DNA of 64,000 bases, taken from assembly GCF_900178005.1 (NCBI RefSeq), contig NZ_FXBS01000003.1, positions 124,001-188,000 of the forward strand. The letters are read 5' to 3'. Position numbers and translations under genes: made by a program. Positions 1-64,000 of this stretch are shown in pieces (the first letter of the stretch is position 1; each line of letters begins with the position of its first letter). The stretch is from Tuberibacillus sp. Marseille-P3662 (lineage in GTDB: Bacteria > Bacillota > Bacilli > Bacillales > Sporolactobacillaceae). Under the pieces are notes generated by a model. That model made no database searches, was not told the origin of the DNA, and was given only the letters and a program-made list of their open reading frames with translations.

Positions 1-605
1 AGAAGCTCGGTGCAACCTGGGAAGAGGTTTCTCTCCCACACTCTGATTATGCAGTAGCTGCTTATTATATTTTGGCGTCATCTGAAGCATCAGCCAATCT
101 AGCTCGCTTTGACGGGGTACGCTACGGTGTTCGTGCGCAAACCGAAGACATGATTGATATGTACAAGCAAACGCGCAGTGAAGGTTTCGGTGCTGAAGTT
201 AAGCGTAGGATTATGCTAGGAACCTTCGCGTTAAGTTCAGGTTATTATGATGCTTACTATAAGAAAGCGCAAAAAGTGCGGACGTTAATCAAGCAAGACT
301 TTGAAAAGGTGTTTGAAGACTATGATGTTATCATCGGACCGACAACACCGACAACGGCATTTAAGATTGGCGAAAAAATTGATGACCCACTTACAATGTA
401 TGCCAATGACATTTTGACGATCCCGGTTAATTTAGCTGGCGTTCCTGCCATCAGTGTGCCATGCGGATTGTCAGACGGTCTGCCTGTTGGTTTGCAAATC
501 ATTGGCAAACCTTTCGATGAGTCGTCGGTTTATCGTACGGCACACGCTTATGAACAAGCTGCGGATTTGAACTTGGCACCTGATTTAAAAGGGGTGACAA
601 AATAG
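1..605 (+). CDS. gatA: Glutamyl-tRNA(Gln)/aspartyl-tRNA(Asn) amidotransferase subunit A, C-terminal part
   Basis: This is the last 200 codons of the amidase subunit of GatCAB, which releases ammonia from glutamine so that mischarged Glu-tRNA(Gln) or Asp-tRNA(Asn) can be amidated. The reading frame is open from base 3 to the TAG at 603-605. The visible part starts at [16 protein letters not shown] and includes the conserved C-terminal stretches [15 protein letters not shown] and [10 protein letters not shown] followed by [12 protein letters not shown], typical of the amidase-signature family. The Ser-cisSer-Lys catalytic residues lie upstream of the window. The stop codon directly abuts the gatB start codon, so the two are surely one operon, as in other Bacillales. 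Only the 5' truncation by the window edge limits the call. Confidence 0.97.
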
Positions 606-2033
606 ATGAACTTTGAAACAATTATTGGTCTCGAAGTCCACGTTGAATTAAAGACGGATACAAAAATCTTCTGTGACTGTTCAACCGAATTTGGCGCACC
701 GCCCAACACTAATGTGTGCCCCATTTGTCTTGGACATCCAGGTGTCTTACCTGTACTGAACCACCAAGCGGTTGAATTCGCGATGCGGGCCGCCACGGCT
801 TTGAATTGTGAGATCGCAACGGATACGAAGTTTGACCGTAAAAACTATTTCTATCCGGATAACCCGAAAGCTTATCAAATCTCGCAATTTGATAAGCCGA
901 TTGGTGAAAACGGCTCAATCGAAATAGAAGTCGATGGCTATAAGAAAAACATCGGGATTACACGTCTGCATCTTGAAGAGGATGCGGGTAAGCTGACACA
1001 CGCTGAAGACGGATCGCTCGTTGATTTCAACCGTGTCGGTACACCGCTGATTGAGATTGTGTCCGAACCTGATGTCCGCACGCCGAAAGAGGCGCACGCT
1101 TATTTAGAAAAGTTGAAGGCCATTATGCAGTACACTGGTGTGTCCGACTGTAAAATGGAAGAAGGTTCCCTGCGTTGTGATGCTAACTTGTCTCTACGTC
1201 CACTGGGACAGGATGAGTTTGGAACGAAAACGGAATTGAAAAACTTGAACTCCTTTACGCACGTTGAAAAAGGACTTGAGCATGAGGAAAAACGTCAGGA
1301 AGAAGTGTTACGTTCCGGTGGCGTGATTGAACAAGAAACCCGTCGCTATGATGAGGGTTCCAAGAAAACCATTCTCATGCGTGTGAAAGAGGGTTCAGAT
1401 GATTATCGTTATTTCCCTGAACCTGACCTCGTTAAGCTGTATATTGATGAGGATTGGAAGGCGAAAATTAAAGGTCAAATTCCTGAAATGCCTGATGCCC
1501 GCCAGGAACGTTACATTCATCAACTGGGACTACCTGAATACGATGCCATGGTCTTGACGCAGTCGATCAAAATGTCCGATTTCTTTGATGCTACCGTCAA
1601 CAATGGAGCTGACGTTAAGTTAGCGTCTAACTGGCTCATGGGCGAGGTGTCCTCTTATCTGAACGATGAATATAAAGAAATTGATGAGGTCGCACTGACG
1701 CCGGAATCGCTTGCTAAACTGATTAAGCTGATTGACGCCGGGACAATTTCTTCGAAGATCGCCAAAAAAGTGTTCAAAGATTTAATGACCAAGGGTGGCG
1801 ATCCTGAGAAAATCGTTGAAGAGAAAGGTCTTATGCAAATCTCTGATGAAGGTCAGTTACGCGACATTATTACACCTATTTTGAACGATAATGAACAGTC
1901 CATCACTGACTATAAAAATGGTAAAGACCGTGCTCTCGGCTTCCTAGTCGGACAAGTTATGAAAGCAACTAAAGGTAAAGGCAATCCACAGATGGTGAAT
2001 AAAATCATCATTGAGGAAATGGATAAACGGTAA
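606..2033 (+). CDS. gatB: Glutamyl-tRNA(Gln)/aspartyl-tRNA(Asn) amidotransferase subunit B
   Basis: This 475-residue protein is the tRNA-binding kinase/transamidase subunit of GatCAB. It phosphorylates the misacylated glutamate or aspartate and transfers ammonia delivered from GatA. The N-terminus carries the family signature GLEVHVEL (residues 8-15) and a zinc-type cysteine set at 23, 25, 38 and 41. LEEDAGK and the [17 protein letters not shown] segment follow, and the C-terminal 150 residues are the helical tail domain that contacts tRNA. Length matches the family. The ATG follows the gatA stop without a gap, and its Shine-Dalgarno sequence (AAGGGGTG, about 588-595) lies inside gatA, which suggests translational coupling. 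A strong terminator follows at once, so the gat operon ends here. Confidence 0.98.
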
Positions 2034-2042
2034 TGAAGAATG

Positions 2043-2080
2043 AAAAACACCTGCCCTATAGAAGTTGGGGCAGGTGTTTT
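2043..2080 (+). terminator. Rho-independent terminator of the gat operon
   Basis: A perfect stem of A-rich ACACCTGCCC pairing with GGGCAGGTGT, an 11-base loop, and a T-run at 2077-2080, starting 10 bases after the gatB stop. Confidence 0.93.
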
Positions 2081-2203
2081 GCTTGTTCAGGTAAGAGCGC
2101 TCAATTTTTGAACGGAGCGCTCACATTTTGGCCCTCCTTGTCCTAAGATAAAATCCACAACATCAGATTCCTCAAACTAATCATAATCAATTAAAACGCT
2201 GTA

Positions 2204-2232
2204 TTGACAAAAGTCAGAACTATCAATATAAT
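2204..2232 (+). promoter_or_regulatory. Consensus sigma-A promoter for the MFS gene
   Basis: TTGACA (2204-2209) and TATAAT (2227-2232) are separated by exactly 17 bases, a perfect match to the vegetative consensus. A near-palindrome centred on GATCGATC (2237-2244) sits just downstream of the -10 and could be an operator. The transcript would carry a leader of about 160 nt before the MFS start at 2403. Confidence 0.85.
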
Positions 2233-2269
2233 TTGGATCGATCAATCAAAATTGAAATATAAGGAATGA

Positions 2270-2413
2270 AATGCCATCTACCACAGTTTTCTTATTACTA
2301 TCAAACTGACATTTGTTGAAGACGATCAAGCGGATGGTGTTGTGTTTACGAATTTCACAGAAGTTGCTTTACGGATTTTAGGTTTGTCCATGGAGTCATC
2401 TGATGAAATGGAA
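2270..2413 (+). pseudogene. Possible decayed C-terminal coding fragment in the MFS leader
   Basis: After an in-frame stop at 2267-2269 this frame stays open for 47 codons and ends at the TGA 2411-2413, overlapping the MFS start. The translation ending ALRILGLSMESSDEME looks protein-like, rich in acidic and aliphatic residues. It has no start codon with a Shine-Dalgarno sequence, and the family is not recognisable. It might be the tail of a lost regulator gene that once preceded the exporter. A separate 12-codon ORF (ATG 2271, stop 2307-2309) with AAGGA six bases upstream lies in another frame. Both could be chance. Confidence 0.3.
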
Positions 2414-3689
2414 TGACCTCCATCCGAATATTAAGTGGCGGTTTGTCGTTGACTTTTGTTCTATAACGGCTAGTACGATGATTATCCCTTATTTGGCCAT
2501 CTATTTTTCGGGGAAAGTCGGCGCGACGTTAACTGGAATATTATTCGTCATTGTCATTATGTCCGGTGTCATAGGAAGTTTTGTTGGCGGTTATCTGTCA
2601 GATCTGATAGGTAGAAAAAAGATTATGTTGATGTCAGAATTGATCGTAGCGCTAACTTTTTATGTGATTGCGATGCTCAATTCACCTTGGTTTGAGTTCC
2701 CCTATGTGACAGCAGGGATCTTCGTGATTAATATGTTTTTTTCCGGCTGCTTTCATCCAGTAGTTATGGCATTGATCTTAGATAGTAGTACCTCGGCATC
2801 GAGAGAGGGTATTTTTCGAATCAATTATTGGATCAGTAATTTGGCCATTGCGGTTGGCAGTCTTGTCGGAGGTTTCCTTTTCTCGAACCATCACTTTTTG
2901 TTGTTCTTAATCATCGCAACGGTTAGTTTATTATCGTCTGTCATCACAGCTTTGTTCTTAACAGAAGAGTACCATCCGTCAGCCACTAAGGAAGTAACTT
3001 CACAATCGGAAGACAAGCAAACCTATTCCTTAAAAGCATTGCTCAGGCAATATGGTGGTATTTTTAAAGATCGTGTATTTTTGTTTTTTATACTAGGCGG
3101 TTTATTGGTAACGGCACTTGAATCTCAGTTGACTAATTATATCGGTGTCCGGTTATCAAAAGATATGGGAGAAACGGCATTGTTTGCTTTCGGTCATATG
3201 GAGTGGTCATTAGATGGGACAGAACTACTGGGAGTTTTAAAAAGTGAGAATACCATTTTGGTTGTGGTCGGTACGTTTTTAATCACTAAAGTAACGAAAC
3301 GCTTGTCCCATCATAGCAAGTTATTAGGCGGTGGAATGATGTTTGTCATCGGTTATGTTGCGCTGTCGATGTTTCATCATCCGTTGATCCTCATTGGAGT
3401 TATGCTGTTAGCGACATGTGGAGAACTTATTTATGTGCCCGTTGAACAAGCAATTATGGGGGATATCGTTCCCGATGATTCGCGGAGTACATATATGGCC
3501 TTTCAACAAATGGCACTAATGATCAGTGAAATCATCGCAGGATTATTTATTACTTTAGGAAGTTTCCTGACAGCGGGTATGATGTCGTTAATACTATTTA
3601 TCATGGGAATGCTAGGAGTGTTCAATTTCTATATCATGCTTCGTAAAAAGGCAGGAAGGGACACAGCTGAAGTGCATAATGTGGGGTAA
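2403..3689 (+). CDS. Major facilitator superfamily transporter (multidrug-type)
   Basis: This 428-residue integral membrane protein has about 12 hydrophobic segments. The hallmark cytoplasmic loop after TM2, GGYLSDLIGRKKIM (about residues 57-70), matches MFS motif A. A central hydrophilic loop around residues 190-215 separates the two six-helix halves. The family moves small solutes by proton or ion coupling. The motif A variant and lack of neighbouring catabolic genes suggest drug or metabolite export, but the substrate cannot be read from sequence. The start ATG has GGAG seven bases upstream. The gene interrupts the gatB-dgkB order known from B. subtilis and has its own strong promoter and a terminator, so it looks like an inserted single-gene unit. 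Confidence 0.88.
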   Translation: MKWNDLHPNIKWRFVVDFCSITASTMIIPYLAIYFSGKVGATLTGILFVIVIMSGVIGSFVGGYLSDLIGRKKIMLMSELIVALTFYVIAMLNSPWFEFPYVTAGIFVINMFFSGCFHPVVMALILDSSTSASREGIFRINYWISNLAIAVGSLVGGFLFSNHHFLLFLIIATVSLLSSVITALFLTEEYHPSATKEVTSQSEDKQTYSLKALLRQYGGIFKDRVFLFFILGGLLVTALESQLTNYIGVRLSKDMGETALFAFGHMEWSLDGTELLGVLKSENTILVVVGTFLITKVTKRLSHHSKLLGGGMMFVIGYVALSMFHHPLILIGVMLLATCGELIYVPVEQAIMGDIVPDDSRSTYMAFQQMALMISEIIAGLFITLGSFLTAGMMSLILFIMGMLGVFNFYIMLRKKAGRDTAEVHNVG

Positions 3690-3772
3690 ATAACTATATT
3701 TGGTAAAAATTGAATTGGTATTTGTCATTTTGAAACCTATCGACTATAATAAGAACGTTATGGAATTAATTC

Positions 3773-3799
3773 GCCTCTTGATCCTTGGAGGCTTTTTTT
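3773..3799 (+). terminator. Terminator after the MFS gene
   Basis: GCCTC pairs with GAGGC across a roughly 10-base loop and is followed by seven T residues (3793-3799). The stem is short but the T-run is good. Confidence 0.65.
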
Positions 3800-3885
3800 A
3801 ATCATATTTATTTGCAGTGGACATGTCTTGCATGCTCATTCATATAATAAATAAGTGTATGCATCCATTAGCATGCACTTGATGG

Positions 3886-3904
3886 CTTGGCGCTGCCAAG
3901 TTTT
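3886..3904 (+). promoter_or_regulatory. Small hairpin in the dgkB leader
   Basis: CTTGGC-GCT-GCCAAG followed by TTTT lies just upstream of the dgkB ribosome binding site. It has the shape of a minimal attenuator or mRNA-stabilising hairpin. A TATAAT hexamer at 3843-3848 could be the -10 of the dgkB promoter, with TGGACA at 3818-3823 as a suboptimally spaced -35. Confidence 0.4.
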
Positions 3905-3923
3905 CTTAATTGAGGTGGATACA

Positions 3924-4856
3924 ATGAAACGTGCACGATTGATATATAACCCGACATCAGGACGCGAAGCGATGCGAAAAAATGTTGCGTATATTTTAGA
4001 TCGGCTTGAAAATGCGGGATTTGAAGCGTCAGCTCATGCGACTAAAGGTGAAGGGGATGCAACGGTAGCAGCAAGTCAGGCTGTAGAAAGCCATTTTGAC
4101 CTTGTTGTCGCTGCTGGTGGTGATGGTACTATTAATGAAGTCGTTAATGGATTGGCTGAACAACCTCATCGCCCCACTTTTGGTATCTTGCCGATGGGGA
4201 CAACGAATGACTTTGCCCGTGCCATCAATATGCCACGTGATATTGTCCGTGCATGCGACGTCCTATGCGAAGGGGTATCAATGCCGATTGATGTCGGCAA
4301 GGTGAATGACAAATACTTTATTAATATATCCGGTGGCGGCAAGTTAACAGAATTAACTTATGATGTCCCGAGTAAGCTAAAGACGATGCTCGGTCAGTTA
4401 GCTTACTATCTTAAAGGGATGGAAATGCTGCCATCTATAAAACCGACAAGGGTTCGGATTGAATATGATGGGCGACTTGTTGAAGATGATATCATGCTCT
4501 TTTTAATTTCTAATACCAACTCGGTCGGTGGTTTTGAAAAATTAGCGCCCGATGCCAAAATGAATGATGGTATGTTTGATTTACTAATCCTTAGAAAGAT
4601 GAATCTTGCGGAGTTCGTTCGCTTGGCCCGCCTGGCGCTTCGTGGTGAGCACTTGCAGGATTCAAAAGTTATTTACGCTAAGGCTAATCGGATCAAAGTT
4701 TACAGTGAAGAAACGATGCAGCTCAATATTGATGGCGAACATGGTGGCGATCTACCGGGAAACTTTGTGAACTTATATCATCACTTGCAAATGATTGTTC
4801 CGAGTGATACGGCTTATACCCATACGCGCCACCTTGGCCAAATTCAATCCGTATAA
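3924..4856 (+). CDS. dgkB: Diacylglycerol kinase, DgkB type
   Basis: This soluble 310-residue lipid kinase phosphorylates diacylglycerol released during lipoteichoic acid synthesis, returning it to phospholipid synthesis as phosphatidic acid. The N-terminal nucleotide-binding domain has NPTSGR (9-14) and the GGDGT motif (65-69) with downstream INEVVNG and LPMGTTNDFARA. The C-terminal half is the lipid-kinase beta-sandwich with NIDGEH near the end. I chose ATG 3924 because GAGGTGG lies five bases upstream and the length then matches the roughly 303-residue B. subtilis enzyme. An upstream in-frame ATG at 3855 lacks a ribosome binding site. The gene is followed closely by rlmCD, as in B. subtilis. 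Confidence 0.95.
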   Translation: MKRARLIYNPTSGREAMRKNVAYILDRLENAGFEASAHATKGEGDATVAASQAVESHFDLVVAAGGDGTINEVVNGLAEQPHRPTFGILPMGTTNDFARAINMPRDIVRACDVLCEGVSMPIDVGKVNDKYFINISGGGKLTELTYDVPSKLKTMLGQLAYYLKGMEMLPSIKPTRVRIEYDGRLVEDDIMLFLISNTNSVGGFEKLAPDAKMNDGMFDLLILRKMNLAEFVRLARLALRGEHLQDSKVIYAKANRIKVYSEETMQLNIDGEHGGDLPGNFVNLYHHLQMIVPSDTAYTHTRHLGQIQSV

Positions 4857-4871
4857 AAATGTGGTGGTACG

Positions 4872-6251
4872 ATGACCGAAACCAAACAACATCCTGTTCA
4901 TGAACAGGATCGGTTGACAGTGACATTCAACGACTTATCATCAGACGGTGCTGGCGTTGCTAAAGTTCACGGTTATACGCTATTTGTTCCCGGAGCACTG
5001 CCCGAGGAGCAAGCTGAAGTCGAAGTGACGAAGACGAAAAAACAATACGGCTTTGCAAAATTAATCAAAACATTGTCAGCCAGTGATAGGCGGGTGGATC
5101 CGCCTTGTGAGTTGTATGATCGGTGTGGCGGCTGTCAGCTTCAACATTTGTCTTATGAAGGACAACTCGATTTTAAACGAAAACAAGTGCAAGATGCGAT
5201 GACGAGAATTGGTGGTTTGACGGATGTTGATGTCAACCCGACGCTCGGGATGGATCATCCTTGGACTTACCGCAATAAAGCTTCAGTGCCAGTAGCCAAA
5301 CGCGATGGTGAGTTTATCGCCGGTTTTTACCAAAAACGGTCACATCATATCATTGATATGGATCACTGTTTGATCCAAAGTGAAGATAATGATGAAGTGA
5401 TTCAAGAAGCGAAACGGATTGCCAAAGATTGCGGGATTGAACCTTATAATGAAGAGACCCATAAAGGGATTCTCCGTCATATTGTTACAAGGACAGGGAA
5501 CCAAACCGGCGAAATTATGGTGGTGCTTGTCACGAAGACTAAGGAATTACCGTTTCGTAAGCGGTTTTTAAAGGAACTGCCGCAAAAATTTCCGGGCATT
5601 AAATCGATTGCTCATAACATCAATCCCAAACGCACAAACACTATTTTCGGTGATGAAACACGGACTTTGTGGGGGCGCGATTTAATCTACGACAACATTG
5701 GGGATATCAAGTTCGCGATTTCACCACGGTCGTTTTATCAAGTCAATCCTGAACAGACTAAAGTCCTGTATGATAAGGCTATGGAGCTGGCGGAGCTAAA
5801 CGGTGAAGAAACGGTTATTGACGCATACTGCGGGATTGGTACCATTTCACTCTTCTTAGCTCAAAAAGCGGGGCAGGTCTATGGCGTTGAAGTTGTCCCA
5901 GAAGCGATTGATGACGCGCGGGCCAACGCCGAGCTGAACGATTTGGATAATGTCTCCTTTGAAGTTGGACAAGCTGAAGACGTGATCCCGCGATGGTACA
6001 AAGACAAAGGGATTCAAGCGGATGTCATCATCGTCGACCCGCCGCGCAAAGGCTGCGATGAAGCCTTACTCCAGACCATGATTGATATGCAACCCAAACG
6101 TGTGGTGTATGTTTCATGCAACCCAGCGACACTAGCACGTGACCTGCGAATCCTTGAAGAAGGCGGTTTTAAGACGCAGGAAGTCCAACCTGTTGATCAG
6201 TTTCCGCAAACGACGCATGTTGAATGTGTATCGCAATTAGTGTTGAAATAG
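4872..6251 (+). CDS. rlmCD: 23S rRNA (uracil-5-)-methyltransferase RlmCD
   Basis: This 459-residue SAM-dependent enzyme belongs to the RumA/TrmA family. In B. subtilis the equivalent protein makes both m5U747 and m5U1939 in 23S rRNA. The N-terminal TRAM RNA-binding domain (about 13-70) precedes the iron-sulfur cysteines C79, C85 and C88 in [13 protein letters not shown], with a fourth Cys near MDHCLIQ. The SAM-binding motif is [14 protein letters not shown], and the catalytic cysteine lies in [11 protein letters not shown] (about C416). DPPRKGCD is also conserved. The gene starts 15 bases after dgkB with GGTGG just before its ATG and probably shares its transcript. A terminator follows. Confidence 0.94.
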
Positions 6252-6298
6252 GTCAATAATATTTATTCGAATGAAAAATCATAACGTAATAAACGGAG

Positions 6299-6337
6299 CT
6301 TCAAGTCTTTAGCCATCCGGCGACTTGAAGTTTTTTT
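6299..6337 (+). terminator. Terminator after rlmCD
   Basis: A perfect nine-base stem, CTTCAAGTC / GACTTGAAG, with a 14-base loop and seven T residues. Confidence 0.92.
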
Positions 6338-6420
6338 ATTTTTAATATTAATTGCAGACGAATTTCTGCAGATGAGGTGTTCATCGACATACATATGTCA
6401 CATTTTTTTCTATTTAGTGT

Positions 6421-6447
6421 TAAAAGTCATGTCAACGTAGCCGTTAT
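6421..6447 (+). promoter_or_regulatory. Sigma-D-type promoter upstream of hemAT
   Basis: TAAA (6421-6424), 15 bases, then GCCGTTAT (6440-6447) matches the flagellar/chemotaxis sigma-D consensus TAAA-N15-GCCGATAT at 11 of 12 positions. It lies about 40 bases upstream of the hemAT start. In B. subtilis hemAT belongs to the sigma-D regulon, which supports the assignment. Confidence 0.82.
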
Positions 6448-6470
6448 TAATAATAGAGACGGATGAATAA

Positions 6471-7793
<1,323 letters not shown>

Positions 7794-7973
7794 AGACTGG
7801 CGTTTCAAATTGATTTAATAGGTGACGGTCACGTATGGATGGATGCGTTATCAAAGCGTAACCTAACGACGCATACATACGATGAAGCCTTAGTTAAAAC
7901 ACTGATAATGAGCATTCGTCAAGAGTATCTACCAGCCCTTAAAACAATGTATGACGAACTATCAAAGGAATGA
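7794..7973 (+). pseudogene. 5'-truncated HEPN protein (HI0074-type nucleotidyltransferase partner)
   Basis: The frame is open from the hemAT stop to TGA 7971-7973 without a credible start. It reads LAFQIDLIGDGHVWMDAL, then SKRNLTTHTYDEA, and ends with YLPALKTMYDELSKE. RN-x-T-x-HTYDE and the YPAL-type tail are characteristic of the C-terminal half of HI0074-family HEPN proteins, which pair with small MNT nucleotidyltransferases such as the gene just downstream. The N-terminal half is missing, so the partner is probably non-functional. ATG 7839 could give at most a 44-residue peptide. Confidence 0.7.
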
Positions 7974-7977
7974 GAAC

Positions 7978-8286
7978 ATGTTTGGTATACTCGAGCGAGA
8001 CATTGACTATATCATGAAGGCATTAGAAATGTTTGACGAAATTGAATCGGCATTGATCTTTGGCAGCCGCGCCATGGGGAATTATAAAAAAGGGTCGGAT
8101 ATCGACATGGCGATATCGGGCCAATTAGTTACAAGAGAAACCATAGCAAAGTTAAGTGATTTGCTAGGTGAACAATACCCAATCCCCTATTTTTTTGACA
8201 TCCTCCATTTAGAAGCTATTAATAATGAACAACTTTTGGAACAAATCCAAACATTTGGGATTGAAGTGTATCGCAAAGGAAGCTAA
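7978..8286 (+). CDS. MNT-type minimal nucleotidyltransferase
   Basis: This 102-residue protein is of the HI0073/MNT family, minimal nucleotidyltransferases that pair with HEPN proteins and can act as antitoxins that nucleotidylate the HEPN toxin. The catalytic motif GSRAMGNYKKGSDIDMA shows the GS-x10-DxD pattern (G29, S30, D41, D43). ATG 7978 is preceded by AAAGGA. An in-frame ATG at 7951 would overlap the HEPN remnant. The HEPN partner immediately upstream has lost its N-terminal half, so this may be an orphan survivor of a decayed toxin-antitoxin or abortive-infection pair. Confidence 0.82.
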   Translation: MFGILERDIDYIMKALEMFDEIESALIFGSRAMGNYKKGSDIDMAISGQLVTRETIAKLSDLLGEQYPIPYFFDILHLEAINNEQLLEQIQTFGIEVYRKGS

Positions 8287-8348
8287 TCACCCTTTAATTA
8301 AAGACAATTTATGCTAAAATTGATGTAATAACAGAAAAAAGGTGGGTG

Positions 8349-9143
8349 ATGGAACGAATGACAGAAGAAGACACAGTGTTATCCATTGATAATTTACGAA
8401 TGAGCTATGGGGCGGAGCAGGTGCTAAAAGGGATTGACCTTGATGTTTATCGGGGCCAAGTCATTGGTTATATCGGTCCAAACGGAGCGGGGAAAAGCAC
8501 CACTGTTAAGTTGATGTTAGGACTTGTGGAAGGGTATTCAGGTCAAGTGAAAGTCTTTGGTGAGGACATATCGAATGGTGATGTGAGCTATAAGGCTAAG
8601 ATTGGCTATGTGCCTGAAACAGCAGACATTTATGATAATCTCACAGCGAGTGAGTATTTAACGTTTGTCGGTGATTTGTACGGCATGGATAGTGACCAGG
8701 TTGATGACAAGGCTCAGAAACTCATGGCTCAATTTGAACTAGAGAACGTTTATCATACGAGAATATCATCCTATTCTAAAGGGATGCGGCAAAAACTATT
8801 AATCATCTCAAGTCTATTACATAACCCAGATCTATTATTTTTAGATGAGCCCATCAGTGGCTTAGATGCCAATAGTGTGATGGTTGTCAAAGAAATTTTG
8901 GCTCAGCTGGCGGCACAAGGCAAAACAATTTTTTATTCATCGCATATCATGGATGTCGTCGAGAAGATCAGTGATCGCATTATCTTATTGAACGACGGAC
9001 AAATTATGGCGGATGGTACTTTTGAAGAATTAAAAGAACAAAACAAGGAAGGTACATTGGAAGAGATTTTTAATCAATTGACGGGCTTCGATGAGCACGA
9101 GGATATCGCGCGTGATTTCGTGTCGATCGTGCAGGAGAGGTGA
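8349..9143 (+). CDS. ABC transporter ATP-binding protein
   Basis: This roughly 264-residue ATPase has Walker A GPNGAGKST, signature YSKGMRQK, Walker B LLFLDEP and switch histidine in YSSHIMD. The C-terminal extension after the ABC core resembles that of type-2 exporters of the EcsA/CcmA class. It probably energises the polytopic protein encoded next, whose start lies four bases downstream. Start choice is uncertain between ATG 8349 and ATG 8358, since the AGGTGGG ribosome binding site (8339-8345) is a little close to one and far from the other. The exported substrate is unknown. Confidence 0.88.
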   Translation: MERMTEEDTVLSIDNLRMSYGAEQVLKGIDLDVYRGQVIGYIGPNGAGKSTTVKLMLGLVEGYSGQVKVFGEDISNGDVSYKAKIGYVPETADIYDNLTASEYLTFVGDLYGMDSDQVDDKAQKLMAQFELENVYHTRISSYSKGMRQKLLIISSLLHNPDLLFLDEPISGLDANSVMVVKEILAQLAAQGKTIFYSSHIMDVVEKISDRIILLNDGQIMADGTFEELKEQNKEGTLEEIFNQLTGFDEHEDIARDFVSIVQER

Positions 9144-9147
9144 CATT

Positions 9148-10788
9148 ATGAAAAATTTCAGGACGCTGCAATGTTTGGATCCCTTCAAAGGTTTATTTGA
9201 AAAGTTTGGGGTGGACTACAACGTGATGAGAAGGATCCTACAGGTGAAGTTACTGATGGATCAGCGCCGGGTGCCAACGATTTTCAGTCAGTCAGCGAAA
9301 AAATCTGAGGATGCCACGAAAGATAAAAATCACTTTTTGAGATCCCTTTGGATGTACGCCCTTCTGGGTATCTTTTTAATCCCATTTATCCTCTTAGGAG
9401 ACAATTATGTCTTTCAGATGAGCATTGTGTTTGCAGTGATGATGTTTATTGTCATGACCTCGATGATTTCTGATTTCTCATCAGTATTATTAGATATCAG
9501 AGATAAAAATATTTTACATACCAAACCGGTGAACCAACGAACGATTAGTTTTGCGAAAACGATACATATTTTCATATACATGTTTTTTCTAACCGCTTCG
9601 ATTACGGCGCTGCCGCTCATCGTTGGTTTAGCCAACCACGGATTTCTCTTTTTTTTCATCTTCTTAGTCGGTATCATCTTGCTTGATTTGTTAATTGTAT
9701 TCTTAACTGCTTTGATCTACTTTTTAATTTTAAAATTTTTTGATGGCGAGAAACTAAAGGATATCATTAACTACGTTCAAATTGGCCTGTCTCTCGCAAT
9801 GATTGTCGGCTACCAGTTGGTTGCGCGCGCCTTTGAGTTCGTGGACTTCCAATTCGTGTTTGATCCGAAATGGTGGCAATTTTTGATTCCGCCTGTCTGG
9901 TATGGAGCCTTATTTGAATGGCTGTTGCACGGTGAGGCCAACTTATATTTTGGAGCCTTTTCGATGCTGGCGGTGATTGTTCCTCTCCTATCAATTGTGG
10001 TCTATATTAAGTTAATGCCCGCCTTTGAAAAAAATCTGCAAAAATTATCAGACCATGGTGGCGCGAGTAACAAAGCTCGCAGGAGAGGCAAGCTGTCTTT
10101 AGCAAATTTGGCTTGTACGGATAAAGAGGAGCGGGCGTTTTTTCGCTTTGCGAGTCACATGATGAAAAATGAGCGGGAATTTAAACTTAAGGTTTATCCA
10201 TCATTAGGCTTTTCGGTGATATTTCCCTTTATCTTTCTGTTTAGTCAGTTGCGAATGCAGACCTTTGCAGAACTAGCTGCAAGCAAATGGTATCTATCGA
10301 TTTATTTTTGCATGATTATGATTCCAACTGTTGTCATGATGCTGAAGCATTCTGGAAAATATAAAGGAGCATGGATTTTTAAAACCGCGCCTGTTAACGA
10401 TCCGACACCGATCTTTAAAGGCACGTTGAAGGCCTTTTTGGTTAAATTGTTTTTGCCGATTGATGTTGTGTTGAGTATCTCATATATATTGATATTCGGA
10501 TGGCGGATCATTCCTGAACTGATCATTGTTTTGTTAAGTTCTTTTCTATTTACAGTGATTTGTTATAAATTTATTGGAGGGTCACTGCCGTTTTCGAAGC
10601 CTTTTGATGCTGTGGAACAAAATGGGATCAAACTAATCCCATTTTTTATCATCATCGGTCTTTTTATTGTGGTCCATATTATAAGTTCGATGATTCCGTT
10701 CGGCGCATATGGATACATTGTCATTTTATTGCTGGCGAATGGGATTGTTTGGAGAACAGCATTCAAAGTTTCTTGGGAAAGCGTGTAG
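9148..10788 (+). CDS. ABC exporter membrane subunit
   Basis: This 546-residue polytopic protein has roughly ten hydrophobic segments, in two clusters at about residues 60-290 and 340-545. It has no signal peptide or nucleotide-binding motif. ATG 9148 follows GGAGAGG by seven bases. The upstream in-frame start at 9091 lies inside the ATPase gene and lacks a ribosome binding site. The arrangement of ATPase then a large membrane protein resembles EcsAB-type or YthPQ-type pairs of Bacillus, but I cannot assign it to either. The two genes are clearly co-transcribed. Confidence 0.82.
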   Translation: MKNFRTLQCLDPFKGLFEKFGVDYNVMRRILQVKLLMDQRRVPTIFSQSAKKSEDATKDKNHFLRSLWMYALLGIFLIPFILLGDNYVFQMSIVFAVMMFIVMTSMISDFSSVLLDIRDKNILHTKPVNQRTISFAKTIHIFIYMFFLTASITALPLIVGLANHGFLFFFIFLVGIILLDLLIVFLTALIYFLILKFFDGEKLKDIINYVQIGLSLAMIVGYQLVARAFEFVDFQFVFDPKWWQFLIPPVWYGALFEWLLHGEANLYFGAFSMLAVIVPLLSIVVYIKLMPAFEKNLQKLSDHGGASNKARRRGKLSLANLACTDKEERAFFRFASHMMKNEREFKLKVYPSLGFSVIFPFIFLFSQLRMQTFAELAASKWYLSIYFCMIMIPTVVMMLKHSGKYKGAWIFKTAPVNDPTPIFKGTLKAFLVKLFLPIDVVLSISYILIFGWRIIPELIIVLLSSFLFTVICYKFIGGSLPFSKPFDAVEQNGIKLIPFFIIIGLFIVVHIISSMIPFGAYGYIVILLLANGIVWRTAFKVSWESV

Positions 10789-10850
10789 GAGTTAATTAAT
10801 TTCAGAAAAATAATGCAATTTATATCATTCTCCTTTTTGACTCATATTCA

Positions 10851-10859
10851 TGTTATAAT
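10851..10859 (+). promoter_or_regulatory. Extended -10 promoter for the desaturase gene
   Basis: TG-T-TATAAT is an extended -10 element. No good -35 is visible at 17 bases, which is common for extended -10 promoters. The inferred start near 10866 would give a leader of about 108 nt. Confidence 0.55.
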
Positions 10860-10876
10860 AGTATAAATAGGGTCAT

Positions 10877-10941
10877 CTAAAAGGTCTAAACCTTATAATT
10901 ATTATTGATGGACTTGCACGTGAAAGTGCAAGTCCTTTTAG
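10877..10941 (+). promoter_or_regulatory. Structured 5' leader of the desaturase gene
   Basis: A perfect ten-base stem, GGACTTGCAC (10910-10919) with GTGCAAGTCC (10926-10935), is followed by TTTTA. CTAAAAGG (10877-10884) is exactly complementary to CCTTTTAG (10934-10941), which overlaps the right arm. The hairpin and this outer pairing compete in part, so the leader could switch between states. It ends 20 bases before the AAGGAG ribosome binding site. A simple upstream terminator is the alternative reading. Confidence 0.5.
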
Positions 10942-10973
10942 GATAGAGCTTGGTGATAAAAAGGAGTTATTTA

Positions 10974-12092
10974 ATGGATCAATTACATTCCTTCGGCTGG
11001 TACGCTGGCCGTGTTGCACCACATCTCCCCAAGAAAGCGTTCAAACCCGCTGCAGGAAGGCTCTGGGGTGGGTTAGCCTATCTTATTGTTTCCCTCTGTG
11101 GACTACTTGCCATTGGTTTATTACATTTAAATCCATGGATCAATCTTGTCATTTCTATCGTATTGGGTTCGAGCTTTGCGGCCATGGGATTTCTAGGCCA
11201 TGAAATTCTACATGGTGCGGTTGTTCGAAAACCTTGGCTTCGTAATGTGCTTGGGGCCGTTGCCTTTTGGCCGTTAAGCACAGGCCCCAGACTTTGGAGA
11301 AGATGGCATAATCGGGGCCATCACGTTCATACACAGGATGAGAAGAACGACCCTGATTCTTGGCCAAGTATGGAGGATTTTGCTAACCAGCCGCTGATCC
11401 GTTTGATCTATCGATTACCTTTTCCGATTCGTTCGCTGTTTAGTTTCATCTCATTGGCCATGACTTTCTCTTTCCATTCTTTCAGGATGTTTCTCCACTA
11501 TATTAAAGATTTTAAGCAAGAGAATCAGCGTGCGGTTTGGATGCAGCTCATTCTTCCCTGGACGACTTGGATTGGTTTAATGTTCTTGATCGGTCCTGTA
11601 GACTGGCTGTTTGCTTATTTGCTTCCTGTACTCATTGCCAATATGATTGTGATGGGTTATATCTCAACCAATCATCGTTTGAACCCACTTGTGTCCGTCA
11701 ATGACCCACTAGCCAATAGTTTGTCAGTGACGGTGCCAAAATGGATCGATGTGCTTCACTTTAATTTTTCACATCACACAGAACATCACCTTTTTCCAGG
11801 TATGAACTCGAAGTATTACCCGATGGTTAAGCAGCATATAAAAGCGATGTGGCCTGAGCGCTATCATGAAATGTCATTATTAAGAGCGCTAAAAGTGCTA
11901 TGGCAGACGCCCAGACTGTATTACCAGCAGAATGAATTAGTTGATCCTCATCAGGGACACCTATATGGGTCATTGGGTAACGGTCTTGATCCAACGAATA
12001 TTCATTATCGAGAAGAAAATGTTAAAGGGGAAAGCCCTGAATCAAAAAATGAGTCGCTTGATTCTCCCGATCAGAAAAAGAAGACAGAATGA
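10974..12092 (+). CDS. Fatty acid desaturase family protein
   Basis: This 372-residue integral membrane di-iron enzyme shows the three histidine boxes HEILH, HNRGHH and HHTEHH that bind the iron pair, with hydrophobic hairpins between them. Membrane desaturases insert double bonds into acyl chains, typically to keep membranes fluid in the cold. The protein differs at its N-terminus from B. subtilis Des, so I give no symbol. The C-terminal 50 residues are polar and rich in Glu, Lys and Ser. ATG 10974 has AAGGAG seven bases upstream, and a TTG at 10950 is less likely. The promoter and structured leader upstream suggest regulated expression. Confidence 0.85.
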   Translation: MDQLHSFGWYAGRVAPHLPKKAFKPAAGRLWGGLAYLIVSLCGLLAIGLLHLNPWINLVISIVLGSSFAAMGFLGHEILHGAVVRKPWLRNVLGAVAFWPLSTGPRLWRRWHNRGHHVHTQDEKNDPDSWPSMEDFANQPLIRLIYRLPFPIRSLFSFISLAMTFSFHSFRMFLHYIKDFKQENQRAVWMQLILPWTTWIGLMFLIGPVDWLFAYLLPVLIANMIVMGYISTNHRLNPLVSVNDPLANSLSVTVPKWIDVLHFNFSHHTEHHLFPGMNSKYYPMVKQHIKAMWPERYHEMSLLRALKVLWQTPRLYYQQNELVDPHQGHLYGSLGNGLDPTNIHYREENVKGESPESKNESLDSPDQKKKTE

Positions 12093-12154
12093 TAAGAGAG
12101 AGGCTTGACAATCTTTTATAAAAAATAACAATGATAGTAGGAGTTTTATGAGAA

Positions 12155-12370
12155 ATGAAGAATGATGCTCAACATCAAAATCGTAAAAATATTTATCCAG
12201 GCCAAGAGGTCGACATTGTTCTAAAAAAGGATCAGCGGACAGGAAAAATGACCCGCGGTGTTGTTAAGGATATCCTGACAAATTCTGGTCAACACCCGCA
12301 TGGCATCAAAGTACGCTTAGAAGATGGACAGGTTGGCCGGGTCAAAACAATCATTGGGTCTGATGATTAA
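12155..12370 (+). CDS. ywbE: YwbE family small protein (DUF2196)
   Basis: This 71-residue protein contains the family pattern NIYPGQEVDIVLKKDQRTGK followed by TRGVVKDILTNS and HPHGIKVRL. That is a conserved short beta-rich fold of unknown function found across Firmicutes and proteobacteria. TAGGAG lies about 11 bases upstream of ATG 12155. It stands 60 bases after the desaturase gene and may be read from the same promoter. Confidence 0.88.
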   Translation: MKNDAQHQNRKNIYPGQEVDIVLKKDQRTGKMTRGVVKDILTNSGQHPHGIKVRLEDGQVGRVKTIIGSDD

Positions 12371-12378
12371 TGGTTATT

Positions 12379-12399
12379 CCCTCCAAATTTAATGGAGGG
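12379..12399. terminator. Hairpin between convergent ywbE and the YhcN-like gene
   Basis: CCCTCCA / TGGAGGG with a seven-base loop sits between two convergent genes. The T-tract is weak on either side, so termination efficiency is uncertain. Confidence 0.5.
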
Positions 12400-12407
12400 T
12401 GATTGAT

Positions 12408-12944
12408 TTAAGGGGTTTCGGCGTCATCACCGAGGCGATCTAAATTTTCTTGGACACCTGATCGGTTCTCATTGTTCTTAAGAGCATCATCCATAGTATG
12501 GATCCGATCAAGAATCGCCTCATCCATCATGATATGGATATCTTGATGATCATTGATTTGGTCGCTGATCGTGCTACGAATGTCAGCCTTGAACTTGTTT
12601 GTTATGGAATGATGGGTGTTAATGCCAATCAGGACATTGGCGTCAGTGACAATCACACGGGCGGATTTAACATTGTCCATATTCGACACACGTTTCTCAA
12701 TTTGCTGGGCTGCATGCGTGTCAAAATCATTGGCATCGAGATGGTTATCTCTCGTATTGTTATCCACACCGGTATCTTCATTTAATGGGTTGTCGGTGTT
12801 ATTTTTTTCGGTGTTATAACCAATTTGACGGATATTATTATTGTTGGCGCCGATCTCACTGTCGTTAGTGGTGGTTCCATTACAGCCCGTAAGGTTTATA
12901 CTAAGAAGGAAAGCTGCAGCTAGTGATCCGATTTGCTTTTTCAT
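12408..12944 (-). CDS. YhcN/YlaJ family sporulation lipoprotein
   Basis: This 178-residue lipoprotein has an N-terminal signal with lipobox LTGC (Cys21), so it is anchored on the outer face of a membrane. An Asn/Asp/Thr-rich spacer follows (about 22-75), then the YhcN/YlaJ domain with HAAQQIEKRVSNMDNVKSA and VLIGINTH. The family is made in the developing spore and helps spore outgrowth. AAAGGAGG sits six bases before ATG 12944, and an in-frame TTG two codons earlier is unlikely. On the minus strand GTGTA, 18 bases, CATCCTA (12994 down to 12965) resembles a sigma-G promoter, although it would leave only a very short leader. Confidence 0.88.
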   Translation of the reverse strand: MKKQIGSLAAAFLLSINLTGCNGTTTNDSEIGANNNNIRQIGYNTEKNNTDNPLNEDTGVDNNTRDNHLDANDFDTHAAQQIEKRVSNMDNVKSARVIVTDANVLIGINTHHSITNKFKADIRSTISDQINDHQDIHIMMDEAILDRIHTMDDALKNNENRSGVQENLDRLGDDAETP

Positions 12945-13055
12945 ATTCAACCTCCTTTTACCATTAGGATGGCTAAAAAGGGTTAAAATTACACATGATT
13001 GGGTTTAGAGTTATATAGTAGACATTTAGGAAGCAGAACAAAAAGGAGAATATTC

Positions 13056-14216
13056 ATGACAGACACTTGGTCAATAATGGTGACTATGAAGCCATTTTTG
13101 CAGAGCGCCTGGGCTAGCTCAGGATTTCAGACACCCACGACCATTCAGGAGAAGGTAGCCCCTTTAGTCCTAGAAGGGCACGATATTATCGGTGAATCAC
13201 CAACGGGAACAGGTAAGACTGTGGCTTATTTACTGCCGCTATTGCAACAGGTTGACCCGGATAAAAAGGCGGTTCAAGTCATTGTTTTAGCACCATCCCG
13301 AGAACTGGTTATGCAAATTTTCGACGTCGTGCAACAGTGGACCAAGGGCAGCGACATTCATGGGGCGGCTTTGATTGGTGGTGCTAATATCAAAAGGCAG
13401 CAGGAAAAATTAAAGAAACATCCTAAGATTGTCGTCGGAACGCCAGGGCGGATTCATGAATTGATTAAGTTAAAAAAATTGAAGATGCATGAAGTTAGAA
13501 CGATGGTATTAGACGAAGGGGACCAGCTGCTCGTTCCCGAACATATGGATACGATCAGAAGTATTAGTAAAACAACACTTAAAGATCGGCAAACGTTAGT
13601 GTTTTCGGCGACCTTACCTCAAAGCACGGAAGAAAAAGCAAAGGAACTGATGCATGAACCGGAATTAATAAGGATTCAGAGGGATGACAAATTGCCGTCT
13701 AAGGTGGACCATATTTATTTTGTCTGTGATGACCCGAGGGACAAAATTGATGTCCTTCGTAAGCTGGTGAAGGCCGAGCCATTAAAGGCACTTACTTTTG
13801 TCAAAGACCTTGGGGACATTTCGATGATAGCTGCTAAGCTTGAGTATAAAGGTGTTCCCTTAGGTGTACTGAATAGTGATTCGACGAAACAAGATCGTGA
13901 GGCGGCAATTAAACAGTTTCGCGCCGGGGAATACCCGCTTCTCTTGGCAACAGATGTCGCGGCTAGAGGATTGGATATCAAAGATCTCACTCATGTCATC
14001 CACTTTAATCTTCCGAAGCATGCTGATCAGTACACTCATCGGTCCGGACGCACAGGAAGAGCTGGAGAGTCAGGAACGGTTATTTCGATTGTAACCAAAA
14101 AAGAAGAACGTGACTTGAAGAGAATGTCGCGTGAGTTAGGGATTACGGTTCACAAAAAGATCTTATTTAAGGGACAAATCGAGGATGAAAAGATGAAAAA
14201 TAAACCTCATAAGTAA
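13056..14216 (+). CDS. yfmL: DEAD-box family ATP-dependent RNA helicase YfmL
   Basis: This 386-residue protein has a minimal two-RecA-domain helicase core. The motifs are motif I SPTGTGKT (48-55), Ia APSRELV, GG, TPGR, motif III SAT, TDVAARGLDI and motif VI HRSGRTGRAG. Motif II reads VLDEGDQ (153-156) rather than DEAD. YfmL in B. subtilis is a cold-related helicase acting in 50S ribosome assembly, and overall sequence and length agree. ATG 13056 follows AAAAGGAG; the frame is open further upstream to 12999 without a ribosome binding site. A strong terminator follows. Confidence 0.9.
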   Translation: MTDTWSIMVTMKPFLQSAWASSGFQTPTTIQEKVAPLVLEGHDIIGESPTGTGKTVAYLLPLLQQVDPDKKAVQVIVLAPSRELVMQIFDVVQQWTKGSDIHGAALIGGANIKRQQEKLKKHPKIVVGTPGRIHELIKLKKLKMHEVRTMVLDEGDQLLVPEHMDTIRSISKTTLKDRQTLVFSATLPQSTEEKAKELMHEPELIRIQRDDKLPSKVDHIYFVCDDPRDKIDVLRKLVKAEPLKALTFVKDLGDISMIAAKLEYKGVPLGVLNSDSTKQDREAAIKQFRAGEYPLLLATDVAARGLDIKDLTHVIHFNLPKHADQYTHRSGRTGRAGESGTVISIVTKKEERDLKRMSRELGITVHKKILFKGQIEDEKMKNKPHK

Positions 14217-14222
14217 TACTTT

Positions 14223-14261
14223 AAAACGCCACAAAATCCAATGGGTTTTGTGGCGTTTTTT
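14223..14261 (+). terminator. Terminator after yfmL
   Basis: AAAACGCCACAAAA pairs with TTTTGTGGCGTTTT and the T-run continues. This is a long perfect stem with a nine-base loop. Confidence 0.93.
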
Positions 14262-14285
14262 AAGTCGCAAAGCGCTCAATTTAAT

Positions 14286-14663
14286 TTAATGAACAACATA
14301 GTTTGCAAGTGCTTTTTGAACATCGTAAATGTTATCATCTTTTCGGAACTCTTTGGCGATCGGTTCTGATGTGCCGGCAATCTAAATTTTGAGTTCGGCA
14401 TCAAGATCAAATGTACCAGCGGTTTCAACACTAAAATGAGTAATGCTTTGATAAGGAATAGAATGATAATCAACTTTTTTGCCTCGGACACCTTGTTTAT
14501 CAATCATAATTAATCGCTTGTTGGTAAAAATCATTAGGTCACGAATGATCTTATAAGCGTGCTGAATCTCTTCATTATTGGTAATGATAGGTGCCAATTC
14601 TCTCTCAACCTCTTCGGCATCAACTTTTGATGCGTTGCCCATTAACCCATCTAGCCATCCCAT
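14286..14663 (-). pseudogene. PH-domain (YvbH/bPH type) protein interrupted by an in-frame amber codon
   Basis: The gene begins MGWLDGLMGNASKVDAEE and runs as a bacterial PH-domain protein through HFSVETAGTFDLDAELKI, then meets TAG (14382-14384). The same frame continues without further interruption as IAGTSEPIAKEFRKDD and DNIYDVQKALANYVVH to TAA at 14286-14288, giving the normal length of about 125 residues. In relatives the interrupted position is expected to be Trp (LKIW), so one TGG-to-TAG change would explain it. The downstream sequence has not drifted, so the mutation is recent, a sequencing error, or read through. Without readthrough a 93-residue product lacking the last strand and helix would result. 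Confidence 0.8.
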
Positions 14664-14725
14664 CTAAATGCCTCCCTCAAAACAATACTTATTTTACGTT
14701 ATGCAAGGTTCTTCAAATGTATTTT

Positions 14726-15106
14726 CTAATCAATCCGTTCAACTTCCCAAGCGTCATTAACATATAAGCCAATGACGGTAGCGTTAGGATACAGGTTTTG
14801 CAATGTTTGCATATTTTGCTTGGTTTGATCGACCTTTTTGTCTTTTGAAATAGGGTTGCCGGCACAATCGGCATGTCCAATCAACGCAATCAGTTCCGAA
14901 CCATGCGCATTAAGTGATACTTCAATTTTAGCTTTAACCGTATCGAGTTGTTCAGAATTCGCCTCTAGTAAAACTTTATTAGGTCCTGCTTCGGTAATTG
15001 AATCGACGTAATCTACATTATAATGCGTTTTAATCCAATGAATAACGGGCTCTTGGACGCGACCATCCATACAGTTGATTGCTGCTGCAAAGGTTCCTTC
15101 TGCCAT
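14726..15106 (-). CDS. Short beta-carbonic-anhydrase-like protein
   Basis: This 126-residue protein has C12-M-D14-G-R16 near the N-terminus and H78-A-D-C81. That corresponds to the Cys/Asp-Arg/His-x-x-Cys zinc and catalytic layout of beta-class carbonic anhydrases, in a protein far shorter than the classical 200-residue enzyme. Such short homologues are common in Bacilli and their activity is not certain. ATG 15106 has GGAGG eight bases upstream. The longer in-frame start at 15121 would overlap that site. It lies 22 bases downstream of the MOSC gene on the same strand and is probably co-transcribed. Confidence 0.75.
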   Translation of the reverse strand: MAEGTFAAAINCMDGRVQEPVIHWIKTHYNVDYVDSITEAGPNKVLLEANSEQLDTVKAKIEVSLNAHGSELIALIGHADCAGNPISKDKKVDQTKQNMQTLQNLYPNATVIGLYVNDAWEVERID

Positions 15107-15127
15107 CGTTATGACCTCCATTAACGT

Positions 15128-15772
15128 TTAATAAATTTTTGTTTTGACCATTTTCCGCCAGGCAGTGGCAAGTTCTGGAATATCCATAATCCTGCGGAGG
15201 GATGCTTGATCGTCCCTCTGATGAAAATAAATATCGTTGATGTCGGCAATCGAAAGTTGGTCTGCTGATTCTAACAGCTGCATGTTTACATTGGGTTCAA
15301 CCCAGCCTTCTTCAATCACCCGCAAATAAAAACCGGTAAACCCAGTATCCTCCATCAATTTTGGTAGATGTTTTAATTTGTGTTTGGCTCCGACTTTATA
15401 ACAGGGTTTACGCGGCTGTGATACTTGTACGACCGCTTCTCCCAATTGATAAATATCACCAACTCGAATGGCACTTTCTTCCGCCTGTCCTAAAGTCACA
15501 TTTTCCCCAAACGCGCCATACTCGAAAGCTAGACGATGTTCATTTTTCCAATAGGTGTAGTTGGGCTCGCAATAAACACAAACGGCTTTATCAGGTCCAC
15601 CATGGTTTTTGCGGTCGGCTTGTCCATCGCCTACAAAGTTTTCGTTTCCAAGATATAGCGCTTCATGAATGGGATTTTTATTGATTCCTGTCCGAATCGT
15701 TTGATTTTGGAACGCCATGTCTGCTGGTTTTCCAACATGAAGAGCGGCGATTGGATAGCTAACATCTGCCAT
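15128..15772 (-). CDS. MOSC domain-containing protein (YiiM-like)
   Basis: This protein of about 214 residues has a full MOSC domain: KNHGGPDKAVCVY and AFGENVTLGQ upstream of the conserved cysteine in QPRKPCYKVG, then a short C-terminal 3-alpha domain with LSIADINDIYF. MOSC proteins bind molybdenum cofactor or sulfur via this Cys. YiiM-type members reduce N-hydroxylated compounds. Two adjacent ATG codons exist (15775 and 15772). GGAGG is seven bases from the second, which I prefer. No other molybdopterin gene is nearby. Confidence 0.85.
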   Translation of the reverse strand: MADVSYPIAALHVGKPADMAFQNQTIRTGINKNPIHEALYLGNENFVGDGQADRKNHGGPDKAVCVYCEPNYTYWKNEHRLAFEYGAFGENVTLGQAEESAIRVGDIYQLGEAVVQVSQPRKPCYKVGAKHKLKHLPKLMEDTGFTGFYLRVIEEGWVEPNVNMQLLESADQLSIADINDIYFHQRDDQASLRRIMDIPELATAWRKMVKTKIY

Positions 15773-15984
15773 CATGACCCCTCCAGAGATTATCTATTAA
15801 CTATATTTTACGATATTCATACGGTTTGTAAAGAGGGGATACATAAGAACGGTTGTTTTGGTTTGAATTAGACATGAGATGATATTGGCTGGTTGACTAA
15901 CTTGTATATACTCATTAAACTATTTAATAAATTTGTATAATAAAATATAAATGAAATGTAAGTGAATAAATAGGAGGCGCCACG

Positions 15985-16485
15985 ATGTTAGGAAAGTTAT
16001 TGAAAAGGAAGTCGGAGCCGGTTGAGGAGATGCTGGTTTCCCCAGTTAATGGACAATCCGTTGATATAGGTGAAGTTCCGGATCCGACTTTTTCTGAAAA
16101 AATGATGGGTGACGGTATTGCTATTAAGCCTGAGGAAGGCAAAGTTGTGGCACCGATCGATAGTGAAGTTGTCCAAGTGTTTCCAACTAAACACGCCGTT
16201 GGTTTGAAAACCCGTTCCGGCGTTGAGTTATTGATTCATATTGGACTTGAAACCGTTTCGATGGATGGAGAAGGCTTTGAGGCTCATGTTAAGCAAGGGC
16301 AAAGAATCAAATCTGGAGACGCACTTATCTCTTTTGACTTAAATTTAGTAGCGGAGAAAGCAGCTGATACAGTCATACCGGTCATTATCACTAATGTTGA
16401 TCAGGTTGATATTCTGAATCAGCAAATTGACAAGAACGTTCAAGCAGGGCAAACGGCTGTGATGACCGTGAAAGCACAAGGATAG
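15985..16485 (+). CDS. PTS glucose-type EIIA component
   Basis: This 166-residue protein is a stand-alone EIIA of the Glc family (similar to Crr and B. subtilis YpqE). It accepts phosphate from HPr and passes it to a sugar-specific EIIB. The phosphorylatable histidine lies in LLIHIGLETV (H85) and the second active-site histidine in TKHAVGL (H70). VSPVNGQ and DGIAIKPEEGKVVAP complete the family pattern. No EIIB or EIIC gene is adjacent, so it must serve a permease encoded elsewhere. AGGAGG precedes ATG 15985, and a TATAAT at 15936-15941 may be its -10. Confidence 0.92.
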   Translation: MLGKLLKRKSEPVEEMLVSPVNGQSVDIGEVPDPTFSEKMMGDGIAIKPEEGKVVAPIDSEVVQVFPTKHAVGLKTRSGVELLIHIGLETVSMDGEGFEAHVKQGQRIKSGDALISFDLNLVAEKAADTVIPVIITNVDQVDILNQQIDKNVQAGQTAVMTVKAQG

Positions 16486-16613
16486 ACCGTCGATACGAAT
16501 GAAGACCATGAACAGATAGACTTGGTGACTTCAAGCACATTGTCGTCGTCAAAAATTTTTTGGGGGATCTGACCCTTGAATTCACATACGTGAAAGATGG
16601 GGCAGCTCCTTAA

Positions 16614-17129
16614 CTATTCGGAACGTGAACGCGCCATTTCAATCAAATGCCAGTATTCATGATTGATTGCTGCTGCATTTTTCCGCAGCCTGACTTGTTT
16701 GAAACCTGCCTTTTGATAGCACTTAATAGCCCCCTTATTGAAATCAAAAACCCCTAGTGTGACCTCACTTAATTTTAAGTTATCAAAGGCGACCTCCAGT
16801 ATCTTTTGGATCATTTGCTCGCCAACGCCTTTTCCTCTGTAAGCTGGATCTCCGACTAAGACGCGTCCAATACGTGCTGTTTGCTGCGTTCGGTCAATTT
16901 TGACTAAAGATATGTGCCCGATGATTTCTTTAGTGTTAGCATCAACAACCTTATAAATAAATGCATTGGCACCCGGATGATTGGCGTCAGCAATATAGGC
17001 ATGTAACTGCTCATCATCAAGCGGATATGTGAAGCTGGGTCCGGCCCACTGCAATAGGAATTCGGGTGATGTGACCCAGTTGATTAAATGATCAAAGTCG
17101 TTTCTTGTGAAATATTGAAGTTCGATCAT
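16614..17129 (-). CDS. GNAT family N-acetyltransferase
   Basis: This 171-residue acetyltransferase of the RimJ/RimL-like GNAT group uses acetyl-CoA to modify an amine of unknown identity. The acetyl-CoA binding loop is in RIGRVLVGDPAYRGKGVGEQ with the R/Q-x-x-G-x-G/A pattern. GVFDFNKGAIKCYQKAGF is the typical motif B region. It is transcribed alone between two genes that read the other way. The 128 bases between it and the EIIA gene hold no recognisable feature. Confidence 0.88.
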   Translation of the reverse strand: MIELQYFTRNDFDHLINWVTSPEFLLQWAGPSFTYPLDDEQLHAYIADANHPGANAFIYKVVDANTKEIIGHISLVKIDRTQQTARIGRVLVGDPAYRGKGVGEQMIQKILEVAFDNLKLSEVTLGVFDFNKGAIKCYQKAGFKQVRLRKNAAAINHEYWHLIEMARSRSE

Positions 17130-17304
17130 ATAGCATCACCTGTTTATTTTAGTTATATATAAAACTAACAGAGGTGCTAAAAAAATGAAATCGCATAAGG
17201 GTCCGACTCTTAAGTGAGTTGCTATACAATATGTTAAGGATTTGTTAAAATATTTAGACTGCCAGTAAATGTTGAGCGAGTTTCGAATAGGGCGTGAATG
17301 AGGC

Positions 17305-18564
17305 ATGTTTAATTTACCTGTTGATGTAAGAAAGTTGTTGTTAACCCGGGGAATGCGAAGTTTTTGGCAAGGAATGATGGTTGTTGATCTTACCTTATAT
17401 CTTGCCGCTTTGGAATGGTCAGGAAAAGCTATTGGTGTTGTGTTAACGCTATCATCCATTGTGGGCGCCCTTTTAATTATTTTGGTTGGTATTATGAGTG
17501 ATCGTTTGGGTCGTAAACCTTTTCTGCTTATAAGTGAAACCTTAACCTTAGTCAGTGCTGTCGGTGCGTGTGTGACAATCAATCCGATCTTTCTAGCACT
17601 GGCGATTATCTTTGCTAATTTCGGGCGCGGTCAAACAGGGACAGCGGGGCCGTTTGCTCCTGCAGAACAGGCTTGGCTCGCGCGGTTAGTTCCGTTTTCT
17701 GTGCGGGGCAAGGTTTTTTCATATAATAATGCGATCGGTTTTTTCGGTATGGGAATCGGTGCGTTAATGGGTGGTTTGCCGGCTTTTATGCAAAACTATA
17801 TGTCTGAGGCCATATCTTATCGCCCCATTTTTGGGGTGGTTGTCCTGATATCAATGGCTAATCTACTGATTATTACAACACTAAAAGAACCAGAAAAAGA
17901 AGTGGAAGACAAAGATCAGATACCGGCCAATCAAGCAGAATATATTCAAATGCAAAAAGAAACAACAAAGAAGGAAAACAAGCAATTGGCTAAATTAGCA
18001 TTTGTCAATGCGATTAATGGAACGGGCATTGGATTAATTGGGCCGTTAATGGCCTACTGGTTTTCAGTTAAGTACGGTGTTGGGACGGCTCAGGTTGGCG
18101 TGACCATTTCTCTTTCATTCATATTAACCAGTTTTGCATCTTTGTTAACGGGCCGACTGACGGAAAAGTTGGGGATGATCAAGTCCGTTGTTTGGTTGCG
18201 TCTCATCGGTTTTTTTCTCTTAATACTCTTGCCGTTCTCGCCGTTTTTTTGGTTGGCGTCCGTTCTGTATATTATAAGAAACGCCATGAATCGTGGTACG
18301 CAGGGGGCAAGGCAAGCTGTCAGTGCCAGTATCACTCGTGACAGGCGCAGGGGATTATCAACCAGTATCAGCGCATTTTCGATGCGGATGCCGGCTTCAG
18401 CGGGCCCAACGATTTCAGGAGCGTTAATCGAGTCAGGGTTACTCGCTTGGCCATTCATGATTGCTGGCGGTCTGCAACTCGGTTATGTCTTTCTATACGG
18501 ATATTTCTTTAAGGGGTTTGATAAGATCCAATTTCAGCAGAAAACAGCACGAACGGAGACATAA
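17305..18564 (+). CDS. MFS transporter
   Basis: This 419-residue protein has about 12 hydrophobic segments and MFS motif A in GIMSDRLGRKPFLL between TM2 and TM3. A charged central loop (about 195-225, rich in Glu and Lys) separates the halves. The second half repeats a motif-A-like GRLTEKLGMIKS. The substrate is unknown. The ribosome binding site is weak (TGAGG close to ATG). The CHY zinc-finger gene starts 26 bases downstream of its stop, so they may form an operon with the next genes. Confidence 0.86.
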   Translation: MFNLPVDVRKLLLTRGMRSFWQGMMVVDLTLYLAALEWSGKAIGVVLTLSSIVGALLIILVGIMSDRLGRKPFLLISETLTLVSAVGACVTINPIFLALAIIFANFGRGQTGTAGPFAPAEQAWLARLVPFSVRGKVFSYNNAIGFFGMGIGALMGGLPAFMQNYMSEAISYRPIFGVVVLISMANLLIITTLKEPEKEVEDKDQIPANQAEYIQMQKETTKKENKQLAKLAFVNAINGTGIGLIGPLMAYWFSVKYGVGTAQVGVTISLSFILTSFASLLTGRLTEKLGMIKSVVWLRLIGFFLLILLPFSPFFWLASVLYIIRNAMNRGTQGARQAVSASITRDRRRGLSTSISAFSMRMPASAGPTISGALIESGLLAWPFMIAGGLQLGYVFLYGYFFKGFDKIQFQQKTARTET

Positions 18565-18590
18565 TAAAACCGATGAAGAGGGGGGCTTTT

Positions 18591-18923
18591 ATGACGTTTC
18601 CTGTAAAAGGAGTCGATATGGATGGAGAAACGCGGTGTAAACATTATGCGACTGAAAAGGATATCATCGCGATTCGTATGGGCTGCTGTAATGTGTATTA
18701 TGCCTGCTATAAATGTCACGAGGAAATGGCTGACCATGCGGCAATGCCGGTTTCGAAAGATGATTTTGACCAGCCGCATGTTTTTTGCGGCCATTGTCAA
18801 AGCGAATGGACGGTTCGTGAATACTTGAACAGCGGTTATCGTTGTCCAAAGTGTCATGCACTTTTTAATGAAGGATGCCGGCTGCATTATGACCTATATT
18901 TTGAAAGAATTAATAACGAATAA
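18591..18923 (+). CDS. CHY-type zinc finger protein
   Basis: This 110-residue protein is full of Cys and His pairs: RCKHY, GCCNVYYACYKCHEE, FCGHCQSEW, YRCPKCHALFNEGC, ending CRLHYDLYF. This spacing is that of the CHY zinc-finger domain, which binds three zinc ions. The bacterial stand-alone versions have no established role. ATG 18591 is used because GAGGGGGG lies six bases upstream; an in-frame ATG at 18573 lacks that spacing. Confidence 0.87.
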   Translation: MTFPVKGVDMDGETRCKHYATEKDIIAIRMGCCNVYYACYKCHEEMADHAAMPVSKDDFDQPHVFCGHCQSEWTVREYLNSGYRCPKCHALFNEGCRLHYDLYFERINNE

Positions 18924-18940
18924 CAAAGGTGGGAATCGTC

Positions 18941-19315
18941 ATGGACTTCGCAATGCGGTTAGCCGAAGAACGGATGAGACACTCGATAGACAAAGGAGAT
19001 TTTGACCATCTGCCTGGAAAGGGACAGCCATTACCAGATGATGATATGTCAGGGGTTCCTGAAGATTTAAGAATGGGATATAAAATCCTTAAGAATGCCG
19101 GCGCGGTTCCTGAAGAAGTTCAATTAAAAAAAGACATGGCAACCCTTGAACAGCTGATTGCGTGTACAGAGGATGACGCAGAGAAGACGCAATTAAGAAA
19201 GCAATGGAATCAACAAAGCATTCGCTTTAATCAACTAATAGAAAAGAAGCAAATGCGAGGGAACGCCTCGTTTCGCAAATATCGAAGTAAAATTCATAAT
19301 AAAATGGGCCTATAA
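18941..19315 (+). CDS. DUF1992 / DnaJ-homologue C28 conserved domain protein
   Basis: This 124-residue protein contains the DUF1992 pattern: AEERMRHSIDKGDFDHLPGKG then QPLPDDDMSGVPEDLRMGYKILKNAG. The same conserved domain occurs in eukaryotic DNAJC28. Its function is unknown. ATG 18941 follows AAAGGTGGG by seven bases; GTG 18929 lies within that site and is rejected. It sits 14 bases before maf, likely in one transcript. Confidence 0.85.
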   Translation: MDFAMRLAEERMRHSIDKGDFDHLPGKGQPLPDDDMSGVPEDLRMGYKILKNAGAVPEEVQLKKDMATLEQLIACTEDDAEKTQLRKQWNQQSIRFNQLIEKKQMRGNASFRKYRSKIHNKMGL

Positions 19316-19329
19316 GAAGGTGAAGTAAC

Positions 19330-19917
19330 ATGGCAACATTAATATTAGCCTCATCATCACCGCGGCGGCGGGAGTTGATTCATACGTTAGGTCTCGATGT
19401 TCACATCATAGAAAATGATGTAGATGAAACCATTTCAGAACATCTTTCTCCTGCCTCCGTTGCCAAGACATTAGCACTTAGAAAAGCGCGTCAAGCCTAC
19501 GAAGATTGGCCGGACAAAGATGCAGGGGCAGTTGTGATTGGTTCAGATACTGTTGTTGCGTTAGATGACCAAATCTTGGGGAAACCGGCTGATGATACGG
19601 ATGCGTGCCATATGATCGGCCAATTGGCTGGACGCAAGCATGAAGTTTATACGGCCATTGCTGTCATCCGCTTAGATGACGGGAAAGAATATGTGAGTCA
19701 TCTGAAAACAGACGTGTATATGAAGCCGTTGAGCCCAGAGCGAATTAAACGCTATGTGGCGACGGGTGAATCGATGGACAAAGCAGGGGCTTATGGGATT
19801 CAAGGCCTCGGATCTATTCTTGTTGACCGGATTGATGGTGATTACTTTAATGTCGTCGGACTCCCTTTATCTTTACTAGTTGAATTACTGAAGATGTTTG
19901 ACATAGACGTGTTATAA
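19330..19917 (+). CDS. maf: Maf family nucleotide pyrophosphatase
   Basis: This 195-residue house-cleaning enzyme hydrolyses non-canonical or excess nucleoside triphosphates (dTTP/UTP type) and is associated with septum formation when overproduced. The N-terminal SSSPRRREL motif, GSDTVV and the GKP / GRKHEVYTA segments are the family's nucleotide and metal sites. In B. subtilis maf is next to radC and mreB; here it is separate and follows a DUF1992 gene. The stop codon lies in the loop of a terminator hairpin shared with the convergent gene. Confidence 0.94.
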   Translation: MATLILASSSPRRRELIHTLGLDVHIIENDVDETISEHLSPASVAKTLALRKARQAYEDWPDKDAGAVVIGSDTVVALDDQILGKPADDTDACHMIGQLAGRKHEVYTAIAVIRLDDGKEYVSHLKTDVYMKPLSPERIKRYVATGESMDKAGAYGIQGLGSILVDRIDGDYFNVVGLPLSLLVELLKMFDIDVL

Positions 19918-19929
19918 GTCGTCTATGTC
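19900..19929. terminator. Bidirectional hairpin between maf and the Mrr-like gene
   Basis: GACATAGACG / CGTCTATGTC is a perfect ten-base stem that overlaps the 3' ends of both convergent genes. Confidence 0.7.
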
Positions 19930-20546
19930 GTTTCTAATTTCGCCTCAGGGGCCGGAGCCTCATTTCGGTCATCTTCATACTTCTCTAACCAGAAATCAAT
20001 AAGACCAAGGCCATCAATTAAGTCAATATCCAGTGAATCGGCATAGTCTCGAGCACGCTTATTAAACGCACTTGTTGTCACGATAAACCCTCTATTTGCA
20101 CCGGATTTGACCATATTGGAATGCAGGATGGCGATCGGCCTATAATCTACATCCCGCTGCTGGCATTTAACTTGCCCTAGGTATAATTCACCGTCACGAT
20201 GATGCTCAATATCGACACCGAAGTCACCGGTCCGAGGTGTTAAATAAGCTTCCCCACCAAATCGTTGTTCCATAATGTTGGCAACAAAATCTTCGAACTC
20301 ATGAGGCTCCTGCTTTAAAAATAAGTCTGTACTTACTTGAAAGGCTTCATCTCCATCATGATTAATTTCTTTAGGAAAATTAAACCGGTAATACAGGCCC
20401 ATGGCTAGGGTTTGTTTGAGTTTCATTTGCTGCCTGATATCGTCAGCTAATTGGATTTCAGCCTCATCAATCTTCCGTTTGGTTAACCACAAATGCCCTA
20501 ACCCAATGAATATGAGGACAAAGGTACTTGTAATCAGAATGTCCAT
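19923..20546 (-). CDS. Membrane-anchored Mrr-like restriction endonuclease domain protein
   Basis: This 207-residue protein has an N-terminal transmembrane helix (about residues 3-20, ITSTFVLIFIGLGHLWL) and a cytoplasmic linker. A PD-(D/E)xK nuclease domain of the Mrr_cat type follows, with FEDFVANIMEQRFGG, TGDFGVDIEH and LGQVKCQQ providing the D-x(n)-QxK catalytic set. The final 20 residues are acidic. Mrr domains cut modified or foreign DNA, but membrane-tethered versions are common in Firmicutes and their role is not established. ATG 20546 is preferred over ATG 20564 because of an AGAGG site. Confidence 0.82.
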   Translation of the reverse strand: MDILITSTFVLIFIGLGHLWLTKRKIDEAEIQLADDIRQQMKLKQTLAMGLYYRFNFPKEINHDGDEAFQVSTDLFLKQEPHEFEDFVANIMEQRFGGEAYLTPRTGDFGVDIEHHRDGELYLGQVKCQQRDVDYRPIAILHSNMVKSGANRGFIVTTSAFNKRARDYADSLDIDLIDGLGLIDFWLEKYEDDRNEAPAPEAKLETT

Positions 20547-20734
20547 ATCAAACACGCCTCTCATTGATTTATTTCTTATTATTCCACACGTTCACCTTAT
20601 TCATAAGCAGATGATTTGGGTGGGGCATTCGTTAGTGGTTAAACTAGAAATAGCCCAAATTAAAAATATGTTTTGACGACTTGGGTAAAAGGTAATACAT
20701 TGTATGACTTCATTTTCTTAAGAGGTGATTTTAA

Positions 20735-21253
20735 ATGGGTAAAAAGATTGCTGTATTAATGACAAGTTTGTTTGAGGACTCTGAATATACTGAGCCGGCC
20801 AAAGCTTATGAAGATGCCGGCCATGAACTGACGATTATTGAGAAGGAAAAGGGTAATATCGTAGAAGGCAAACAAGGCGAAGCTAAAGAAACGGTCGATG
20901 CTGCGATTGATGATGTTCATCCAGCTGATTTTGACGCTTTACTATTACCAGGTGGATTTTCTCCCGACATTCTCCGGGCTGATGACCGTTTTGTCCAATT
21001 TGCTAAGGCATTTATGGATGATAAAAAACCTGTGTTTGCGATCTGTCATGGTCCACAGCTTTTAATTACAGCGAAAGCTTTAGAAGGCCGTTCAGCGACT
21101 GGATTTACGTCCATTAAGGTTGATATGGAATACGCTGGCGTTAATTATAAGGATCAAGAAGTTGTCGTCTGTTGCAATCAACTTGTGACAAGTCGGACGC
21201 CAGACGATATACCGGCATTTAATCGCGAGTCACTAAAAATTCTTGAAGGCTAA
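20735..21253 (+). CDS. yfkM: General stress protein 18 / DJ-1-PfpI family YfkM
   Basis: This 172-residue protein of the class I glutamine amidotransferase-like DJ-1/PfpI fold has nucleophile Cys104 in the elbow AICHGPQLL and the family Glu in FEDSEYTEP. It is nearly co-linear with B. subtilis YfkM. Members act as deglycases, chaperones or glyoxalase-like enzymes under stress. GGGTAA at 20683-20688 resembles a sigma-B -10, but no convincing -35 lies 13 bases upstream. It is a single-gene unit with its own terminator. Confidence 0.92.
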   Translation: MGKKIAVLMTSLFEDSEYTEPAKAYEDAGHELTIIEKEKGNIVEGKQGEAKETVDAAIDDVHPADFDALLLPGGFSPDILRADDRFVQFAKAFMDDKKPVFAICHGPQLLITAKALEGRSATGFTSIKVDMEYAGVNYKDQEVVVCCNQLVTSRTPDDIPAFNRESLKILEG

Positions 21254-21265
21254 TGGATTCATTCT

Positions 21266-21296
21266 ACGTCCCTCGGTTGACCGGGGGACGTTTTCT
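21266..21296 (+). terminator. Terminator after yfkM
   Basis: ACGTCCCTCGG pairs with CCGGGGGACGT (one mismatch), has a four-base loop, and is followed by TTTTCTTT. Confidence 0.88.
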
Positions 21297-21367
21297 TTAT
21301 TGACATGAAATCAGTTTGTCGTTATATTACGATTACAAGAGGAAAAATTTAAGAAAATGAATGAAAA

Positions 21368-22456
21368 ATGGAGACTGATCAATTGTTTAATAGAAGTCGC
21401 TGGTTTCGTATTGCTATTGGGATTATTTTGTTTCTTGTTATTATTTTCTTGCTAGATAAGACAAGTTATATTTTACGGCCTCTAAAAGTATTAATCTCGA
21501 CCTTATTTTTGCCATTTTTTATAGCGGGCATTTTGTTTTACCTTTTCCGTCCCATACAGGTTTTTTTAGAAAAACGATCTGTACCAAAGAAGTTATCTAT
21601 TCTTATTGTGTTTCTTGCGATCATAGCTGTGTTATCCGTGTTTGTAGGTATAGCAGGACCTATTATCCAAGAGCAATTTACACGCCTCATTAATAATTTT
21701 CCTGACATGGTTTCAAAAATTGAAGAAGGCATTACATACTGGCAAAACAACCAACAAGAATTCCCGACTTACGTGAATGACTTCATCGATCAAACGACCA
21801 ATCAAATTAAGTCGATTCTCATGAACACAGGTACGGTTATGATCAACTTTTTCAGTTCGTTATTCGGATTGGTATTAGTTTTGGTGATTGTTCCGTTTAT
21901 TTTATTTTACATGCTGAATGATAAGGATCATTTTTTGCCGTCTGTGCTTAAGTTTTTTCCGGAAAGTAGTCGCGATGATGTGGCTTCAATTTTGAAAGAC
22001 ATGGATTCAACACTGGCAAAATATATCCAAGGGCAATTAATTGTCAGCACTTGTGTCGGCGTTTTGTTGCTTATAGGTTATTCAATCCTTGGTCTGCATT
22101 ATTCACTCGTCTTGTCCCTCTTCGGCATGATGACGAATGTCATTCCATTTATTGGTCCTTATATTGCTGTCGTCCCAGCGATCATCGTAGCTTTGTTTCA
22201 AGATCCATTTATGGTGATATACGTTGTCATTATAATGTTGGTGGCCCAACAAATTGAAAGCAATTTTATTTCACCGAATGTTGTCGGGAAAGCCTTGGAT
22301 ATCCATCCGTTGACGATTATTTGTTTAGTATTGGCTGCCGGGAATTTTGCTGGGATTATGGCCGTTGTTTTAGCGATTCCGACTTATGCGGTGACTAAAG
22401 TGTTCGTGATCCATATCTATAAATTGTGGAAGACACAATCGAAGAAACAGACTTAG
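21368..22456 (+). CDS. AI-2E family transporter
   Basis: This polytopic protein of about 362 residues has roughly eight hydrophobic segments. The AI-2E-family signatures NVIPFIGPYIAVVPA and QQIESNFISPNVVGKALDIHP lie in the C-terminal half. The family includes sodium/proton antiporters and TqsA-like exporters, so the substrate here is open. ATG 21368 has no ribosome binding site. TTG 21383, with GGAG nine bases upstream, may be the true start and would remove five residues. It is followed by a strong terminator. Confidence 0.87.
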   Translation: METDQLFNRSRWFRIAIGIILFLVIIFLLDKTSYILRPLKVLISTLFLPFFIAGILFYLFRPIQVFLEKRSVPKKLSILIVFLAIIAVLSVFVGIAGPIIQEQFTRLINNFPDMVSKIEEGITYWQNNQQEFPTYVNDFIDQTTNQIKSILMNTGTVMINFFSSLFGLVLVLVIVPFILFYMLNDKDHFLPSVLKFFPESSRDDVASILKDMDSTLAKYIQGQLIVSTCVGVLLLIGYSILGLHYSLVLSLFGMMTNVIPFIGPYIAVVPAIIVALFQDPFMVIYVVIIMLVAQQIESNFISPNVVGKALDIHPLTIICLVLAAGNFAGIMAVVLAIPTYAVTKVFVIHIYKLWKTQSKKQT

Positions 22457-22459
22457 AGA

Positions 22460-22497
22460 AATAACCATCCCCAGACCATAAGGGGATGGTTATTCTT
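22460..22497. terminator. Terminator between the AI-2E gene and the convergent arginase-like gene
   Basis: ATAACCATCCCC pairs perfectly with GGGGATGGTTAT and is followed by TCTTT. The hairpin serves the plus-strand gene and may serve the minus-strand gene too. Confidence 0.88.
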
Positions 22498-22503
22498 TGC
22501 TAG

Positions 22504-23274
22504 TTATGAAGATGTTTTGAGCAATGCTTGCAAAATCCCCCTATTCGTTTCCTCGTTTTTTCGAACAGCCTTTTGTGTTTTAGGATGGAACACCTCTCCA
22601 CCCAAGATAGGCCATTCACCACATACGTCAAAACCACTGACATTATAATTTTTAACAAGACTTGTTAGTAATGCTAACAATCCGGTCATTGTCATTTTGC
22701 CTTGATCCCAGTTGGTGGCGGCATATGTCTGATCCATAACATCTTTATCAAGACTGATATATATGTGTTCCGATGGGATATTGGCCATAATAGCATTGAT
22801 TCTTTCAGGTGTAATGCGTTCATTAGGATATAAAGAGACACGATTTCTAAGCCTGGGGTCGAGTTGTTCACGAGCTGATTCATCTGGGCCGACGATGATG
22901 ACTTGCTGTAAATGATTTAGCTTGGCTAAAGCGTCTGCAACCCAAGAACCGCAGGTCATCAGCGATGTTTCCTTAAGCATATCGGTATGGTGGTCTAGTA
23001 GAATCAGTGTAAAAGGGGATTGGAGTTCGGATAAGAGTAAATAAGAAACATAATGGTAATTACCGCTGCCGATAAAATGGATACCGGTGTTAACGTATTG
23101 ATGGAGGCGTTGTTGGATATGTCGCAAAGATTGTTCTTCACAAAAAAGGTTCGTATGTTGGATGTCATTAAGATTGATCCATTGATGTCTATAATCTTGA
23201 AGCAATCTTGACTGTGAATCGTAAGTGTCATCAAAGTTTAAAAATGTGATGTCCCTATTTGTCAGTCCCATCAT
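22504..23274 (-). CDS. Arginase/agmatinase (ureohydrolase) family protein
   Basis: This protein of about 256 residues has the ureohydrolase manganese-ligand motifs FIGSGNYH, LILLDHHTD, ISLDKDVMD and a late FDVCGEWP. The amidine substrate of classical members is arginine or agmatine. The shortened length and divergent ends mean the substrate is uncertain. AGGAGG lies five bases before ATG 23274; ATG 23271 is also possible. It diverges from the thiamine operon with the riboswitch in between. Confidence 0.84.
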   Translation of the reverse strand: MMGLTNRDITFLNFDDTYDSQSRLLQDYRHQWINLNDIQHTNLFCEEQSLRHIQQRLHQYVNTGIHFIGSGNYHYVSYLLLSELQSPFTLILLDHHTDMLKETSLMTCGSWVADALAKLNHLQQVIIVGPDESAREQLDPRLRNRVSLYPNERITPERINAIMANIPSEHIYISLDKDVMDQTYAATNWDQGKMTMTGLLALLTSLVKNYNVSGFDVCGEWPILGGEVFHPKTQKAVRKNEETNRGILQALLKTSS

Positions 23275-23388
23275 CAAATCCTCCTCTATTCTTTTATCAA
23301 TTATAACGTATTATCAGACTATTTTAAAATTTTGAGATTGGCCTATTTGAATCATAATTAAGTTTATGGTAGTTTGATAATAGAATAA

Positions 23389-23486
23389 GCACTGGGGGAG
23401 TCGGAAATGGCCGGCTGAGAGTGGGACCCGAAGAAGTCTCTAACCCTTTTACCTGATCTGGTTCACACCAGCGGAGGGAAGTCACG
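23389..23486 (+). promoter_or_regulatory. TPP riboswitch (THI element)
   Basis: The conserved aptamer parts are in order: GGGGGAGTC at the 5' side, CTGAGAGTGGGACCC, ACCTGATCTGGTTC then ACCAGCGGAGGGAAGTC at the 3' side. These are the thi-box pyrimidine- and pyrophosphate-sensor helices. Thiamine pyrophosphate binding would favour the terminator just downstream and shut off thiD-thiM-thiE. Confidence 0.97.
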
Positions 23487-23510
23487 TATAAGTATAGCTA
23501 TGACTTTCTG

Positions 23511-23547
23511 AACGCAAATCCTGATGAGGGGTTTGCGTTTCTATTTA
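23511..23547 (+). terminator. Riboswitch-controlled terminator
   Basis: AACGCAAA / TTTGCGTT with a further TCC/GG(G)G part of the stem, then TTTCTATTT, lies between the TPP aptamer and thiD. It is the expression platform. Confidence 0.88.
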
Positions 23548-23566
23548 TAAAGGAGTGAAAGAGAAG

Positions 23567-24367
23567 ATGCGGACAGCCTTAACAATTGCTGGTTCTGACA
23601 GCGGTGGTGGCGCGGGAATCCAGGCGGATTTGAAATCATTTTCTGCAAACGGTGTCTACGGCATGAGTGTCATCACGGCCATTACTGCCCAAAACACTGT
23701 AGGCGTCGAAGGCGTTGAAGACGTATCACCAGAGATGGTCAGCCAGCAACTTGATGCGGTATTGACCGATCTGCCAGTTGATGCTGTGAAAATTGGGATG
23801 GTTTCAAAGCCTGAGACGATTCAAATCATCACGGAGAAACTAAAATACTATCAACCGCGTTGGATTGTTGTTGACCCCGTGATGATTTCCAAAAGTGGTC
23901 ACCACCTATTACATCCTGATGCTAAGGAGGCACTTGTTCAAACATTAATCCCGTTAGCATCGGTCGTGACACCGAATATTAAAGAAGCGGAAAACTTAGC
24001 TAATGCTTCCATTGAATCTGAAGAAGATATGGAACAAGCGGCACGCGATATCTATGATCTTGGATCACAGTCGGTCCTTGTTAAAGGCGGTCATTTAACA
24101 GGTGACCCAACTGACATATTATTTGACGGTGATTCGGTCCATAAATTGCTTGGGGATCGGAAGCAAACCAAGAATACTCATGGTACGGGGTGTACATTAT
24201 CATCAGCGATTGCGGCTTATTTAGCACAGGGAGATGAAATAACAACAGCTGTTGAAAAAGGGAAAAAGTATATTGAGGGCGCGATTGCTCATGCCTTAGA
24301 TCTAGGTAAGGGCCATGGACCGACCCACCATTTTTACCAATGGTATTTGGAAGCAGGAAAAAACTAA
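23567..24367 (+). CDS. thiD: Hydroxymethylpyrimidine/phosphomethylpyrimidine kinase
   Basis: This 266-residue ribokinase-fold enzyme phosphorylates HMP and HMP-P to HMP-PP for thiamine phosphate synthesis. It has AGSDSGGGAGIQADLK near the N-terminus, VDPVMISKSG in the middle and the anion-hole/catalytic NTHGTGCTLSSAIAA at the C-terminus. ATG 23567 is downstream of AAGGAG; a GTG at 23555 overlaps that site. It is the first gene of the riboswitch-controlled operon with thiM and thiE. Confidence 0.96.
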   Translation: MRTALTIAGSDSGGGAGIQADLKSFSANGVYGMSVITAITAQNTVGVEGVEDVSPEMVSQQLDAVLTDLPVDAVKIGMVSKPETIQIITEKLKYYQPRWIVVDPVMISKSGHHLLHPDAKEALVQTLIPLASVVTPNIKEAENLANASIESEEDMEQAARDIYDLGSQSVLVKGGHLTGDPTDILFDGDSVHKLLGDRKQTKNTHGTGCTLSSAIAAYLAQGDEITTAVEKGKKYIEGAIAHALDLGKGHGPTHHFYQWYLEAGKN

Positions 24368-24378
24368 GGGGGATTCTT

Positions 24379-25197
24379 GTGATTCGTCAAGAAGAGATGA
24401 ATACACTTTGTCACAAACTCATCCAGACTCACCCGCTCGTCCACCATATCACCAATCAAGTAACTGTTAATGATAGCGCTAATGCGACATTAGCTGTTGG
24501 TGCGAGCCCTGTAATGGCTGATAGTCCCAATGAGGCTGCAGAGATGGCCGGAGGGGCTCAAGCGCTTGTATTAAACATTGGTACCTTAAATGATCAGACC
24601 TTAACGGCCATGTTACAAGCCGGGCAGACAGCCAATCATTTGGGGATTCCTGTTATTTTGGATCCGGTCGGTGTTGGAGCAACGAGTTATCGCCGTCAAC
24701 AAGTTTCAGAATTGCTGACTAAGGTTAAGCCAACGGTGATCTGTGGTAATATATCTGAAATTAAGACGTTAGCTGGTTTTGAATCGGAATCAAAGGGTGT
24801 TGATGCTGGCGATGCGTTTGATACGGCTTTCCAAGCCGCTAGAACTTTATCGGAGAAAATCGGTGCAGAAGTGGCTATTACTGGTGAAAGTGACGTTATT
24901 GCCAATCGATCCAATGTCCTGACCCTTAAAGCTGGACACTCAAACTTAGCTAAAGTAACTGGGACTGGCTGCATGGTTTCTTCGATTATCGCTTCATTTG
25001 CTGCGGTTGCTGAACATGCGCAGCTTGCTAGTATAGCAGGGGCTTTGACCATGGGGCTTGCTGGTGAATTAGCCGCGGAACGGTTAGCACCTGACGAAGG
25101 GATTGGTACATTCAGAATCAAATTGATGGATGCGATTGAGGCGGTCGTTACACAATCATCTTTAAATGTAGCGAGGGTGACAGCTATTGAAACCTAA
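24379..25197 (+). CDS. thiM: Hydroxyethylthiazole kinase
   Basis: This 272-residue trimeric kinase phosphorylates thiazole alcohol (HET) to HET-P, a salvage step. PLVHHITNQVTVNDSAN, VGASPVMADSPNEA, NIGTL, LDPVGVGATSYR and the C-terminal GTGCMVSS are characteristic. I use GTG 24379 because AAGGGGG is six bases upstream and it follows the thiD stop directly; the longer ATG at 24340 lies in thiD. It overlaps thiE by 11 bases. Confidence 0.95.
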   Translation: MIRQEEMNTLCHKLIQTHPLVHHITNQVTVNDSANATLAVGASPVMADSPNEAAEMAGGAQALVLNIGTLNDQTLTAMLQAGQTANHLGIPVILDPVGVGATSYRRQQVSELLTKVKPTVICGNISEIKTLAGFESESKGVDAGDAFDTAFQAARTLSEKIGAEVAITGESDVIANRSNVLTLKAGHSNLAKVTGTGCMVSSIIASFAAVAEHAQLASIAGALTMGLAGELAAERLAPDEGIGTFRIKLMDAIEAVVTQSSLNVARVTAIET

Positions 25198-25825
25198 CAT
25201 TGATTATTCGCTTTATTTTGTGACCCCGGATGTTAATGACACTCGCCTGTCTGAATTATTGAAAACGACCGAGTCTTTGTGTCGGGGCGGCGTGACCTTG
25301 GTGCAACTCCGTGATAAGACAGGGGACGGGGCTGCCTTCTATGATAAGGCTCGGAAAATTAAATCAATCACAGATAGGTTTTGTGTTCCCTTAATTATTA
25401 ATGACCGTGTGGATATTGCTTTGGCTGTGGATGCTGATGGTGTCCATGTGGGTCAAGAAGATATTCCTGCCGGCGTTGTCAGGCGGCTGATTGGTGATGA
25501 CAAATTACTTGGGGTGTCAGCCAAAACCCTTGAAGAAGCGGGGCAAGCAGAGACAGATGGTGCTGATTATCTTGGTGCAGGTTCTGTATTTCCGACATCA
25601 ACTAAGAGCGATGCGGAGAGCTTATCTCTTCATGAATTGGAGACCATCACTCATAAGGTGGACTTGCCGGTCGTTGCCATCGGCGGTATTCAGCAGCAGA
25701 ATTTACAGCAACTCCGTCATACCCATATTAACGGTGTCGCTGTTGTCAGTGCTTTGTACCAGAAAGACAATCCCGAACACGTGGCTCGTGAATGGAAACA
25801 ACAAGTTAAACATACACTTAAGTGA
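25187..25825 (+). CDS. thiE: Thiamine-phosphate synthase
   Basis: This 212-residue TIM-barrel enzyme couples HMP-PP and HET-P to thiamine phosphate. Motifs are VTLVQLRDKTGD, LIINDRVDIALAVDADGVHVGQ, GVSAKTLEEA, YLGAGSVFPTSTKSDA and VVAIGGI. It begins with TTG 25187 inside thiM, with GAGGG nine bases before, so translation is coupled. The operon contains only the joining and salvage enzymes; genes for de novo HMP or thiazole formation are not in the window. Confidence 0.95.
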   Translation: MKPNIDYSLYFVTPDVNDTRLSELLKTTESLCRGGVTLVQLRDKTGDGAAFYDKARKIKSITDRFCVPLIINDRVDIALAVDADGVHVGQEDIPAGVVRRLIGDDKLLGVSAKTLEEAGQAETDGADYLGAGSVFPTSTKSDAESLSLHELETITHKVDLPVVAIGGIQQQNLQQLRHTHINGVAVVSALYQKDNPEHVAREWKQQVKHTLK

Positions 25826-25830
25826 TCCGC

Positions 25831-25863
25831 AAAAAGGTTGACATTTTCTCTGTCAATCTTTTT
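25831..25863 (+). terminator. Terminator of the thi operon
   Basis: AAAAAGGTTGACA pairs with TGTCAATCTTTTT (one G-T type mismatch), has a seven-base loop, and ends in T residues. Confidence 0.85.
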
Positions 25864-25986
25864 AAATATACGAAACCTTTATGAGGGTTCATTCGTCTAA
25901 TAGTTAGGGTTGTTTGTAAGAAAAATTAAAAGAATTCGGTTTGAACTGAATACATATAGTACTGAGATGGTGATAGGGAGGAGGGG

Positions 25987-26235
25987 ATGTGGGTGAAATC
26001 TGAAGAGAAGCGAAAGCTAGCTCTTTTATCAGCACGGAATCAAATGCTGTTTTACATGTATGTCCTCGTTTTTTGGTCAATTTATGATTGGATTGTAGAA
26101 GGATATGTTGGTCCTGCTTTAATCATTTTTGTCGTTGGTCTGGCCGTCTACTATGTCTCCTACATACTCTACAGACGAAAAAATCGTCATGAGGCTTATG
26201 ACTATCAAAAAGAAAGACAACGCTCAGGAAATTGA
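25987..26235 (+). CDS. Small membrane protein of unknown function
   Basis: This 82-residue protein has two predicted transmembrane segments (about 22-36 and 42-62: MYVLVFWSIYDWIVEG and ALIIFVVGLAVYYVSYILY) and charged ends. The C-terminus is Arg/Lys/Gln rich. GGGAGGAGG immediately precedes ATG 25987. I do not recognise the family. It is a single-gene unit with a strong terminator. Confidence 0.7.
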   Translation: MWVKSEEKRKLALLSARNQMLFYMYVLVFWSIYDWIVEGYVGPALIIFVVGLAVYYVSYILYRRKNRHEAYDYQKERQRSGN

Positions 26236-26236
26236 T

Positions 26237-26284
26237 GAAGAGGGGCTCTCTAAGTATGACAATACTCTAAGAGCCCCTTCTTAT
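26237..26284. terminator. Terminator between convergent genes
   Basis: AAGAGGGGCTCT / AGAGCCCCTTCTT stem with a roughly 20-base loop containing further pairing. It can serve the small membrane gene and, read in the other direction, pepF. Confidence 0.82.
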
Positions 26285-26304
26285 GTTATTCATACGAAGG
26301 TTTT

Positions 26305-28125
26305 TTAGTTACACGATGTGCTGGCGTCGATGTTCCTTATAATATCAATAAACGTATCAACATCTTGAGCAACTTGTTTCGCGGCGCCTTCCCAAAAATC
26401 GGGTTGAGTTAAATCGACCCCTAGGTGTTTCACTGCCAAGTCTTCAACCTTCATGGATCCGGTATCTCTTAGCAAAGCATCATATTTCTCCGCAAAAGCC
26501 GGGCCTTCTTCGGCAGCTCTGGCATAAATGCCCATGCTGAACATATAGCCAAACGTGTAAGGGAAATTATAGAATGGCACCTCTGTAATATAAAAGTGTA
26601 ACTTCGACGCCCAGAAGTGGGGATGGTAGTCAGCCAAGGCATCTTTATAAGCATCTTTCTGCGCCTGAACCATCAGTTCGTTTAACCGTTCAGCATTGAC
26701 AAACCCATTTTTACGTTCTTCATAAAAGCGTGTTTCGAACAAAAAGCGGGCATGAATATTCATGAAAAAGGCGACGGCTCGTTGTAGTTTATCATCTAAC
26801 AATGCTAATTGTTCTGAATCCGTTGATGCCGATCGAATAGCGGCATCGGCTACAATATTTTCCGCAAATGTTGATGCTGTTTCCGCTAAATTCATTGGGT
26901 AGTCCTGGTTTAACGTGGCCATATCCTGCATCACATGACTATGATAAGCGTGACCTAATTCATGAGCAAGCGTTGATACATTGCCGGGTGTGCCGCTATA
27001 TGTCATAAAAATACGCGATTCTTCCGAAAGAGGAAACGATGTGCAAAATCCACCCGGTTCTTTTCCGGAGCGGTCTTCAGCCTCGACCCATCGATGTTCA
27101 AGTGCATGCTTGGCGAAGCGAGCCATATCAGGGTTGAAATTATTAAATTTTTCGATAATGAATTCAGCACCCTCATCAAAGCTCATTTTTGTATCAGTGC
27201 TATCAAGTGGTGCTTCGACATCTGTCCACGATAGCTGATCCAATCCCATATACTTAGCCTTCGTTTGCAGGTATTCCACAACTTTAGGCTTATATGTTTC
27301 GATCACTTGCCACATGGCGTTCAAAGTCGACTCAGACATGCGGTTGATGGTTAGAGGTTCTTTTAGCACATGATCCCAGCCGCGTTTATCATAGACGTTT
27401 AAGCGAAAACCCGCTAAACTATTTAGCGTCTGTGCTAATAAATCCTCTTGCTTGCGCCAAGCCTCTTCCCAACTGTCAGCAACCGCTTGCCGTACCGATC
27501 GATCACTATCACTTAATAAATTATCAGCCTGTCCGACGGAAAGATTCTGTTCTCCTTTTACCGGATCATTATATGTAATCGTTGTCTCACCAACGATCGA
27601 ATCGTGCATGTCACTCCAACCATGATAACCATCCACAGATAAAGCATGAATGAGCTGCTCTTGATCACTAGGCAATTGCTCATGAGCGTCCTGCCTTTTT
27701 TCATTTAAAATATATGAATACGGATTGAGTGGTTTTTCCTGCAGTAAATCAGACCAAACGTCACCAGGGATTGCGGCGATGTGTTGTTCAAGAAGTGTTT
27801 CGCATGATTGGTACTCAGCGTCAATGGATTTAAGGGTGGCACTTAATTCGACAGCCTTTTTGTCATAAATATTTTGCGCCCGCAAACAACCGATGAAGGA
27901 TTCAGCTTCACCTAGTCGGGCCGTTAGATCTTGAAACATATTAATATCATGCTTGAAAGCATCAGCTTCATCAACTGATTTTGGAGCTGTTGCTTTGTTT
28001 AATCGGTCATAAAAAGAAGCAACATCTTGTTTCAAAGTGGACAGGAACGCACGAAACGACTGTGATTCGCTGCCGTCTGTAAAAATGGCATCCAAGTCCC
28101 ATGTTGTTTGTAATGTTTGTTCCAT
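26305..28125 (-). CDS. M3 family oligoendopeptidase (PepF-like)
   Basis: This 606-residue cytoplasmic zinc metallopeptidase is of the oligoendopeptidase F group and cuts peptides of roughly 7-17 residues. The catalytic site is LAHELGHAYHSH (HExxH near residue 390) with the downstream Glu in NLAETASTFAE. The N-terminal PepF helical domain and YSGTPGNVSTL are also typical. GGGAG precedes ATG 28125. It is monocistronic on the minus strand. Confidence 0.93.
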   Translation of the reverse strand: MEQTLQTTWDLDAIFTDGSESQSFRAFLSTLKQDVASFYDRLNKATAPKSVDEADAFKHDINMFQDLTARLGEAESFIGCLRAQNIYDKKAVELSATLKSIDAEYQSCETLLEQHIAAIPGDVWSDLLQEKPLNPYSYILNEKRQDAHEQLPSDQEQLIHALSVDGYHGWSDMHDSIVGETTITYNDPVKGEQNLSVGQADNLLSDSDRSVRQAVADSWEEAWRKQEDLLAQTLNSLAGFRLNVYDKRGWDHVLKEPLTINRMSESTLNAMWQVIETYKPKVVEYLQTKAKYMGLDQLSWTDVEAPLDSTDTKMSFDEGAEFIIEKFNNFNPDMARFAKHALEHRWVEAEDRSGKEPGGFCTSFPLSEESRIFMTYSGTPGNVSTLAHELGHAYHSHVMQDMATLNQDYPMNLAETASTFAENIVADAAIRSASTDSEQLALLDDKLQRAVAFFMNIHARFLFETRFYEERKNGFVNAERLNELMVQAQKDAYKDALADYHPHFWASKLHFYITEVPFYNFPYTFGYMFSMGIYARAAEEGPAFAEKYDALLRDTGSMKVEDLAVKHLGVDLTQPDFWEGAAKQVAQDVDTFIDIIRNIDASTSCN

Positions 28126-28202
28126 ATATATCGTCTCCCTTTATATAGTGGAAAAGTTGTAAGACAATATAATTATATCAGAATTTTAGCATACACGGGA
28201 CA

Positions 28203-28694
28203 TCAATGAACTTGAAGGGTTATGGACTTTTCGGGTTGAGGTGATTCATTCGAAACTAACCAAAATTTTAAAGTGTAAGTACCGGAGCTTAAGTCATCAA
28301 TTGTAGTATGATAGGTCATGGTTTCGCCTTGTTTCAACTTTTCTGTTCCTAGCACTTGATTAAACATGCGGTCCTTAGAGTATTGCTTAACGATCTGTCC
28401 ATCTTGTGACTTGATGATGTAATCAAACCGTTGAGACGTGTTAAAATGGTAAGTAACGATGTGTTCGGTCTGATTTTTGAGACTGAACGTCACTTTAGCC
28501 CCATCACCCGATTGTTTATAAGAAAGTGATGGTTCAACACGACCGGCAACGATCCCGCCTGATTGGGCGGGTTGACTTGGATTGTCAGATGGATTTGTTT
28601 TTGACGACGGATTGTCCATGGATGCATCACCACACGCTGGAAGGATAAATACTGACATTATACAAACTAAGCTAAAAAATGATGACTTGATCAT
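28203..28694 (-). CDS. Lipoprotein with BsuPI-type proteinase inhibitor domain
   Basis: This 163-residue lipoprotein has a signal sequence ending in lipobox LPAC (Cys21). A Pro/Ser/Asn-rich linker (about 25-50) is followed by an immunoglobulin-like BsuPI domain with VTFSLKNQTEHIVTYHFNTSQRFD and the late GTYTLKFWLV. BsuPI was described as an intracellular proteinase inhibitor of B. subtilis; exported lipoprotein relatives have unproven roles. It diverges from yjbQ. Confidence 0.85.
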   Translation of the reverse strand: MIKSSFFSLVCIMSVFILPACGDASMDNPSSKTNPSDNPSQPAQSGGIVAGRVEPSLSYKQSGDGAKVTFSLKNQTEHIVTYHFNTSQRFDYIIKSQDGQIVKQYSKDRMFNQVLGTEKLKQGETMTYHTTIDDLSSGTYTLKFWLVSNESPQPEKSITLQVH

Positions 28695-28735
28695 TTATAC
28701 AGCTCCTTTTATAGTCTATTATGGAGGATTGTTTC

Positions 28736-29140
28736 ATGTTACAAACATTCGATTTACAAACGCATCATCGTGATGAGATGGTTGAGATTACAGGTTCATT
28801 GAATGACTTTATACGTCAACAAGGCATTGAAGAAGGGACCTTGTTTGTACAAACGTTACATACAACAGCTGGAATCACCGTTAATGAGAATGCCGATCCT
28901 GATGTTAAACATGATATGTTAATGCGTCTTGATGAAGTCTATCCTTGGGATCATCCGAAATACCGCCATGGTGAAGGTAATAGTGCTTCGCATTTAAAGA
29001 CGAGTACGGTCGGTGTGACGCAAACGCTGTTGATCAGTCAAGGCCGCCTGATGTTAGGCACGTGGCAAGGCGTGTATTTTTGTGAATTTGATGGTCCGCG
29101 CCGAAGGAAGTATGTTGTTTTAGTACAAGCTCACTCTTAA
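28736..29140 (+). CDS. yjbQ: YjbQ family protein (UPF0047)
   Basis: This 134-residue protein contains [41 protein letters not shown] and [18 protein letters not shown], the three conserved blocks of the YjbQ family. Its histidines form a metal-like site. Weak thiamine-phosphate synthase activity has been reported for E. coli YjbQ, but the physiological role is open. ATG 28736 follows GGAGG by eight bases. The upstream in-frame ATG at 28721 overlaps the ribosome binding site. Confidence 0.9.
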
Positions 29141-29191
29141 TGAGTGAGGGGATTTGAAGCTATGGTACAACAGTGAAAGGATGAAACTCAA

Positions 29192-29668
29192 GTGACCAAT
29201 GTAGTATTTGTGTGTCTAGGAAATATCTGCAGGTCTCCGATGGCGGAAGCGATATTCCGGCACTTAATCCATGAAAATCATTTATCTGAGCATATTAAGA
29301 CCGATTCAGCAGGCATTGGCCCATGGCATGTGGGAGAGACTCCCCATAGAGGTACACGGGATATTTTGGATGCAAATAGCATTTCATATGAAGGCATGGA
29401 AGGCAGACAAATGAGTGCCAATGATTTTCACCATTTTGATTACGTTGTTGCTATGGATACCAGTAATGTTGATCATCTGTATAACCTAGCGGAAGATGAT
29501 GATACGGATCTTTTCAAATTAATGGATTTTGTTGAAGACCAAAAAGGCGAAGATGTTCCTGACCCCTATATGACAGGCAATTTTGAACACGTGTATGGCA
29601 TGGTGGACAAGGGTTGCAGAGGCCTGTTTGAATATATTTGTACTCAGGAAGGTTTGCCGAAAAATTGA
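29192..29668 (+). CDS. yfkJ: Low-molecular-weight protein-tyrosine phosphatase YfkJ
   Basis: This 158-residue enzyme has the P-loop VCLGNICRSP at its N-terminus (nucleophile C8, R14) and the general acid Asp in VPDPYMTG. It is similar to B. subtilis YfkJ, a low-molecular-weight tyrosine phosphatase linked to ethanol stress resistance. GTG 29192 is the start, with GAAAGG about 11 bases before. It precedes a CvfC-like gene, a YtxH-like gene and yfkH, so part of the B. subtilis yfkJ-yfkH order is kept. Confidence 0.92.
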   Translation: MTNVVFVCLGNICRSPMAEAIFRHLIHENHLSEHIKTDSAGIGPWHVGETPHRGTRDILDANSISYEGMEGRQMSANDFHHFDYVVAMDTSNVDHLYNLAEDDDTDLFKLMDFVEDQKGEDVPDPYMTGNFEHVYGMVDKGCRGLFEYICTQEGLPKN

Positions 29669-29693
29669 CATTATAGATGAGGTGATGATGTTT

Positions 29694-30836
29694 ATGAAGT
29701 TACTCTCAATCGAACCGACACCAAGTCCGAACTCCATGAAACTGAATGTTAGCGAATCATTAGAAGCGGGTAATAATTACAATTACAAAGCAGAAGAAAC
29801 TTATCCCGAAGCACCTAGCTATGTGAACCAATTATTAAGGATCGAAGGTGTGAAAGGCTTTTATCGTGTCGCTGATTTTATCGCAATAGAGCGTTTCCCT
29901 AAGTACGATTGGGAGGCGATTTTGCCGGAAGTCAGAGCTGTCTTTGGTGAAGCTGAAGATAGGAGTGAAAGCGGTGAGGCATCCGCGGATCCTAACAAGG
30001 CTGCCCAAGGTTTTGGTGAGATCCGGGTATTTATCCAAAAGTTTCGGGATATTCCCATGCAAGTCAAACTTGAAGTTGATGGAGAAGAACAGCGTGCAGG
30101 TCTACCCGAACGGTTTACTGAAGCTGTTATGGAGGCACAATCAGCTTCAGATAATATGATAATGGAACGACAATGGGTTGAACAGACACCGCGTTATGGT
30201 GATCCCCAGGAAGTTAAGCAGGATGTCACTGAAGAATTATCAGCAGCTTATAGTGATGAACGTCTAAGGGATTTAATTGATCAGGCTTTTAAAATGAATT
30301 CAAATGAAGCGACTCATACCAATCCATTTATCAAAGTTACAGAAGCCATGCTTGACGACCCCGATTGGAAGCAACGTTATGCGGCTTTGGATCGTATGGA
30401 TCCTTCAATAGATGATTTACCGGTTCTTGAAAAAGCATTGCATGATAATAAAGTGGGTATCCGCCGTTTGGCCGCAGTTTATCTGGGCATGTTAGAAGAT
30501 ACCCGGGCTTTACCCTATCTATACGAGGCGTTGAAAGATAAAACGGTGACGGTTCGTCGAACAGCAGGAGATGCTTTGTCGGATATTGGCGATGCTAAAG
30601 CCATTCCTGCTATGATTGATGCATTGAAGGATCCCAGTAAAATTGTAAGATGGCGGGCTGCGATGTTTTTGTATGAAGTGGGTGATGAGACGGCTATAGA
30701 GGCCTTGCGTAATGCCCAAGATGATCCTGAATTTGAAGTTGCTCTACAAATTAAAATGGCATTAGAACGAATTGAAGGCGGTACAGAGGCTAAAGGTTCT
30801 GTTTGGAAGCAAATGACTAATGCGTTTGATAATTAA
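29694..30836 (+). CDS. Conserved virulence factor C-like protein (YpgR type, NifU-N-like plus HEAT repeats)
   Basis: This 380-residue protein starts with a NifU/Nfu N-terminal-like domain (SIEPTPSPNSMKLNV, residues about 4-18). The middle region contains QEVKQDVTEEL, and the C-terminal 150 residues are HEAT/PBS-lyase-type repeats: RLAAVYLGMLEDTRALPYLY, VRRTAGDALSDIGDAKAIP, VRWRAAMFLYEVGDETAIE. This is the architecture of staphylococcal CvfC and Bacillus YpgR, for which no biochemical activity is known. ATG 29694 matches the family start. The frame is open upstream into yfkJ but that part is not coding. Confidence 0.87.
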   Translation: MKLLSIEPTPSPNSMKLNVSESLEAGNNYNYKAEETYPEAPSYVNQLLRIEGVKGFYRVADFIAIERFPKYDWEAILPEVRAVFGEAEDRSESGEASADPNKAAQGFGEIRVFIQKFRDIPMQVKLEVDGEEQRAGLPERFTEAVMEAQSASDNMIMERQWVEQTPRYGDPQEVKQDVTEELSAAYSDERLRDLIDQAFKMNSNEATHTNPFIKVTEAMLDDPDWKQRYAALDRMDPSIDDLPVLEKALHDNKVGIRRLAAVYLGMLEDTRALPYLYEALKDKTVTVRRTAGDALSDIGDAKAIPAMIDALKDPSKIVRWRAAMFLYEVGDETAIEALRNAQDDPEFEVALQIKMALERIEGGTEAKGSVWKQMTNAFDN

Positions 30837-30844
30837 CATAAGGC

Positions 30845-30878
30845 AAACCGGTTCAAACGAGAGTGAGCCGGTTTTTTA
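30845..30878 (+). terminator. Terminator after the CvfC-like gene
   Basis: AAACCGGTTCA / TGAGCCGGTTT with one bulge, a seven-base loop, then a T-run. Confidence 0.88.
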
Positions 30879-31043
30879 ATAATGATTTTTGTACCATAAT
30901 CATACTCTTTAAATGGTGATGTTTAAGTTGGTTCCTTTAGCATGTTTAGCCAATCGCATTTTGCCATTATATATTATTTGCGACTGTACAGAATAATATT
31001 GTAGCCGAATAGGCTGCAGTTTGTTATAAGGGGGCGAGAAACT

Positions 31044-31778
31044 TTGGACATGCAAAACCAACATCACGGTAAGTTAGGCCGTTTTATGCTGTATGGCGGA
31101 TTGCTCGGCGCGGGTGTATCACTTTTCTATAAGGATACTCGATTAGCCTTGAAAGAGAACTGGGATCAGTTGAAACAGGGCTCGTACAACCTATATCAAA
31201 CCGTGCGGACCAATCCTGACAGCATTTCCAATTATATGCAGAACACATCGGATAATATTAGGATGACGGCACAGGAAGTTTCTAACGACTTACGGGAGAT
31301 GGCTGATAAAGTAAGCGGTGTGCGCAATAGCTCAACCCAAGCTTATCAATACGCTGTAGAAGCCGGCAGTGAAGTCGGAGAAATCACAACAAAAATTAAG
31401 AACAGTGGTCGAAATTTCACTATGCCACCGGCCTCAATTCCAGCAAACGGTATGGCGTATAACAGTGTGGTTGATAGCGGTCTTTCTGGTGACAGTTTGA
31501 ACAGTTATGATCCGACGGCTGATACTGTTACAGATTCAGGAATGACAAATAATACTGTGACAGGCAACAACACTGTTACAGACCCTAGTATAACGGGAAA
31601 TACAGTAACAGGCGATGATACTGTTACCGATGCAAATAACCAGGTTGTCACTCAACCTATGCCAAATTATAACGACCTGAATTGGCAGGAAAGTGCGGAA
31701 CAACTTCCCGCTCCGGATAATGATGAGGAACAACTTCCGGCTCCTCAATCTTCTGATACGGATACTTTGGAGCAATAA
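31044..31778 (+). CDS. YtxH-like membrane-associated protein with Thr-Val repeat tail
   Basis: This 244-residue protein has an N-terminal hydrophobic segment (about 12-27, GRFMLYGGLLGAGVSLFY). An amphipathic coiled-coil-like region (about 35-120) is typical of YtxH/general-stress proteins. A disordered C-terminus carries an imperfect repeat of TVTD and TVTG (about 158-200) and then an acidic Pro-rich tail with two EQLPAP copies. TTG 31044 has AAGGGGG nine bases upstream, so it is preferred to ATG 31050. It is followed at 20 bases by yfkH and may work in the envelope with it. Function unknown. Confidence 0.75.
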   Translation: MDMQNQHHGKLGRFMLYGGLLGAGVSLFYKDTRLALKENWDQLKQGSYNLYQTVRTNPDSISNYMQNTSDNIRMTAQEVSNDLREMADKVSGVRNSSTQAYQYAVEAGSEVGEITTKIKNSGRNFTMPPASIPANGMAYNSVVDSGLSGDSLNSYDPTADTVTDSGMTNNTVTGNNTVTDPSITGNTVTGDDTVTDANNQVVTQPMPNYNDLNWQESAEQLPAPDNDEEQLPAPQSSDTDTLEQ

Positions 31779-31797
31779 TAAAGGTGGGGAACCACTT

Positions 31798-32640
31798 ATG
31801 GGGAAACTAAGTCAGATTGTCTTTTTTAAAACATTTTTTGTAAGGCTATATCGGCGGTTTATGGAGGATCGGGCATTGGAACTAGCGGCACAGTTAGCTT
31901 ATTTTTTTCTGTTGTCGCTATTCCCCTTCCTCATCTTTACCTTTTCAATTCTTTCTTACTTAGGGATTACAGGAGAACAGATGCTGCCATACATAGAACA
32001 GTTTGCGCCACCGGACGTTTTTGATATTATTAAAAATAATTTAAATAGTGTCCTTAGTCAAAGCGGAGGTGGAGGTGTCCTATCTGTCAGTGCGTTGATT
32101 GCCATATGGTCAGCATCAACGGCCGTTGTTGCTATCATTCGAACGATGAATAGAGCTTATAATGTTGAAGAAGGGCGTCCGTTTATCCTCACTCGTTTAA
32201 CAGCGATTGCACTGACATTTGCAGTGATATTTGTCATTATTATGGCGCTTGTGCTTAATGTTTTTGGGCCAACGGTTGGTAAAGAATTATTTCATTACTT
32301 AGGGATTCCTGAAAATATTTTTAAAATTTGGGATATCTTGCGGTTACTTATTAGCTTTTTGATTATCATTGTTGTCTTTGCTTGTCTCTATTGTTTTGCC
32401 CCAAACAAACAGCTGCACTTCAGTGAGGTCATTGTGGGGGCTGTACTAGCGGCAGTGTTATGGCAATGTGCATCACTGGCATTTTCCTATTATGTGGAAC
32501 AGTTTGGGCAGTTTTCAGCGACATATGGAACTTTACAAGGGATCATCATCCTCATGATATGGTTTTATTTAACAGGTTTAACCATCATTATTGGCGGTGA
32601 AATCAATGCCGTTTTGCGACAAATTAGACGTCATGGATAA
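31798..32640 (+). CDS. yfkH: YihY/BrkB family membrane protein YfkH
   Basis: This 280-residue protein has six transmembrane segments. The YihY family signatures LAAQLAYFFLLSLFPFLIF, IWSASTAVVAIIRTMNRAYNV, SEVIVGAVLAAVLWQCASLAF, YGTLQGIIILMIWFYLTG and GGEINAVL are all present. The family was once annotated as ribonuclease BN, which is incorrect. It may be a transporter. ATG 31798 follows AAGGTGGGG by eight bases; the longer in-frame start lies in the upstream gene. Confidence 0.92.
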   Translation: MGKLSQIVFFKTFFVRLYRRFMEDRALELAAQLAYFFLLSLFPFLIFTFSILSYLGITGEQMLPYIEQFAPPDVFDIIKNNLNSVLSQSGGGGVLSVSALIAIWSASTAVVAIIRTMNRAYNVEEGRPFILTRLTAIALTFAVIFVIIMALVLNVFGPTVGKELFHYLGIPENIFKIWDILRLLISFLIIIVVFACLYCFAPNKQLHFSEVIVGAVLAAVLWQCASLAFSYYVEQFGQFSATYGTLQGIIILMIWFYLTGLTIIIGGEINAVLRQIRRHG

Positions 32641-32708
32641 GTTGGGTGGATCCCGAGAACAATAGGAATGATATTTGTATGGAATGATGGATATAAGGAG
32701 GGTTTGTT

Positions 32709-34346
32709 ATGCGATCAGCCGAATTACTGATAAAATGCCTTGAAAATGAAGGTGTTAAATATATGTTCGGTGTACCCGGTGAAGAAAACTTAGATATGAT
32801 GGATGCGCTGCTTGACTCTGACATTGAGTTTGTGACCACCCGCCATGAAACAGGTGCTGCCTTTATGGCTGGGGTGATGGGACGTCTCACCGGCAAACCT
32901 GGTATATGCCTTGCCACTTTAGGACCCGGTGCGACCAATATGCTTACTGGCGTTGCTAATAGTAATATGGACTGTAATCCCGTCGTTGCGATTGCGGGGC
33001 AGGGTGATTTGGAACGGCTGCATAAGGAATCGCACCAAGCTTATGACTTGGGAGCCATGTATCGTCCGGTGACGAAATATACGGCAAGAATGACTGACAA
33101 AGATATTGTTCCCGAAGTGGTTCGGAAAGCAGCGAAATTAGCAGAAACGGAAAAGCCTGGCGCCACCTTTATCGAACTACCTGAAGATATTGCAGGTATG
33201 GAAGTTGAAGGGGAACCCTTAGACTATGTTGAAAACGAGTATCCCCAAGCTCAAGTTGAAAGCATTGATAAGGCAGCTGACCTTATTAACAAAGCTGAAC
33301 GTCCAATACTTCTTGTTGGAAATGGCGCGACCCGCTGTCATTCTACAGAACCGTTGGTTGCTTTGGCAGAAAAATTACAAGCACCGGTCACGGAAACGTT
33401 TATGGGCAAGGGAGCGATTTCTTGGGAACATCCCCTTAGCTTAATGACGATTGGTTTGTCGGGCGGTGATTATGTCAGTTGTGCTGTTGAAAAATCTGAT
33501 TTAATTGTTTCAATTGGATTTGATATGAGTGAATTTCCACCATCCAATTGGAACCCTGACGGAAGCATTCCCGTATTACATGTAGATACCCAAAATGCTG
33601 AAGTTGATAGTGCTTATCCAGTCGTAGCTAGTGTTGTAGGTGATATTACCAAAAACTTAGCACAATTAACTGAGGCCGTTAAAGAGCGAAAAGAACCGGC
33701 TAATTATGTTCAATCCATCAGAGATCAAATATTGAACGAGTATCATCAATATGAACAAGACAATGCGTTTCCGGTTAAACCACAGAAAATGATTCATGAC
33801 TTGCGCGATGTTATGGGCGAGGATGACATGGTTCTATCTGATGTCGGTGCCCATAAGATGTGGTTGGCGCGAATGTATCATTGCTACAAGCCGAATACGT
33901 GCTTAATTTCAAATGGATTAGCTTCAATGGGTATCTCAGTTCCCGGCGGGATTGCATCCAAACTTGTCTATCCTGATAAAAAGGTTGTTTCCGTAGTCGG
34001 TGATGGTGGTATGTTAATGACAGGCATGGAGCTGGAAACTGCTGTCCGCCTCCAGTTACCACTTGTTATTTTTATATGGCGTGATAATGGTTATGGACTC
34101 ATTGAATGGAAGCAAGAAAATCAATTTGACCGCCCATCACATATTTCATTTGGTAATCCGGATTTTGTTAAAATGGCAGAATCTTTCGGGGCTCAAGGTT
34201 TTCGTGTCGAAAAGGCAGAAGACTTAAAAGGGACTCTTGAACAAGCCTTGAAAGTCGACGGACCTGCAGTTATTGATTGTCCCGTTGATTATGGGGAGAA
34301 CACAAAATTAACGGAACGATTGAATCAGTTGGAATGTGACTTTTAA
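32709..34346 (+). CDS. Acetolactate synthase-like thiamine diphosphate enzyme (catabolic AlsS-like)
   Basis: This 545-residue three-domain ThDP enzyme has an N-terminal pyrimidine-binding domain with the catalytic Glu in TTRHETGAAFMAG. A central domain follows, and the C-terminal cofactor domain carries GDGGMLMTGMELETAVRLQL and ends the metal site with RDNGYG. The segments QAYDLGAMYRPVTKY and IGFDMSEFPPSNWNPDG resemble B. subtilis AlsS, which condenses two pyruvates to acetolactate. There is no regulatory subunit (ilvN) or alsD alongside, so catabolic use is likely but not proven. AAGGAGG lies about eight bases before ATG. Confidence 0.85.
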   Translation: MRSAELLIKCLENEGVKYMFGVPGEENLDMMDALLDSDIEFVTTRHETGAAFMAGVMGRLTGKPGICLATLGPGATNMLTGVANSNMDCNPVVAIAGQGDLERLHKESHQAYDLGAMYRPVTKYTARMTDKDIVPEVVRKAAKLAETEKPGATFIELPEDIAGMEVEGEPLDYVENEYPQAQVESIDKAADLINKAERPILLVGNGATRCHSTEPLVALAEKLQAPVTETFMGKGAISWEHPLSLMTIGLSGGDYVSCAVEKSDLIVSIGFDMSEFPPSNWNPDGSIPVLHVDTQNAEVDSAYPVVASVVGDITKNLAQLTEAVKERKEPANYVQSIRDQILNEYHQYEQDNAFPVKPQKMIHDLRDVMGEDDMVLSDVGAHKMWLARMYHCYKPNTCLISNGLASMGISVPGGIASKLVYPDKKVVSVVGDGGMLMTGMELETAVRLQLPLVIFIWRDNGYGLIEWKQENQFDRPSHISFGNPDFVKMAESFGAQGFRVEKAEDLKGTLEQALKVDGPAVIDCPVDYGENTKLTERLNQLECDF

Positions 34347-34357
34347 AACGTTGTTTT

Positions 34358-34383
34358 GGGCGGCTTTATTGGGTCGCCCTTTT
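34358..34383 (+). terminator. Terminator after the acetolactate synthase gene
   Basis: GGGCGGC / GTCGCCC-type stem followed by TTTT, 12 bases after the stop. Confidence 0.75.
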
Positions 34384-34434
34384 ACATATATACTCTTTTC
34401 GTATGGATTGTTGTTATTTGGTACGCAGTTGAAA

Positions 34435-34603
34435 TACACTTCGCTTTCCGCGGGCGACCAGTGAGCCCCCTCATGCCCACAGGATGTGGGTAGGATCAGC
34501 GTTGTCACAGGAGGTGACGAATTTAGCTGATCATCCTTAATGCGTACTCTCTGTGTTCTGCGGGGCCTCACTTTGGCCGCTGTTTCCCGCAGGAGTCTAC
34601 GTG
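34435..34603. repeat. Dispersed Bacillus-type hairpin repeat, copy 1
   Basis: This non-coding element begins TACACTTCGCTTTCCGCGGG and ends CCCGCAGGAGTCTACGTG. Inner pairs include GGATCAGC with GCTGATC and GTCAC with GTGAC. Its core GTGAGCC-CCTCATGCCCACA and TGTGGGTAGGATCAGCGTTG recurs at 48261-48420. Such CTTCGCTTTCCGCGGG elements are widespread between genes in bacilli. It fills most of the 364-base gap before the next gene. Confidence 0.8.
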
Positions 34604-34710
34604 AATTTTAACTGCTCACAGCACCTAACAGTTTCTTGATTCATAACCCAATGCAACAATCTGTTATAAAAGAGCTTGCATACAAAAATTGGGGAGAGGG
34701 ATGTAATAAT

Positions 34711-36258
34711 ATGGAATGGTTGAATTTTATTCTAATTGCCGTCGTTTTCTTGCTTATTTTTGCGCCATTGGCGTTTTCAATCTTTTTGCGTATGTTGGAT
34801 AAAAACCAACAACAGCATTCAATTTTAAGAAACTTTCCGTTGCTGGGGAAAGCCCGCTATCTGATTGAGAAAGTCGGTCCGGAAATGCGGCAATATTTAT
34901 TTGATGATGATCATGAAGGCAAGCCTTTTTCGCGTGAAGACTATCAACATATTGTTCTACCAGCTAAATATCAAAATAATATGATTGGTTTTGGTTCCAA
35001 GCGCGAATTTGATAGTCAAGGCTATTATGTTAAAAATGCCATGTTTCCCAAACAAAGGGAAGAAATGCGCGTTGATAACAGTGACTTGATTGAAACAAAA
35101 AAATATGAAATTGATGAAGATGGGTTGTTCAAGCGCAAAGAGCATCGTAAGAAAGATACGGTCAAGCCGTGGTTATTACCGGAAGAAGATGCGGTTGTGA
35201 TTGGCCCGGGATGTCGGGAACCTTTTAAAGTCAGAGGGCTGATCGGCATGTCGGGGATGAGTTATGGCTCCTTGGGAGAACGGGCGATCACAGCCTTGTC
35301 CAAAGGACTAGGCATGAGTCATGGCACGTGGATGAATACTGGGGAAGGCGGTCTTTCACCCTATCATTTGGAAGGCGATGTTGATATCATTATGCAGGTC
35401 GGTCCAGGGTTGTTTGGCGTCCGGACAAAAGACGGTGAACTTGATTGGGATGAATTGAAGCATAAGGCTGACTTAAAGCAAGTCAAAGCGATTGAGTTAA
35501 AACTCGGACAAGGTGCAAAAACGCGGGGCGGCCATCTGGATGGCAGTAAGGTGTCCCCGAAAATCGCTGAGATTCGCCGGATTGAACCTTATAAAACAGT
35601 TGATAGCCCAAACCGATTTAACGAGTTTCAAGACTATCAATCTATGTTCGCCTTCATTAACCAAGTTCGTGATGTGACGGGACTGCCGGTTGGTATTAAA
35701 TTAGTTGTTGGCGGAGAATCGGAAGTTGAAGATTTGGCGGAAAATATGAAAATTCATGAGGTTGGTCCTGATTTTATTACCGTTGACGGCAGTGAAGGCG
35801 GGACGGGAGCCACTTATCAAGAATTGGCTGACGGTGTAGGGTTGCCGATCCGGGCTGCCGTGCCGATTGTCGATGACATGATGAGAAAACATGGTGTTCG
35901 TGATCGTGTCAAGATCATAGCTTCCGGAAAAATGTTTACTGCTGACCGGGTTGCCATGATTTTAAGCATGGGGGCTGATCTTGTCAATATTGCGCGTGCC
36001 TTTATGATCACCGTTGGTTGTATTATGGCTCTACGTTGTCATACCAACACCTGTCCAGTCGGCGTGGCGACGACTGATGATGAATTGCAGCAAGGATTGG
36101 TTATTGAAGAGAAATCGTACAGGGTGCTGAACTATCTTGTGACCTTGCGCGAAGGATTGTATAACGTTGCGGCTGCGTCCGGATTGGATTCTCCAACGCA
36201 GTTCAGTCAAGGCCATGTCGTATTTAAAGACGAGCGCGGGCAAACGGTAGAGGTTTAA
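34711..36258 (+). CDS. FMN-binding glutamate synthase-like protein (YerD type)
   Basis: This 515-residue protein has one N-terminal transmembrane helix (about 3-24), then a GltB-type central FMN barrel. Conserved blocks are GMSGMSYGSLGERAITALSKG, MNTGEGGLSPYH, QVGPGLFGVR, KLGQGAKTRGGHL, DGSEGGTGATY and the cysteine set C-x5-C-x4-C in GCIMALRCHTNTCPVG, which in glutamate synthase binds a 3Fe-4S cluster. It lacks the glutaminase domain, so whether it makes glutamate is unknown. ATG 34711 follows GAGAGGG; the frame extends upstream to 34636 without a ribosome binding site. Confidence 0.88.
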   Translation: MEWLNFILIAVVFLLIFAPLAFSIFLRMLDKNQQQHSILRNFPLLGKARYLIEKVGPEMRQYLFDDDHEGKPFSREDYQHIVLPAKYQNNMIGFGSKREFDSQGYYVKNAMFPKQREEMRVDNSDLIETKKYEIDEDGLFKRKEHRKKDTVKPWLLPEEDAVVIGPGCREPFKVRGLIGMSGMSYGSLGERAITALSKGLGMSHGTWMNTGEGGLSPYHLEGDVDIIMQVGPGLFGVRTKDGELDWDELKHKADLKQVKAIELKLGQGAKTRGGHLDGSKVSPKIAEIRRIEPYKTVDSPNRFNEFQDYQSMFAFINQVRDVTGLPVGIKLVVGGESEVEDLAENMKIHEVGPDFITVDGSEGGTGATYQELADGVGLPIRAAVPIVDDMMRKHGVRDRVKIIASGKMFTADRVAMILSMGADLVNIARAFMITVGCIMALRCHTNTCPVGVATTDDELQQGLVIEEKSYRVLNYLVTLREGLYNVAAASGLDSPTQFSQGHVVFKDERGQTVEV

Positions 36259-36267
36259 CGGTTTGGG

Positions 36268-36313
36268 GTCAGGCCCCCACTGCTTTAACGCGGTGGGGGC
36301 CTGACCCCATTTA
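36268..36313 (+). terminator. Long GC-rich hairpin after the glutamate synthase-like gene
   Basis: TGGGGTCAGGCCCCCACTG pairs with a near-complete complement ending GGGGGCCTGACCCCA, followed by TTTAT. It starts within 15 bases of the stop. Confidence 0.85.
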
Positions 36314-36402
36314 TAAAAGGAGGTAGGTTAATCATTTCTGTTTAAGGGTGTGAAGTATTTACTTGGGAGGGCGAGAGGTAAATAGATTAAAGTTTATTAT
36401 GC

Positions 36403-36849
36403 GGGACCGAATTATTACATAACAGGACGTTTTTATTAAAATGCAGGACATCCGCGGGACAGCACACTTCTTATGGGACAAGTACGTTCCAGAAATACTC
36501 ATTTATGGGACAGAAAATTCACATAACGGGACGCTTTTATTAAAATACGGGACATCCACGGGACAGCGCACTTCTTATGGGACAAGTACGTTCCAGAAAT
36601 ACTCATTTATGGGATAGAAAATTCACATAACGGGACGCTTTTATTAAAATACGTGACATCCGCGGGACAGCGCACCTCTTATGGGACAAGTACGTTCCAG
36701 CATGACTCATTTACGGGACCGAAATATTACATTACAGGACGTTTTTATTAAAATGCGGGACATCCGCGGGACAGCGTACCTCTTATGGGACAAGTACGTT
36801 CCAGAAATACTCATTTACGGGACAGAAAATTCACATAACGGGATGCTTT
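36403..36849 (+). repeat. 104-bp tandem array, left part (units 1-4 and start of unit 5)
   Basis: Units of exactly 104 bp. Corresponding TTATGGGACAAGTACGTTCC blocks start at about 36471, 36575, 36679 and 36783. Each unit carries five GGGAC-type pentamers on the same strand at intervals 21, 21, 11, 19, 32. Starts are 36403, 36424, 36445, 36456, 36475; 36507, 36528, 36549, 36560, 36579; 36611, 36632, 36653, 36664, 36683; 36715, 36736, 36757, 36768, 36787; 36819, 36840. A few sites are AGGAC, GTGAC or GGGAT. A period of 104 is not a multiple of three, so the array is not a coding repeat. It is cut by the IS at 36850. Confidence 0.95.
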
Positions 36850-36928
36850 AGAGTTAGTCTAAAAAGTGGACACGCTACAGAGAGAATTTTTACAATGAAA
36901 TTATCAATCGAATGGAGCGTGTCTAAAG

Positions 36929-37222
36929 ATGGGAAAACATTATGATGACGAATTCAAGGAATATGTTGCCAAAATGGTTGTGGATGAAGGCAAAAAAGCG
37001 GCGGAAGTATCTAGAGAAATGGATCTCCCTTATAAAACGATGACGCGTTGGGTCCGTGATTATCGGAAGAAAAAACAGTTGAAAGCCGAGGAATTGGACT
37101 ATATCACCCCTAGTGAGCACAAGAAACGGGAAAAGGAATTGCTGGATCAAATTAAGGAATTGAAAGAGGAGAACGAAATCGTAAAAAAGGCGGCGCACAT
37201 CTTCATGAAAAACCAGAAATAA
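36929..37222 (+). CDS. IS3-family transposase OrfA
   Basis: This 97-residue DNA-binding subunit has an N-terminal helix-turn-helix (YDDEFKEYVAKMVVDEGKKA, SREMDLPYKTMTRWVRDY). A C-terminal leucine-zipper-like coiled coil (about 65-90, KREKELLDQIKELKEENEIV) mediates oligomerisation. The end of the gene holds the slippery heptamer A-AAA-AAG at 37183-37189 in the right phase for a -1 shift into orfB, which would give the OrfAB transposase. GGAG lies about 12 bases upstream of ATG. Confidence 0.95.
   Translation: MGKHYDDEFKEYVAKMVVDEGKKAAEVSREMDLPYKTMTRWVRDYRKKKQLKAEELDYITPSEHKKREKELLDQIKELKEENEIVKKAAHIFMKNQK
37183..37189 (+). other. Programmed -1 frameshift site (A AAA AAG)
   Basis: The zero frame reads GTA-AAA-AAG. 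A -1 slip continues in the orfB frame as KKGGAHLHEKPEIIYAFMNE with no stop. The same heptamer drives OrfAB synthesis in IS911-type elements. Confidence 0.82.
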
Positions 37223-37233
37223 TTTACGCTTTC

Positions 37234-38115
37234 ATGAATGAACATCGCCACGAGTTTCGAGTCGTGAAGATGTGCCAAGTTCTAGAAGTCTCGAAAAGTG
37301 GCTTTTATAAATGGCTTAAAATGCGACCCCATCAAAGTGATTGTGAAAAAGAAAAGGAACGTTTGAAGGGTGTCATTTGTCGACTTTTCTATGAGTATCG
37401 TGAAACGTATGGAAGCCCACGAATCACCCATGAACTTCGAAAACAAGACATTCATGTTTCGGAGAAAACAGTGGGGAGATATATGAGAGAAAGGGGGCTC
37501 CGTGCGGTTCCAGAAAAACGTTTTGTGACAACAACAGACTCGAATCACAGTCATCCCATTTATCCAAATTTATTGAATCGTCATTTCAATCCAGAACAGC
37601 CTGACCGTGCATGGGTGACCGATATCACTTATGTGTGGACATTAGAAGGATGGTTATATTTAGCTAGTGTGATGGATTTATATTCGCGTAAAATCATTGG
37701 GTGGCATATTGATAAAAGCTTGTCCAAAGCGTTGGTTTTAAAGGCGCTTAACCGAGCCATCCGTTTGAGACATCCTTCAGACAAGCTCATTCATCATTCG
37801 GACCGTGGCAGTCAGTACGCATCCAAAGAATATATTGAGTGCCTAAATGCACACAATATTCAAATCAGTATGAGCCGGCGTGGCAACTGTTATGACAACG
37901 CATGCATTGAATCCTTTCATGCGACCATTAAGAAAGACCGTATTTATCGTCGTCAATATAGAAGTCGTGAAGAAGCCAAAAAAGACATCTGGGACTATAT
38001 CATGAGCTTTTATAATGAGAGAAGAAGTCATTCAACGCTCGGCTATGTCTCACCCAATCAATATGAACGGGCTTATTGGGCATTGACGGAGCGAAAGCAG
38101 GACAAAACAGCCTAA
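37234..38115 (+). CDS. IS3-family transposase OrfB (DDE integrase core)
   Basis: This 293-residue integrase-fold protein begins with an HTH_21-like region (CQVLEVSKSGFYKWL, YGSPRITHELRK). The rve core has catalytic residues D in VTDITYVWT, D in HHSDRGSQYAS and E in NACIESFHATIKKD, matching the DDE arrangement with 35-residue D-E spacing of the family. It is most likely made as an OrfAB fusion by -1 frameshifting; the frame is open upstream past 37183. It is intact, so the element may still be active. Confidence 0.96.
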   Translation: MNEHRHEFRVVKMCQVLEVSKSGFYKWLKMRPHQSDCEKEKERLKGVICRLFYEYRETYGSPRITHELRKQDIHVSEKTVGRYMRERGLRAVPEKRFVTTTDSNHSHPIYPNLLNRHFNPEQPDRAWVTDITYVWTLEGWLYLASVMDLYSRKIIGWHIDKSLSKALVLKALNRAIRLRHPSDKLIHHSDRGSQYASKEYIECLNAHNIQISMSRRGNCYDNACIESFHATIKKDRIYRRQYRSREEAKKDIWDYIMSFYNERRSHSTLGYVSPNQYERAYWALTERKQDKTA

Positions 38116-38400
38116 ATACAACCAGCAACTTTATTTGGAGTGGCGGGCGTGATAGCCTCGACGGCGAGCCAATCTTTTATAATAGCTGGCTCCTTGGCCT
38201 GGAACTCACGCCCGTAGAGGCTCCATGTCAAGTTGCGACTATAGGCCGTGTTCCCTTTGATTCAAATACCCCTTACTCGACTCATGAGCTTAATTATTGC
38301 GTGTTGATTCATTTCGGTTCTCGTTTAAAGGGAAGACCAATGCCTAACTTAACGTATGGATTAAAAGTTTTTTCGTGAAAGTTTGTCCACTTTATTGACA
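38116..38400 (+). other. Non-coding, potentially structured tail of the IS
   Basis: The 285 bases after orfB contain no credible gene. They contain GGGCGTGA (38145-38152) complementary to TCACGCCC (38206-38213), and AGCCTC (38154-38159) complementary to GAGGCT (38217-38222). GAGCCA (38166-38171) is complementary to TGGCTC (38187-38192). The first two pairs are interleaved, a pseudoknot-like layout. A short frame overlapping the orfB end has no ribosome binding site. Confidence 0.55.
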
Positions 38401-38408
38401 GAAGTCCA

Positions 38409-38567
38409 GCTTTTATTAAAATACGTGACATCCGCGGGACAGCGTACCTTTTATGGGACAAGTACGTTCCAGCATGACTCATTTACGGGACAGAAAATTC
38501 ACATAACGGGACGCTTTTATTGAAATACGGGACATCCACGGGACAACGCGCCTACAACCTATGGGAT
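38409..38567 (+). repeat. 104-bp tandem array, right part (end of unit 5 and unit 6)
   Basis: This continues the array after the IS. GGGAC-type sites start at 38425, 38436, 38455, then 38487, 38508, 38529, 38540 and a degenerate last one at 38563 (spacing 23 instead of 19). Together with the left part this makes six units and 30 sites. Confidence 0.93.
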
Positions 38568-38570
38568 TGT

Positions 38571-38602
38571 TAAAAAAGGGTCTGAATACAAGTCCAGACC
38601 CT
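38571..38602 (-). terminator. Terminator of the P1B-ATPase gene
   Basis: On the minus strand AGGGTCTG pairs with CAGACCCT and is followed by six T residues. Confidence 0.88.
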
Positions 38603-38610
38603 CACCTTCT

Positions 38611-40530
38611 TTAACCACGCAGCATCCGCAAACTATTTAAGATGACGAGAATGGTACTGCCCTCGTGTCCGATGACACCTGCTGTCATATCGAGAAATTG
38701 AACAAAGTTCGATAGAATGAGCAAGACAATCACACTTGAGGCAAACACGAGATTTTGTTTAACAATTTTGTTCAGCCTACGTGCCAATGACATAGACAAA
38801 GCTACTTTTTCCAATTTATTTTTGACAAGGACAATATCGGCTGTCTCTAGGGCTGCGTCTGTACCGCTTCCCATCCCGATGCCAATGGACGCTGTTGCGA
38901 GTGCCGGTGTGTCATTAATCCCATCGCCGATCATGGCTGTTTTTCCGTATTGGTTCTGGATATCTTTAATCACATCAACTTTTTGATCAGGAAGACATCC
39001 TGAAATATAGTTGGATACGCCTGCTTCCTCGGCAATGGTGCGAGCGGTCCGTTCATTGTCACCGGTGATCATAATCGTATAAATACCGAGTCGATGCATG
39101 CGCTCAATGGCTTTTTTAGCTTCGGGTCGGATGTGATCTTTTAAACCTAAATAACCCACTATTTGGTCGTTTTTTTCCACGAAAACGGTGATCTCTTCGC
39201 CTCCATGATCAATTTGATAGGCCGTCACAAATTGATTGACCATGCTTTCATCCATGAAGTCAGCATTCCCTATTTTATAAGTATCCGCACCAACTTTGCC
39301 TTCCACACCGTATCCGGGAACGTTTCGAATCCATTCAACATCAGGCAAATCGTGTATACCAGTCTCACGAACAATAAAATCTGTAATCGCGGTTGCTAAA
39401 GGGTGTGTGGATTGATATTCAATCGCTCCGACAGCCGCCATGACTTGCAATTGATTGGCGTTACTGGCCCAAATACTTGTTTCGACTTTTGGTTCACCTG
39501 CTGTCAACGTGCCTGTTTTATCAAAAGCAACGGCTTTTAGATGACTCATACTTTCTAGATAATAACCGCCCTTAAATAAAATCCCTTGTCGTGCTCCATA
39601 GGAGATCGCTGATAATACAGCGGGCGTTGAGGAGGCAACAACCGCGCAAGGGGATGCGACAACGAGCAAAATCATCGCACGGTATAGGGTCTCTTCCCAC
39701 CCCCAACCAATAGCAAAGGGTGGAAGGACCATCATAAGAGCAACCGCGATTAAAACGATATTAACATAGTGTTTTTCAAATCGGTCGATAAAACGTTGTG
39801 TCGGTGCTTGCTCTTCTTGGGCATCTTGTACCAATGTGAGAATTTTACTAAACAAGGTTTCTGAATGGGTCTTGGTCACGCGTATAACAGCCATGCCGTC
39901 TAAATTGATGGTACCCGCGAGAACACTATCATTTCCTTGCTTCGTAATCGGAGCGGACTCTCCGGTGATTGCCGCTTCATTAACACTTGTTTGGCCGCCT
40001 TCGATGACACCATCACAAGGGATTCGTTCACCTGGTTTGATACGGATTCGGTCGTCAATACAAACGGACTCTATGGAGACCCTCTGTTCAGAGTTAGCCG
40101 TTATTAACCGGGCTGTTTGCGGTTGTAATGACATAAGTGACGATAATTCTTTTGATGTTCTGTCCATTGTATAGCTTTCAAGGGTGCCGCTGACAGCAAA
40201 AATTAAAATCAACATGGCCCCTTCTCCCCAATGACCAATCAATGCGGCGCCAAGAGCAGCTATAATCATGAGTAATTCAACATTAAGGTGTTTCTCCTTA
40301 ATTGTTTCATGAATCCCTTCTTTCGCTTTATAATAACCGCCGACAACATAGGCTAAGGCAAAAACAGGCCACGCTAACATGTCAGATTGTCCGACTAGCC
40401 ATCCGGTTACAATCAAAATACCAGCGGCTAGTGCGGCTATGAGTTCACTATGATCTTGTAGTTTCTTAAAATATGAAGGCGGCTTAAACGAATTGCGCTT
40501 AGGCGTCTGTTGTTCCAAATTGGCTTCCAT
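38611..40530 (-). CDS. pfeT: P1B-4 type heavy-metal transporting ATPase (PfeT/ZosA-like)
   Basis: This 639-residue P-type ATPase exports a transition metal ion. The transmembrane metal site is SPC in VVASPCAVVASS (not CPC) together with HEGST in the last helices, the P1B-4 signature. The phosphorylation loop is FDKTGTLTAG, the actuator loop TGES, and the hinge GDGINDTPALA. It lacks an N-terminal HMA domain. Length and motifs match B. subtilis PfeT (YkvW/ZosA), a ferrous iron efflux pump of the PerR regulon. PerR- and Fur-like boxes upstream (40635-40649, 40552-40566) support that identity. Zinc or cobalt export remains possible. AAAGGTG precedes ATG 40530. Confidence 0.87.
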   Translation of the reverse strand: MEANLEQQTPKRNSFKPPSYFKKLQDHSELIAALAAGILIVTGWLVGQSDMLAWPVFALAYVVGGYYKAKEGIHETIKEKHLNVELLMIIAALGAALIGHWGEGAMLILIFAVSGTLESYTMDRTSKELSSLMSLQPQTARLITANSEQRVSIESVCIDDRIRIKPGERIPCDGVIEGGQTSVNEAAITGESAPITKQGNDSVLAGTINLDGMAVIRVTKTHSETLFSKILTLVQDAQEEQAPTQRFIDRFEKHYVNIVLIAVALMMVLPPFAIGWGWEETLYRAMILLVVASPCAVVASSTPAVLSAISYGARQGILFKGGYYLESMSHLKAVAFDKTGTLTAGEPKVETSIWASNANQLQVMAAVGAIEYQSTHPLATAITDFIVRETGIHDLPDVEWIRNVPGYGVEGKVGADTYKIGNADFMDESMVNQFVTAYQIDHGGEEITVFVEKNDQIVGYLGLKDHIRPEAKKAIERMHRLGIYTIMITGDNERTARTIAEEAGVSNYISGCLPDQKVDVIKDIQNQYGKTAMIGDGINDTPALATASIGIGMGSGTDAALETADIVLVKNKLEKVALSMSLARRLNKIVKQNLVFASSVIVLLILSNFVQFLDMTAGVIGHEGSTILVILNSLRMLRG

Positions 40531-40551
40531 TTGAAAACACCTTTCTATAGT

Positions 40552-40566
40552 TGATAACGATTTTCA
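40552..40566. promoter_or_regulatory. Fur-box-like palindrome
   Basis: TGATAACGATTTTCA matches the 7-1-7 Fur consensus TGATAAT-N-ATTATCA at all but two positions. It is 22 bases upstream of the ATPase start. Confidence 0.55.
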
Positions 40567-40634
40567 TAATCATTAAGTATATGCCAATGCGATATGCTGC
40601 CGCTAAGCCACGACAGCATCAAAGATAACTTTAT

Positions 40635-40649
40635 TTATAATAATTATTA
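40635..40649. promoter_or_regulatory. PerR-box-like palindrome
   Basis: TTATAATAATTATTA matches the Per box TTATAAT-N-ATTATAA with one mismatch. It lies about 105 bases upstream of the ATPase start, in a very AT-rich stretch, so chance similarity must be weighed. Confidence 0.6.
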
Positions 40650-40790
40650 TCTAATAAAGTTAATTATATAATAACATATATAATTAAAATGAAAAGCCCA
40701 ATGCTCACTATTTGTATCTTTTTTCAGGTGGTAAGAGTGGGGGTTAATTGATTATAATGGACATACAGTTATAGAAGAGGTGTATATTTT

Positions 40791-41261
40791 ATGCAGGAAG
40801 TTGCACAGGCCCCAATCATTCGTAAGCGTATCAAACGATTTGCTGCCTGTATTTTCTTTACTTATATAGCAATTTTATTGTATTTAACTTTATTTACATA
40901 TAATTATTATGTCTATGGTAAATCAGTCAACTTGGTTGTATTTGATAGCATTAAATTAATGTTAGACAGTGGTAATCCCTGGCTGATGATTAAAAATATC
41001 TTGGGGAATGTGGCTTTATTTGTGCCGTTTGGACTCCTTGTACCGCTTATATTTAAAAGTGTTCGCCCTTTTATCATTAGTTTTATTATAGCGTTTGGCA
41101 GTAGTCTTTTAATTGAAGCCATGCAATTTGAGTTTGCCAAACGAATTTTTGACATTGATGACATTCTGTTGAACACGATCGGAGCGGTGTTAGGGTGGAT
41201 TTTATTCAAAATATTATATGGGTTATACAGGTTAGTGTTTTATGTGATTTACCATCGGTAG
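40791..41261 (+). CDS. VanZ family membrane protein
   Basis: This 156-residue protein has four or five transmembrane helices. VanZ motifs are NILGNVALFVPFGLLVP, then EAMQFEFAKRIFDIDDILLNTIGAVLGW. VanZ confers low-level teicoplanin resistance in enterococci; most homologues in bacilli have no known role. AGAGGTG lies about 10 bases before ATG 40791. It diverges from the metal ATPase gene. Confidence 0.87.
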   Translation: MQEVAQAPIIRKRIKRFAACIFFTYIAILLYLTLFTYNYYVYGKSVNLVVFDSIKLMLDSGNPWLMIKNILGNVALFVPFGLLVPLIFKSVRPFIISFIIAFGSSLLIEAMQFEFAKRIFDIDDILLNTIGAVLGWILFKILYGLYRLVFYVIYHR

Positions 41262-41315
41262 TGTGAAGTGTTCTGAGGATATTTCCTTTTTTTGCGGGAG
41301 TATTTACGTTCCCTA

Positions 41316-41351
41316 AAAATAAGAGGTCTTCCAAAGAAAGGAACACCTCTT
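41316..41351 (-). terminator. Terminator of acyP
   Basis: On the minus strand AAGAGGTGTTCC pairs with GGAAGACCTCTT (one mismatch) and is followed by ATTTTTA. It begins at the acylphosphatase stop codon. Confidence 0.82.
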
Positions 41352-41623
41352 TAATGAACTGTTGAAAATTGTTTATAGTTTTTTAAGTGATTGATTTCTT
41401 GAAGATGAACGTCTGTGACTTTAGAAAAAGGACTGCCTGCTTTGATATTGCTGATAAACGTGTCGAGCTTCTGCGGTTCACCTTCAGCCTCAGCCTCCAC
41501 GGTTCCGTCGGGCTTGTTCCGTACCCAGCCTTTTATATTGTTCTCTTCAGCTTGCTGTTGTGTGAAAAATCGGAATCCAACACCTTGCACGCGGCCATGG
41601 ACAATGATGTGCATTCGCTTCAT
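41351..41623 (-). CDS. acyP: Acylphosphatase
   Basis: This 90-residue enzyme hydrolyses acyl phosphates such as carbamoyl- or 1,3-bisphosphoglycerate-type anhydrides. The phosphate-binding loop is HGRVQGVGFRFF with the catalytic Arg, and the Asn is in GWVRNKPDGTVE. ATG 41623 has AAGGAGGG about seven bases upstream. The longer frame to 41683 would run through the upstream terminator and is rejected. Confidence 0.94.
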   Translation of the reverse strand: MKRMHIIVHGRVQGVGFRFFTQQQAEENNIKGWVRNKPDGTVEAEAEGEPQKLDTFISNIKAGSPFSKVTDVHLQEINHLKNYKQFSTVH

Positions 41624-41644
41624 GGCAAGTCCCTCCTTAAAATA

Positions 41645-41677
41645 AGACAATCCGCAGTCACAAGGGACCTGCGGATT
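41645..41677 (-). terminator. Terminator of the thioredoxin-like gene
   Basis: AATCCGCAG / CTGCGGATT is a perfect nine-base stem between the thioredoxin-like gene and acyP. On the minus strand it is followed by GTCTTATTTT. Confidence 0.75.
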
Positions 41678-41696
41678 TGTCAAGTTGTCTTTAAGT

Positions 41697-42140
41697 TTAT
41701 TTATTTCCTAGTACTCTGTTGACACGTTTGGTTAACATTTTCATGCCCTTACCACCGGCTTGAGTATGGCGCAGTTGACCGTTTTCGTCAAAAACATAAT
41801 AGGCAGGTACATATTGATTGTCAAAGGCATCCGTTAACTTATGCTCATTATCAACGAAAATGGGTTGGGTGATGTTATATTGATCAGCAACCTCTTTAAT
41901 TTGATCAACGTCCAAATCCTTTTCAGATCGCGGCATATGGACGGCGACGACATTCAATTGATCCTGGTATTCGTCACGGAATTCATTCACTTGCGGCATC
42001 GCTTCTTTACAAAGGCCACAGCTTACAGACCAAAAGTGAATAAGTGTTGGTTTATCGCCAATAAGATCCGATTTATTGACCTCACCGTTGAACCAAGTTG
42101 TTTCGCCCTCTAATTCAGGCATTTCATCGCGTAATTTCAT
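41697..42140 (-). CDS. Cytoplasmic TlpA/ResA-like thiol-disulfide oxidoreductase
   Basis: This 147-residue thioredoxin-fold protein has active site WSVSCGLCKEAMP (CxxC) and the cis-Pro in YVPAYYVFDENG. AhpC/TSA-like features include LIHFWSVSC. It has no signal peptide or lipobox, unlike ResA and StoA, so it probably acts in the cytoplasm. The partner is unknown. ATG 42140 is chosen; an in-frame TTG at 42152 overlaps the AAGGGG ribosome binding site. Confidence 0.85.
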   Translation of the reverse strand: MKLRDEMPELEGETTWFNGEVNKSDLIGDKPTLIHFWSVSCGLCKEAMPQVNEFRDEYQDQLNVVAVHMPRSEKDLDVDQIKEVADQYNITQPIFVDNEHKLTDAFDNQYVPAYYVFDENGQLRHTQAGGKGMKMLTKRVNRVLGNK

Positions 42141-42221
42141 AGCTGGTTTCAACCCCTTTTATTCTTAAAATCACGATTAGCTAATCCTAAGTGTAAAAAA
42201 GTTGTGTGCTCTCGTCAAAAT

Positions 42222-43394
42222 CTACGCTTCAGAGTCTTGGCTTGTTCGTTGTGGCATGATGACTATTGCGATAAAAATCAAGAATAATATAGTGGATATG
42301 CCTAGGAAAAAACCACCGCTAGGCATGATGCGGATCATCAGACCACCGATAAGCGGGCCCAACATACTCCCGATACTAAAGCTGACCCCTGCTAAAAGAT
42401 TCCCCAATGGTAAGTATGATCCCGGTAACAAATCACTGATGTAGGTCATGCCCATTGAGTATAAGGATCCAATCGCCATGCCCGATATAAGAAACACGCA
42501 TGCTAGAGCAATGGGATGACCCGGGAACAAGACACCACCTATAAAGCTTAGTGTGCCAAATAAGGTCACAAATAATATAACCCGTCTGCGTCCAATCTTA
42601 TCACTAAGTGAGGCTAAAGGTATTTGCGTGATCAAGCTGCCCGCGACAAAAGCGGGTAAAATATAACTAATGCTTGCAACATCAATTCCTTGTCTCATGG
42701 CAACGATGGGAAAGTTGCCGTTAAGGGAAGCCTCCAAAAAACCGTAGCCAAATGTGGTTACTAGACCCCCCCAACCAAGTATGAACACTTTTTTATACCG
42801 TTTGAGAACAGGCCCGGTTTCTTGAGCATAGGTATGTGGGTAATCATTATCAAGCAGCGATAGTACTGTTAACAAAGCAAGACATCCGCTACCTGCCGTG
42901 ATAAATGGAACCCATGTTCCCAGACTTAATAAATTGACGAGGATGGGACCGACGGCAAATCCAGCCGCAAATGACAGCCCGTAAATGGCAATGTTTCGAC
43001 CCTTTGATTCCTTTGGACTAGAAAAGGTAATCCACACTTGGGCAGCTAAATGCAGCATGTTATCGCTGGCACCGGCAACCAATCTTAAAAAGAACCAAAA
43101 CCAGAAATGATGCCAAACAGGAAACAGAAATAGTGTGAGAGCTAAAGTGAACAGCCCTGTCATAAGGACAGGTTTGTACCCATATTTTTGCAAGGGTTTT
43201 TCTATGAAAGGTGAAGCTAAAATAATTCCAAGGTAAAACCCGGCGGCATTTAAACCGTTCAAGTCAGATGATACGTCTTGTTGTTCAAATAAGACGGAAA
43301 GTAATGGCAGCAGCATTCCCTGTGAAGCCCCGGAGACAAAGACCGCTCCGACAAGCATCCAATATCTTGTTTGTGGGGAAACTGTTTTAGACAT
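42222..43394 (-). CDS. MFS transporter (YfkF-like)
   Basis: This protein of about 390 residues has 12 hydrophobic segments. MFS motif A is weak after TM2 (EKPLQKYGYKPVLMTG) and clear in the second half (PLASLSDKIGRRRVIL). It is similar in length to B. subtilis YfkF and lies near other yfk homologues, but I do not assert orthology. The probable function is drug or metabolite efflux. ATG 43394 has better ribosome binding site spacing than ATG 43400. Confidence 0.85.
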   Translation of the reverse strand: MSKTVSPQTRYWMLVGAVFVSGASQGMLLPLLSVLFEQQDVSSDLNGLNAAGFYLGIILASPFIEKPLQKYGYKPVLMTGLFTLALTLFLFPVWHHFWFWFFLRLVAGASDNMLHLAAQVWITFSSPKESKGRNIAIYGLSFAAGFAVGPILVNLLSLGTWVPFITAGSGCLALLTVLSLLDNDYPHTYAQETGPVLKRYKKVFILGWGGLVTTFGYGFLEASLNGNFPIVAMRQGIDVASISYILPAFVAGSLITQIPLASLSDKIGRRRVILFVTLFGTLSFIGGVLFPGHPIALACVFLISGMAIGSLYSMGMTYISDLLPGSYLPLGNLLAGVSFSIGSMLGPLIGGLMIRIMPSGGFFLGISTILFLIFIAIVIMPQRTSQDSEA

Positions 43395-43500
43395 TGTCAT
43401 AACCTCAATTTAAATGGTCATTCTATTATACAAATCAACTGACAAATAATCACGTCTCGGCTATCATAATACATAATACGTATGAAAGGATGCATTGACT

Positions 43501-43887
43501 ATGGAATTCCGTATGACAGATCAAGGCTTACAAACAAGCACTGAGTTTAACACATTGAATATCTCTTCTGATGAGGATCATGGTTTTCGCCCATTTCAAC
43601 TTATGGTAGCCTCACTTGTTGGGTGCAGCTCCTCAGTAATGCGCAAGATCTTAAAGAAGAAGCGCTTAAATGTTGATGATATTACTGTGGAAACCGAAGT
43701 TACGCGAAATCCCGATCAAGCTGATCGTATCGAAAAGGTGGTCATGACTTTTCACATTAAAGGCGAAGGGTTAACTGAAAAAACGATGGATAAAGTTATG
43801 GAATTGACGCGTAAAAATTGTTCAATGGTTCAATCGGTTGTAGACAGCATTGAAGTCGTTGAACGTTATCAAATCACGAATAACTAA
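43501..43887 (+). CDS. OsmC/Ohr family protein
   Basis: This 128-residue protein has two conserved cysteines, in SLVGCSSSVMRKIL and RKNCSMVQSV, plus GFRPFQLMVASL. This is the OsmC-like alpha/beta fold whose members reduce organic hydroperoxides through the Cys pair. The subgroup resembles YhfA-type proteins rather than true Ohr. ATG 43501 is used; TTG 43495 is better spaced from AAGG and could also start. Confidence 0.86.
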   Translation: MEFRMTDQGLQTSTEFNTLNISSDEDHGFRPFQLMVASLVGCSSSVMRKILKKKRLNVDDITVETEVTRNPDQADRIEKVVMTFHIKGEGLTEKTMDKVMELTRKNCSMVQSVVDSIEVVERYQITNN

Positions 43888-43948
43888 ATAGGCTTTGTGA
43901 GTTAGTGTGGATGTTTCGCGGATATTATAAACACCGGAGTGGGGACTA

Positions 43949-45289
43949 TTGACACAACAATTTGATTTTACACACGGGAACGTCGGTAAAAAAATGGCTA
44001 TGTTTGCTGTGCCGATTCTTTTGACGAATATATTGCAGACATCTTACCAGTTCATTGACAGCCTTTGGGTTGGAAATTTATTGGGGACAGAAGCACTAGG
44101 CGCCTTATCCATGGCTTCACCCGTTATTTTCACCGTGCTATCTTTTATTATCGGTGTTAACAGTTCAACATTGACAGTCCTCTCGCAGAAAAAAGGTGAA
44201 AGTGATGACCAAGGATTAAAAGACGCCTTAAATAGCTTTGTGTTTGTGTTAGCGATTTTAGCTGTCAGTTTTGGCGTGTTGGGGATTGTATTTGCGGAAG
44301 GCTTGCTCCGTCTTCTGCAAACCCCGGAATCAGTATTGCCAATGGCGGCTGTGTATCTAAGAATTAATTTCTGCGGGATTTTATTTTTATTTGGGTACAA
44401 CTTTATTAATACGATTTTAAGAGCGTTAGGGGATAGCCGTACGCCCATAAGATTTGTTTTTTTGGCCGTTCTTTTAAATGCGATACTTGATCCGCTGTTT
44501 ATCCATGTTTTCAGTTGGGGAATCCAAGGAGCAGCATGTGCGACGGTGCTTGCACAAGGCAGTGCCTTTGTTTATGGTTTGATTCACTCCATTATCAAAG
44601 CCGATGTTCCATTTTCAGTTCCTCGTCTGCCGGGGAGGCAGTATTTTACGGTGATTTTCAAACTTGGGACGCCAGCAGGATTGCAGATGATGGCGATTTC
44701 AGCAGGATCAGCGGCAATTACGTCAGTGGCCGCGCTTTATGGAACACACGTTTTAGCAGGATTTGGTGCTTCGCAAAGAATAAATAATTTAATCATGATT
44801 CCCGCAACGACCCTGGGAACAGCTGTGACGAGCATGGCTGGACAGAATATTGGCGCCGGTGAGTGGGGGCGCGTGAATGCCATTACTAAGAACGGATTAA
44901 TTGCAATCGTGTCTGTCATGCTTGGCATCGGGGCGTTAGTATTTATCTTTTCTGAGCAACTCATCTCTTGGTTTGTTGGTCACGATGAGACCGTTGCGTT
45001 TGGCAGTCAATATTTAAAAGCCGTGGCGTTCTTTTATCCCTTCCTTGGCATTAATTTTGTTTTGAACGGCGCTGTCCGGGCTTCGGGTGCTATGTTCCAG
45101 GTGTTAGTGTTAAATCTCATCTCGTTTTGGCTACTCCGCTATCCGTTAACTTATCTATTTGCCAAATGGATGGGTTCCGAAGGCATTGCTTTCGGCATTG
45201 CCGCGAGTTTTATCATCAGTAGCTTCTTCGCGATTGGCTATTATGTTAAAGGCGGGTGGCGCTCCATCCAAATTTTCTCTAAAGAATAG
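43949..45289 (+). CDS. MATE family efflux transporter
   Basis: This 446-residue protein has 12 transmembrane segments. The MATE pattern is clear in both halves: LLTNILQTSYQFIDSLWVGNLLGTEALGA and the second-half GTPAGLQMMAISAGSAAITSV with GASQRINNLIMIPA and GQNIGAGEWGR. MATE proteins export cationic drugs or metabolites by Na+ or H+ antiport. The start is TTG 43949 with GGAGTGGGG just upstream. It is a single-gene unit with its own terminator. Confidence 0.92.
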   Translation: MTQQFDFTHGNVGKKMAMFAVPILLTNILQTSYQFIDSLWVGNLLGTEALGALSMASPVIFTVLSFIIGVNSSTLTVLSQKKGESDDQGLKDALNSFVFVLAILAVSFGVLGIVFAEGLLRLLQTPESVLPMAAVYLRINFCGILFLFGYNFINTILRALGDSRTPIRFVFLAVLLNAILDPLFIHVFSWGIQGAACATVLAQGSAFVYGLIHSIIKADVPFSVPRLPGRQYFTVIFKLGTPAGLQMMAISAGSAAITSVAALYGTHVLAGFGASQRINNLIMIPATTLGTAVTSMAGQNIGAGEWGRVNAITKNGLIAIVSVMLGIGALVFIFSEQLISWFVGHDETVAFGSQYLKAVAFFYPFLGINFVLNGAVRASGAMFQVLVLNLISFWLLRYPLTYLFAKWMGSEGIAFGIAASFIISSFFAIGYYVKGGWRSIQIFSKE

Positions 45290-45322
45290 AAACGAAGAAG
45301 CTGGAACAAGAGTATATGAGTC

Positions 45323-45363
45323 GCAAAATCATCCGAACATAAAATCAGTTCGGATGATTTGCT
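45323..45363 (+). terminator. Terminator after the MATE gene
   Basis: GCAAAATCATCCGAAC pairs with GTTCGGATGATT-TGC with a nine-base loop. A T-run is lacking, but the stem is long. Confidence 0.72.
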
Positions 45364-45394
45364 TGAAATGGTGTTTTATGTAATCCCTTTATCA

Positions 45395-45425
45395 AATACT
45401 TCGCTTTCCGCAGACACGGCCTCCT
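45395..45425. repeat. Decayed fragment of the CTTCGCTTTCCGC repeat
   Basis: ATACTTCGCTTTCCGC followed by CACGGCCTCCT resembles the left end of the elements at 34435 and 48261, but nothing else of the element remains. It abuts the stop codon of the YhfC-like gene. Confidence 0.5.
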
Positions 45426-46199
45426 TTATTCGAAGGATACTCGTATTTTCCGGATGCCGATAAAGGCAGCTAAACCGAGTAAAAAGATGATGCTTTCTAC
45501 AAACCAGATATTTTGAAGAATGCCTGACTGGTACAATGCAGGTGCGGCGTCGAACAAAGCATGGATCCCGACAGCATACCATACATACTTGAAAGATCCT
45601 TTACGGACACCAACCAGCACTAAGAGTGATAAAAAGAGTTGCATGATGAGGGAGGCCACACGTTCAAGGCCGCTGATAAAATAAGACCAAAACGATGTAC
45701 TCGTGATCTGTTCTTTCATGATTTTGGCTTGTTCTGGATCTAATTGACTGGCTACTTGATCGAATTGTCCAGCATTGATCATATTTGATAGCACTAGAGC
45801 ATTAACTGCACCTATACCGCCGACCAACATAGCTTCAATACCGCCATGACCAAGGCCAAGGGATAATCCGTCACCATAAGATTGGTGCTTTTTTAACAGG
45901 AGCTTAAAACCGAAATATCGGCCGAATTCTTCAAATAAACCGGCCGCTAACATGCCATATAAAGCATACAGATAAGGGTTTGCGGACCACTTTAACGCCG
46001 GTTCATTTGGGTTCAGTAGAGCTACGTGTAACAGTTTTTCTAATATTTGACTGAAAATAATGAATACCAGGAGCCCCACACCTAGCGCCTTTATTGAGAG
46101 TAAATTTTTCCGTTTGAAAACAAATATTAATACAACCGGTAGAATAACTGATAAGACCAATTGTGCAATTATACCAGCGATTGACATCCCACTAACCAT
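45426..46199 (-). CDS. yhfC: YhfC family intramembrane metalloprotease-like protein
   Basis: This 257-residue protein has about seven hydrophobic segments. AAGLFEEFGRYFGFK (EExxR-like) and LGHGGIEAMLVG (H-x3-E) provide the probable metal-binding residues of the YhfC/CAAX-protease-related superfamily. The substrate is unknown. GGAGG is eight bases upstream of ATG 46199. A repeat remnant directly follows the stop. Confidence 0.87.
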   Translation of the reverse strand: MVSGMSIAGIIAQLVLSVILPVVLIFVFKRKNLLSIKALGVGLLVFIIFSQILEKLLHVALLNPNEPALKWSANPYLYALYGMLAAGLFEEFGRYFGFKLLLKKHQSYGDGLSLGLGHGGIEAMLVGGIGAVNALVLSNMINAGQFDQVASQLDPEQAKIMKEQITSTSFWSYFISGLERVASLIMQLFLSLLVLVGVRKGSFKYVWYAVGIHALFDAAPALYQSGILQNIWFVESIIFLLGLAAFIGIRKIRVSFE

Positions 46200-46332
46200 T
46201 CATGAAACCTCCGTTAAATATTAGTATTAATATCATTATCCGATAAGTGTAAATGAATATGACCGATTTGGCTATATTTTTCTGGATAACAAATGAAGAG
46301 GGTGAAAAAATAAACTTGAAAGGAGGATTAAA

Positions 46333-47139
46333 GTGAAACAAATGATTTCATTGTTGACAGCCGTAGCCCTTATTATTGGGCCCGTCCATTTTGTTGATGG
46401 AAAGGAGAATAAAAAATCACCTGAAAAGAAACAGCAACAGATTAAAATACCGAAATCTGTTATTGATATTTCTAAGGAAAATACGTACCCGAATCCGTCA
46501 CAAGATGAACCGGAATTACAACCAAGTGAAATGACACAAGCATTACTGGAAACATCGAAAGTACCGATTGAAAATACAAATCTTATCCATTTGTTGAATG
46601 AATCTAATATTAATACATCAAAACTGTCACTCGGATATAATGCCATGATTTATTTAGGTAAGTGGCCGTTGAGCTACCAATCCAAGAAAACGACGGTAAA
46701 TTGGCAGTACAAGAAAGTGAACGTGAATGAGTCAGATAACCGGGGTGGCAAAGGTAAACAAAAGCTTAATTTTAACCAAGAAAAGCAAATGAACGTCACT
46801 GGTGGACTAACAGCAGAAGTCCCTTCCCAAAAAGATGTTAAGAAATTGATGATGATGAAAGCATCTAAGCACACTAACTTACCCATAGCCTTTAGTACTA
46901 TTATTGGCGCAAGAACAACTGCTGACCGCATTTATCATGTTGAACCGAAACGTGTGGGTCACTTAGAGGCGTACGTTCCGGCCGTAAACGAAAAAGGTAC
47001 AGTGACGTATGGAGAAGTTTACCTCGGTCTTGACGGCGGCGACAAATTTATAAAGGTTAAAAATGTCACCCAACAAGGCATCGGCGCTTGGATTCCTGTT
47101 CAAGATTATGTATCCTTAAAATATCATGCATCAAAATAA
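46333..47139 (+). CDS. yfkD: YfkD family secreted protein
   Basis: This 268-residue protein has an N-terminal signal peptide (about 1-23, hydrophobic core ISLLTAVALIIGPVHF). A Lys/Gln-rich spacer precedes the YfkD domain with IPKSVIDISKENTYPNPS, AEVPSQKDVKKLMMMKASK and AYVPAVNEKGTVTYGEVYLGL. Length and motifs match B. subtilis YfkD; the function is unknown. GTG 46333 is preceded by AGGAGG at six bases. Its position near pdaA matches the yfk/yfj neighbourhood. Confidence 0.88.
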   Translation: MKQMISLLTAVALIIGPVHFVDGKENKKSPEKKQQQIKIPKSVIDISKENTYPNPSQDEPELQPSEMTQALLETSKVPIENTNLIHLLNESNINTSKLSLGYNAMIYLGKWPLSYQSKKTTVNWQYKKVNVNESDNRGGKGKQKLNFNQEKQMNVTGGLTAEVPSQKDVKKLMMMKASKHTNLPIAFSTIIGARTTADRIYHVEPKRVGHLEAYVPAVNEKGTVTYGEVYLGLDGGDKFIKVKNVTQQGIGAWIPVQDYVSLKYHASK

Positions 47140-47167
47140 AACCGGTACAGATTCGTGCCGGTTCTTT
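47138..47167 (+). terminator. Terminator after yfkD
   Basis: AACCGGTAC / GTGCCGGTT with a six-base loop and CTTTC after it. It overlaps the stop codon. Confidence 0.75.
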
Positions 47168-47187
47168 CATTATGAGGTGAAGCTGTT

Positions 47188-47382
47188 ATGGGGAAAGCTG
47201 CGGAACATAAGCTTGAGCAAATACACTATTTACAAAATCGGTTGGCATTAATCGAGCAGATGGTTGGGTCGTTGGATGAAATGTCGACAAGTCATGACCT
47301 TGATCAGTTAATGGCACAGTTCCAAGCGCTCACAACAAAAATCAATCGCTTTAAGGAAGATTGGCAAAAAGCGTCTTCGTGA
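47188..47382 (+). CDS. SE1561-type small helical protein
   Basis: This 64-residue, all-helical protein begins MGKAAEHKLEQIHYLQNRLALIE with heptad-like leucines and contains DQLMAQFQALTTKINRFKEDW. It resembles the short SE1561 family of staphylococci and bacilli, whose function is not known. TGAGGTG precedes the ATG at a suitable distance. Confidence 0.65.
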   Translation: MGKAAEHKLEQIHYLQNRLALIEQMVGSLDEMSTSHDLDQLMAQFQALTTKINRFKEDWQKASS

Positions 47383-47386
47383 ATGT

Positions 47387-47416
47387 ACATAAATTGTGTG
47401 TGACGGGTTCATTATA
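47387..47416 (+). promoter_or_regulatory. Putative sigma-G promoter of pdaA
   Basis: ACATA (47387-47391), 18 bases, then CATTATA (47410-47416) fits the forespore consensus GHATR-N18-CATWHTA with one mismatch. B. subtilis pdaA is sigma-G controlled. The predicted start near 47423 leaves only about 15 nt before ATG, which is a concern. Confidence 0.5.
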
Positions 47417-47437
47417 ATAGTAAAGGGGGAACCTGTC

Positions 47438-48214
47438 ATGCCCGTTAAGTCATTCATAATCCTAAGTTGTGTGGCCATGATGTTTCTAGCGCCTGCACAG
47501 GCAGCGGCGGAAGCATGGTTCTTTAAACCAAATGGTAACGAACCACCAACAACTGATTCTAAGTATATCAAGCTTTTGGACAAATATGATGGTGCTTGGA
47601 TTGGCGACCCAAGTAAGAAGACCATTTACCTGACATTTGATAACGGCTATGAGGAAGGCTATACTAAGGAAATCCTAGATGTTCTGGACAAGAAAAACGT
47701 TCCGGCTGCCTTTTTTATAACGGGACAGTATATTAAAGATCAACCTAAGGTGGTTAAGCGAATGGTTAAGGATGGCCATATCGTTGGTAATCATTCGTGG
47801 GGGCATCCCGATTTATCAAAAATTAGTGACAAAAAGTATAAAGTAGAAATTAAACGCTTGGATATGGCGTTTCACGAATTGACGGGCAAGCATATGAAAT
47901 ACGTGCGCCCCCCTCGTGGAACGTTCAGTAAACGGGCATTAGAACTCGGCTATAAGATGGGTTATCACAATATTTTCTGGTCGTTTGCCTATGTTGATTG
48001 GTTAACCGATCAACAGAAGGGCAAAAAGCATGCTTACAAAAGCATTATGAAACGCGTCCATCCAGGTGCCATCATGTTACTGCATACAGTTTCTAAAGAT
48101 AATGCGAAGGCCCTTCCAAAAGTCATCGATGACCTTCGCGATGAAGGTTATCAATTCAAAAGCTTAGATTACCTTATGGGACATAAGAAAATACCTGAAT
48201 TTATTTTTGGCTAG
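47438..48214 (+). CDS. pdaA: Delta-lactam-biosynthetic de-N-acetylase PdaA
   Basis: This 258-residue exported polysaccharide deacetylase removes the acetyl group from muramic acid during spore cortex synthesis, a step towards muramic delta-lactam needed for germination. After a signal peptide (about 1-23) come TIYLTFDNGYEEG (catalytic/metal Asp), NHSWGHPDL (metal His-x3-His), YVRPPRGTFS and GAIMLLHTVS. ATG 47438 has AAAGGGGG upstream. Its presence supports a spore-forming host. Confidence 0.95.
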   Translation: MPVKSFIILSCVAMMFLAPAQAAAEAWFFKPNGNEPPTTDSKYIKLLDKYDGAWIGDPSKKTIYLTFDNGYEEGYTKEILDVLDKKNVPAAFFITGQYIKDQPKVVKRMVKDGHIVGNHSWGHPDLSKISDKKYKVEIKRLDMAFHELTGKHMKYVRPPRGTFSKRALELGYKMGYHNIFWSFAYVDWLTDQQKGKKHAYKSIMKRVHPGAIMLLHTVSKDNAKALPKVIDDLRDEGYQFKSLDYLMGHKKIPEFIFG

Positions 48215-48260
48215 TTAAAGGTCATTGTTGTTTTACACAAACTATAAACTGCGTCGTAAT

Positions 48261-48420
48261 ATTCCGCTCCGGAAATACACCACGCTTTCCGCGGGTGACC
48301 CGTGAGCCTCCTCATGCCCACACCCGGGGTCCCCGAAAAGCAATTTTTTGCTTTTTGGGGTGGATTGATGTGGGTAGGATCAGCGTTGCCAGCGGAAAGC
48401 GAACGCCTGGAGCGGAAATC
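48261..48420. repeat. Dispersed hairpin repeat, copy 2 (MITE-like)
   Basis: Near-perfect inverted ends are ATTCCGCTCC (48261-48270) and GGAGCGGAAAT (48409-48419). Inner arms are CGCTTTCCGC (48283-48292) and GCGGAAAGCG (48392-48401). The core GTGAGCCTCCTCATGCCCACA and TGTGGGTAGGATCAGCGTTG matches copy 1 at 34435. Between the arms is an extra nested hairpin CCCCGAAAAGCA / TGCTTTTTGGGG. Confidence 0.85.
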
Positions 48421-48455
48421 AACAGTCACGTTTAACAGAGTTATATTTATTAGAT

Positions 48456-48491
48456 AAAGCAAGCACCGCAAGTTGCAGTGCTTGCTTTTTT
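48456..48491 (+). terminator. Terminator between pdaA/repeat and the glycosylase gene
   Basis: AAAGCAAGCAC / GTGCTTGCTTT is a perfect stem followed by TTT. The ATG at 48473 lies in its loop, which argues against that start codon for the next gene. Confidence 0.87.
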
Positions 48492-48538
48492 ATGTTTTAA
48501 TTACGTTACGAACATATATTCTTGGGCAGGTGTTGGGT

Positions 48539-49411
48539 GTGTGGACCAAAACCATTAAAATAGAGCCACCGTATGACTTTGATCGGGGATTGCGAAGGCT
48601 AGCGTTTAATCCGCTTAATCAAGTGGATATTCACGAAAGACATATAAGTGTTCCACTCTGGCAAGATGATGAACCCATTGTTGTTCATGTTAAGGCAACG
48701 GGCCGTCTCCAGTCACCTTCGTTTCGCGTTACTTCAAATGGTGAGGAGCACGAGACGATACAGCAACTAACCCGTATTTTTAATTGGGATCAACCTCTAC
48801 AGCCAGTTATTGATCATTTCCAAGGAACACAGCTTGAGTCACTTTTTACGACCTACTATGGAACGCCGGTAATTAAAGATTTCTCTCTGTACCGGTCACT
48901 GATGACGAGTATTATTCACCAACAGTTGAACTTAAAGGTCGCTCATATGTTGACGGAACGTTTCGTTCATACTTTCGGTTTTCAACATGAAGGCGTGTGG
49001 TTTTATCCACAACCACAAACTGTTGCGGCACTTGATTATCAACAGTTACGTGAGTTGAAATTTAGTCAACGGAAGTCGGAATATCTCATTGATACATCGC
49101 GAATGATCGCCGAGGGTCAACTAGATTTACCGAGTTTACATAATGAAAGTGATGAGGATGTTATCAAGACGCTTGTCAAAGTCAGAGGCATCGGTCCTTG
49201 GACGGCGCAAAGTCTGTTGTTATCAGGGATGGGGCGTTCTGATTTAATGCCTGCTAAAGATATCGGTTTGCAAAATGCTATAAAAGGTCTGCTGGGATTA
49301 GAGCGTAAACCGTCAGTATCCGAGATTGAGGTGATGAGTCAGGAATGGCGTCCTTATAATAGCTATGCTGCTTTGTATTTATGGGAAAGTTTAGGGAATC
49401 AAACTGTGTAG
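48539..49411 (+). CDS. yfjP: DNA-3-methyladenine glycosylase II (AlkA-like, YfjP)
   Basis: This 290-residue base-excision glycosylase removes alkylated purines. It has an N-terminal AlkA-type beta domain (IKIEPPYDFDRGLRRL). The helix-hairpin-helix is KVRGIGPWTAQSLLL, and the catalytic Asp follows in LMPAKDIGLQNAI. Similarity to B. subtilis YfjP fits the location next to pdaA (yfjS). I take GTG 48539, preceded by GGCAGGTG. The frame is open to ATG 48473, but that codon is in the loop of the upstream terminator. Confidence 0.88.
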   Translation: MWTKTIKIEPPYDFDRGLRRLAFNPLNQVDIHERHISVPLWQDDEPIVVHVKATGRLQSPSFRVTSNGEEHETIQQLTRIFNWDQPLQPVIDHFQGTQLESLFTTYYGTPVIKDFSLYRSLMTSIIHQQLNLKVAHMLTERFVHTFGFQHEGVWFYPQPQTVAALDYQQLRELKFSQRKSEYLIDTSRMIAEGQLDLPSLHNESDEDVIKTLVKVRGIGPWTAQSLLLSGMGRSDLMPAKDIGLQNAIKGLLGLERKPSVSEIEVMSQEWRPYNSYAALYLWESLGNQTV

Positions 49412-49498
49412 ATAATGACCATGAGGAATCCTTTTTCATTTGTATCAAATTCTGATAATGTTATCATTGGAATGATTATTACATAAAGGAGAGAATCT

Positions 49499-49750
49499 AT
49501 GAAATTAGGATTTTTGGTCTTTTACATCCTTTTATTTTGTTTAATAAATTTTGGAGGTACTGTTTTAGAAGATATAGCAGGTAGGAGTTTTTTGAAATAC
49601 GCTATTATTGGTTTAATATCTGGAGCTCTAATGTATTTAGTCAAAAAGATTAATTACTTGAATAAAAAAGAGGTTTCAATTTGGATAGGAGTTTTAATTC
49701 TTATTGGTCTTCCTATTATTAGTATATTTTTTGACATGCTTATTTCGTAG
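49499..49750 (+). CDS. Small hydrophobic membrane protein of unknown function
   Basis: This 83-residue protein has three transmembrane segments (about 3-20, 34-48, 60-80). AAAGGAG lies seven bases upstream of ATG 49499. It is Ile/Leu/Lys rich and more AT-rich than its neighbours, which suggests recent gain. No family recognised. Confidence 0.65.
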   Translation: MKLGFLVFYILLFCLINFGGTVLEDIAGRSFLKYAIIGLISGALMYLVKKINYLNKKEVSIWIGVLILIGLPIISIFFDMLIS

Positions 49751-49876
49751 AAAATCAATGGTTACCTAAATTGTTCTTTAGCATTTTAGCTAATGGAAGT
49801 CCCCTAGCAAGAACAGATTGTGCATTAACATCGATTTAAAATATTTCCTGAAAAGTGAAACAAAATAATCCTCACA

Positions 49877-49907
49877 AAAAACATAAACAAGTAGGTTTAT
49901 GTTTTTT
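49877..49907. terminator. Hairpin with T-run
   Basis: AAAACATAAAC / GTTTATGTTTT with a short loop and T-run on the plus strand. It probably terminates the upstream small membrane gene. Confidence 0.75.
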
Positions 49908-50080
49908 CACTTTTAAAATAAAGTTTTCTACTTGTTATGTTTATTTAATCAATTCTATGAGTTAGGATGAATTCCGTTGTCAAGACGAATTTTTATTTTT
50001 AAAGTGGGGTGCAATCATGGCTGATTGCTCCGACAGTAAAAGTAGAATATAGGTGAGTTTGGTCCATTACATTACAAATA

Positions 50081-50106
50081 GGCTGTCGAGACTTTCTCGA
50101 CAGCCT
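50081..50106. terminator. Isolated strong hairpin
   Basis: AGGCTGTCGAGA / TCTCGACAGCCT is a perfect stem with a two-base loop. There is no T-run on the plus strand (GAGAAAAG follows). It could be a processed RNA end or protein site rather than a terminator. Confidence 0.5.
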
Positions 50107-50280
50107 GAGAAAAGGATATTCTAGCCGTTTAGTTAATACACTTGTTTAATAATGACCATTTAATAGTTTAAAATTGAAATTCTAATTGAAATTTAAGTAA
50201 GGGTGATAATGCACATAGCACAAATCATTACTCTATAGATCCTAAGAAGGAAATTATTTTATATAAAAAAGTTATATACA

Positions 50281-50471
50281 CTTTCCACAGTGTTTTCCAC
50301 AGAACAACCCCAGTAATGACGGTTATGCACAGCAATGTTCCACATTATCCACAATCAAAATCATTTCTATCCACACTTTTTATCCAAAATCGACAGCTTT
50401 TGAAATCAAGGCTTAACACACTTATGCACATATCCACAGAATTATTGACAATTTATCATGACTTGTTCACA
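50281..50471 (+). promoter_or_regulatory. Cluster of about ten same-strand DnaA boxes
   Basis: Sites with at most two mismatches to TTATCCACA, all on the plus strand: CTTTCCACA 50281, TTTTCCACA 50293, TTATGCACA 50323, TGTTCCACA 50336, TTATCCACA 50345 (perfect), CTATCCACA 50367, TTATCCAAA 50380, TTATGCACA 50422, ATATCCACA 50430, TTGTTCACA 50463. An AT-rich stretch follows. No dnaA or dnaN is nearby, so this is not the usual Bacillus oriC but resembles the DnaA-box clusters that tune initiation or transcription. Confidence 0.85.
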
Positions 50472-50588
50472 AATTAACGCAAAAATTAAACTTCCTATAT
50501 AAAAGCCGTTCCTCCAGCTATCTTTTTTCTATGCTGTCACGAACTAGGCACATGTGCATATGATGGGATTATTAGAGGTGGTGAGGTT

Positions 50589-51413
50589 ATGAAGAATGAA
50601 CAAGTGAGCATGGGCCGTGATGACTCATATGAGGTGGAACGGCAGCTTTGGAGGAAAGAGAGAAAAAGACAGCGATTCCTACAGACATTAACCGTTGTCT
50701 CACCATTATTCTTACTTGTTGTATGGGAAATTTTTGCGCGCACCAATATGATCGATGCACGGTTTTTCCCACCGCCAACGGCGATTTTACAGACGTTTTA
50801 TGACATGGCCATGAGCGGGGAATTGTTCACCCATATAGGTATCAGTTTATACCGGATCTTTTTCGGCTTCTTGGCCGGTGTGGTCCCAGGGATTGTCATT
50901 GGGCTGTTAATTGGTATGTATATGCCGGTTCGTTACGCCTTACAACCCTTAATTATGGCCTTGATGCCGATTCCGACCATCGCTCTAATTCCACTTGTGA
51001 TCATTATATTTGGGATTGGCGATTTATCAAAGATCGTGATCATTGGTTTAAGTGTGTTCTTCCCAGTTGCTATTAATACAGCTGCGGGTGTGAGTAATAT
51101 TGATAGGGTATATGTCGAAGTGGCTAAGAACTATGGGGCCAAGTCGAAGGACTATTTCTTTAAAATTGCGTTACCAGGTTCACTCCCAGTGATGATGGAA
51201 GGGATTCAAATGGGGCAGGCCATTGCTTTACTCACAATTGTCGCTGCGGAAATGATAGCCGCTCAATCCGGTATTGGATATCTTATCTGGACGTCGTTTA
51301 AGATCTTTGACTTCAAATCCATGTTTGTCGGATTAATTCTGATCTCATTTTTCGGGTACCTATTTTCCATCCTATTGCGATGGATTCAACGTAAGCTTAT
51401 ACCGTGGCAGTAA
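50589..51413 (+). CDS. ABC transporter permease, SsuC/TauC/NrtB family
   Basis: This 274-residue protein has six transmembrane segments and the BPD_transp_1 EAA-type loop EVAKNYGAKSKDYFFKIALPGSLP. FFPPPTAILQTF near the N-terminus is typical of sulfonate/nitrate/taurine or HMP permeases. It is the first gene of a permease-ATPase-binding protein operon. GAGGTGGTGAGG precedes ATG 50589. A perfect palindrome GCACATGTGC lies about 40 bases upstream and may be an operator. No catabolic gene nearby names the substrate. Confidence 0.9.
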   Translation: MKNEQVSMGRDDSYEVERQLWRKERKRQRFLQTLTVVSPLFLLVVWEIFARTNMIDARFFPPPTAILQTFYDMAMSGELFTHIGISLYRIFFGFLAGVVPGIVIGLLIGMYMPVRYALQPLIMALMPIPTIALIPLVIIIFGIGDLSKIVIIGLSVFFPVAINTAAGVSNIDRVYVEVAKNYGAKSKDYFFKIALPGSLPVMMEGIQMGQAIALLTIVAAEMIAAQSGIGYLIWTSFKIFDFKSMFVGLILISFFGYLFSILLRWIQRKLIPWQ

Positions 51414-51440
51414 ACGTATTTTTGTGGAGGAGGTCATCTC

Positions 51441-52220
51441 ATGAGTGGGGACACGAAAATCACGATTCGTGATTTAAATAAGATTTTCTTTAAAAAGGAT
51501 TCCGAGGTTGTTGCTTTAAATAATATTAATCTTGATATTGCAGATGGTGAATTTGTTTGCCTCATTGGTCCAAGCGGTTGTGGAAAAACGACCTTGCTAA
51601 AAATTTTGGCGGGCTTGGAAGATACCAGTACGGGTGATTTTAATATCGTTTCTAGTGATCATGATCGTCCGTTACAATCAATGATTTTTCAAGAAAAAGG
51701 CGTCATTCCATGGATGACGGTGGAAGAGAATGTCGCCTTTGGACTTAATATGCGGCACGTTCCGAAAGCGGAGAGAGAGGAGCGGACCGATTATTATTTA
51801 GACAAAGTCGGTCTAAAAGACTTTCGCCACCTTTATCCATCAGAGATTTCCGGTGGGATGAAGCAAAGAGTCAGCATTGGGAGAGCCTTTGCCAATGACC
51901 CGGAAATTCTTTTAATGGATGAACCTTTTGCTGCTCTTGATGAGCAAAACAAATTTATTTTACAAGAGGAACTACTGAATATTTGGGCTGAAACGAAGAA
52001 AACCGTTTTATACATCACACATAGTATTGATGAAGCGTTGCTTCTGAGTGATCGAATTTTACTCATGAATGGTCAGCCCGGTGAGATTGTTAAAGAAAAG
52101 CATGTAGATCTGCCGCGACCCCGGACGATGGAAATGGTACGGTCTAATCCTGACATGAACGAGGAATTTGTGGATATATGGAATCACCTGCAACAGGCGG
52201 TCGCGGCCACCCGCCAATGA
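51441..52220 (+). CDS. ABC transporter ATP-binding protein, SsuB/TauB/NrtD family
   Basis: This 259-residue ATPase has Walker A GPSGCGKT, Q-loop FQEKGVIPWMTVEENVAFG, signature ISGGMKQR, Walker B ILLMDEPFAALDEQ and switch His in YITHSIDEALLLSDRI. The PWMTVEENVAFGL stretch is typical of the nitrate/sulfonate importer class. GGAGGAGG lies about eight bases before ATG 51441. Confidence 0.93.
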   Translation: MSGDTKITIRDLNKIFFKKDSEVVALNNINLDIADGEFVCLIGPSGCGKTTLLKILAGLEDTSTGDFNIVSSDHDRPLQSMIFQEKGVIPWMTVEENVAFGLNMRHVPKAEREERTDYYLDKVGLKDFRHLYPSEISGGMKQRVSIGRAFANDPEILLMDEPFAALDEQNKFILQEELLNIWAETKKTVLYITHSIDEALLLSDRILLMNGQPGEIVKEKHVDLPRPRTMEMVRSNPDMNEEFVDIWNHLQQAVAATRQ

Positions 52221-52264
52221 TATAAATGGGGGCAAATAAAACAAAATAATAAGGAGGTTCATAT

Positions 52265-53353
52265 ATGTTTAAAAAGGGATTGGCGCTTGTCATGATAATC
52301 CCGCTAATCATGTTTGTCATAGCTGGATGTGGGTCAAATGATCAATCTGGTGAAACAGGGGTTAAAAAGAAGGCTGAACCTGTCGATGGAGAGTTAAAAC
52401 CATTGGAGAAAGAAGCAACGGTGACGATTGCTGAAGACGGATCGGCATCGGGAGCCGGGTTCTATATCGCAAAAGAAAAAGGCTATTTCGAAGACTATAA
52501 TATCAATGTCGAGTTTACGAAGTTCTCGAACAGTGACCAAATGATGCCGGCATTGGCGGCAGGAAAAATTGATATCGCCGGCGGCATTTCCTCCGCCTCA
52601 TTTTTCAATTCCATTGCACAAGGGATTAATGTTAAAATGATTGCTGACAAAGGTCATAATATAAAGGGTCAATCCTATTTTTCATTTGTGATTAGAAAAG
52701 GGCTTCAAGATGAGATTCAATCATACAAAGACTTTAAAGGGAAGACTATCGCTGTTTCTACTAAGAACGGCGTTGATGATTACATCTTCAGCCAGATGCT
52801 TGAGCATGCTGGTCTAACGCGTGATGATGTTCAATTTGAATTAATGTCGAATTTCGGGAATATGACGGGTTCAATGGCTAATAAGCAGATTGATGCCGCA
52901 TTACAAATTGAACCACTCATAACGAAAGGCGTTCAGCAAGGTGTGCATGTTCCATTTGGTGATGCGACCGATTATGCTCCTAAAGCACAGATTGCCATGG
53001 TATTAGGCTCACCTAAGTTTGTTAATGAGCGCCAGAAGGTAGCCTTACGCTTCATGGTTGCCTATTTAAAAGGGGTTCGTGATTATAATGACGCCTTTGT
53101 TAAAAATAAGGGTGGAAAAGACGAGATCATTAAGATTATGACTCAGCATACGTCTTTACAGGATCCGGAAATCTGGAAAAAAGTACGCGTGACTGGCTTG
53201 AATCCAAATGGCCGCATGTTCGTTGACAATATTAAGGATCAATATAAATGGTATCAATCACGCGGGGCCATCAAAGGGAACTTAAATTTTGATAAAGCTG
53301 TCGATACATCGTTAATTGAAAAAGCGGTTGATGTCCTTGGTGAATATAAATAG
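52265..53353 (+). CDS. Substrate-binding lipoprotein of an SsuA/NMT1-type ABC importer
   Basis: This 362-residue lipoprotein has lipobox VIAGC (Cys22) after a hydrophobic signal. The NMT1/THI5-like periplasmic-binding fold shows GAGFYIAKEKGYFEDYNINVE, NSDQMMPALAAGKIDIAGG, GKTIAVSTKNGVDDY and DAALQIEPLI. Such proteins bind sulfonates, nitrate, taurine or HMP analogues; the ligand is not evident. AAGGAGG lies at a suitable distance from ATG. It is the last gene of the operon. Confidence 0.9.
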   Translation: MFKKGLALVMIIPLIMFVIAGCGSNDQSGETGVKKKAEPVDGELKPLEKEATVTIAEDGSASGAGFYIAKEKGYFEDYNINVEFTKFSNSDQMMPALAAGKIDIAGGISSASFFNSIAQGINVKMIADKGHNIKGQSYFSFVIRKGLQDEIQSYKDFKGKTIAVSTKNGVDDYIFSQMLEHAGLTRDDVQFELMSNFGNMTGSMANKQIDAALQIEPLITKGVQQGVHVPFGDATDYAPKAQIAMVLGSPKFVNERQKVALRFMVAYLKGVRDYNDAFVKNKGGKDEIIKIMTQHTSLQDPEIWKKVRVTGLNPNGRMFVDNIKDQYKWYQSRGAIKGNLNFDKAVDTSLIEKAVDVLGEYK

Positions 53354-53394
53354 CAACAAAGATCCGCGCTTCCTAGGCGCGGATCCTTGTTGCT
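53352..53394. terminator. Bidirectional terminator of the ABC operon and yfhD-like gene
   Basis: AGCAACAAAGATCCGCG pairs with CGCGGATCCTTGTTGCT (one mismatch) and is followed by T-rich sequence. It ends exactly at the 3' end of the minus-strand gene. Confidence 0.9.
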
Positions 53395-53537
53395 TATTTT
53401 CGATGTTTTTTTGCCCGGCTGTCGGCATTTTCAGCCCGTTCCATTGCTTCACGGTCGTCTTGATCTAATGGATCTGGATAGTTGGTATCTTCGTTTTTAG
53501 CCGTAGGGTTCATGTCGCGTTGCTCTTTTTCAGTCAT
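53394..53537 (-). CDS. Small YfhD-like protein
   Basis: This 47-residue hydrophilic protein starts MTEKEQRDMNPTAKNED and ends DREAMERAENADSRAKKHRK. The tail resembles the C-terminus of Bacillus YfhD. GGAGG lies about nine bases upstream of ATG 53537. It is too short for routine gene calls. Its place between a yfhE-like gene and the region of recX and yfhH matches the B. subtilis yfhD-yfhE-yfhF-recX-yfhH order, with yfhF missing. Function unknown. Confidence 0.65.
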   Translation of the reverse strand: MTEKEQRDMNPTAKNEDTNYPDPLDQDDREAMERAENADSRAKKHRK

Positions 53538-53552
53538 TAATAACAACCTCCG

Positions 53553-53678
53553 TTAAGATTTTTTTCCCTGATCATAGGATCGGTCCGCACGTTTGAATTC
53601 CCGTTGATAGTTAACAGATTGAGTTTTGTTTAAGTTATACCAGTCACGCATTTTGTTTTCACTTTTGTTTTTACTCAT
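53553..53678 (-). CDS. yfhE: Small YfhE-like protein
   Basis: This 41-residue basic protein begins MSKNKSENKMRDWYNLNKTQ and continues VNYQREFKRADRSYDQ, similar to the conserved REFKxADR core of YfhE. AAGGAGTG lies upstream of ATG 53678. Its stop overlaps the ribosome binding site region of the downstream yfhD-like gene, so the two are one operon, divergent from recX. Confidence 0.7.
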   Translation of the reverse strand: MSKNKSENKMRDWYNLNKTQSVNYQREFKRADRSYDQGKKS

Positions 53679-53778
53679 GTCTATCACTCCTTGTTTATAG
53701 CTTTTCCTATTAACATTAATTTATAATCTTTAAACTGTTTATACAGCAGATTTTTGTTATGATATGGATGGTGATCCT

Positions 53779-54594
53779 ATGACTTATCTGGTAACAAAAA
53801 TCGCAGTGAATGAAAAAAATAAAAGTCATTATCATGTTCATGTTATGTCCGAAGAGGGAGAGGAAACGATCTTCGATATTCACGAAGATGTTCTGGTTTC
53901 CCAAGCTTTGCGAAAGGATTTAGAGTTGACGGCAACAGACATGGAACAGCTGAAGGAACGAGCGGAGCTCAATCAAATCTATCAATTGGCGATTCATTAT
54001 TTATCGTACCGTATGCGAACGATTAAGGAATTGGGCGACCACTTGTCTAAAAAAGGCTATGATCATGAACGGGTGGGTCAGGTGGTTGAACGTCTGAAAC
54101 AAGAAAAACTTTTAGATGATGCCGCTTTTGCTGCTGCTTTTGTCCGTTCTCGAAAAAATTTGAGTAACAAAGGCCCTAACATCATTCTTCAAGAGTTGCG
54201 TCAAAAAGGTGTGCAAAGGCAAACAGCTGAAACGGCACTTTCGGAATATCCTTTTCAAGATCAGTTTGATAATGCGCTTAAGGCAGCCCAAAAAAAATGG
54301 TCGCAACAAACAAGAAAATCCGCGACGGAAAGAAAACAACAAGTACAAGCCTTTTTATTACAGAAAGGGTTCACACATCAAGTTATCCCGGCTGTCGTGG
54401 ATGAAATCAGCACATTAGATGATGGTCAGGAACGGGAAGCGATTCAGTATCAAGGGGAGAAGGCCCTTCGTAAATATCAAGCCAAATTCGAAGGACATGA
54501 CTTGCGTCAGAAAGTGATGCAGTTTTTATATAGAAAAGGTTTCACACGAGATCTTATCGAGCAATTTCTCCAAGAGGCGTTGGATGATGAATAA
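53779..54594 (+). CDS. recX: Recombination regulator RecX
   Basis: This 271-residue protein modulates RecA filaments. It is a tandem of three-helix RecX repeats: AIHYLSYRMRTIKELGDHLSKKGYD, VVERLKQEKLLDDAAFAAAFVRSR, and later KVMQFLYRKGFTRDLIEQFL. Length is close to the 264 residues of B. subtilis RecX. ATG 53779 is preferred to ATG 53764 because of the GGTGAT site and family start. It is followed at 24 bases by yfhH as in B. subtilis. Confidence 0.94.
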   Translation: MTYLVTKIAVNEKNKSHYHVHVMSEEGEETIFDIHEDVLVSQALRKDLELTATDMEQLKERAELNQIYQLAIHYLSYRMRTIKELGDHLSKKGYDHERVGQVVERLKQEKLLDDAAFAAAFVRSRKNLSNKGPNIILQELRQKGVQRQTAETALSEYPFQDQFDNALKAAQKKWSQQTRKSATERKQQVQAFLLQKGFTHQVIPAVVDEISTLDDGQEREAIQYQGEKALRKYQAKFEGHDLRQKVMQFLYRKGFTRDLIEQFLQEALDDE

Positions 54595-54618
54595 CTTATT
54601 AGAAAGGGAGATGAAGCT

Positions 54619-54936
54619 ATGGAACGCCGTTACAGTGACATGAGCAAACATGAATTACGTTTAGAAATAGCCGAACTCAAGGAGAAGGCGAGGAAAGCTG
54701 AACAAATGGGCATGGTGAATGATTTTGCTGTTCAGCAACGGAAAGCTCAGATGGCTGAAGCTTATTTATTGGATCCTAGTGCCTTCAATCCCGGTGATGT
54801 CTGTCAAGTCGTCGTTAATCCAGAATTAACGGCTTTTACCATTTCTTATATGAACGGCGTATTTGCTTGGGGCACGCATCAGGATTCTGATAACGTTGTC
54901 GCTTACCCAATATCGATTTTGAAACAAGTGCGGTAA
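54619..54936 (+). CDS. yfhH: YfhH family protein (DUF1811)
   Basis: This 105-residue protein has an N-terminal helical region (YSDMSKHELRLEIAELKEKARKAEQ) and a C-terminal SH3-like barrel (AFNPGDVCQVV and FAWGTHQ). It is conserved next to recX in bacilli, and the function is unknown. AAAGGGAG lies before ATG 54619. Confidence 0.9.
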   Translation: MERRYSDMSKHELRLEIAELKEKARKAEQMGMVNDFAVQQRKAQMAEAYLLDPSAFNPGDVCQVVVNPELTAFTISYMNGVFAWGTHQDSDNVVAYPISILKQVR

Positions 54937-54939
54937 AAT

Positions 54940-55932
54940 TTAAACTTGGTGCGCTGTCTGATTTAACTTCTTTTGCAGTTTTGCTTCGCTGTAAACCCAA
55001 CCTGTATAAGAAGCAATCACACCATGGTCCTCATTGATATGAGCAATCGCGACAAATGGATAGTGTTTTCCATTATTAGTTAAATATCTGAGATCAATAA
55101 ATCTAATTTCATGCAGATTGTTCTTTTTTGCCCATTCCCATCTATAAATGGGAGAAAACGATTGAAAGGCGGCGATGTTTTCATCCTGCTCAGCAAGGTG
55201 AAATAGGTCGTTTTCAGGAATCGGCTTGCGGTCAAATGTGTCTATAATGGTTAACTTGCCTCTATTAAGTTCACCAACGAAATATTGGTCCTCAGATTGA
55301 GCAGCCATATGATATTGAGTCCAATGAATGGTTGGTGAAAGGTGGACGTTCAATGCTCCATTGATGGTTGATTGAACTTGGTGTTCAGCGCGCCTCCGAG
55401 CTATGATACGCCAGATATAATAAATAATTAATATAGCATAAATCGTTAAAAAAATGACAACGGGAGCAGCAAATAAATACCAAAGCACAAATCCGGCAAT
55501 GTGCAATCCGAATATCAATGGATCAAATATATTAATGCTTTCTAACGCAATCCATTTGTACGTTAAAGGTCTTAAGGCCTGTGTGCCATAGGCATTAAAG
55601 ATATCAACAAAGACATGTAAAAACACCCCGAGAAACGACCAGATCCAAATATGAAATAGATTGGCTTCGGGAAAAAAGGTTTGTATGACACCTGTTAAAA
55701 CAATGGGCCACAAACAAGTTGCAGGAATTGAATGTGTCGCACCGCGATGATTACGGATATATGTGGCGTTATCCTTTGCCTTAAGCACGGTGTCAATATC
55801 CGGAATAACTGAGGCGGCAATGGTTGCAAATAATAGAGCGTTATCTGTCGCAGCATGTGTGGTTACGACTGGGTCAACAGACGTTAATGCATATAGACCG
55901 ATGCCCATGACAACGTGCGTGCCGGTGTCCAT
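54940..55932 (-). CDS. yfhP: Membrane-bound metal-dependent hydrolase YfhP (YdjM family)
   Basis: This 330-residue protein has four to five transmembrane helices in the N-terminal 200 residues. YdjM-type metal-site residues are in MDTGTHVVMGIGLYAL, SVIPDIDTVLK, NHRGATHSIPA and HVFVDIFNAYGTQALRP. The C-terminal 120 residues are soluble. B. subtilis YfhP is a negative regulator of its own neighbourhood by older annotation, but a hydrolase-like fold is more secure. ATG 55932 is chosen over 55953 for the AAAGGAG site. It diverges from mutY as in B. subtilis. Confidence 0.88.
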   Translation of the reverse strand: MDTGTHVVMGIGLYALTSVDPVVTTHAATDNALLFATIAASVIPDIDTVLKAKDNATYIRNHRGATHSIPATCLWPIVLTGVIQTFFPEANLFHIWIWSFLGVFLHVFVDIFNAYGTQALRPLTYKWIALESINIFDPLIFGLHIAGFVLWYLFAAPVVIFLTIYAILIIYYIWRIIARRRAEHQVQSTINGALNVHLSPTIHWTQYHMAAQSEDQYFVGELNRGKLTIIDTFDRKPIPENDLFHLAEQDENIAAFQSFSPIYRWEWAKKNNLHEIRFIDLRYLTNNGKHYPFVAIAHINEDHGVIASYTGWVYSEAKLQKKLNQTAHQV

Positions 55933-56157
55933 ATGGTCAGGATCTCCTTTCATGATGTCTACCTTAATAAAAATGGGTGCTATTGTAATCTATGATTCGG
56001 CCGGACAACCCGTGAGCCTATTTTGCACTTAAAGAAAATATAAACGCTTCAAAAACGATGTTCGGTTAAGAACGTCACGTCTTTGAAAACGCCAAACTCA
56101 ACTCGCATCTTATGAGTCCAAGTTTTCTTTACTCATCAAATTTTGGAGGAATCAGTT

Positions 56158-57219
56158 TTGACATCACCGATGATTAACCCTGATTTTAGTCAGAACCTTG
56201 TCCGATGGTTCAAGGATAACAAACGGGACTTACCTTGGAGAAGAACGAATAATCCCTATTATATATGGATATCCGAAATTATGCTTCAGCAAACGCAGGT
56301 AGACACAGTTATTCCCTATTTTAACGCATTTATAAACCAATTTCCTGAACCAGAAATCTTAGCTCAAGCTGATGAAAGTCAGGTCCTGAAGGCCTGGGAA
56401 GGTTTAGGGTATTATTCAAGGGCTCGAAATCTTCATCAAGGGGTTAAAGAAGTTGTTGAGAGTTACGGAGGTCATGTTCCTGATAATAAGAAGGACATTC
56501 GATCCATTAAAGGCATCGGTCCTTACACAGCTGGTGCCATCCTGAGCATCGCATTTAACCAACCGGAACCTGCCGTTGACGGCAATGTCATGCGCGTGAT
56601 GTCCCGTGTCTTATTAATCGATGACGATACGAGTAAGCAGCAAACGAAACAAACGTTTGAACGCATTTTATCTGACATCATTCCTGAACATGAAGCTTCC
56701 GCTTTTAACCAAGGATTAATGGAGCTAGGAGCTTTAATTTGTAAGCCAAAACAGCCATTATGTGAGCATTGCCCTGTCCGTGAGCAATGTCTGGCCTTTG
56801 ATGAAGGGGTACAAACAGAATATCCCGTTAAAAAGAAAAAAGCCAAACAAAGACATGAGTATTATGGCGTCTTGTTTGTGCAAAATGACACCGGTGATGT
56901 GTTGATTAGACAACGACCTGATCAGGGACTGTTAGCAGGTCTTTGGGAATTTCCAATGGTGGCATTCAATCATCCCAATGAATCCATCTCAGATGTTCTA
57001 GAAAAGCAAGATGTCCTATTGTCTTTGGAGAGCACAGGTATACAATTCACTCATACATTTACACATATCAAGTGGCATATGGACATTTATAAAGCTCGTA
57101 CGTTTGATCGTGAATTACAGGAATCCTTTGGCGGCTATTGGGTCAATCAAGAAGATTTGGATCAATATCCTTTTCCTGTCTCCCATCAAAAAGTCATACA
57201 AAAATTAAGAGCGATTTAG
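56158..57219 (+). CDS. mutY: A/G-specific adenine glycosylase MutY
   Basis: This 353-residue enzyme removes adenine mispaired with 8-oxoguanine. The HhH is IKGIGPYTAGAILSIA, catalytic Glu in EIMLQQTQV and Asp in VDGNVMRV. The 4Fe-4S cluster ligands follow the C-x6-C-x2-C-x5-C spacing in CKPKQPLCEHCPVREQC, and a C-terminal NUDIX-like domain recognises 8-oxoG. TTG 56158 has GGAGG eight bases upstream. The upstream TTG at 56143 overlaps that site. Confidence 0.95.
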   Translation: MTSPMINPDFSQNLVRWFKDNKRDLPWRRTNNPYYIWISEIMLQQTQVDTVIPYFNAFINQFPEPEILAQADESQVLKAWEGLGYYSRARNLHQGVKEVVESYGGHVPDNKKDIRSIKGIGPYTAGAILSIAFNQPEPAVDGNVMRVMSRVLLIDDDTSKQQTKQTFERILSDIIPEHEASAFNQGLMELGALICKPKQPLCEHCPVREQCLAFDEGVQTEYPVKKKKAKQRHEYYGVLFVQNDTGDVLIRQRPDQGLLAGLWEFPMVAFNHPNESISDVLEKQDVLLSLESTGIQFTHTFTHIKWHMDIYKARTFDRELQESFGGYWVNQEDLDQYPFPVSHQKVIQKLRAI

Positions 57220-57262
57220 GGATTTCCGCACAATCGCAGGCATTGGAATACATGTCGTAAAG

Positions 57263-57297
57263 AAAAGGCGTCTCACAAATTGTGAACGCCTTTTTTA
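57263..57297 (+). terminator. Terminator after mutY
   Basis: AAAGGCGT / ACGCCTTT with inner CACAA/TTGTG pairing, then a T-run. Confidence 0.88.
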
Positions 57298-57370
57298 CTA
57301 AAAAATTGTGTTCTCACTACATAAAAGGAAAATGTCGTGGTTACATTAATAGGCGTGGAGGTGATATAGT

Positions 57371-57601
57371 ATGGCAAAGAACAAACAACAGCAGCAACAA
57401 CAAGGCCAACAAGCTGCTCAACAAGGTAAACAGGCGCTTTCCCAAGCTGGCAGCCAAACTGATGCTCAACAAGTGCAACAACAAAATGCACAACAAGGGC
57501 AAGCTCAGGCTGGCCAACAAGGTCAATCTCAAGCTGCACAAACTGACGCACAACAAGTTCGTCAGCAAAACCAAAAGTCCCAACAAAAGGGACAACAGTA
57601 A
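57371..57601 (+). CDS. sspE: Gamma-type small acid-soluble spore protein
   Basis: This 76-residue protein is almost entirely Gln, Ala, Gly, Asn and Ser, with two TDAQQVxQQN repeats (TDAQQVQQQN and TDAQQVRQQN) that are the SspE hallmark. Gamma SASP is an amino-acid store in the spore core degraded on germination. GGAGGTG lies before ATG 57371. A forespore promoter is expected upstream, but I could not place -35/-10 elements with correct spacing. The location next to mutY agrees with B. subtilis. Confidence 0.92.
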   Translation: MAKNKQQQQQQGQQAAQQGKQALSQAGSQTDAQQVQQQNAQQGQAQAGQQGQSQAAQTDAQQVRQQNQKSQQKGQQ

Positions 57602-57614
57602 CATCACCTTACAC

Positions 57615-57652
57615 AATGGCTCCTTATCACTGGGATAAGGAGCCATTTTTTT
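57615..57652 (+). terminator. Terminator after sspE
   Basis: AATGGCTCCTTAT / ATAAGGAGCCATT is a perfect stem with a seven-T run. Confidence 0.94.
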
Positions 57653-57778
57653 GTAGTTAAAAGTAAAATTAAGGCTTGACGATAAGTCAAGTTTTCTTAT
57701 GTTTCTAGGGCCTATCCATTGCTTTTAGAATCAGAAAAACGATATGATTGTACATAATGAAGCATCGGAGGCGTACCC

Positions 57779-58450
57779 ATGTGTGGCAGATTTACGTTGA
57801 CTTTCGATTTAGAACAACTCTTTAATCGGTTTAATATTGCCTATCCTGCAGAGTTTAACTTGGATATGAGTTATAATATTGCACCATCACAAGAGGTCGT
57901 CGCTGTTGTCAAAGGCCATAAGGGAAATAAAATAGGAAAACTGCGCTGGGGACTCGTACCTTCTTGGGCTAAAGATCCGTCGATAGGTCATAAAATGATT
58001 AATGCCCGGTCGGAAACGGCACCGGAGAAACCAAGTTTTTGTGAGCCTCTACAAAAGCGGCGTTGTCTTGTCATAGCTGATGGTTTCTATGAATGGAAAA
58101 AGATCGGCGGACAAAAACAGCCTTATTATATCTATTTAAAGGATCGTCGTGTGTTTGCCTTTGCCGGTCTATGGTCAGTATGGAAACAAGGCGGCGAGCG
58201 CTTGTCAACTTGTACAATTTTAACAACGAAGGCAAATACGATGATGGCTGACTTACATCACCGGATGCCTGTCATTCTTAATAAAGAACAAGAAAAAGCG
58301 TGGCTGAACCCACAGACGGAATTAAATCAACTTAAAACGATGATGATATCATATCCCTCTGAAGAAATGGATGCACATCCTGTCTCAGATGCGGTCAATT
58401 CTCCTAAAAATAATAGCTATGCTTTAACGGAGCCGTTAATAAACAAATGA
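57779..58450 (+). CDS. HMCES/YedK-type SOS-response-associated peptidase
   Basis: This 223-residue protein starts MCGRFTLT, with Cys2 becoming N-terminal after Met removal and able to cross-link abasic sites in single-stranded DNA. NIAPSQ, RWGLVPSWAKD, INARSETAPEKPSF, CLVIADGFYEWKK and HHRMPVIL are the conserved SRAP blocks holding the Asn, Glu and His of the active site. Cysteine 2 with these blocks is diagnostic. CGGAGG lies just before ATG. Confidence 0.94.
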   Translation: MCGRFTLTFDLEQLFNRFNIAYPAEFNLDMSYNIAPSQEVVAVVKGHKGNKIGKLRWGLVPSWAKDPSIGHKMINARSETAPEKPSFCEPLQKRRCLVIADGFYEWKKIGGQKQPYYIYLKDRRVFAFAGLWSVWKQGGERLSTCTILTTKANTMMADLHHRMPVILNKEQEKAWLNPQTELNQLKTMMISYPSEEMDAHPVSDAVNSPKNNSYALTEPLINK

Positions 58451-58514
58451 TTTGAAAATTGAAGAGCAACATAATAACATACCTTATGTTAGGTTGACCG
58501 AAAGGAAGAAACTA

Positions 58515-59051
58515 ATGCGCTTTCCTCACCCGGGTAATGTGATCGAAGTTCAAAGTTATAAACATGATGGTACGTTGCACCGCGTTTGGGATGAAACTTG
58601 GGTGCTATATCGTTCAACAAACACAATTATTGGTGGGAATCATCGAACGACCGTGACCGAATCCAATGGGGAACAATGGTATACTAAGGAGCCAGCGATT
58701 ACCTATTTTAGTACGGAAAAATGGTTTAATGTGATTGCGATGCTTCGAGAGACTGGGGTTCATTACTATTGTAACCTCGGTTCACCCATTACTTGGGATG
58801 GCGAAGCTCTTAAATATATCGACTATGATTTAGATATCAAGGTGTTTCCAAATATGTCCTATCGGCTTTTAGATGAGGATGAATACTCTGAGCACAAGCA
58901 AGAAATGAATTATCCTGATCAATTGGATCATATATTGAGATCTCACGTTAGTGAATTAATTGACTGGATTGAGAAGCGAAAGGGACCATTCAATCAGCAG
59001 TTTACTGATAAATGGTACGACGCTTTTAAGCAGCATGTGAAAGCTAGGTGA
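58515..59051 (+). CDS. ntdP: Nucleoside tri-/diphosphate phosphatase NtdP (DUF402, YgaC)
   Basis: This 178-residue DUF402 protein has HPGNVIEVQSYKHDGTLHRVW, YFSTEKWFNVIAMLRE and YIDYDLDIKVFPNMSYRLLDEDEY, with acidic metal-binding residues. Staphylococcal and Bacillus homologues hydrolyse nucleoside tri- and diphosphates. ATG 58515 is chosen since AAAGGAAG is seven bases upstream and the length equals YgaC. The frame is open to 58452 without a ribosome binding site. It is followed by ygaD, as in B. subtilis. Confidence 0.9.
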   Translation: MRFPHPGNVIEVQSYKHDGTLHRVWDETWVLYRSTNTIIGGNHRTTVTESNGEQWYTKEPAITYFSTEKWFNVIAMLRETGVHYYCNLGSPITWDGEALKYIDYDLDIKVFPNMSYRLLDEDEYSEHKQEMNYPDQLDHILRSHVSELIDWIEKRKGPFNQQFTDKWYDAFKQHVKAR

Positions 59052-59057
59052 TGAATT

Positions 59058-60806
59058 CTGGGCAGTATTAAACGGTACATGACATTTGTTCGGCCTTATA
59101 TGAAGCAAATTATCATAACGGTCTTTTTTGGTATTTTGAAATTCGGTATCCCGTTATTGTTACCGTTGCTTTTAAAATTTGTGATTGATGATGTCATCAA
59201 TGCACCCATAAGCCGCTCCGACAAGCTGGAAAAGCTACTATATGTCCTCGGGGTTGCTTTTTTTGTTTTCGTCGTTTTGCGGCCGCCGGTAGAATATTAC
59301 CGGCAATATTTTGCGCAATGGACGGGAAATAAAGTTTTATTTGATCTTCGTGACCGCCTGTTTGATCATATACAAAAACTGAGCTTACGGTACTTTTCTA
59401 ATTCAAAGGCCGGGGAAATCATTAGCCGTGTCATTAACGATGTGGAACAAACGAAAAATTTTGTTATGACTGGTCTAATGAATATTTGGTTAGATATGGC
59501 AACTATTCTTATTGCTCTTGTGATCATGTTTACGATGGATCCATTACTTACACTGGTATCCATGTCGATGTTTCCATTTTACGGTATTGCAATTAAGGTC
59601 TTTTATACTCGATTGCGGGAGTTGACACGCAACCGTTCCCAGGCACTTGCAGAAGTTCAAGGGCATTTACACGAACGGGTACAGGGCATGAATGTCATCA
59701 AAAGTTTTGCATTGGAAGACTTTGAGAAGACACAATTTAAAAATCGAAACCAAAATTTCTTTGATCGTGCGCTTGACCATACGATTTGGAATGCCAAGAC
59801 GTTTATGGTTGTCAATACGGTCACCGATATCGCACCATTACTAGTCATCGGTTTTGGCGGTTACTTTGTGATTACGGGCGGTATTGCAGAAATCGGAACG
59901 TTGGTGGCTTTTTTTGGTTATATGGAAAGACTTTATGGGCCACTACGGCGTCTGGTCAGTTCCTCAACAGTCTTAACACAATCGATTGCGTCCATGGATC
60001 GTGTGTTTGAGCTAATGGATGAGACGTATGACATTGTTGATCGGCCTAATGCTAAACCGCTCAATAATGTCAAAGGCCATATTGAGTTTACAAACGTTGA
60101 TTTTGAATATGAACACGAAGACGGTGAGGTTTTAAAAGATATTGATTTGCAAATCGAACCCGGCGAAACGATCGCATTCGTTGGTATGTCGGGTGGCGGG
60201 AAGTCAACTCTTGTAAGCTTGATGCCGCGGTTTTACGATGTGACTAAAGGTGCCATCCGCTTAGATGGTGAAGATATTCGAGATCTACAAGTCCGGAGCC
60301 TGCGTGACAAAATCGGGATGGTTTTGCAGGATAGTGTTTTGTTTTCCGATACGATCAAGGCAAATATTCTTATGGGAAATCCAGACGCATCAGATGATGA
60401 AGTGATTGAGGCTGCGAAGAAAGCGAACGCTCATGACTTCATCACTGCTTTGCCGAACGGTTATAATACGGAAGTTGGTGAACGTGGGGTGAAACTCTCA
60501 GGTGGTCAGAAACAGCGGGTTTCTATTGCGCGCGTCTTTCTTAATAATCCGCCTTTGCTGATTCTTGATGAAGCGACCTCATCTTTAGACTTAGAAAGTG
60601 AACATTTGATCCAGGAATCTATGGATGCCTTAGCGAAAAATCGGACAACGTTTATTGTAGCCCACCGTTTGTCAACAATCACTCATGCCGACAGAATTGT
60701 TGTTATGAAAGACGGCAGAATTGCTGAAGTCGGCAACCACCATGCATTAATGGCAGAGCGCGGTATCTATTATGACTTGTTTCAAGTGCAGCAGTTGGAA
60801 GATTAA
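59058..60806 (+). CDS. ygaD: Multidrug-type ABC transporter, fused permease and ATPase (YgaD)
   Basis: This half-transporter of about 582 residues has six transmembrane helices (about 20-310). The nucleotide-binding domain has Walker [11 protein letters not shown]-loop [15 protein letters not shown], signature LSGGQKQR, Walker [13 protein letters not shown] and switch VAHRLST. The homologous N-terminus is [13 protein letters not shown]. That reading requires the start at CTG 59058, which follows AGGTG by seven bases. The first in-frame ATG (59079) has no ribosome binding site. It probably exports lipid-like or drug molecules as a homodimer. Confidence 0.9.
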
Positions 60807-60830
60807 CCTAACTCGATATAATCTAGCCAG

Positions 60831-60864
60831 AACACCCTCATTAAAAATAATGGGGGTGTTTTTG
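60831..60864 (+). terminator. Terminator after ygaD
   Basis: AACACCCTCATTA / TAATGGGGGTGTT (one mismatch), then TTTTTG. Confidence 0.87.
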
Positions 60865-60969
60865 TGTGTACAAAAATCAATCATATTAAAGTTATTCATC
60901 ACATATATTTGTCCAAACAATAAAAATAATTTAGATAATTGTTGATACGGCTATGAAAGGGGGAAATGT

Positions 60970-61962
60970 ATGTCAGATGCGGTGCTTAAAGTGGAAGGGC
61001 TAAGGACTCACTTTTTTACAGATGATGGACAAATTCCAGCTGTTGACGGTGTTGACTTTGCTATTAATGAAGGAGAGATCCTTGGTGTCGTTGGCGAATC
61101 CGGCTGTGGTAAAAGTGTGACGTCCTTATCGATTATGGGGTTGTTGCCGAAACCACCCGGAGACATCGTTGACGGCCGGATTTTATATGATGGTCAGGAT
61201 TTAGCCAAGTTGCCAGAAAAGAAAATGCGCCGGATTAGAGGGAATGACATTGGCATGATTTTTCAGGAACCGATGACATCACTTAATCCAGTTTATACCA
61301 TTGGTGATCAACTCCTTGAAGCCATACGCCTTCACAATAAGTGGTCTAAGTCACAATCAAGGGAAAAGGCAGTCGAACTTCTTGAGTTAGTAGGCTTACC
61401 AAGAGCTGAGGAAATGTTGCGTGATTATCCGCATCAGCTTTCAGGAGGTATGCGTCAGCGGGTTATGATTGCTATAGCCATGGCCTGTGATCCGAAAGTG
61501 CTTATTGCTGACGAACCGACAACGGCCCTTGATGTCACGATACAAAAGCAAATTCTAAATTTAATGAAAGATTTAAATAGTCACACGGGTACAGCGATTA
61601 TGTTGATTACACATGACTTAGGTGTTGTTGCACAAATGTGCGAAAGAATTGTGGTGATGTATTCCGGAAAGATTGTAGAGCAGGGGTATGTTAGAGATAT
61701 TTTCAAGCATCCGCAGCACCCTTATACAAAAGGATTGATTCAATCAGTCCCCGATATGCGTAAACATAAGGATCGGTTATATTCGATTCAAGGGAATGTA
61801 CCGAACCCAGGTTCGATTCAACAAGGGTGTCATTTTGCTCCCCGGTGCGATTTCGCAACTGATCAGTGTTTAACCGTCACTCCTGAACTGGAAATGACGG
61901 GTGAACATCATAGCGTCCGTTGTTTACGGCATAAGGAAATTAGGGAGGAGCAATATGAGTGA
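60970..61962 (+). CDS. Peptide ABC transporter ATP-binding protein, DppD/OppD type
   Basis: This 330-residue ATPase has Walker [10 protein letters not shown]-loop [11 protein letters not shown], signature LSGGMRQR, Walker [13 protein letters not shown] and switch THDLG. The C-terminal oligopeptide-transporter extension has four cysteines ([16 protein letters not shown] and VRC) that in relatives hold an iron-sulfur cluster or zinc. GAAAGGGGG precedes ATG. It overlaps the next ATPase gene by eight bases. Confidence 0.94.
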
Positions 61963-62926
61963 GACATTATTAACGGTACGTGATTTAAAAAAGTATTTTC
62001 CGATAGAAGGCGGTGTTTTTAATAAGCCAGTCGGTGAGGTTAAAGCCGTTGACGGTGTATCCTTTGAAATAAAAAGAGGGGAGACGCTGGGCCTTGTGGG
62101 TGAGTCAGGGTGTGGTAAATCGACGACAGGGCGGATGTTGATGCGATTGCTGGAACCAACAGAAGGTCAGATTGTTTTTGCGGGTGAAGACCTGAGTGAA
62201 CTTGATAAAAAAAGAATGCGGAGCATGCGTAAGGATATGCAAATGATTTTTCAAGACCCATTTGCTTCACTCAACCCGCGTCACACTGTGGAAACAATCA
62301 TTGAAGAACCTATGATTGTCCACAATCTCGCCAATAAGCAGGAACGAAGAAAAAGGGTTAGAGAGTTGTTAGAAGTGGTCGGCTTAAACAGCTACCATGC
62401 CAAACGTTATCCGCACCAATTCAGCGGCGGACAACGCCAGAGAATCGGCATTGCCAGAGCTTTGGCTGTTGACCCTAAATTAATCATTGCCGATGAGCCG
62501 GTTTCCGCTTTGGATGTTTCCATTCAGTCACAAGTCATTAATCTGATGGATGATTTGCAAGAGCAATTTGATTTAACCTTTCTTTTCATTGCCCATGATC
62601 TCAGTGTTGTCCATCATGTCAGCGACCGTGTGGGGGTGATGTATCTCGGAAAAATGGTTGAGATGGCTGCTGCGGATGATGTGTATAACCGTCCTAAGCA
62701 TCCGTATACCCAAGCACTCTTATCAGCCATTCCTGTTCCTGATCCAGACAATCAAACGGAGGAAGTGGTATTACAGGGGGATGTGCCTAGTCCTTCACAT
62801 CCGCCTGAAGGGTGTGCCTTCCATACGAGGTGTCCAGTCGCTATGGAGAAGTGTTCGAAGGTCCGTCCAGTATTTACAGAAGTGGCAGACGGTCATTTTA
62901 CAGCCTGTCACTTGTATGAATCATGA
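61955..62926 (+). CDS. Peptide ABC transporter ATP-binding protein, DppF/OppF type
   Basis: This 323-residue second ATPase has Walker [51 protein letters not shown] and a C-terminal GCAFHTRCP cysteine extension. ATG 61955 overlaps the end of the preceding gene and has GGGAGGAG directly before it, so translation is coupled. The pair forms the heterodimeric motor of a dipeptide/oligopeptide importer. Confidence 0.94.
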
Positions 62927-62947
62927 ATGAATCAAAGGGGGAAGACG

Positions 62948-64000
62948 ATGCGTCGGTTGTCAATCGCTAGTTTGGTCGCGTTAATGACATTGTCTTTAGT
63001 ACTTATGGGGTGCTCATCTTCGACTTCTGACAACAATAGTGAGGATCAGAGTCAGGATACGGGTCAAGATAATGGCAGCAATGTCCTCGTTTTTGGACGC
63101 GGAGCTGATTCCCAATCGCTGGATCCGGCTGTTCCAACGGATGGTGAATCGTTTAAGGTTACTAAAAATATCTATGATACTTTAATTGAATATGACGGAC
63201 AGACAACTGATATAACAAAAGGCTTAGCCACAGATTGGAAAATTAGTAACGGCGGCAAGACCTATACCTTGACGCTACGAGAAGGCGTTAAGTTTCATGA
63301 TAACACCGACTTTAATGCCGAAGCGGTTGTATTTAATTTCGAACGGTGGAAAGAAGGAGATTTCGCTTATTATGCTTCTATGTTTGGTGCCGGTGATGAC
63401 AGTATTATTAAAAATGTGAAAGCTGTTGATGATTATAAAGTCAAATTTGAACTTAAAAAGCCTCAAGCGCCATTTTTAAAAAACCTAGCGATGTCTCCGT
63501 TCGCGATTGCTAGTCCAACAGCCGTTAAGAAATACGGAGATCAATACGGAAAAGAGGCTGCTGTGGGCACCGGTCCGTTTAAATTTGAAGAGTGGAAAGC
63601 GAAAGATACGATTACTTTAGTCAAAAATGATAGCTATTGGCGAGAAGGGCAACCCAAACTTGATCGGGTGGTATTTAAAGTCATTCCTAATAATTCATCA
63701 CGCTTAAACGCTGTGAAAAGCGGCGAAATTGACTTGATGGATGGAGTTAATCCTAGTGATATTAAAGAAGTCAATGGTAATGAAAACCTTGAAGCTTTTT
63801 ACCGTCCGCCAATGAATGTTGGTTATCTAGGCTTTAATACACAAGCGGAAGGACCGATGAGTGATCCAAAGGTACGGAGAGCATTAAGCCATGCTGTTGA
63901 TAAGCAAGCCCTTATTGATGCATTTTATGCTGGTAAGGCCAAGCCAGCGAAAAATCCAATGCCCTCAAGCATTGCCGGATACAACGATAGTATTCAAGAT
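62948..64000 (+). CDS. Peptide-binding lipoprotein (solute-binding family 5), N-terminal part
   Basis: The visible 351 codons begin MRRLSIASLVALMTLSLVLM with lipobox LMGC (Cys22) and a Ser/Asp/Asn-rich linker. The SBP_bac_5 domain follows, with TKGLATDWKISNGGKTYTL, LREGVKFHDN, GTGPFKFEEW and VRRALSHAVDKQAL. AAAGGGGG lies before ATG 62948. The frame runs off the right edge. It would deliver peptides to the permease presumably encoded beyond the window. Confidence 0.94.
   Translation, partial: MRRLSIASLVALMTLSLVLMGCSSSTSDNNSEDQSQDTGQDNGSNVLVFGRGADSQSLDPAVPTDGESFKVTKNIYDTLIEYDGQTTDITKGLATDWKISNGGKTYTLTLREGVKFHDNTDFNAEAVVFNFERWKEGDFAYYASMFGAGDDSIIKNVKAVDDYKVKFELKKPQAPFLKNLAMSPFAIASPTAVKKYGDQYGKEAAVGTGPFKFEEWKAKDTITLVKNDSYWREGQPKLDRVVFKVIPNNSSRLNAVKSGEIDLMDGVNPSDIKEVNGNENLEAFYRPPMNVGYLGFNTQAEGPMSDPKVRRALSHAVDKQALIDAFYAGKAKPAKNPMPSSIAGYNDSIQD

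Follow-up and report, generated by a model that had tools for sequence, protein, structure and literature searches.

The stretch of DNA analysed here (the window; 64,000 nucleotides, G000:C3:124001-188000) contains a tandem array of short, G-rich sites at fixed spacing at 36403-38567, and the locus raises the question of what reads these sites and what keeps their spacing. The genome to which it belongs (G000; 3.68 Mb in six contigs) is 99.96% complete, and its Bacillaceae-1 RNA, TPP riboswitch and gene content point to a bacterium of the Bacillales type. The first-pass annotation of this DNA had described five same-strand GGGAC-type sites per unit at offsets 0, 21, 42, 53 and 72, repeating at 104 bp, about 30 sites in total. 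This layout is exact in all of the six units once an insertion is spliced out; there are 30 sites, 22 of which are exact GGGAC, the others appearing as AGGAC, GTGAC or GGGAT, with one site lost. The described span is indeed an array, but the insertion within it, an IS3-family element inside unit 5, had gone unnamed (Table 1). The placing of the sites on one face of the DNA is also confirmed: the vector strength is 0.957 at 10.36 bp (with a sixth site at +83 included), a value that is reached by 0.055% of random site sets. Another GGGAC array of this genome (L080, G000:C5:453590-455470) is likewise interrupted by an IS3-family element, apparently the one of the window array but oppositely oriented.

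Table 1. Features of the window in and around the array (positions are those of the window; P and Q are the site labels used in the text).
Feature	Position	Strand	Remarks
Left array part	36403..36849	+	Units 1-4 and first two sites of unit 5
Right array part	38410..38558	+	Remainder of unit 5 and unit 6
Sites of right part	38425, 38436, 38455, 38487, 38508, 38529, 38540	+	
Site P with degenerate sixth site Q	36475..36490	+	GGGACAAGTACGTTCC, imperfect palindrome; pair recurs at 36579, 36683, 36787, 38455
IS3-family insertion sequence	36850..38409	+	1,560 bp, inside unit 5
Target duplications	36846-36849 and 38410-38413 (second copy)		CTTT
IS OrfA	36929..37222	+	HTH_Tnp_1, PF01527
IS OrfB	37234..38115	+	rve integrase core, HTH_21
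Hairpin	36265-36308		GGGGTCAGGCCCCCAC...GTGGGGGCCTGACCCC, between preceding gene and array
Bacillaceae-1 RNA	34476-34542		Rfam match
TPP riboswitch	23384-23496		Rfam match

The spacing of the five-site unit as first delimited holds, but its start and content do not. Genome-wide, the arrays usually start at site P (offset 72) and end after site D (offset 53), from which the natural unit follows as P-11-Q-21-A-21-B-21-C-11-D, then a 19-bp link. Its sixth site, Q, at +83, is usually degenerate, being GTTCC in 12 of the 14 array consensi and GGGAC in array L084. The five-site spacing pattern is present at 60 places of the genome and the reversed pattern at none, which shows that the spacing of the window array is not due to chance. 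When BLAST, the spacing pattern and a unit profile (26 units, aligned without gaps over 104 bp) are used together, about 70 (72) matches to the 104-bp unit are found at 18 loci on contigs C2-C6, and the distance from unit to unit is 104 bp in 46 of 47 cases and 105 bp in one. Conservation over the 14 array consensi is 97.6% for the five GGGACA words and 74.6% for the spacers, whose mean pairwise identity is 62%. The arrays are intergenic, occurring in either orientation in convergent, divergent and co-directional gene gaps, and their neighbours are unrelated, mostly housekeeping-type genes.

The 104-bp unit has no match in 25 other genomes of the family, and its exact spacing pattern is found nowhere else in the genome contigs searched; one match to a looser pattern, in Bordetella, is irregularly spaced and looks like chance in GC-rich DNA. 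The search of the order was sampled, weak unit matches in G098 and G366 having prompted larger fetches, and coding-region and palindromic GGGACA matches were excluded. Four other genomes of the order (G098, G366, G114 and G407) have GGGACA at 21-bp steps, with spacers that are unrelated to those of the unit described above. The steps are 21,21,21,20,21 in G098 and 21,21,21,21,24 in G366, and the array of G114 has nine sites. In G407 the elements consist of six TATGGGACA sites each, at mostly exact 21-bp steps and with GGGACAAAC at the end; a strict three-site pattern has 54 matches there and the reversed pattern 0. These elements repeat at 226, 290 or 269 bp. Freely varying unit lengths, which the first-pass annotation regarded as speaking against helical phasing, are therefore literally present in G407, yet the phasing survives them, because within each element the steps between the six sites are 21 bp, exactly or nearly so. 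Since GGGACA is kept at 21 bp between unrelated spacers, it is the phased motif that is conserved, not the 104-bp unit, in agreement with the earlier observation that the spacing is fixed while the intervening sequence varies. A survey of the class gave no convincing GGGACA phased array outside the order.

The arrays of G366 and G407 are found at orthologous places (after a kipA homolog, between ftsE and cccB, and at two more), where the sites are kept or partly decayed and the spacers have diverged. At one more orthologous place, GATTTGCGTC arrays in G366 (L275/L276) correspond to GGGACA six-site elements in the congener G407 (L210:1481-2040), apparently by motif replacement at this locus. 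YitT-type genes lie near arrays in five genomes, which is taken as neighbourhood synteny. Several Bacillales genomes are also rich in a different, palindromic repeat, GGGACA-N2-3-GGGGACAGGTTCnnTGTCCC (for example L153 of G366 and L154 of G114), which looks like a short hairpin repeat and perhaps has nothing to do with the phased arrays.

A candidate for the protein partner is found at L223 of the own genome, where two GGGACA arrays, both on the same strand and antisense to the gene, bracket a gene (G000:C4:64099-65073) for a protein of 325 aa, in which NERD, the nuclease-related domain of a little-studied family, is the sole domain found (PF08378, 65.8 bits, gathering cut-off 22.1). A NERD gene of G098, which belongs to another family, is likewise bracketed by GGGACA arrays, again antisense. 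With the own NERD protein as query, 2-9 matches are obtained in each of 16 genomes tested, and a phased 20-21-bp array is present within 1 kb of 36 of the 43 NERD loci examined in these genomes, the scan giving none for the other seven. Among control genes, 25/433 have a non-GGGACA phased array (Fisher p 7e-30 versus the NERD loci), several of these 25 reflecting leftover words of GGGACA arrays, or arrays with NERD motifs, and shuffled sequence gives none; the own NERD locus was a starting point of this link and is not an independent test of it. When chains of any 6-mer are scanned, 55 arrays are found at 19-22 bp and 0-1 in each other spacing class from 7 to 34 bp; the sample was partly picked via arrays and NERD genes, so that the contrast between the spacing classes is what counts.

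Nearly all close NERD homologs have next to their gene an array in which a word of 6-9 bp recurs every 20-21 bp, and this word is usually gene-specific, changing between NERD paralogs of one genome. In the clear cases, the word of arrays elsewhere in a genome matches that of one of its NERD genes. The flanking words include GACGACCGAT (19 sites), TGTCCGATA (six sites, repeatedly), CGCAAT (on both sides), TTTATGTGCC (23 sites), CCGGAAAGTAA (17 sites) and GACGCAAA (15 sites, with a 20-bp step). No array is seen alongside two distant NERD homologs (<50 bits). The flanking arrays of loci L236 and L241 look inverted. Decayed NERD genes are also seen (L264 at G098:C1:765010, G114:C61:85038 and on G294:C16), of which L264 keeps phased AGTAAA arrays on both sides.

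The window array is probably a multi-site platform on which the NERD/zinc-ribbon/HTH-like protein encoded at L223 of the same genome docks, one of about 18 such platforms dispersed in intergenic DNA. This retains from the first-pass annotation the non-coding, multi-site platform for a cooperatively binding protein; the roles in partition, condensin loading or replication that had been named with it are dropped, as nothing links the arrays to them. Each NERD protein would read a 6-8-bp word via its C-terminal HTH-like region, and several protein copies would be aligned along a single face of the helix, one or two turns apart; elements of six sites are common. From the NERD locus, the arrays would reach intergenic DNA in the vicinity, grow by tandem expansion and diverge, with word and spacing maintained by selection. 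That the arrays disperse from the NERD locus is suggested by their regional clustering: of the 17 other loci of the own genome, six fall in the initial 242 kb of C4, where the NERD locus lies (simulated p 0.0006), and the arrays found genome-wide in G098 are all at C1:579-702 kb, a segment that includes its NERD gene at 649 kb.

The residues G42, G45, E46, D79, K94, Q108 and C236/C239/C252/C255 of the NERD protein are invariant in 40/40 homologs, and from this pattern E46/D79/K94 and the four cysteines are predicted to form a PD-(D/E)XK-like core and a zinc ribbon. The last 60 residues, which by eye contain the pattern ITNxxCRxFLxLxSRxxAxRLL, read like a helix-turn-helix; this region is not recognised by Pfam and PDB profile searches. 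Motif similarity and protein similarity correlate over all NERD pairs (p 0.0005). For pairs below 50% identity, motif similarity tracks the putative recognition helix (r 0.133, p 0.011), a weak correlation that would be lost on correction for six segments and is to be read as suggestive, and no correlation with the motif is found for the NERD domain, the ribbon and the middle part (p 0.3-0.8). Carriage by plasmids, phages or viruses was considered and rejected: plasmids and phages have no array match, and no NERD relative is found in phages or viral contigs, with one weak match in plasmids. A comparison with the curated defence proteins of PADLOC gives weak similarity of the NERD domain to PglW, nothing more.

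It is also conceivable, but unlikely, that the arrays serve a nucleoid- or domain-organising protein that has no relation to NERD, with NERD genes just tending to sit near them. Intergenic arrays in either orientation beside unrelated housekeeping genes, and their regional clustering, would fit such a protein, but an array motif that is gene-specific and differs between the NERD paralogs of one genome would not, nor does an association of p about 7e-30. Dispersed arrays moreover match NERD motifs of the same genome: among 34 NERD motifs, the best for the own TGAGCG array L017 (TTGAGCGCTCC, 27 sites) is that of own NERD L253, for two GACGCA arrays of G366 that of NERD L250, for the ATCGGT array of G095 that of NERD L224, and for the own GGGACA arrays that of own NERD L223. 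The match of the non-GGGACA array L154 of G114 is ambiguous. In favour of the organising protein, the G407 arrays exist without a matching NERD gene; GGGACA arrays are present in G407 and G366, and no NERD gene flanked by GGGACA is found in either. The NERD motif closest to their array word is TGTCCG, from genes in the genus mates G385 and G347, which makes it likely that the NERD partners have been lost or changed.

Somewhat less probable again is that the arrays are an autoregulatory operator of the NERD gene, the dispersed copies being its regulon. At many loci an upstream array precedes the NERD start codon by about 60-250 bp, as expected for an operator; others are often directly downstream of the gene, dispersed arrays are found also in convergent gaps without a promoter, and the genes beside them have no common function. 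A transcribed RNA element of the sponge-RNA kind, whose GGGAC (GGA) motifs would be bound by a CsrA-like protein, is very improbable. The GGA words are repeated on a single strand, but there is no consensus structure (one 5-pair helix, no covariation, z-scores 0.6 to -1.8), the orientation of the arrays is independent of the neighbouring genes, a spacing by multiples of the helical repeat of DNA would be unexplained in an RNA, and GGA is missing from other NERD motifs. An inverted repeat of 7 pairs between P and D was also considered and rejected: it pairs in 84% of cells with covariation in three pairs alone, and related rows can beat shuffles without any structure. A neutral tandem repeat spread by homologous recombination, which would account for the concerted evolution of nearly identical units in one array and for the one 105-bp slip, is hardly credible, since comparisons within and between genomes show conserved motifs and spacing next to diverging spacers.

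The docking-platform reading can be extended, tentatively, to a more active role: NERD/zinc/HTH-like paralogs, of which a Bacillales genome has several, each with its own word, may actively copy phased six-site arrays into the intergenic DNA around their gene and assemble on them as a one-faced filament, with turnover of the motif accompanying changes of the recognition helix; this would be a new class of bacterial nuclease-repeat system. No description of NERD-associated arrays was found in the open-access literature searched, and the data suggest that phased arrays and NERD genes form a hitherto undescribed system in which a protein has docking sites scattered over the genome. The dozens of predicted protein-motif pairs are a direct, testable handle on it and would supply a natural set of DNA-recognition specificities. 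Such a system would account for many unannotated intergenic repeats in Bacillales, and it would be the second enzyme-plus-dispersed-repeat system beside REP/RAYT, to which it is unrelated.

Several known systems have features in common with the arrays. The MraZ operator consists of short, G-rich, same-strand direct repeats near one-turn spacing, and the GGGACA arrays resemble it in having such words at helical spacing; unlike the MraZ operator, they are dispersed. MraZ itself was considered as the array binder and rejected, the words upstream of mraZ in the own genome being of the GTGGTG/GTGGGG type, not GGGACA. Plasmid iterons, with about six direct repeats at 21-22 bp, are similar in number and step, but the arrays are chromosomal, at many loci, and no Rep gene or origin is seen nearby. 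The intergenic TAACTGA direct repeats, for which the author suggests translational regulation, are also dispersed direct repeats of one short word; they differ in word and lineages, and neither phasing nor a partner gene is reported in the available portion of that paper (PMC4679880). The S. aureus protein SmdA, a NERD-domain membrane protein of cell division without several of the conserved NERD residues, shares the NERD domain with the array-flanked proteins, and repeats are not mentioned for it in the portion of its description at hand (PMC9040797).

The closest comparison is with the REP/RAYT 'REPtrons', in which the RAYT (TnpA-REP) gene is flanked by its own REP/BIME repeats, the cognate repeats are dispersed in intergenic DNA, in some cases with the repeats concentrated near the gene, and the repeat words differ between systems; the RAYT gene is not multiplied in the manner of an insertion sequence (PMC2817692, PMC8266576). 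The NERD arrays are alike in that the gene of a putative enzyme is flanked by its cognate repeats, which are also dispersed extragenically. The parts are different. The NERD enzyme would have a PD-(D/E)XK-like E-D-K core, whereas RAYT is an HUH Y1 transposase; the words of the NERD arrays are non-palindromic at 20-21 bp, whereas REPs are hairpins with a GTAG foot; and the two arrays at L223 have the same orientation, unlike the inverted flanks of REP/RAYT, which L236 and L241 seem to share. The NERD-array system is thus best read as being organised like REP/RAYT and built of unrelated parts.
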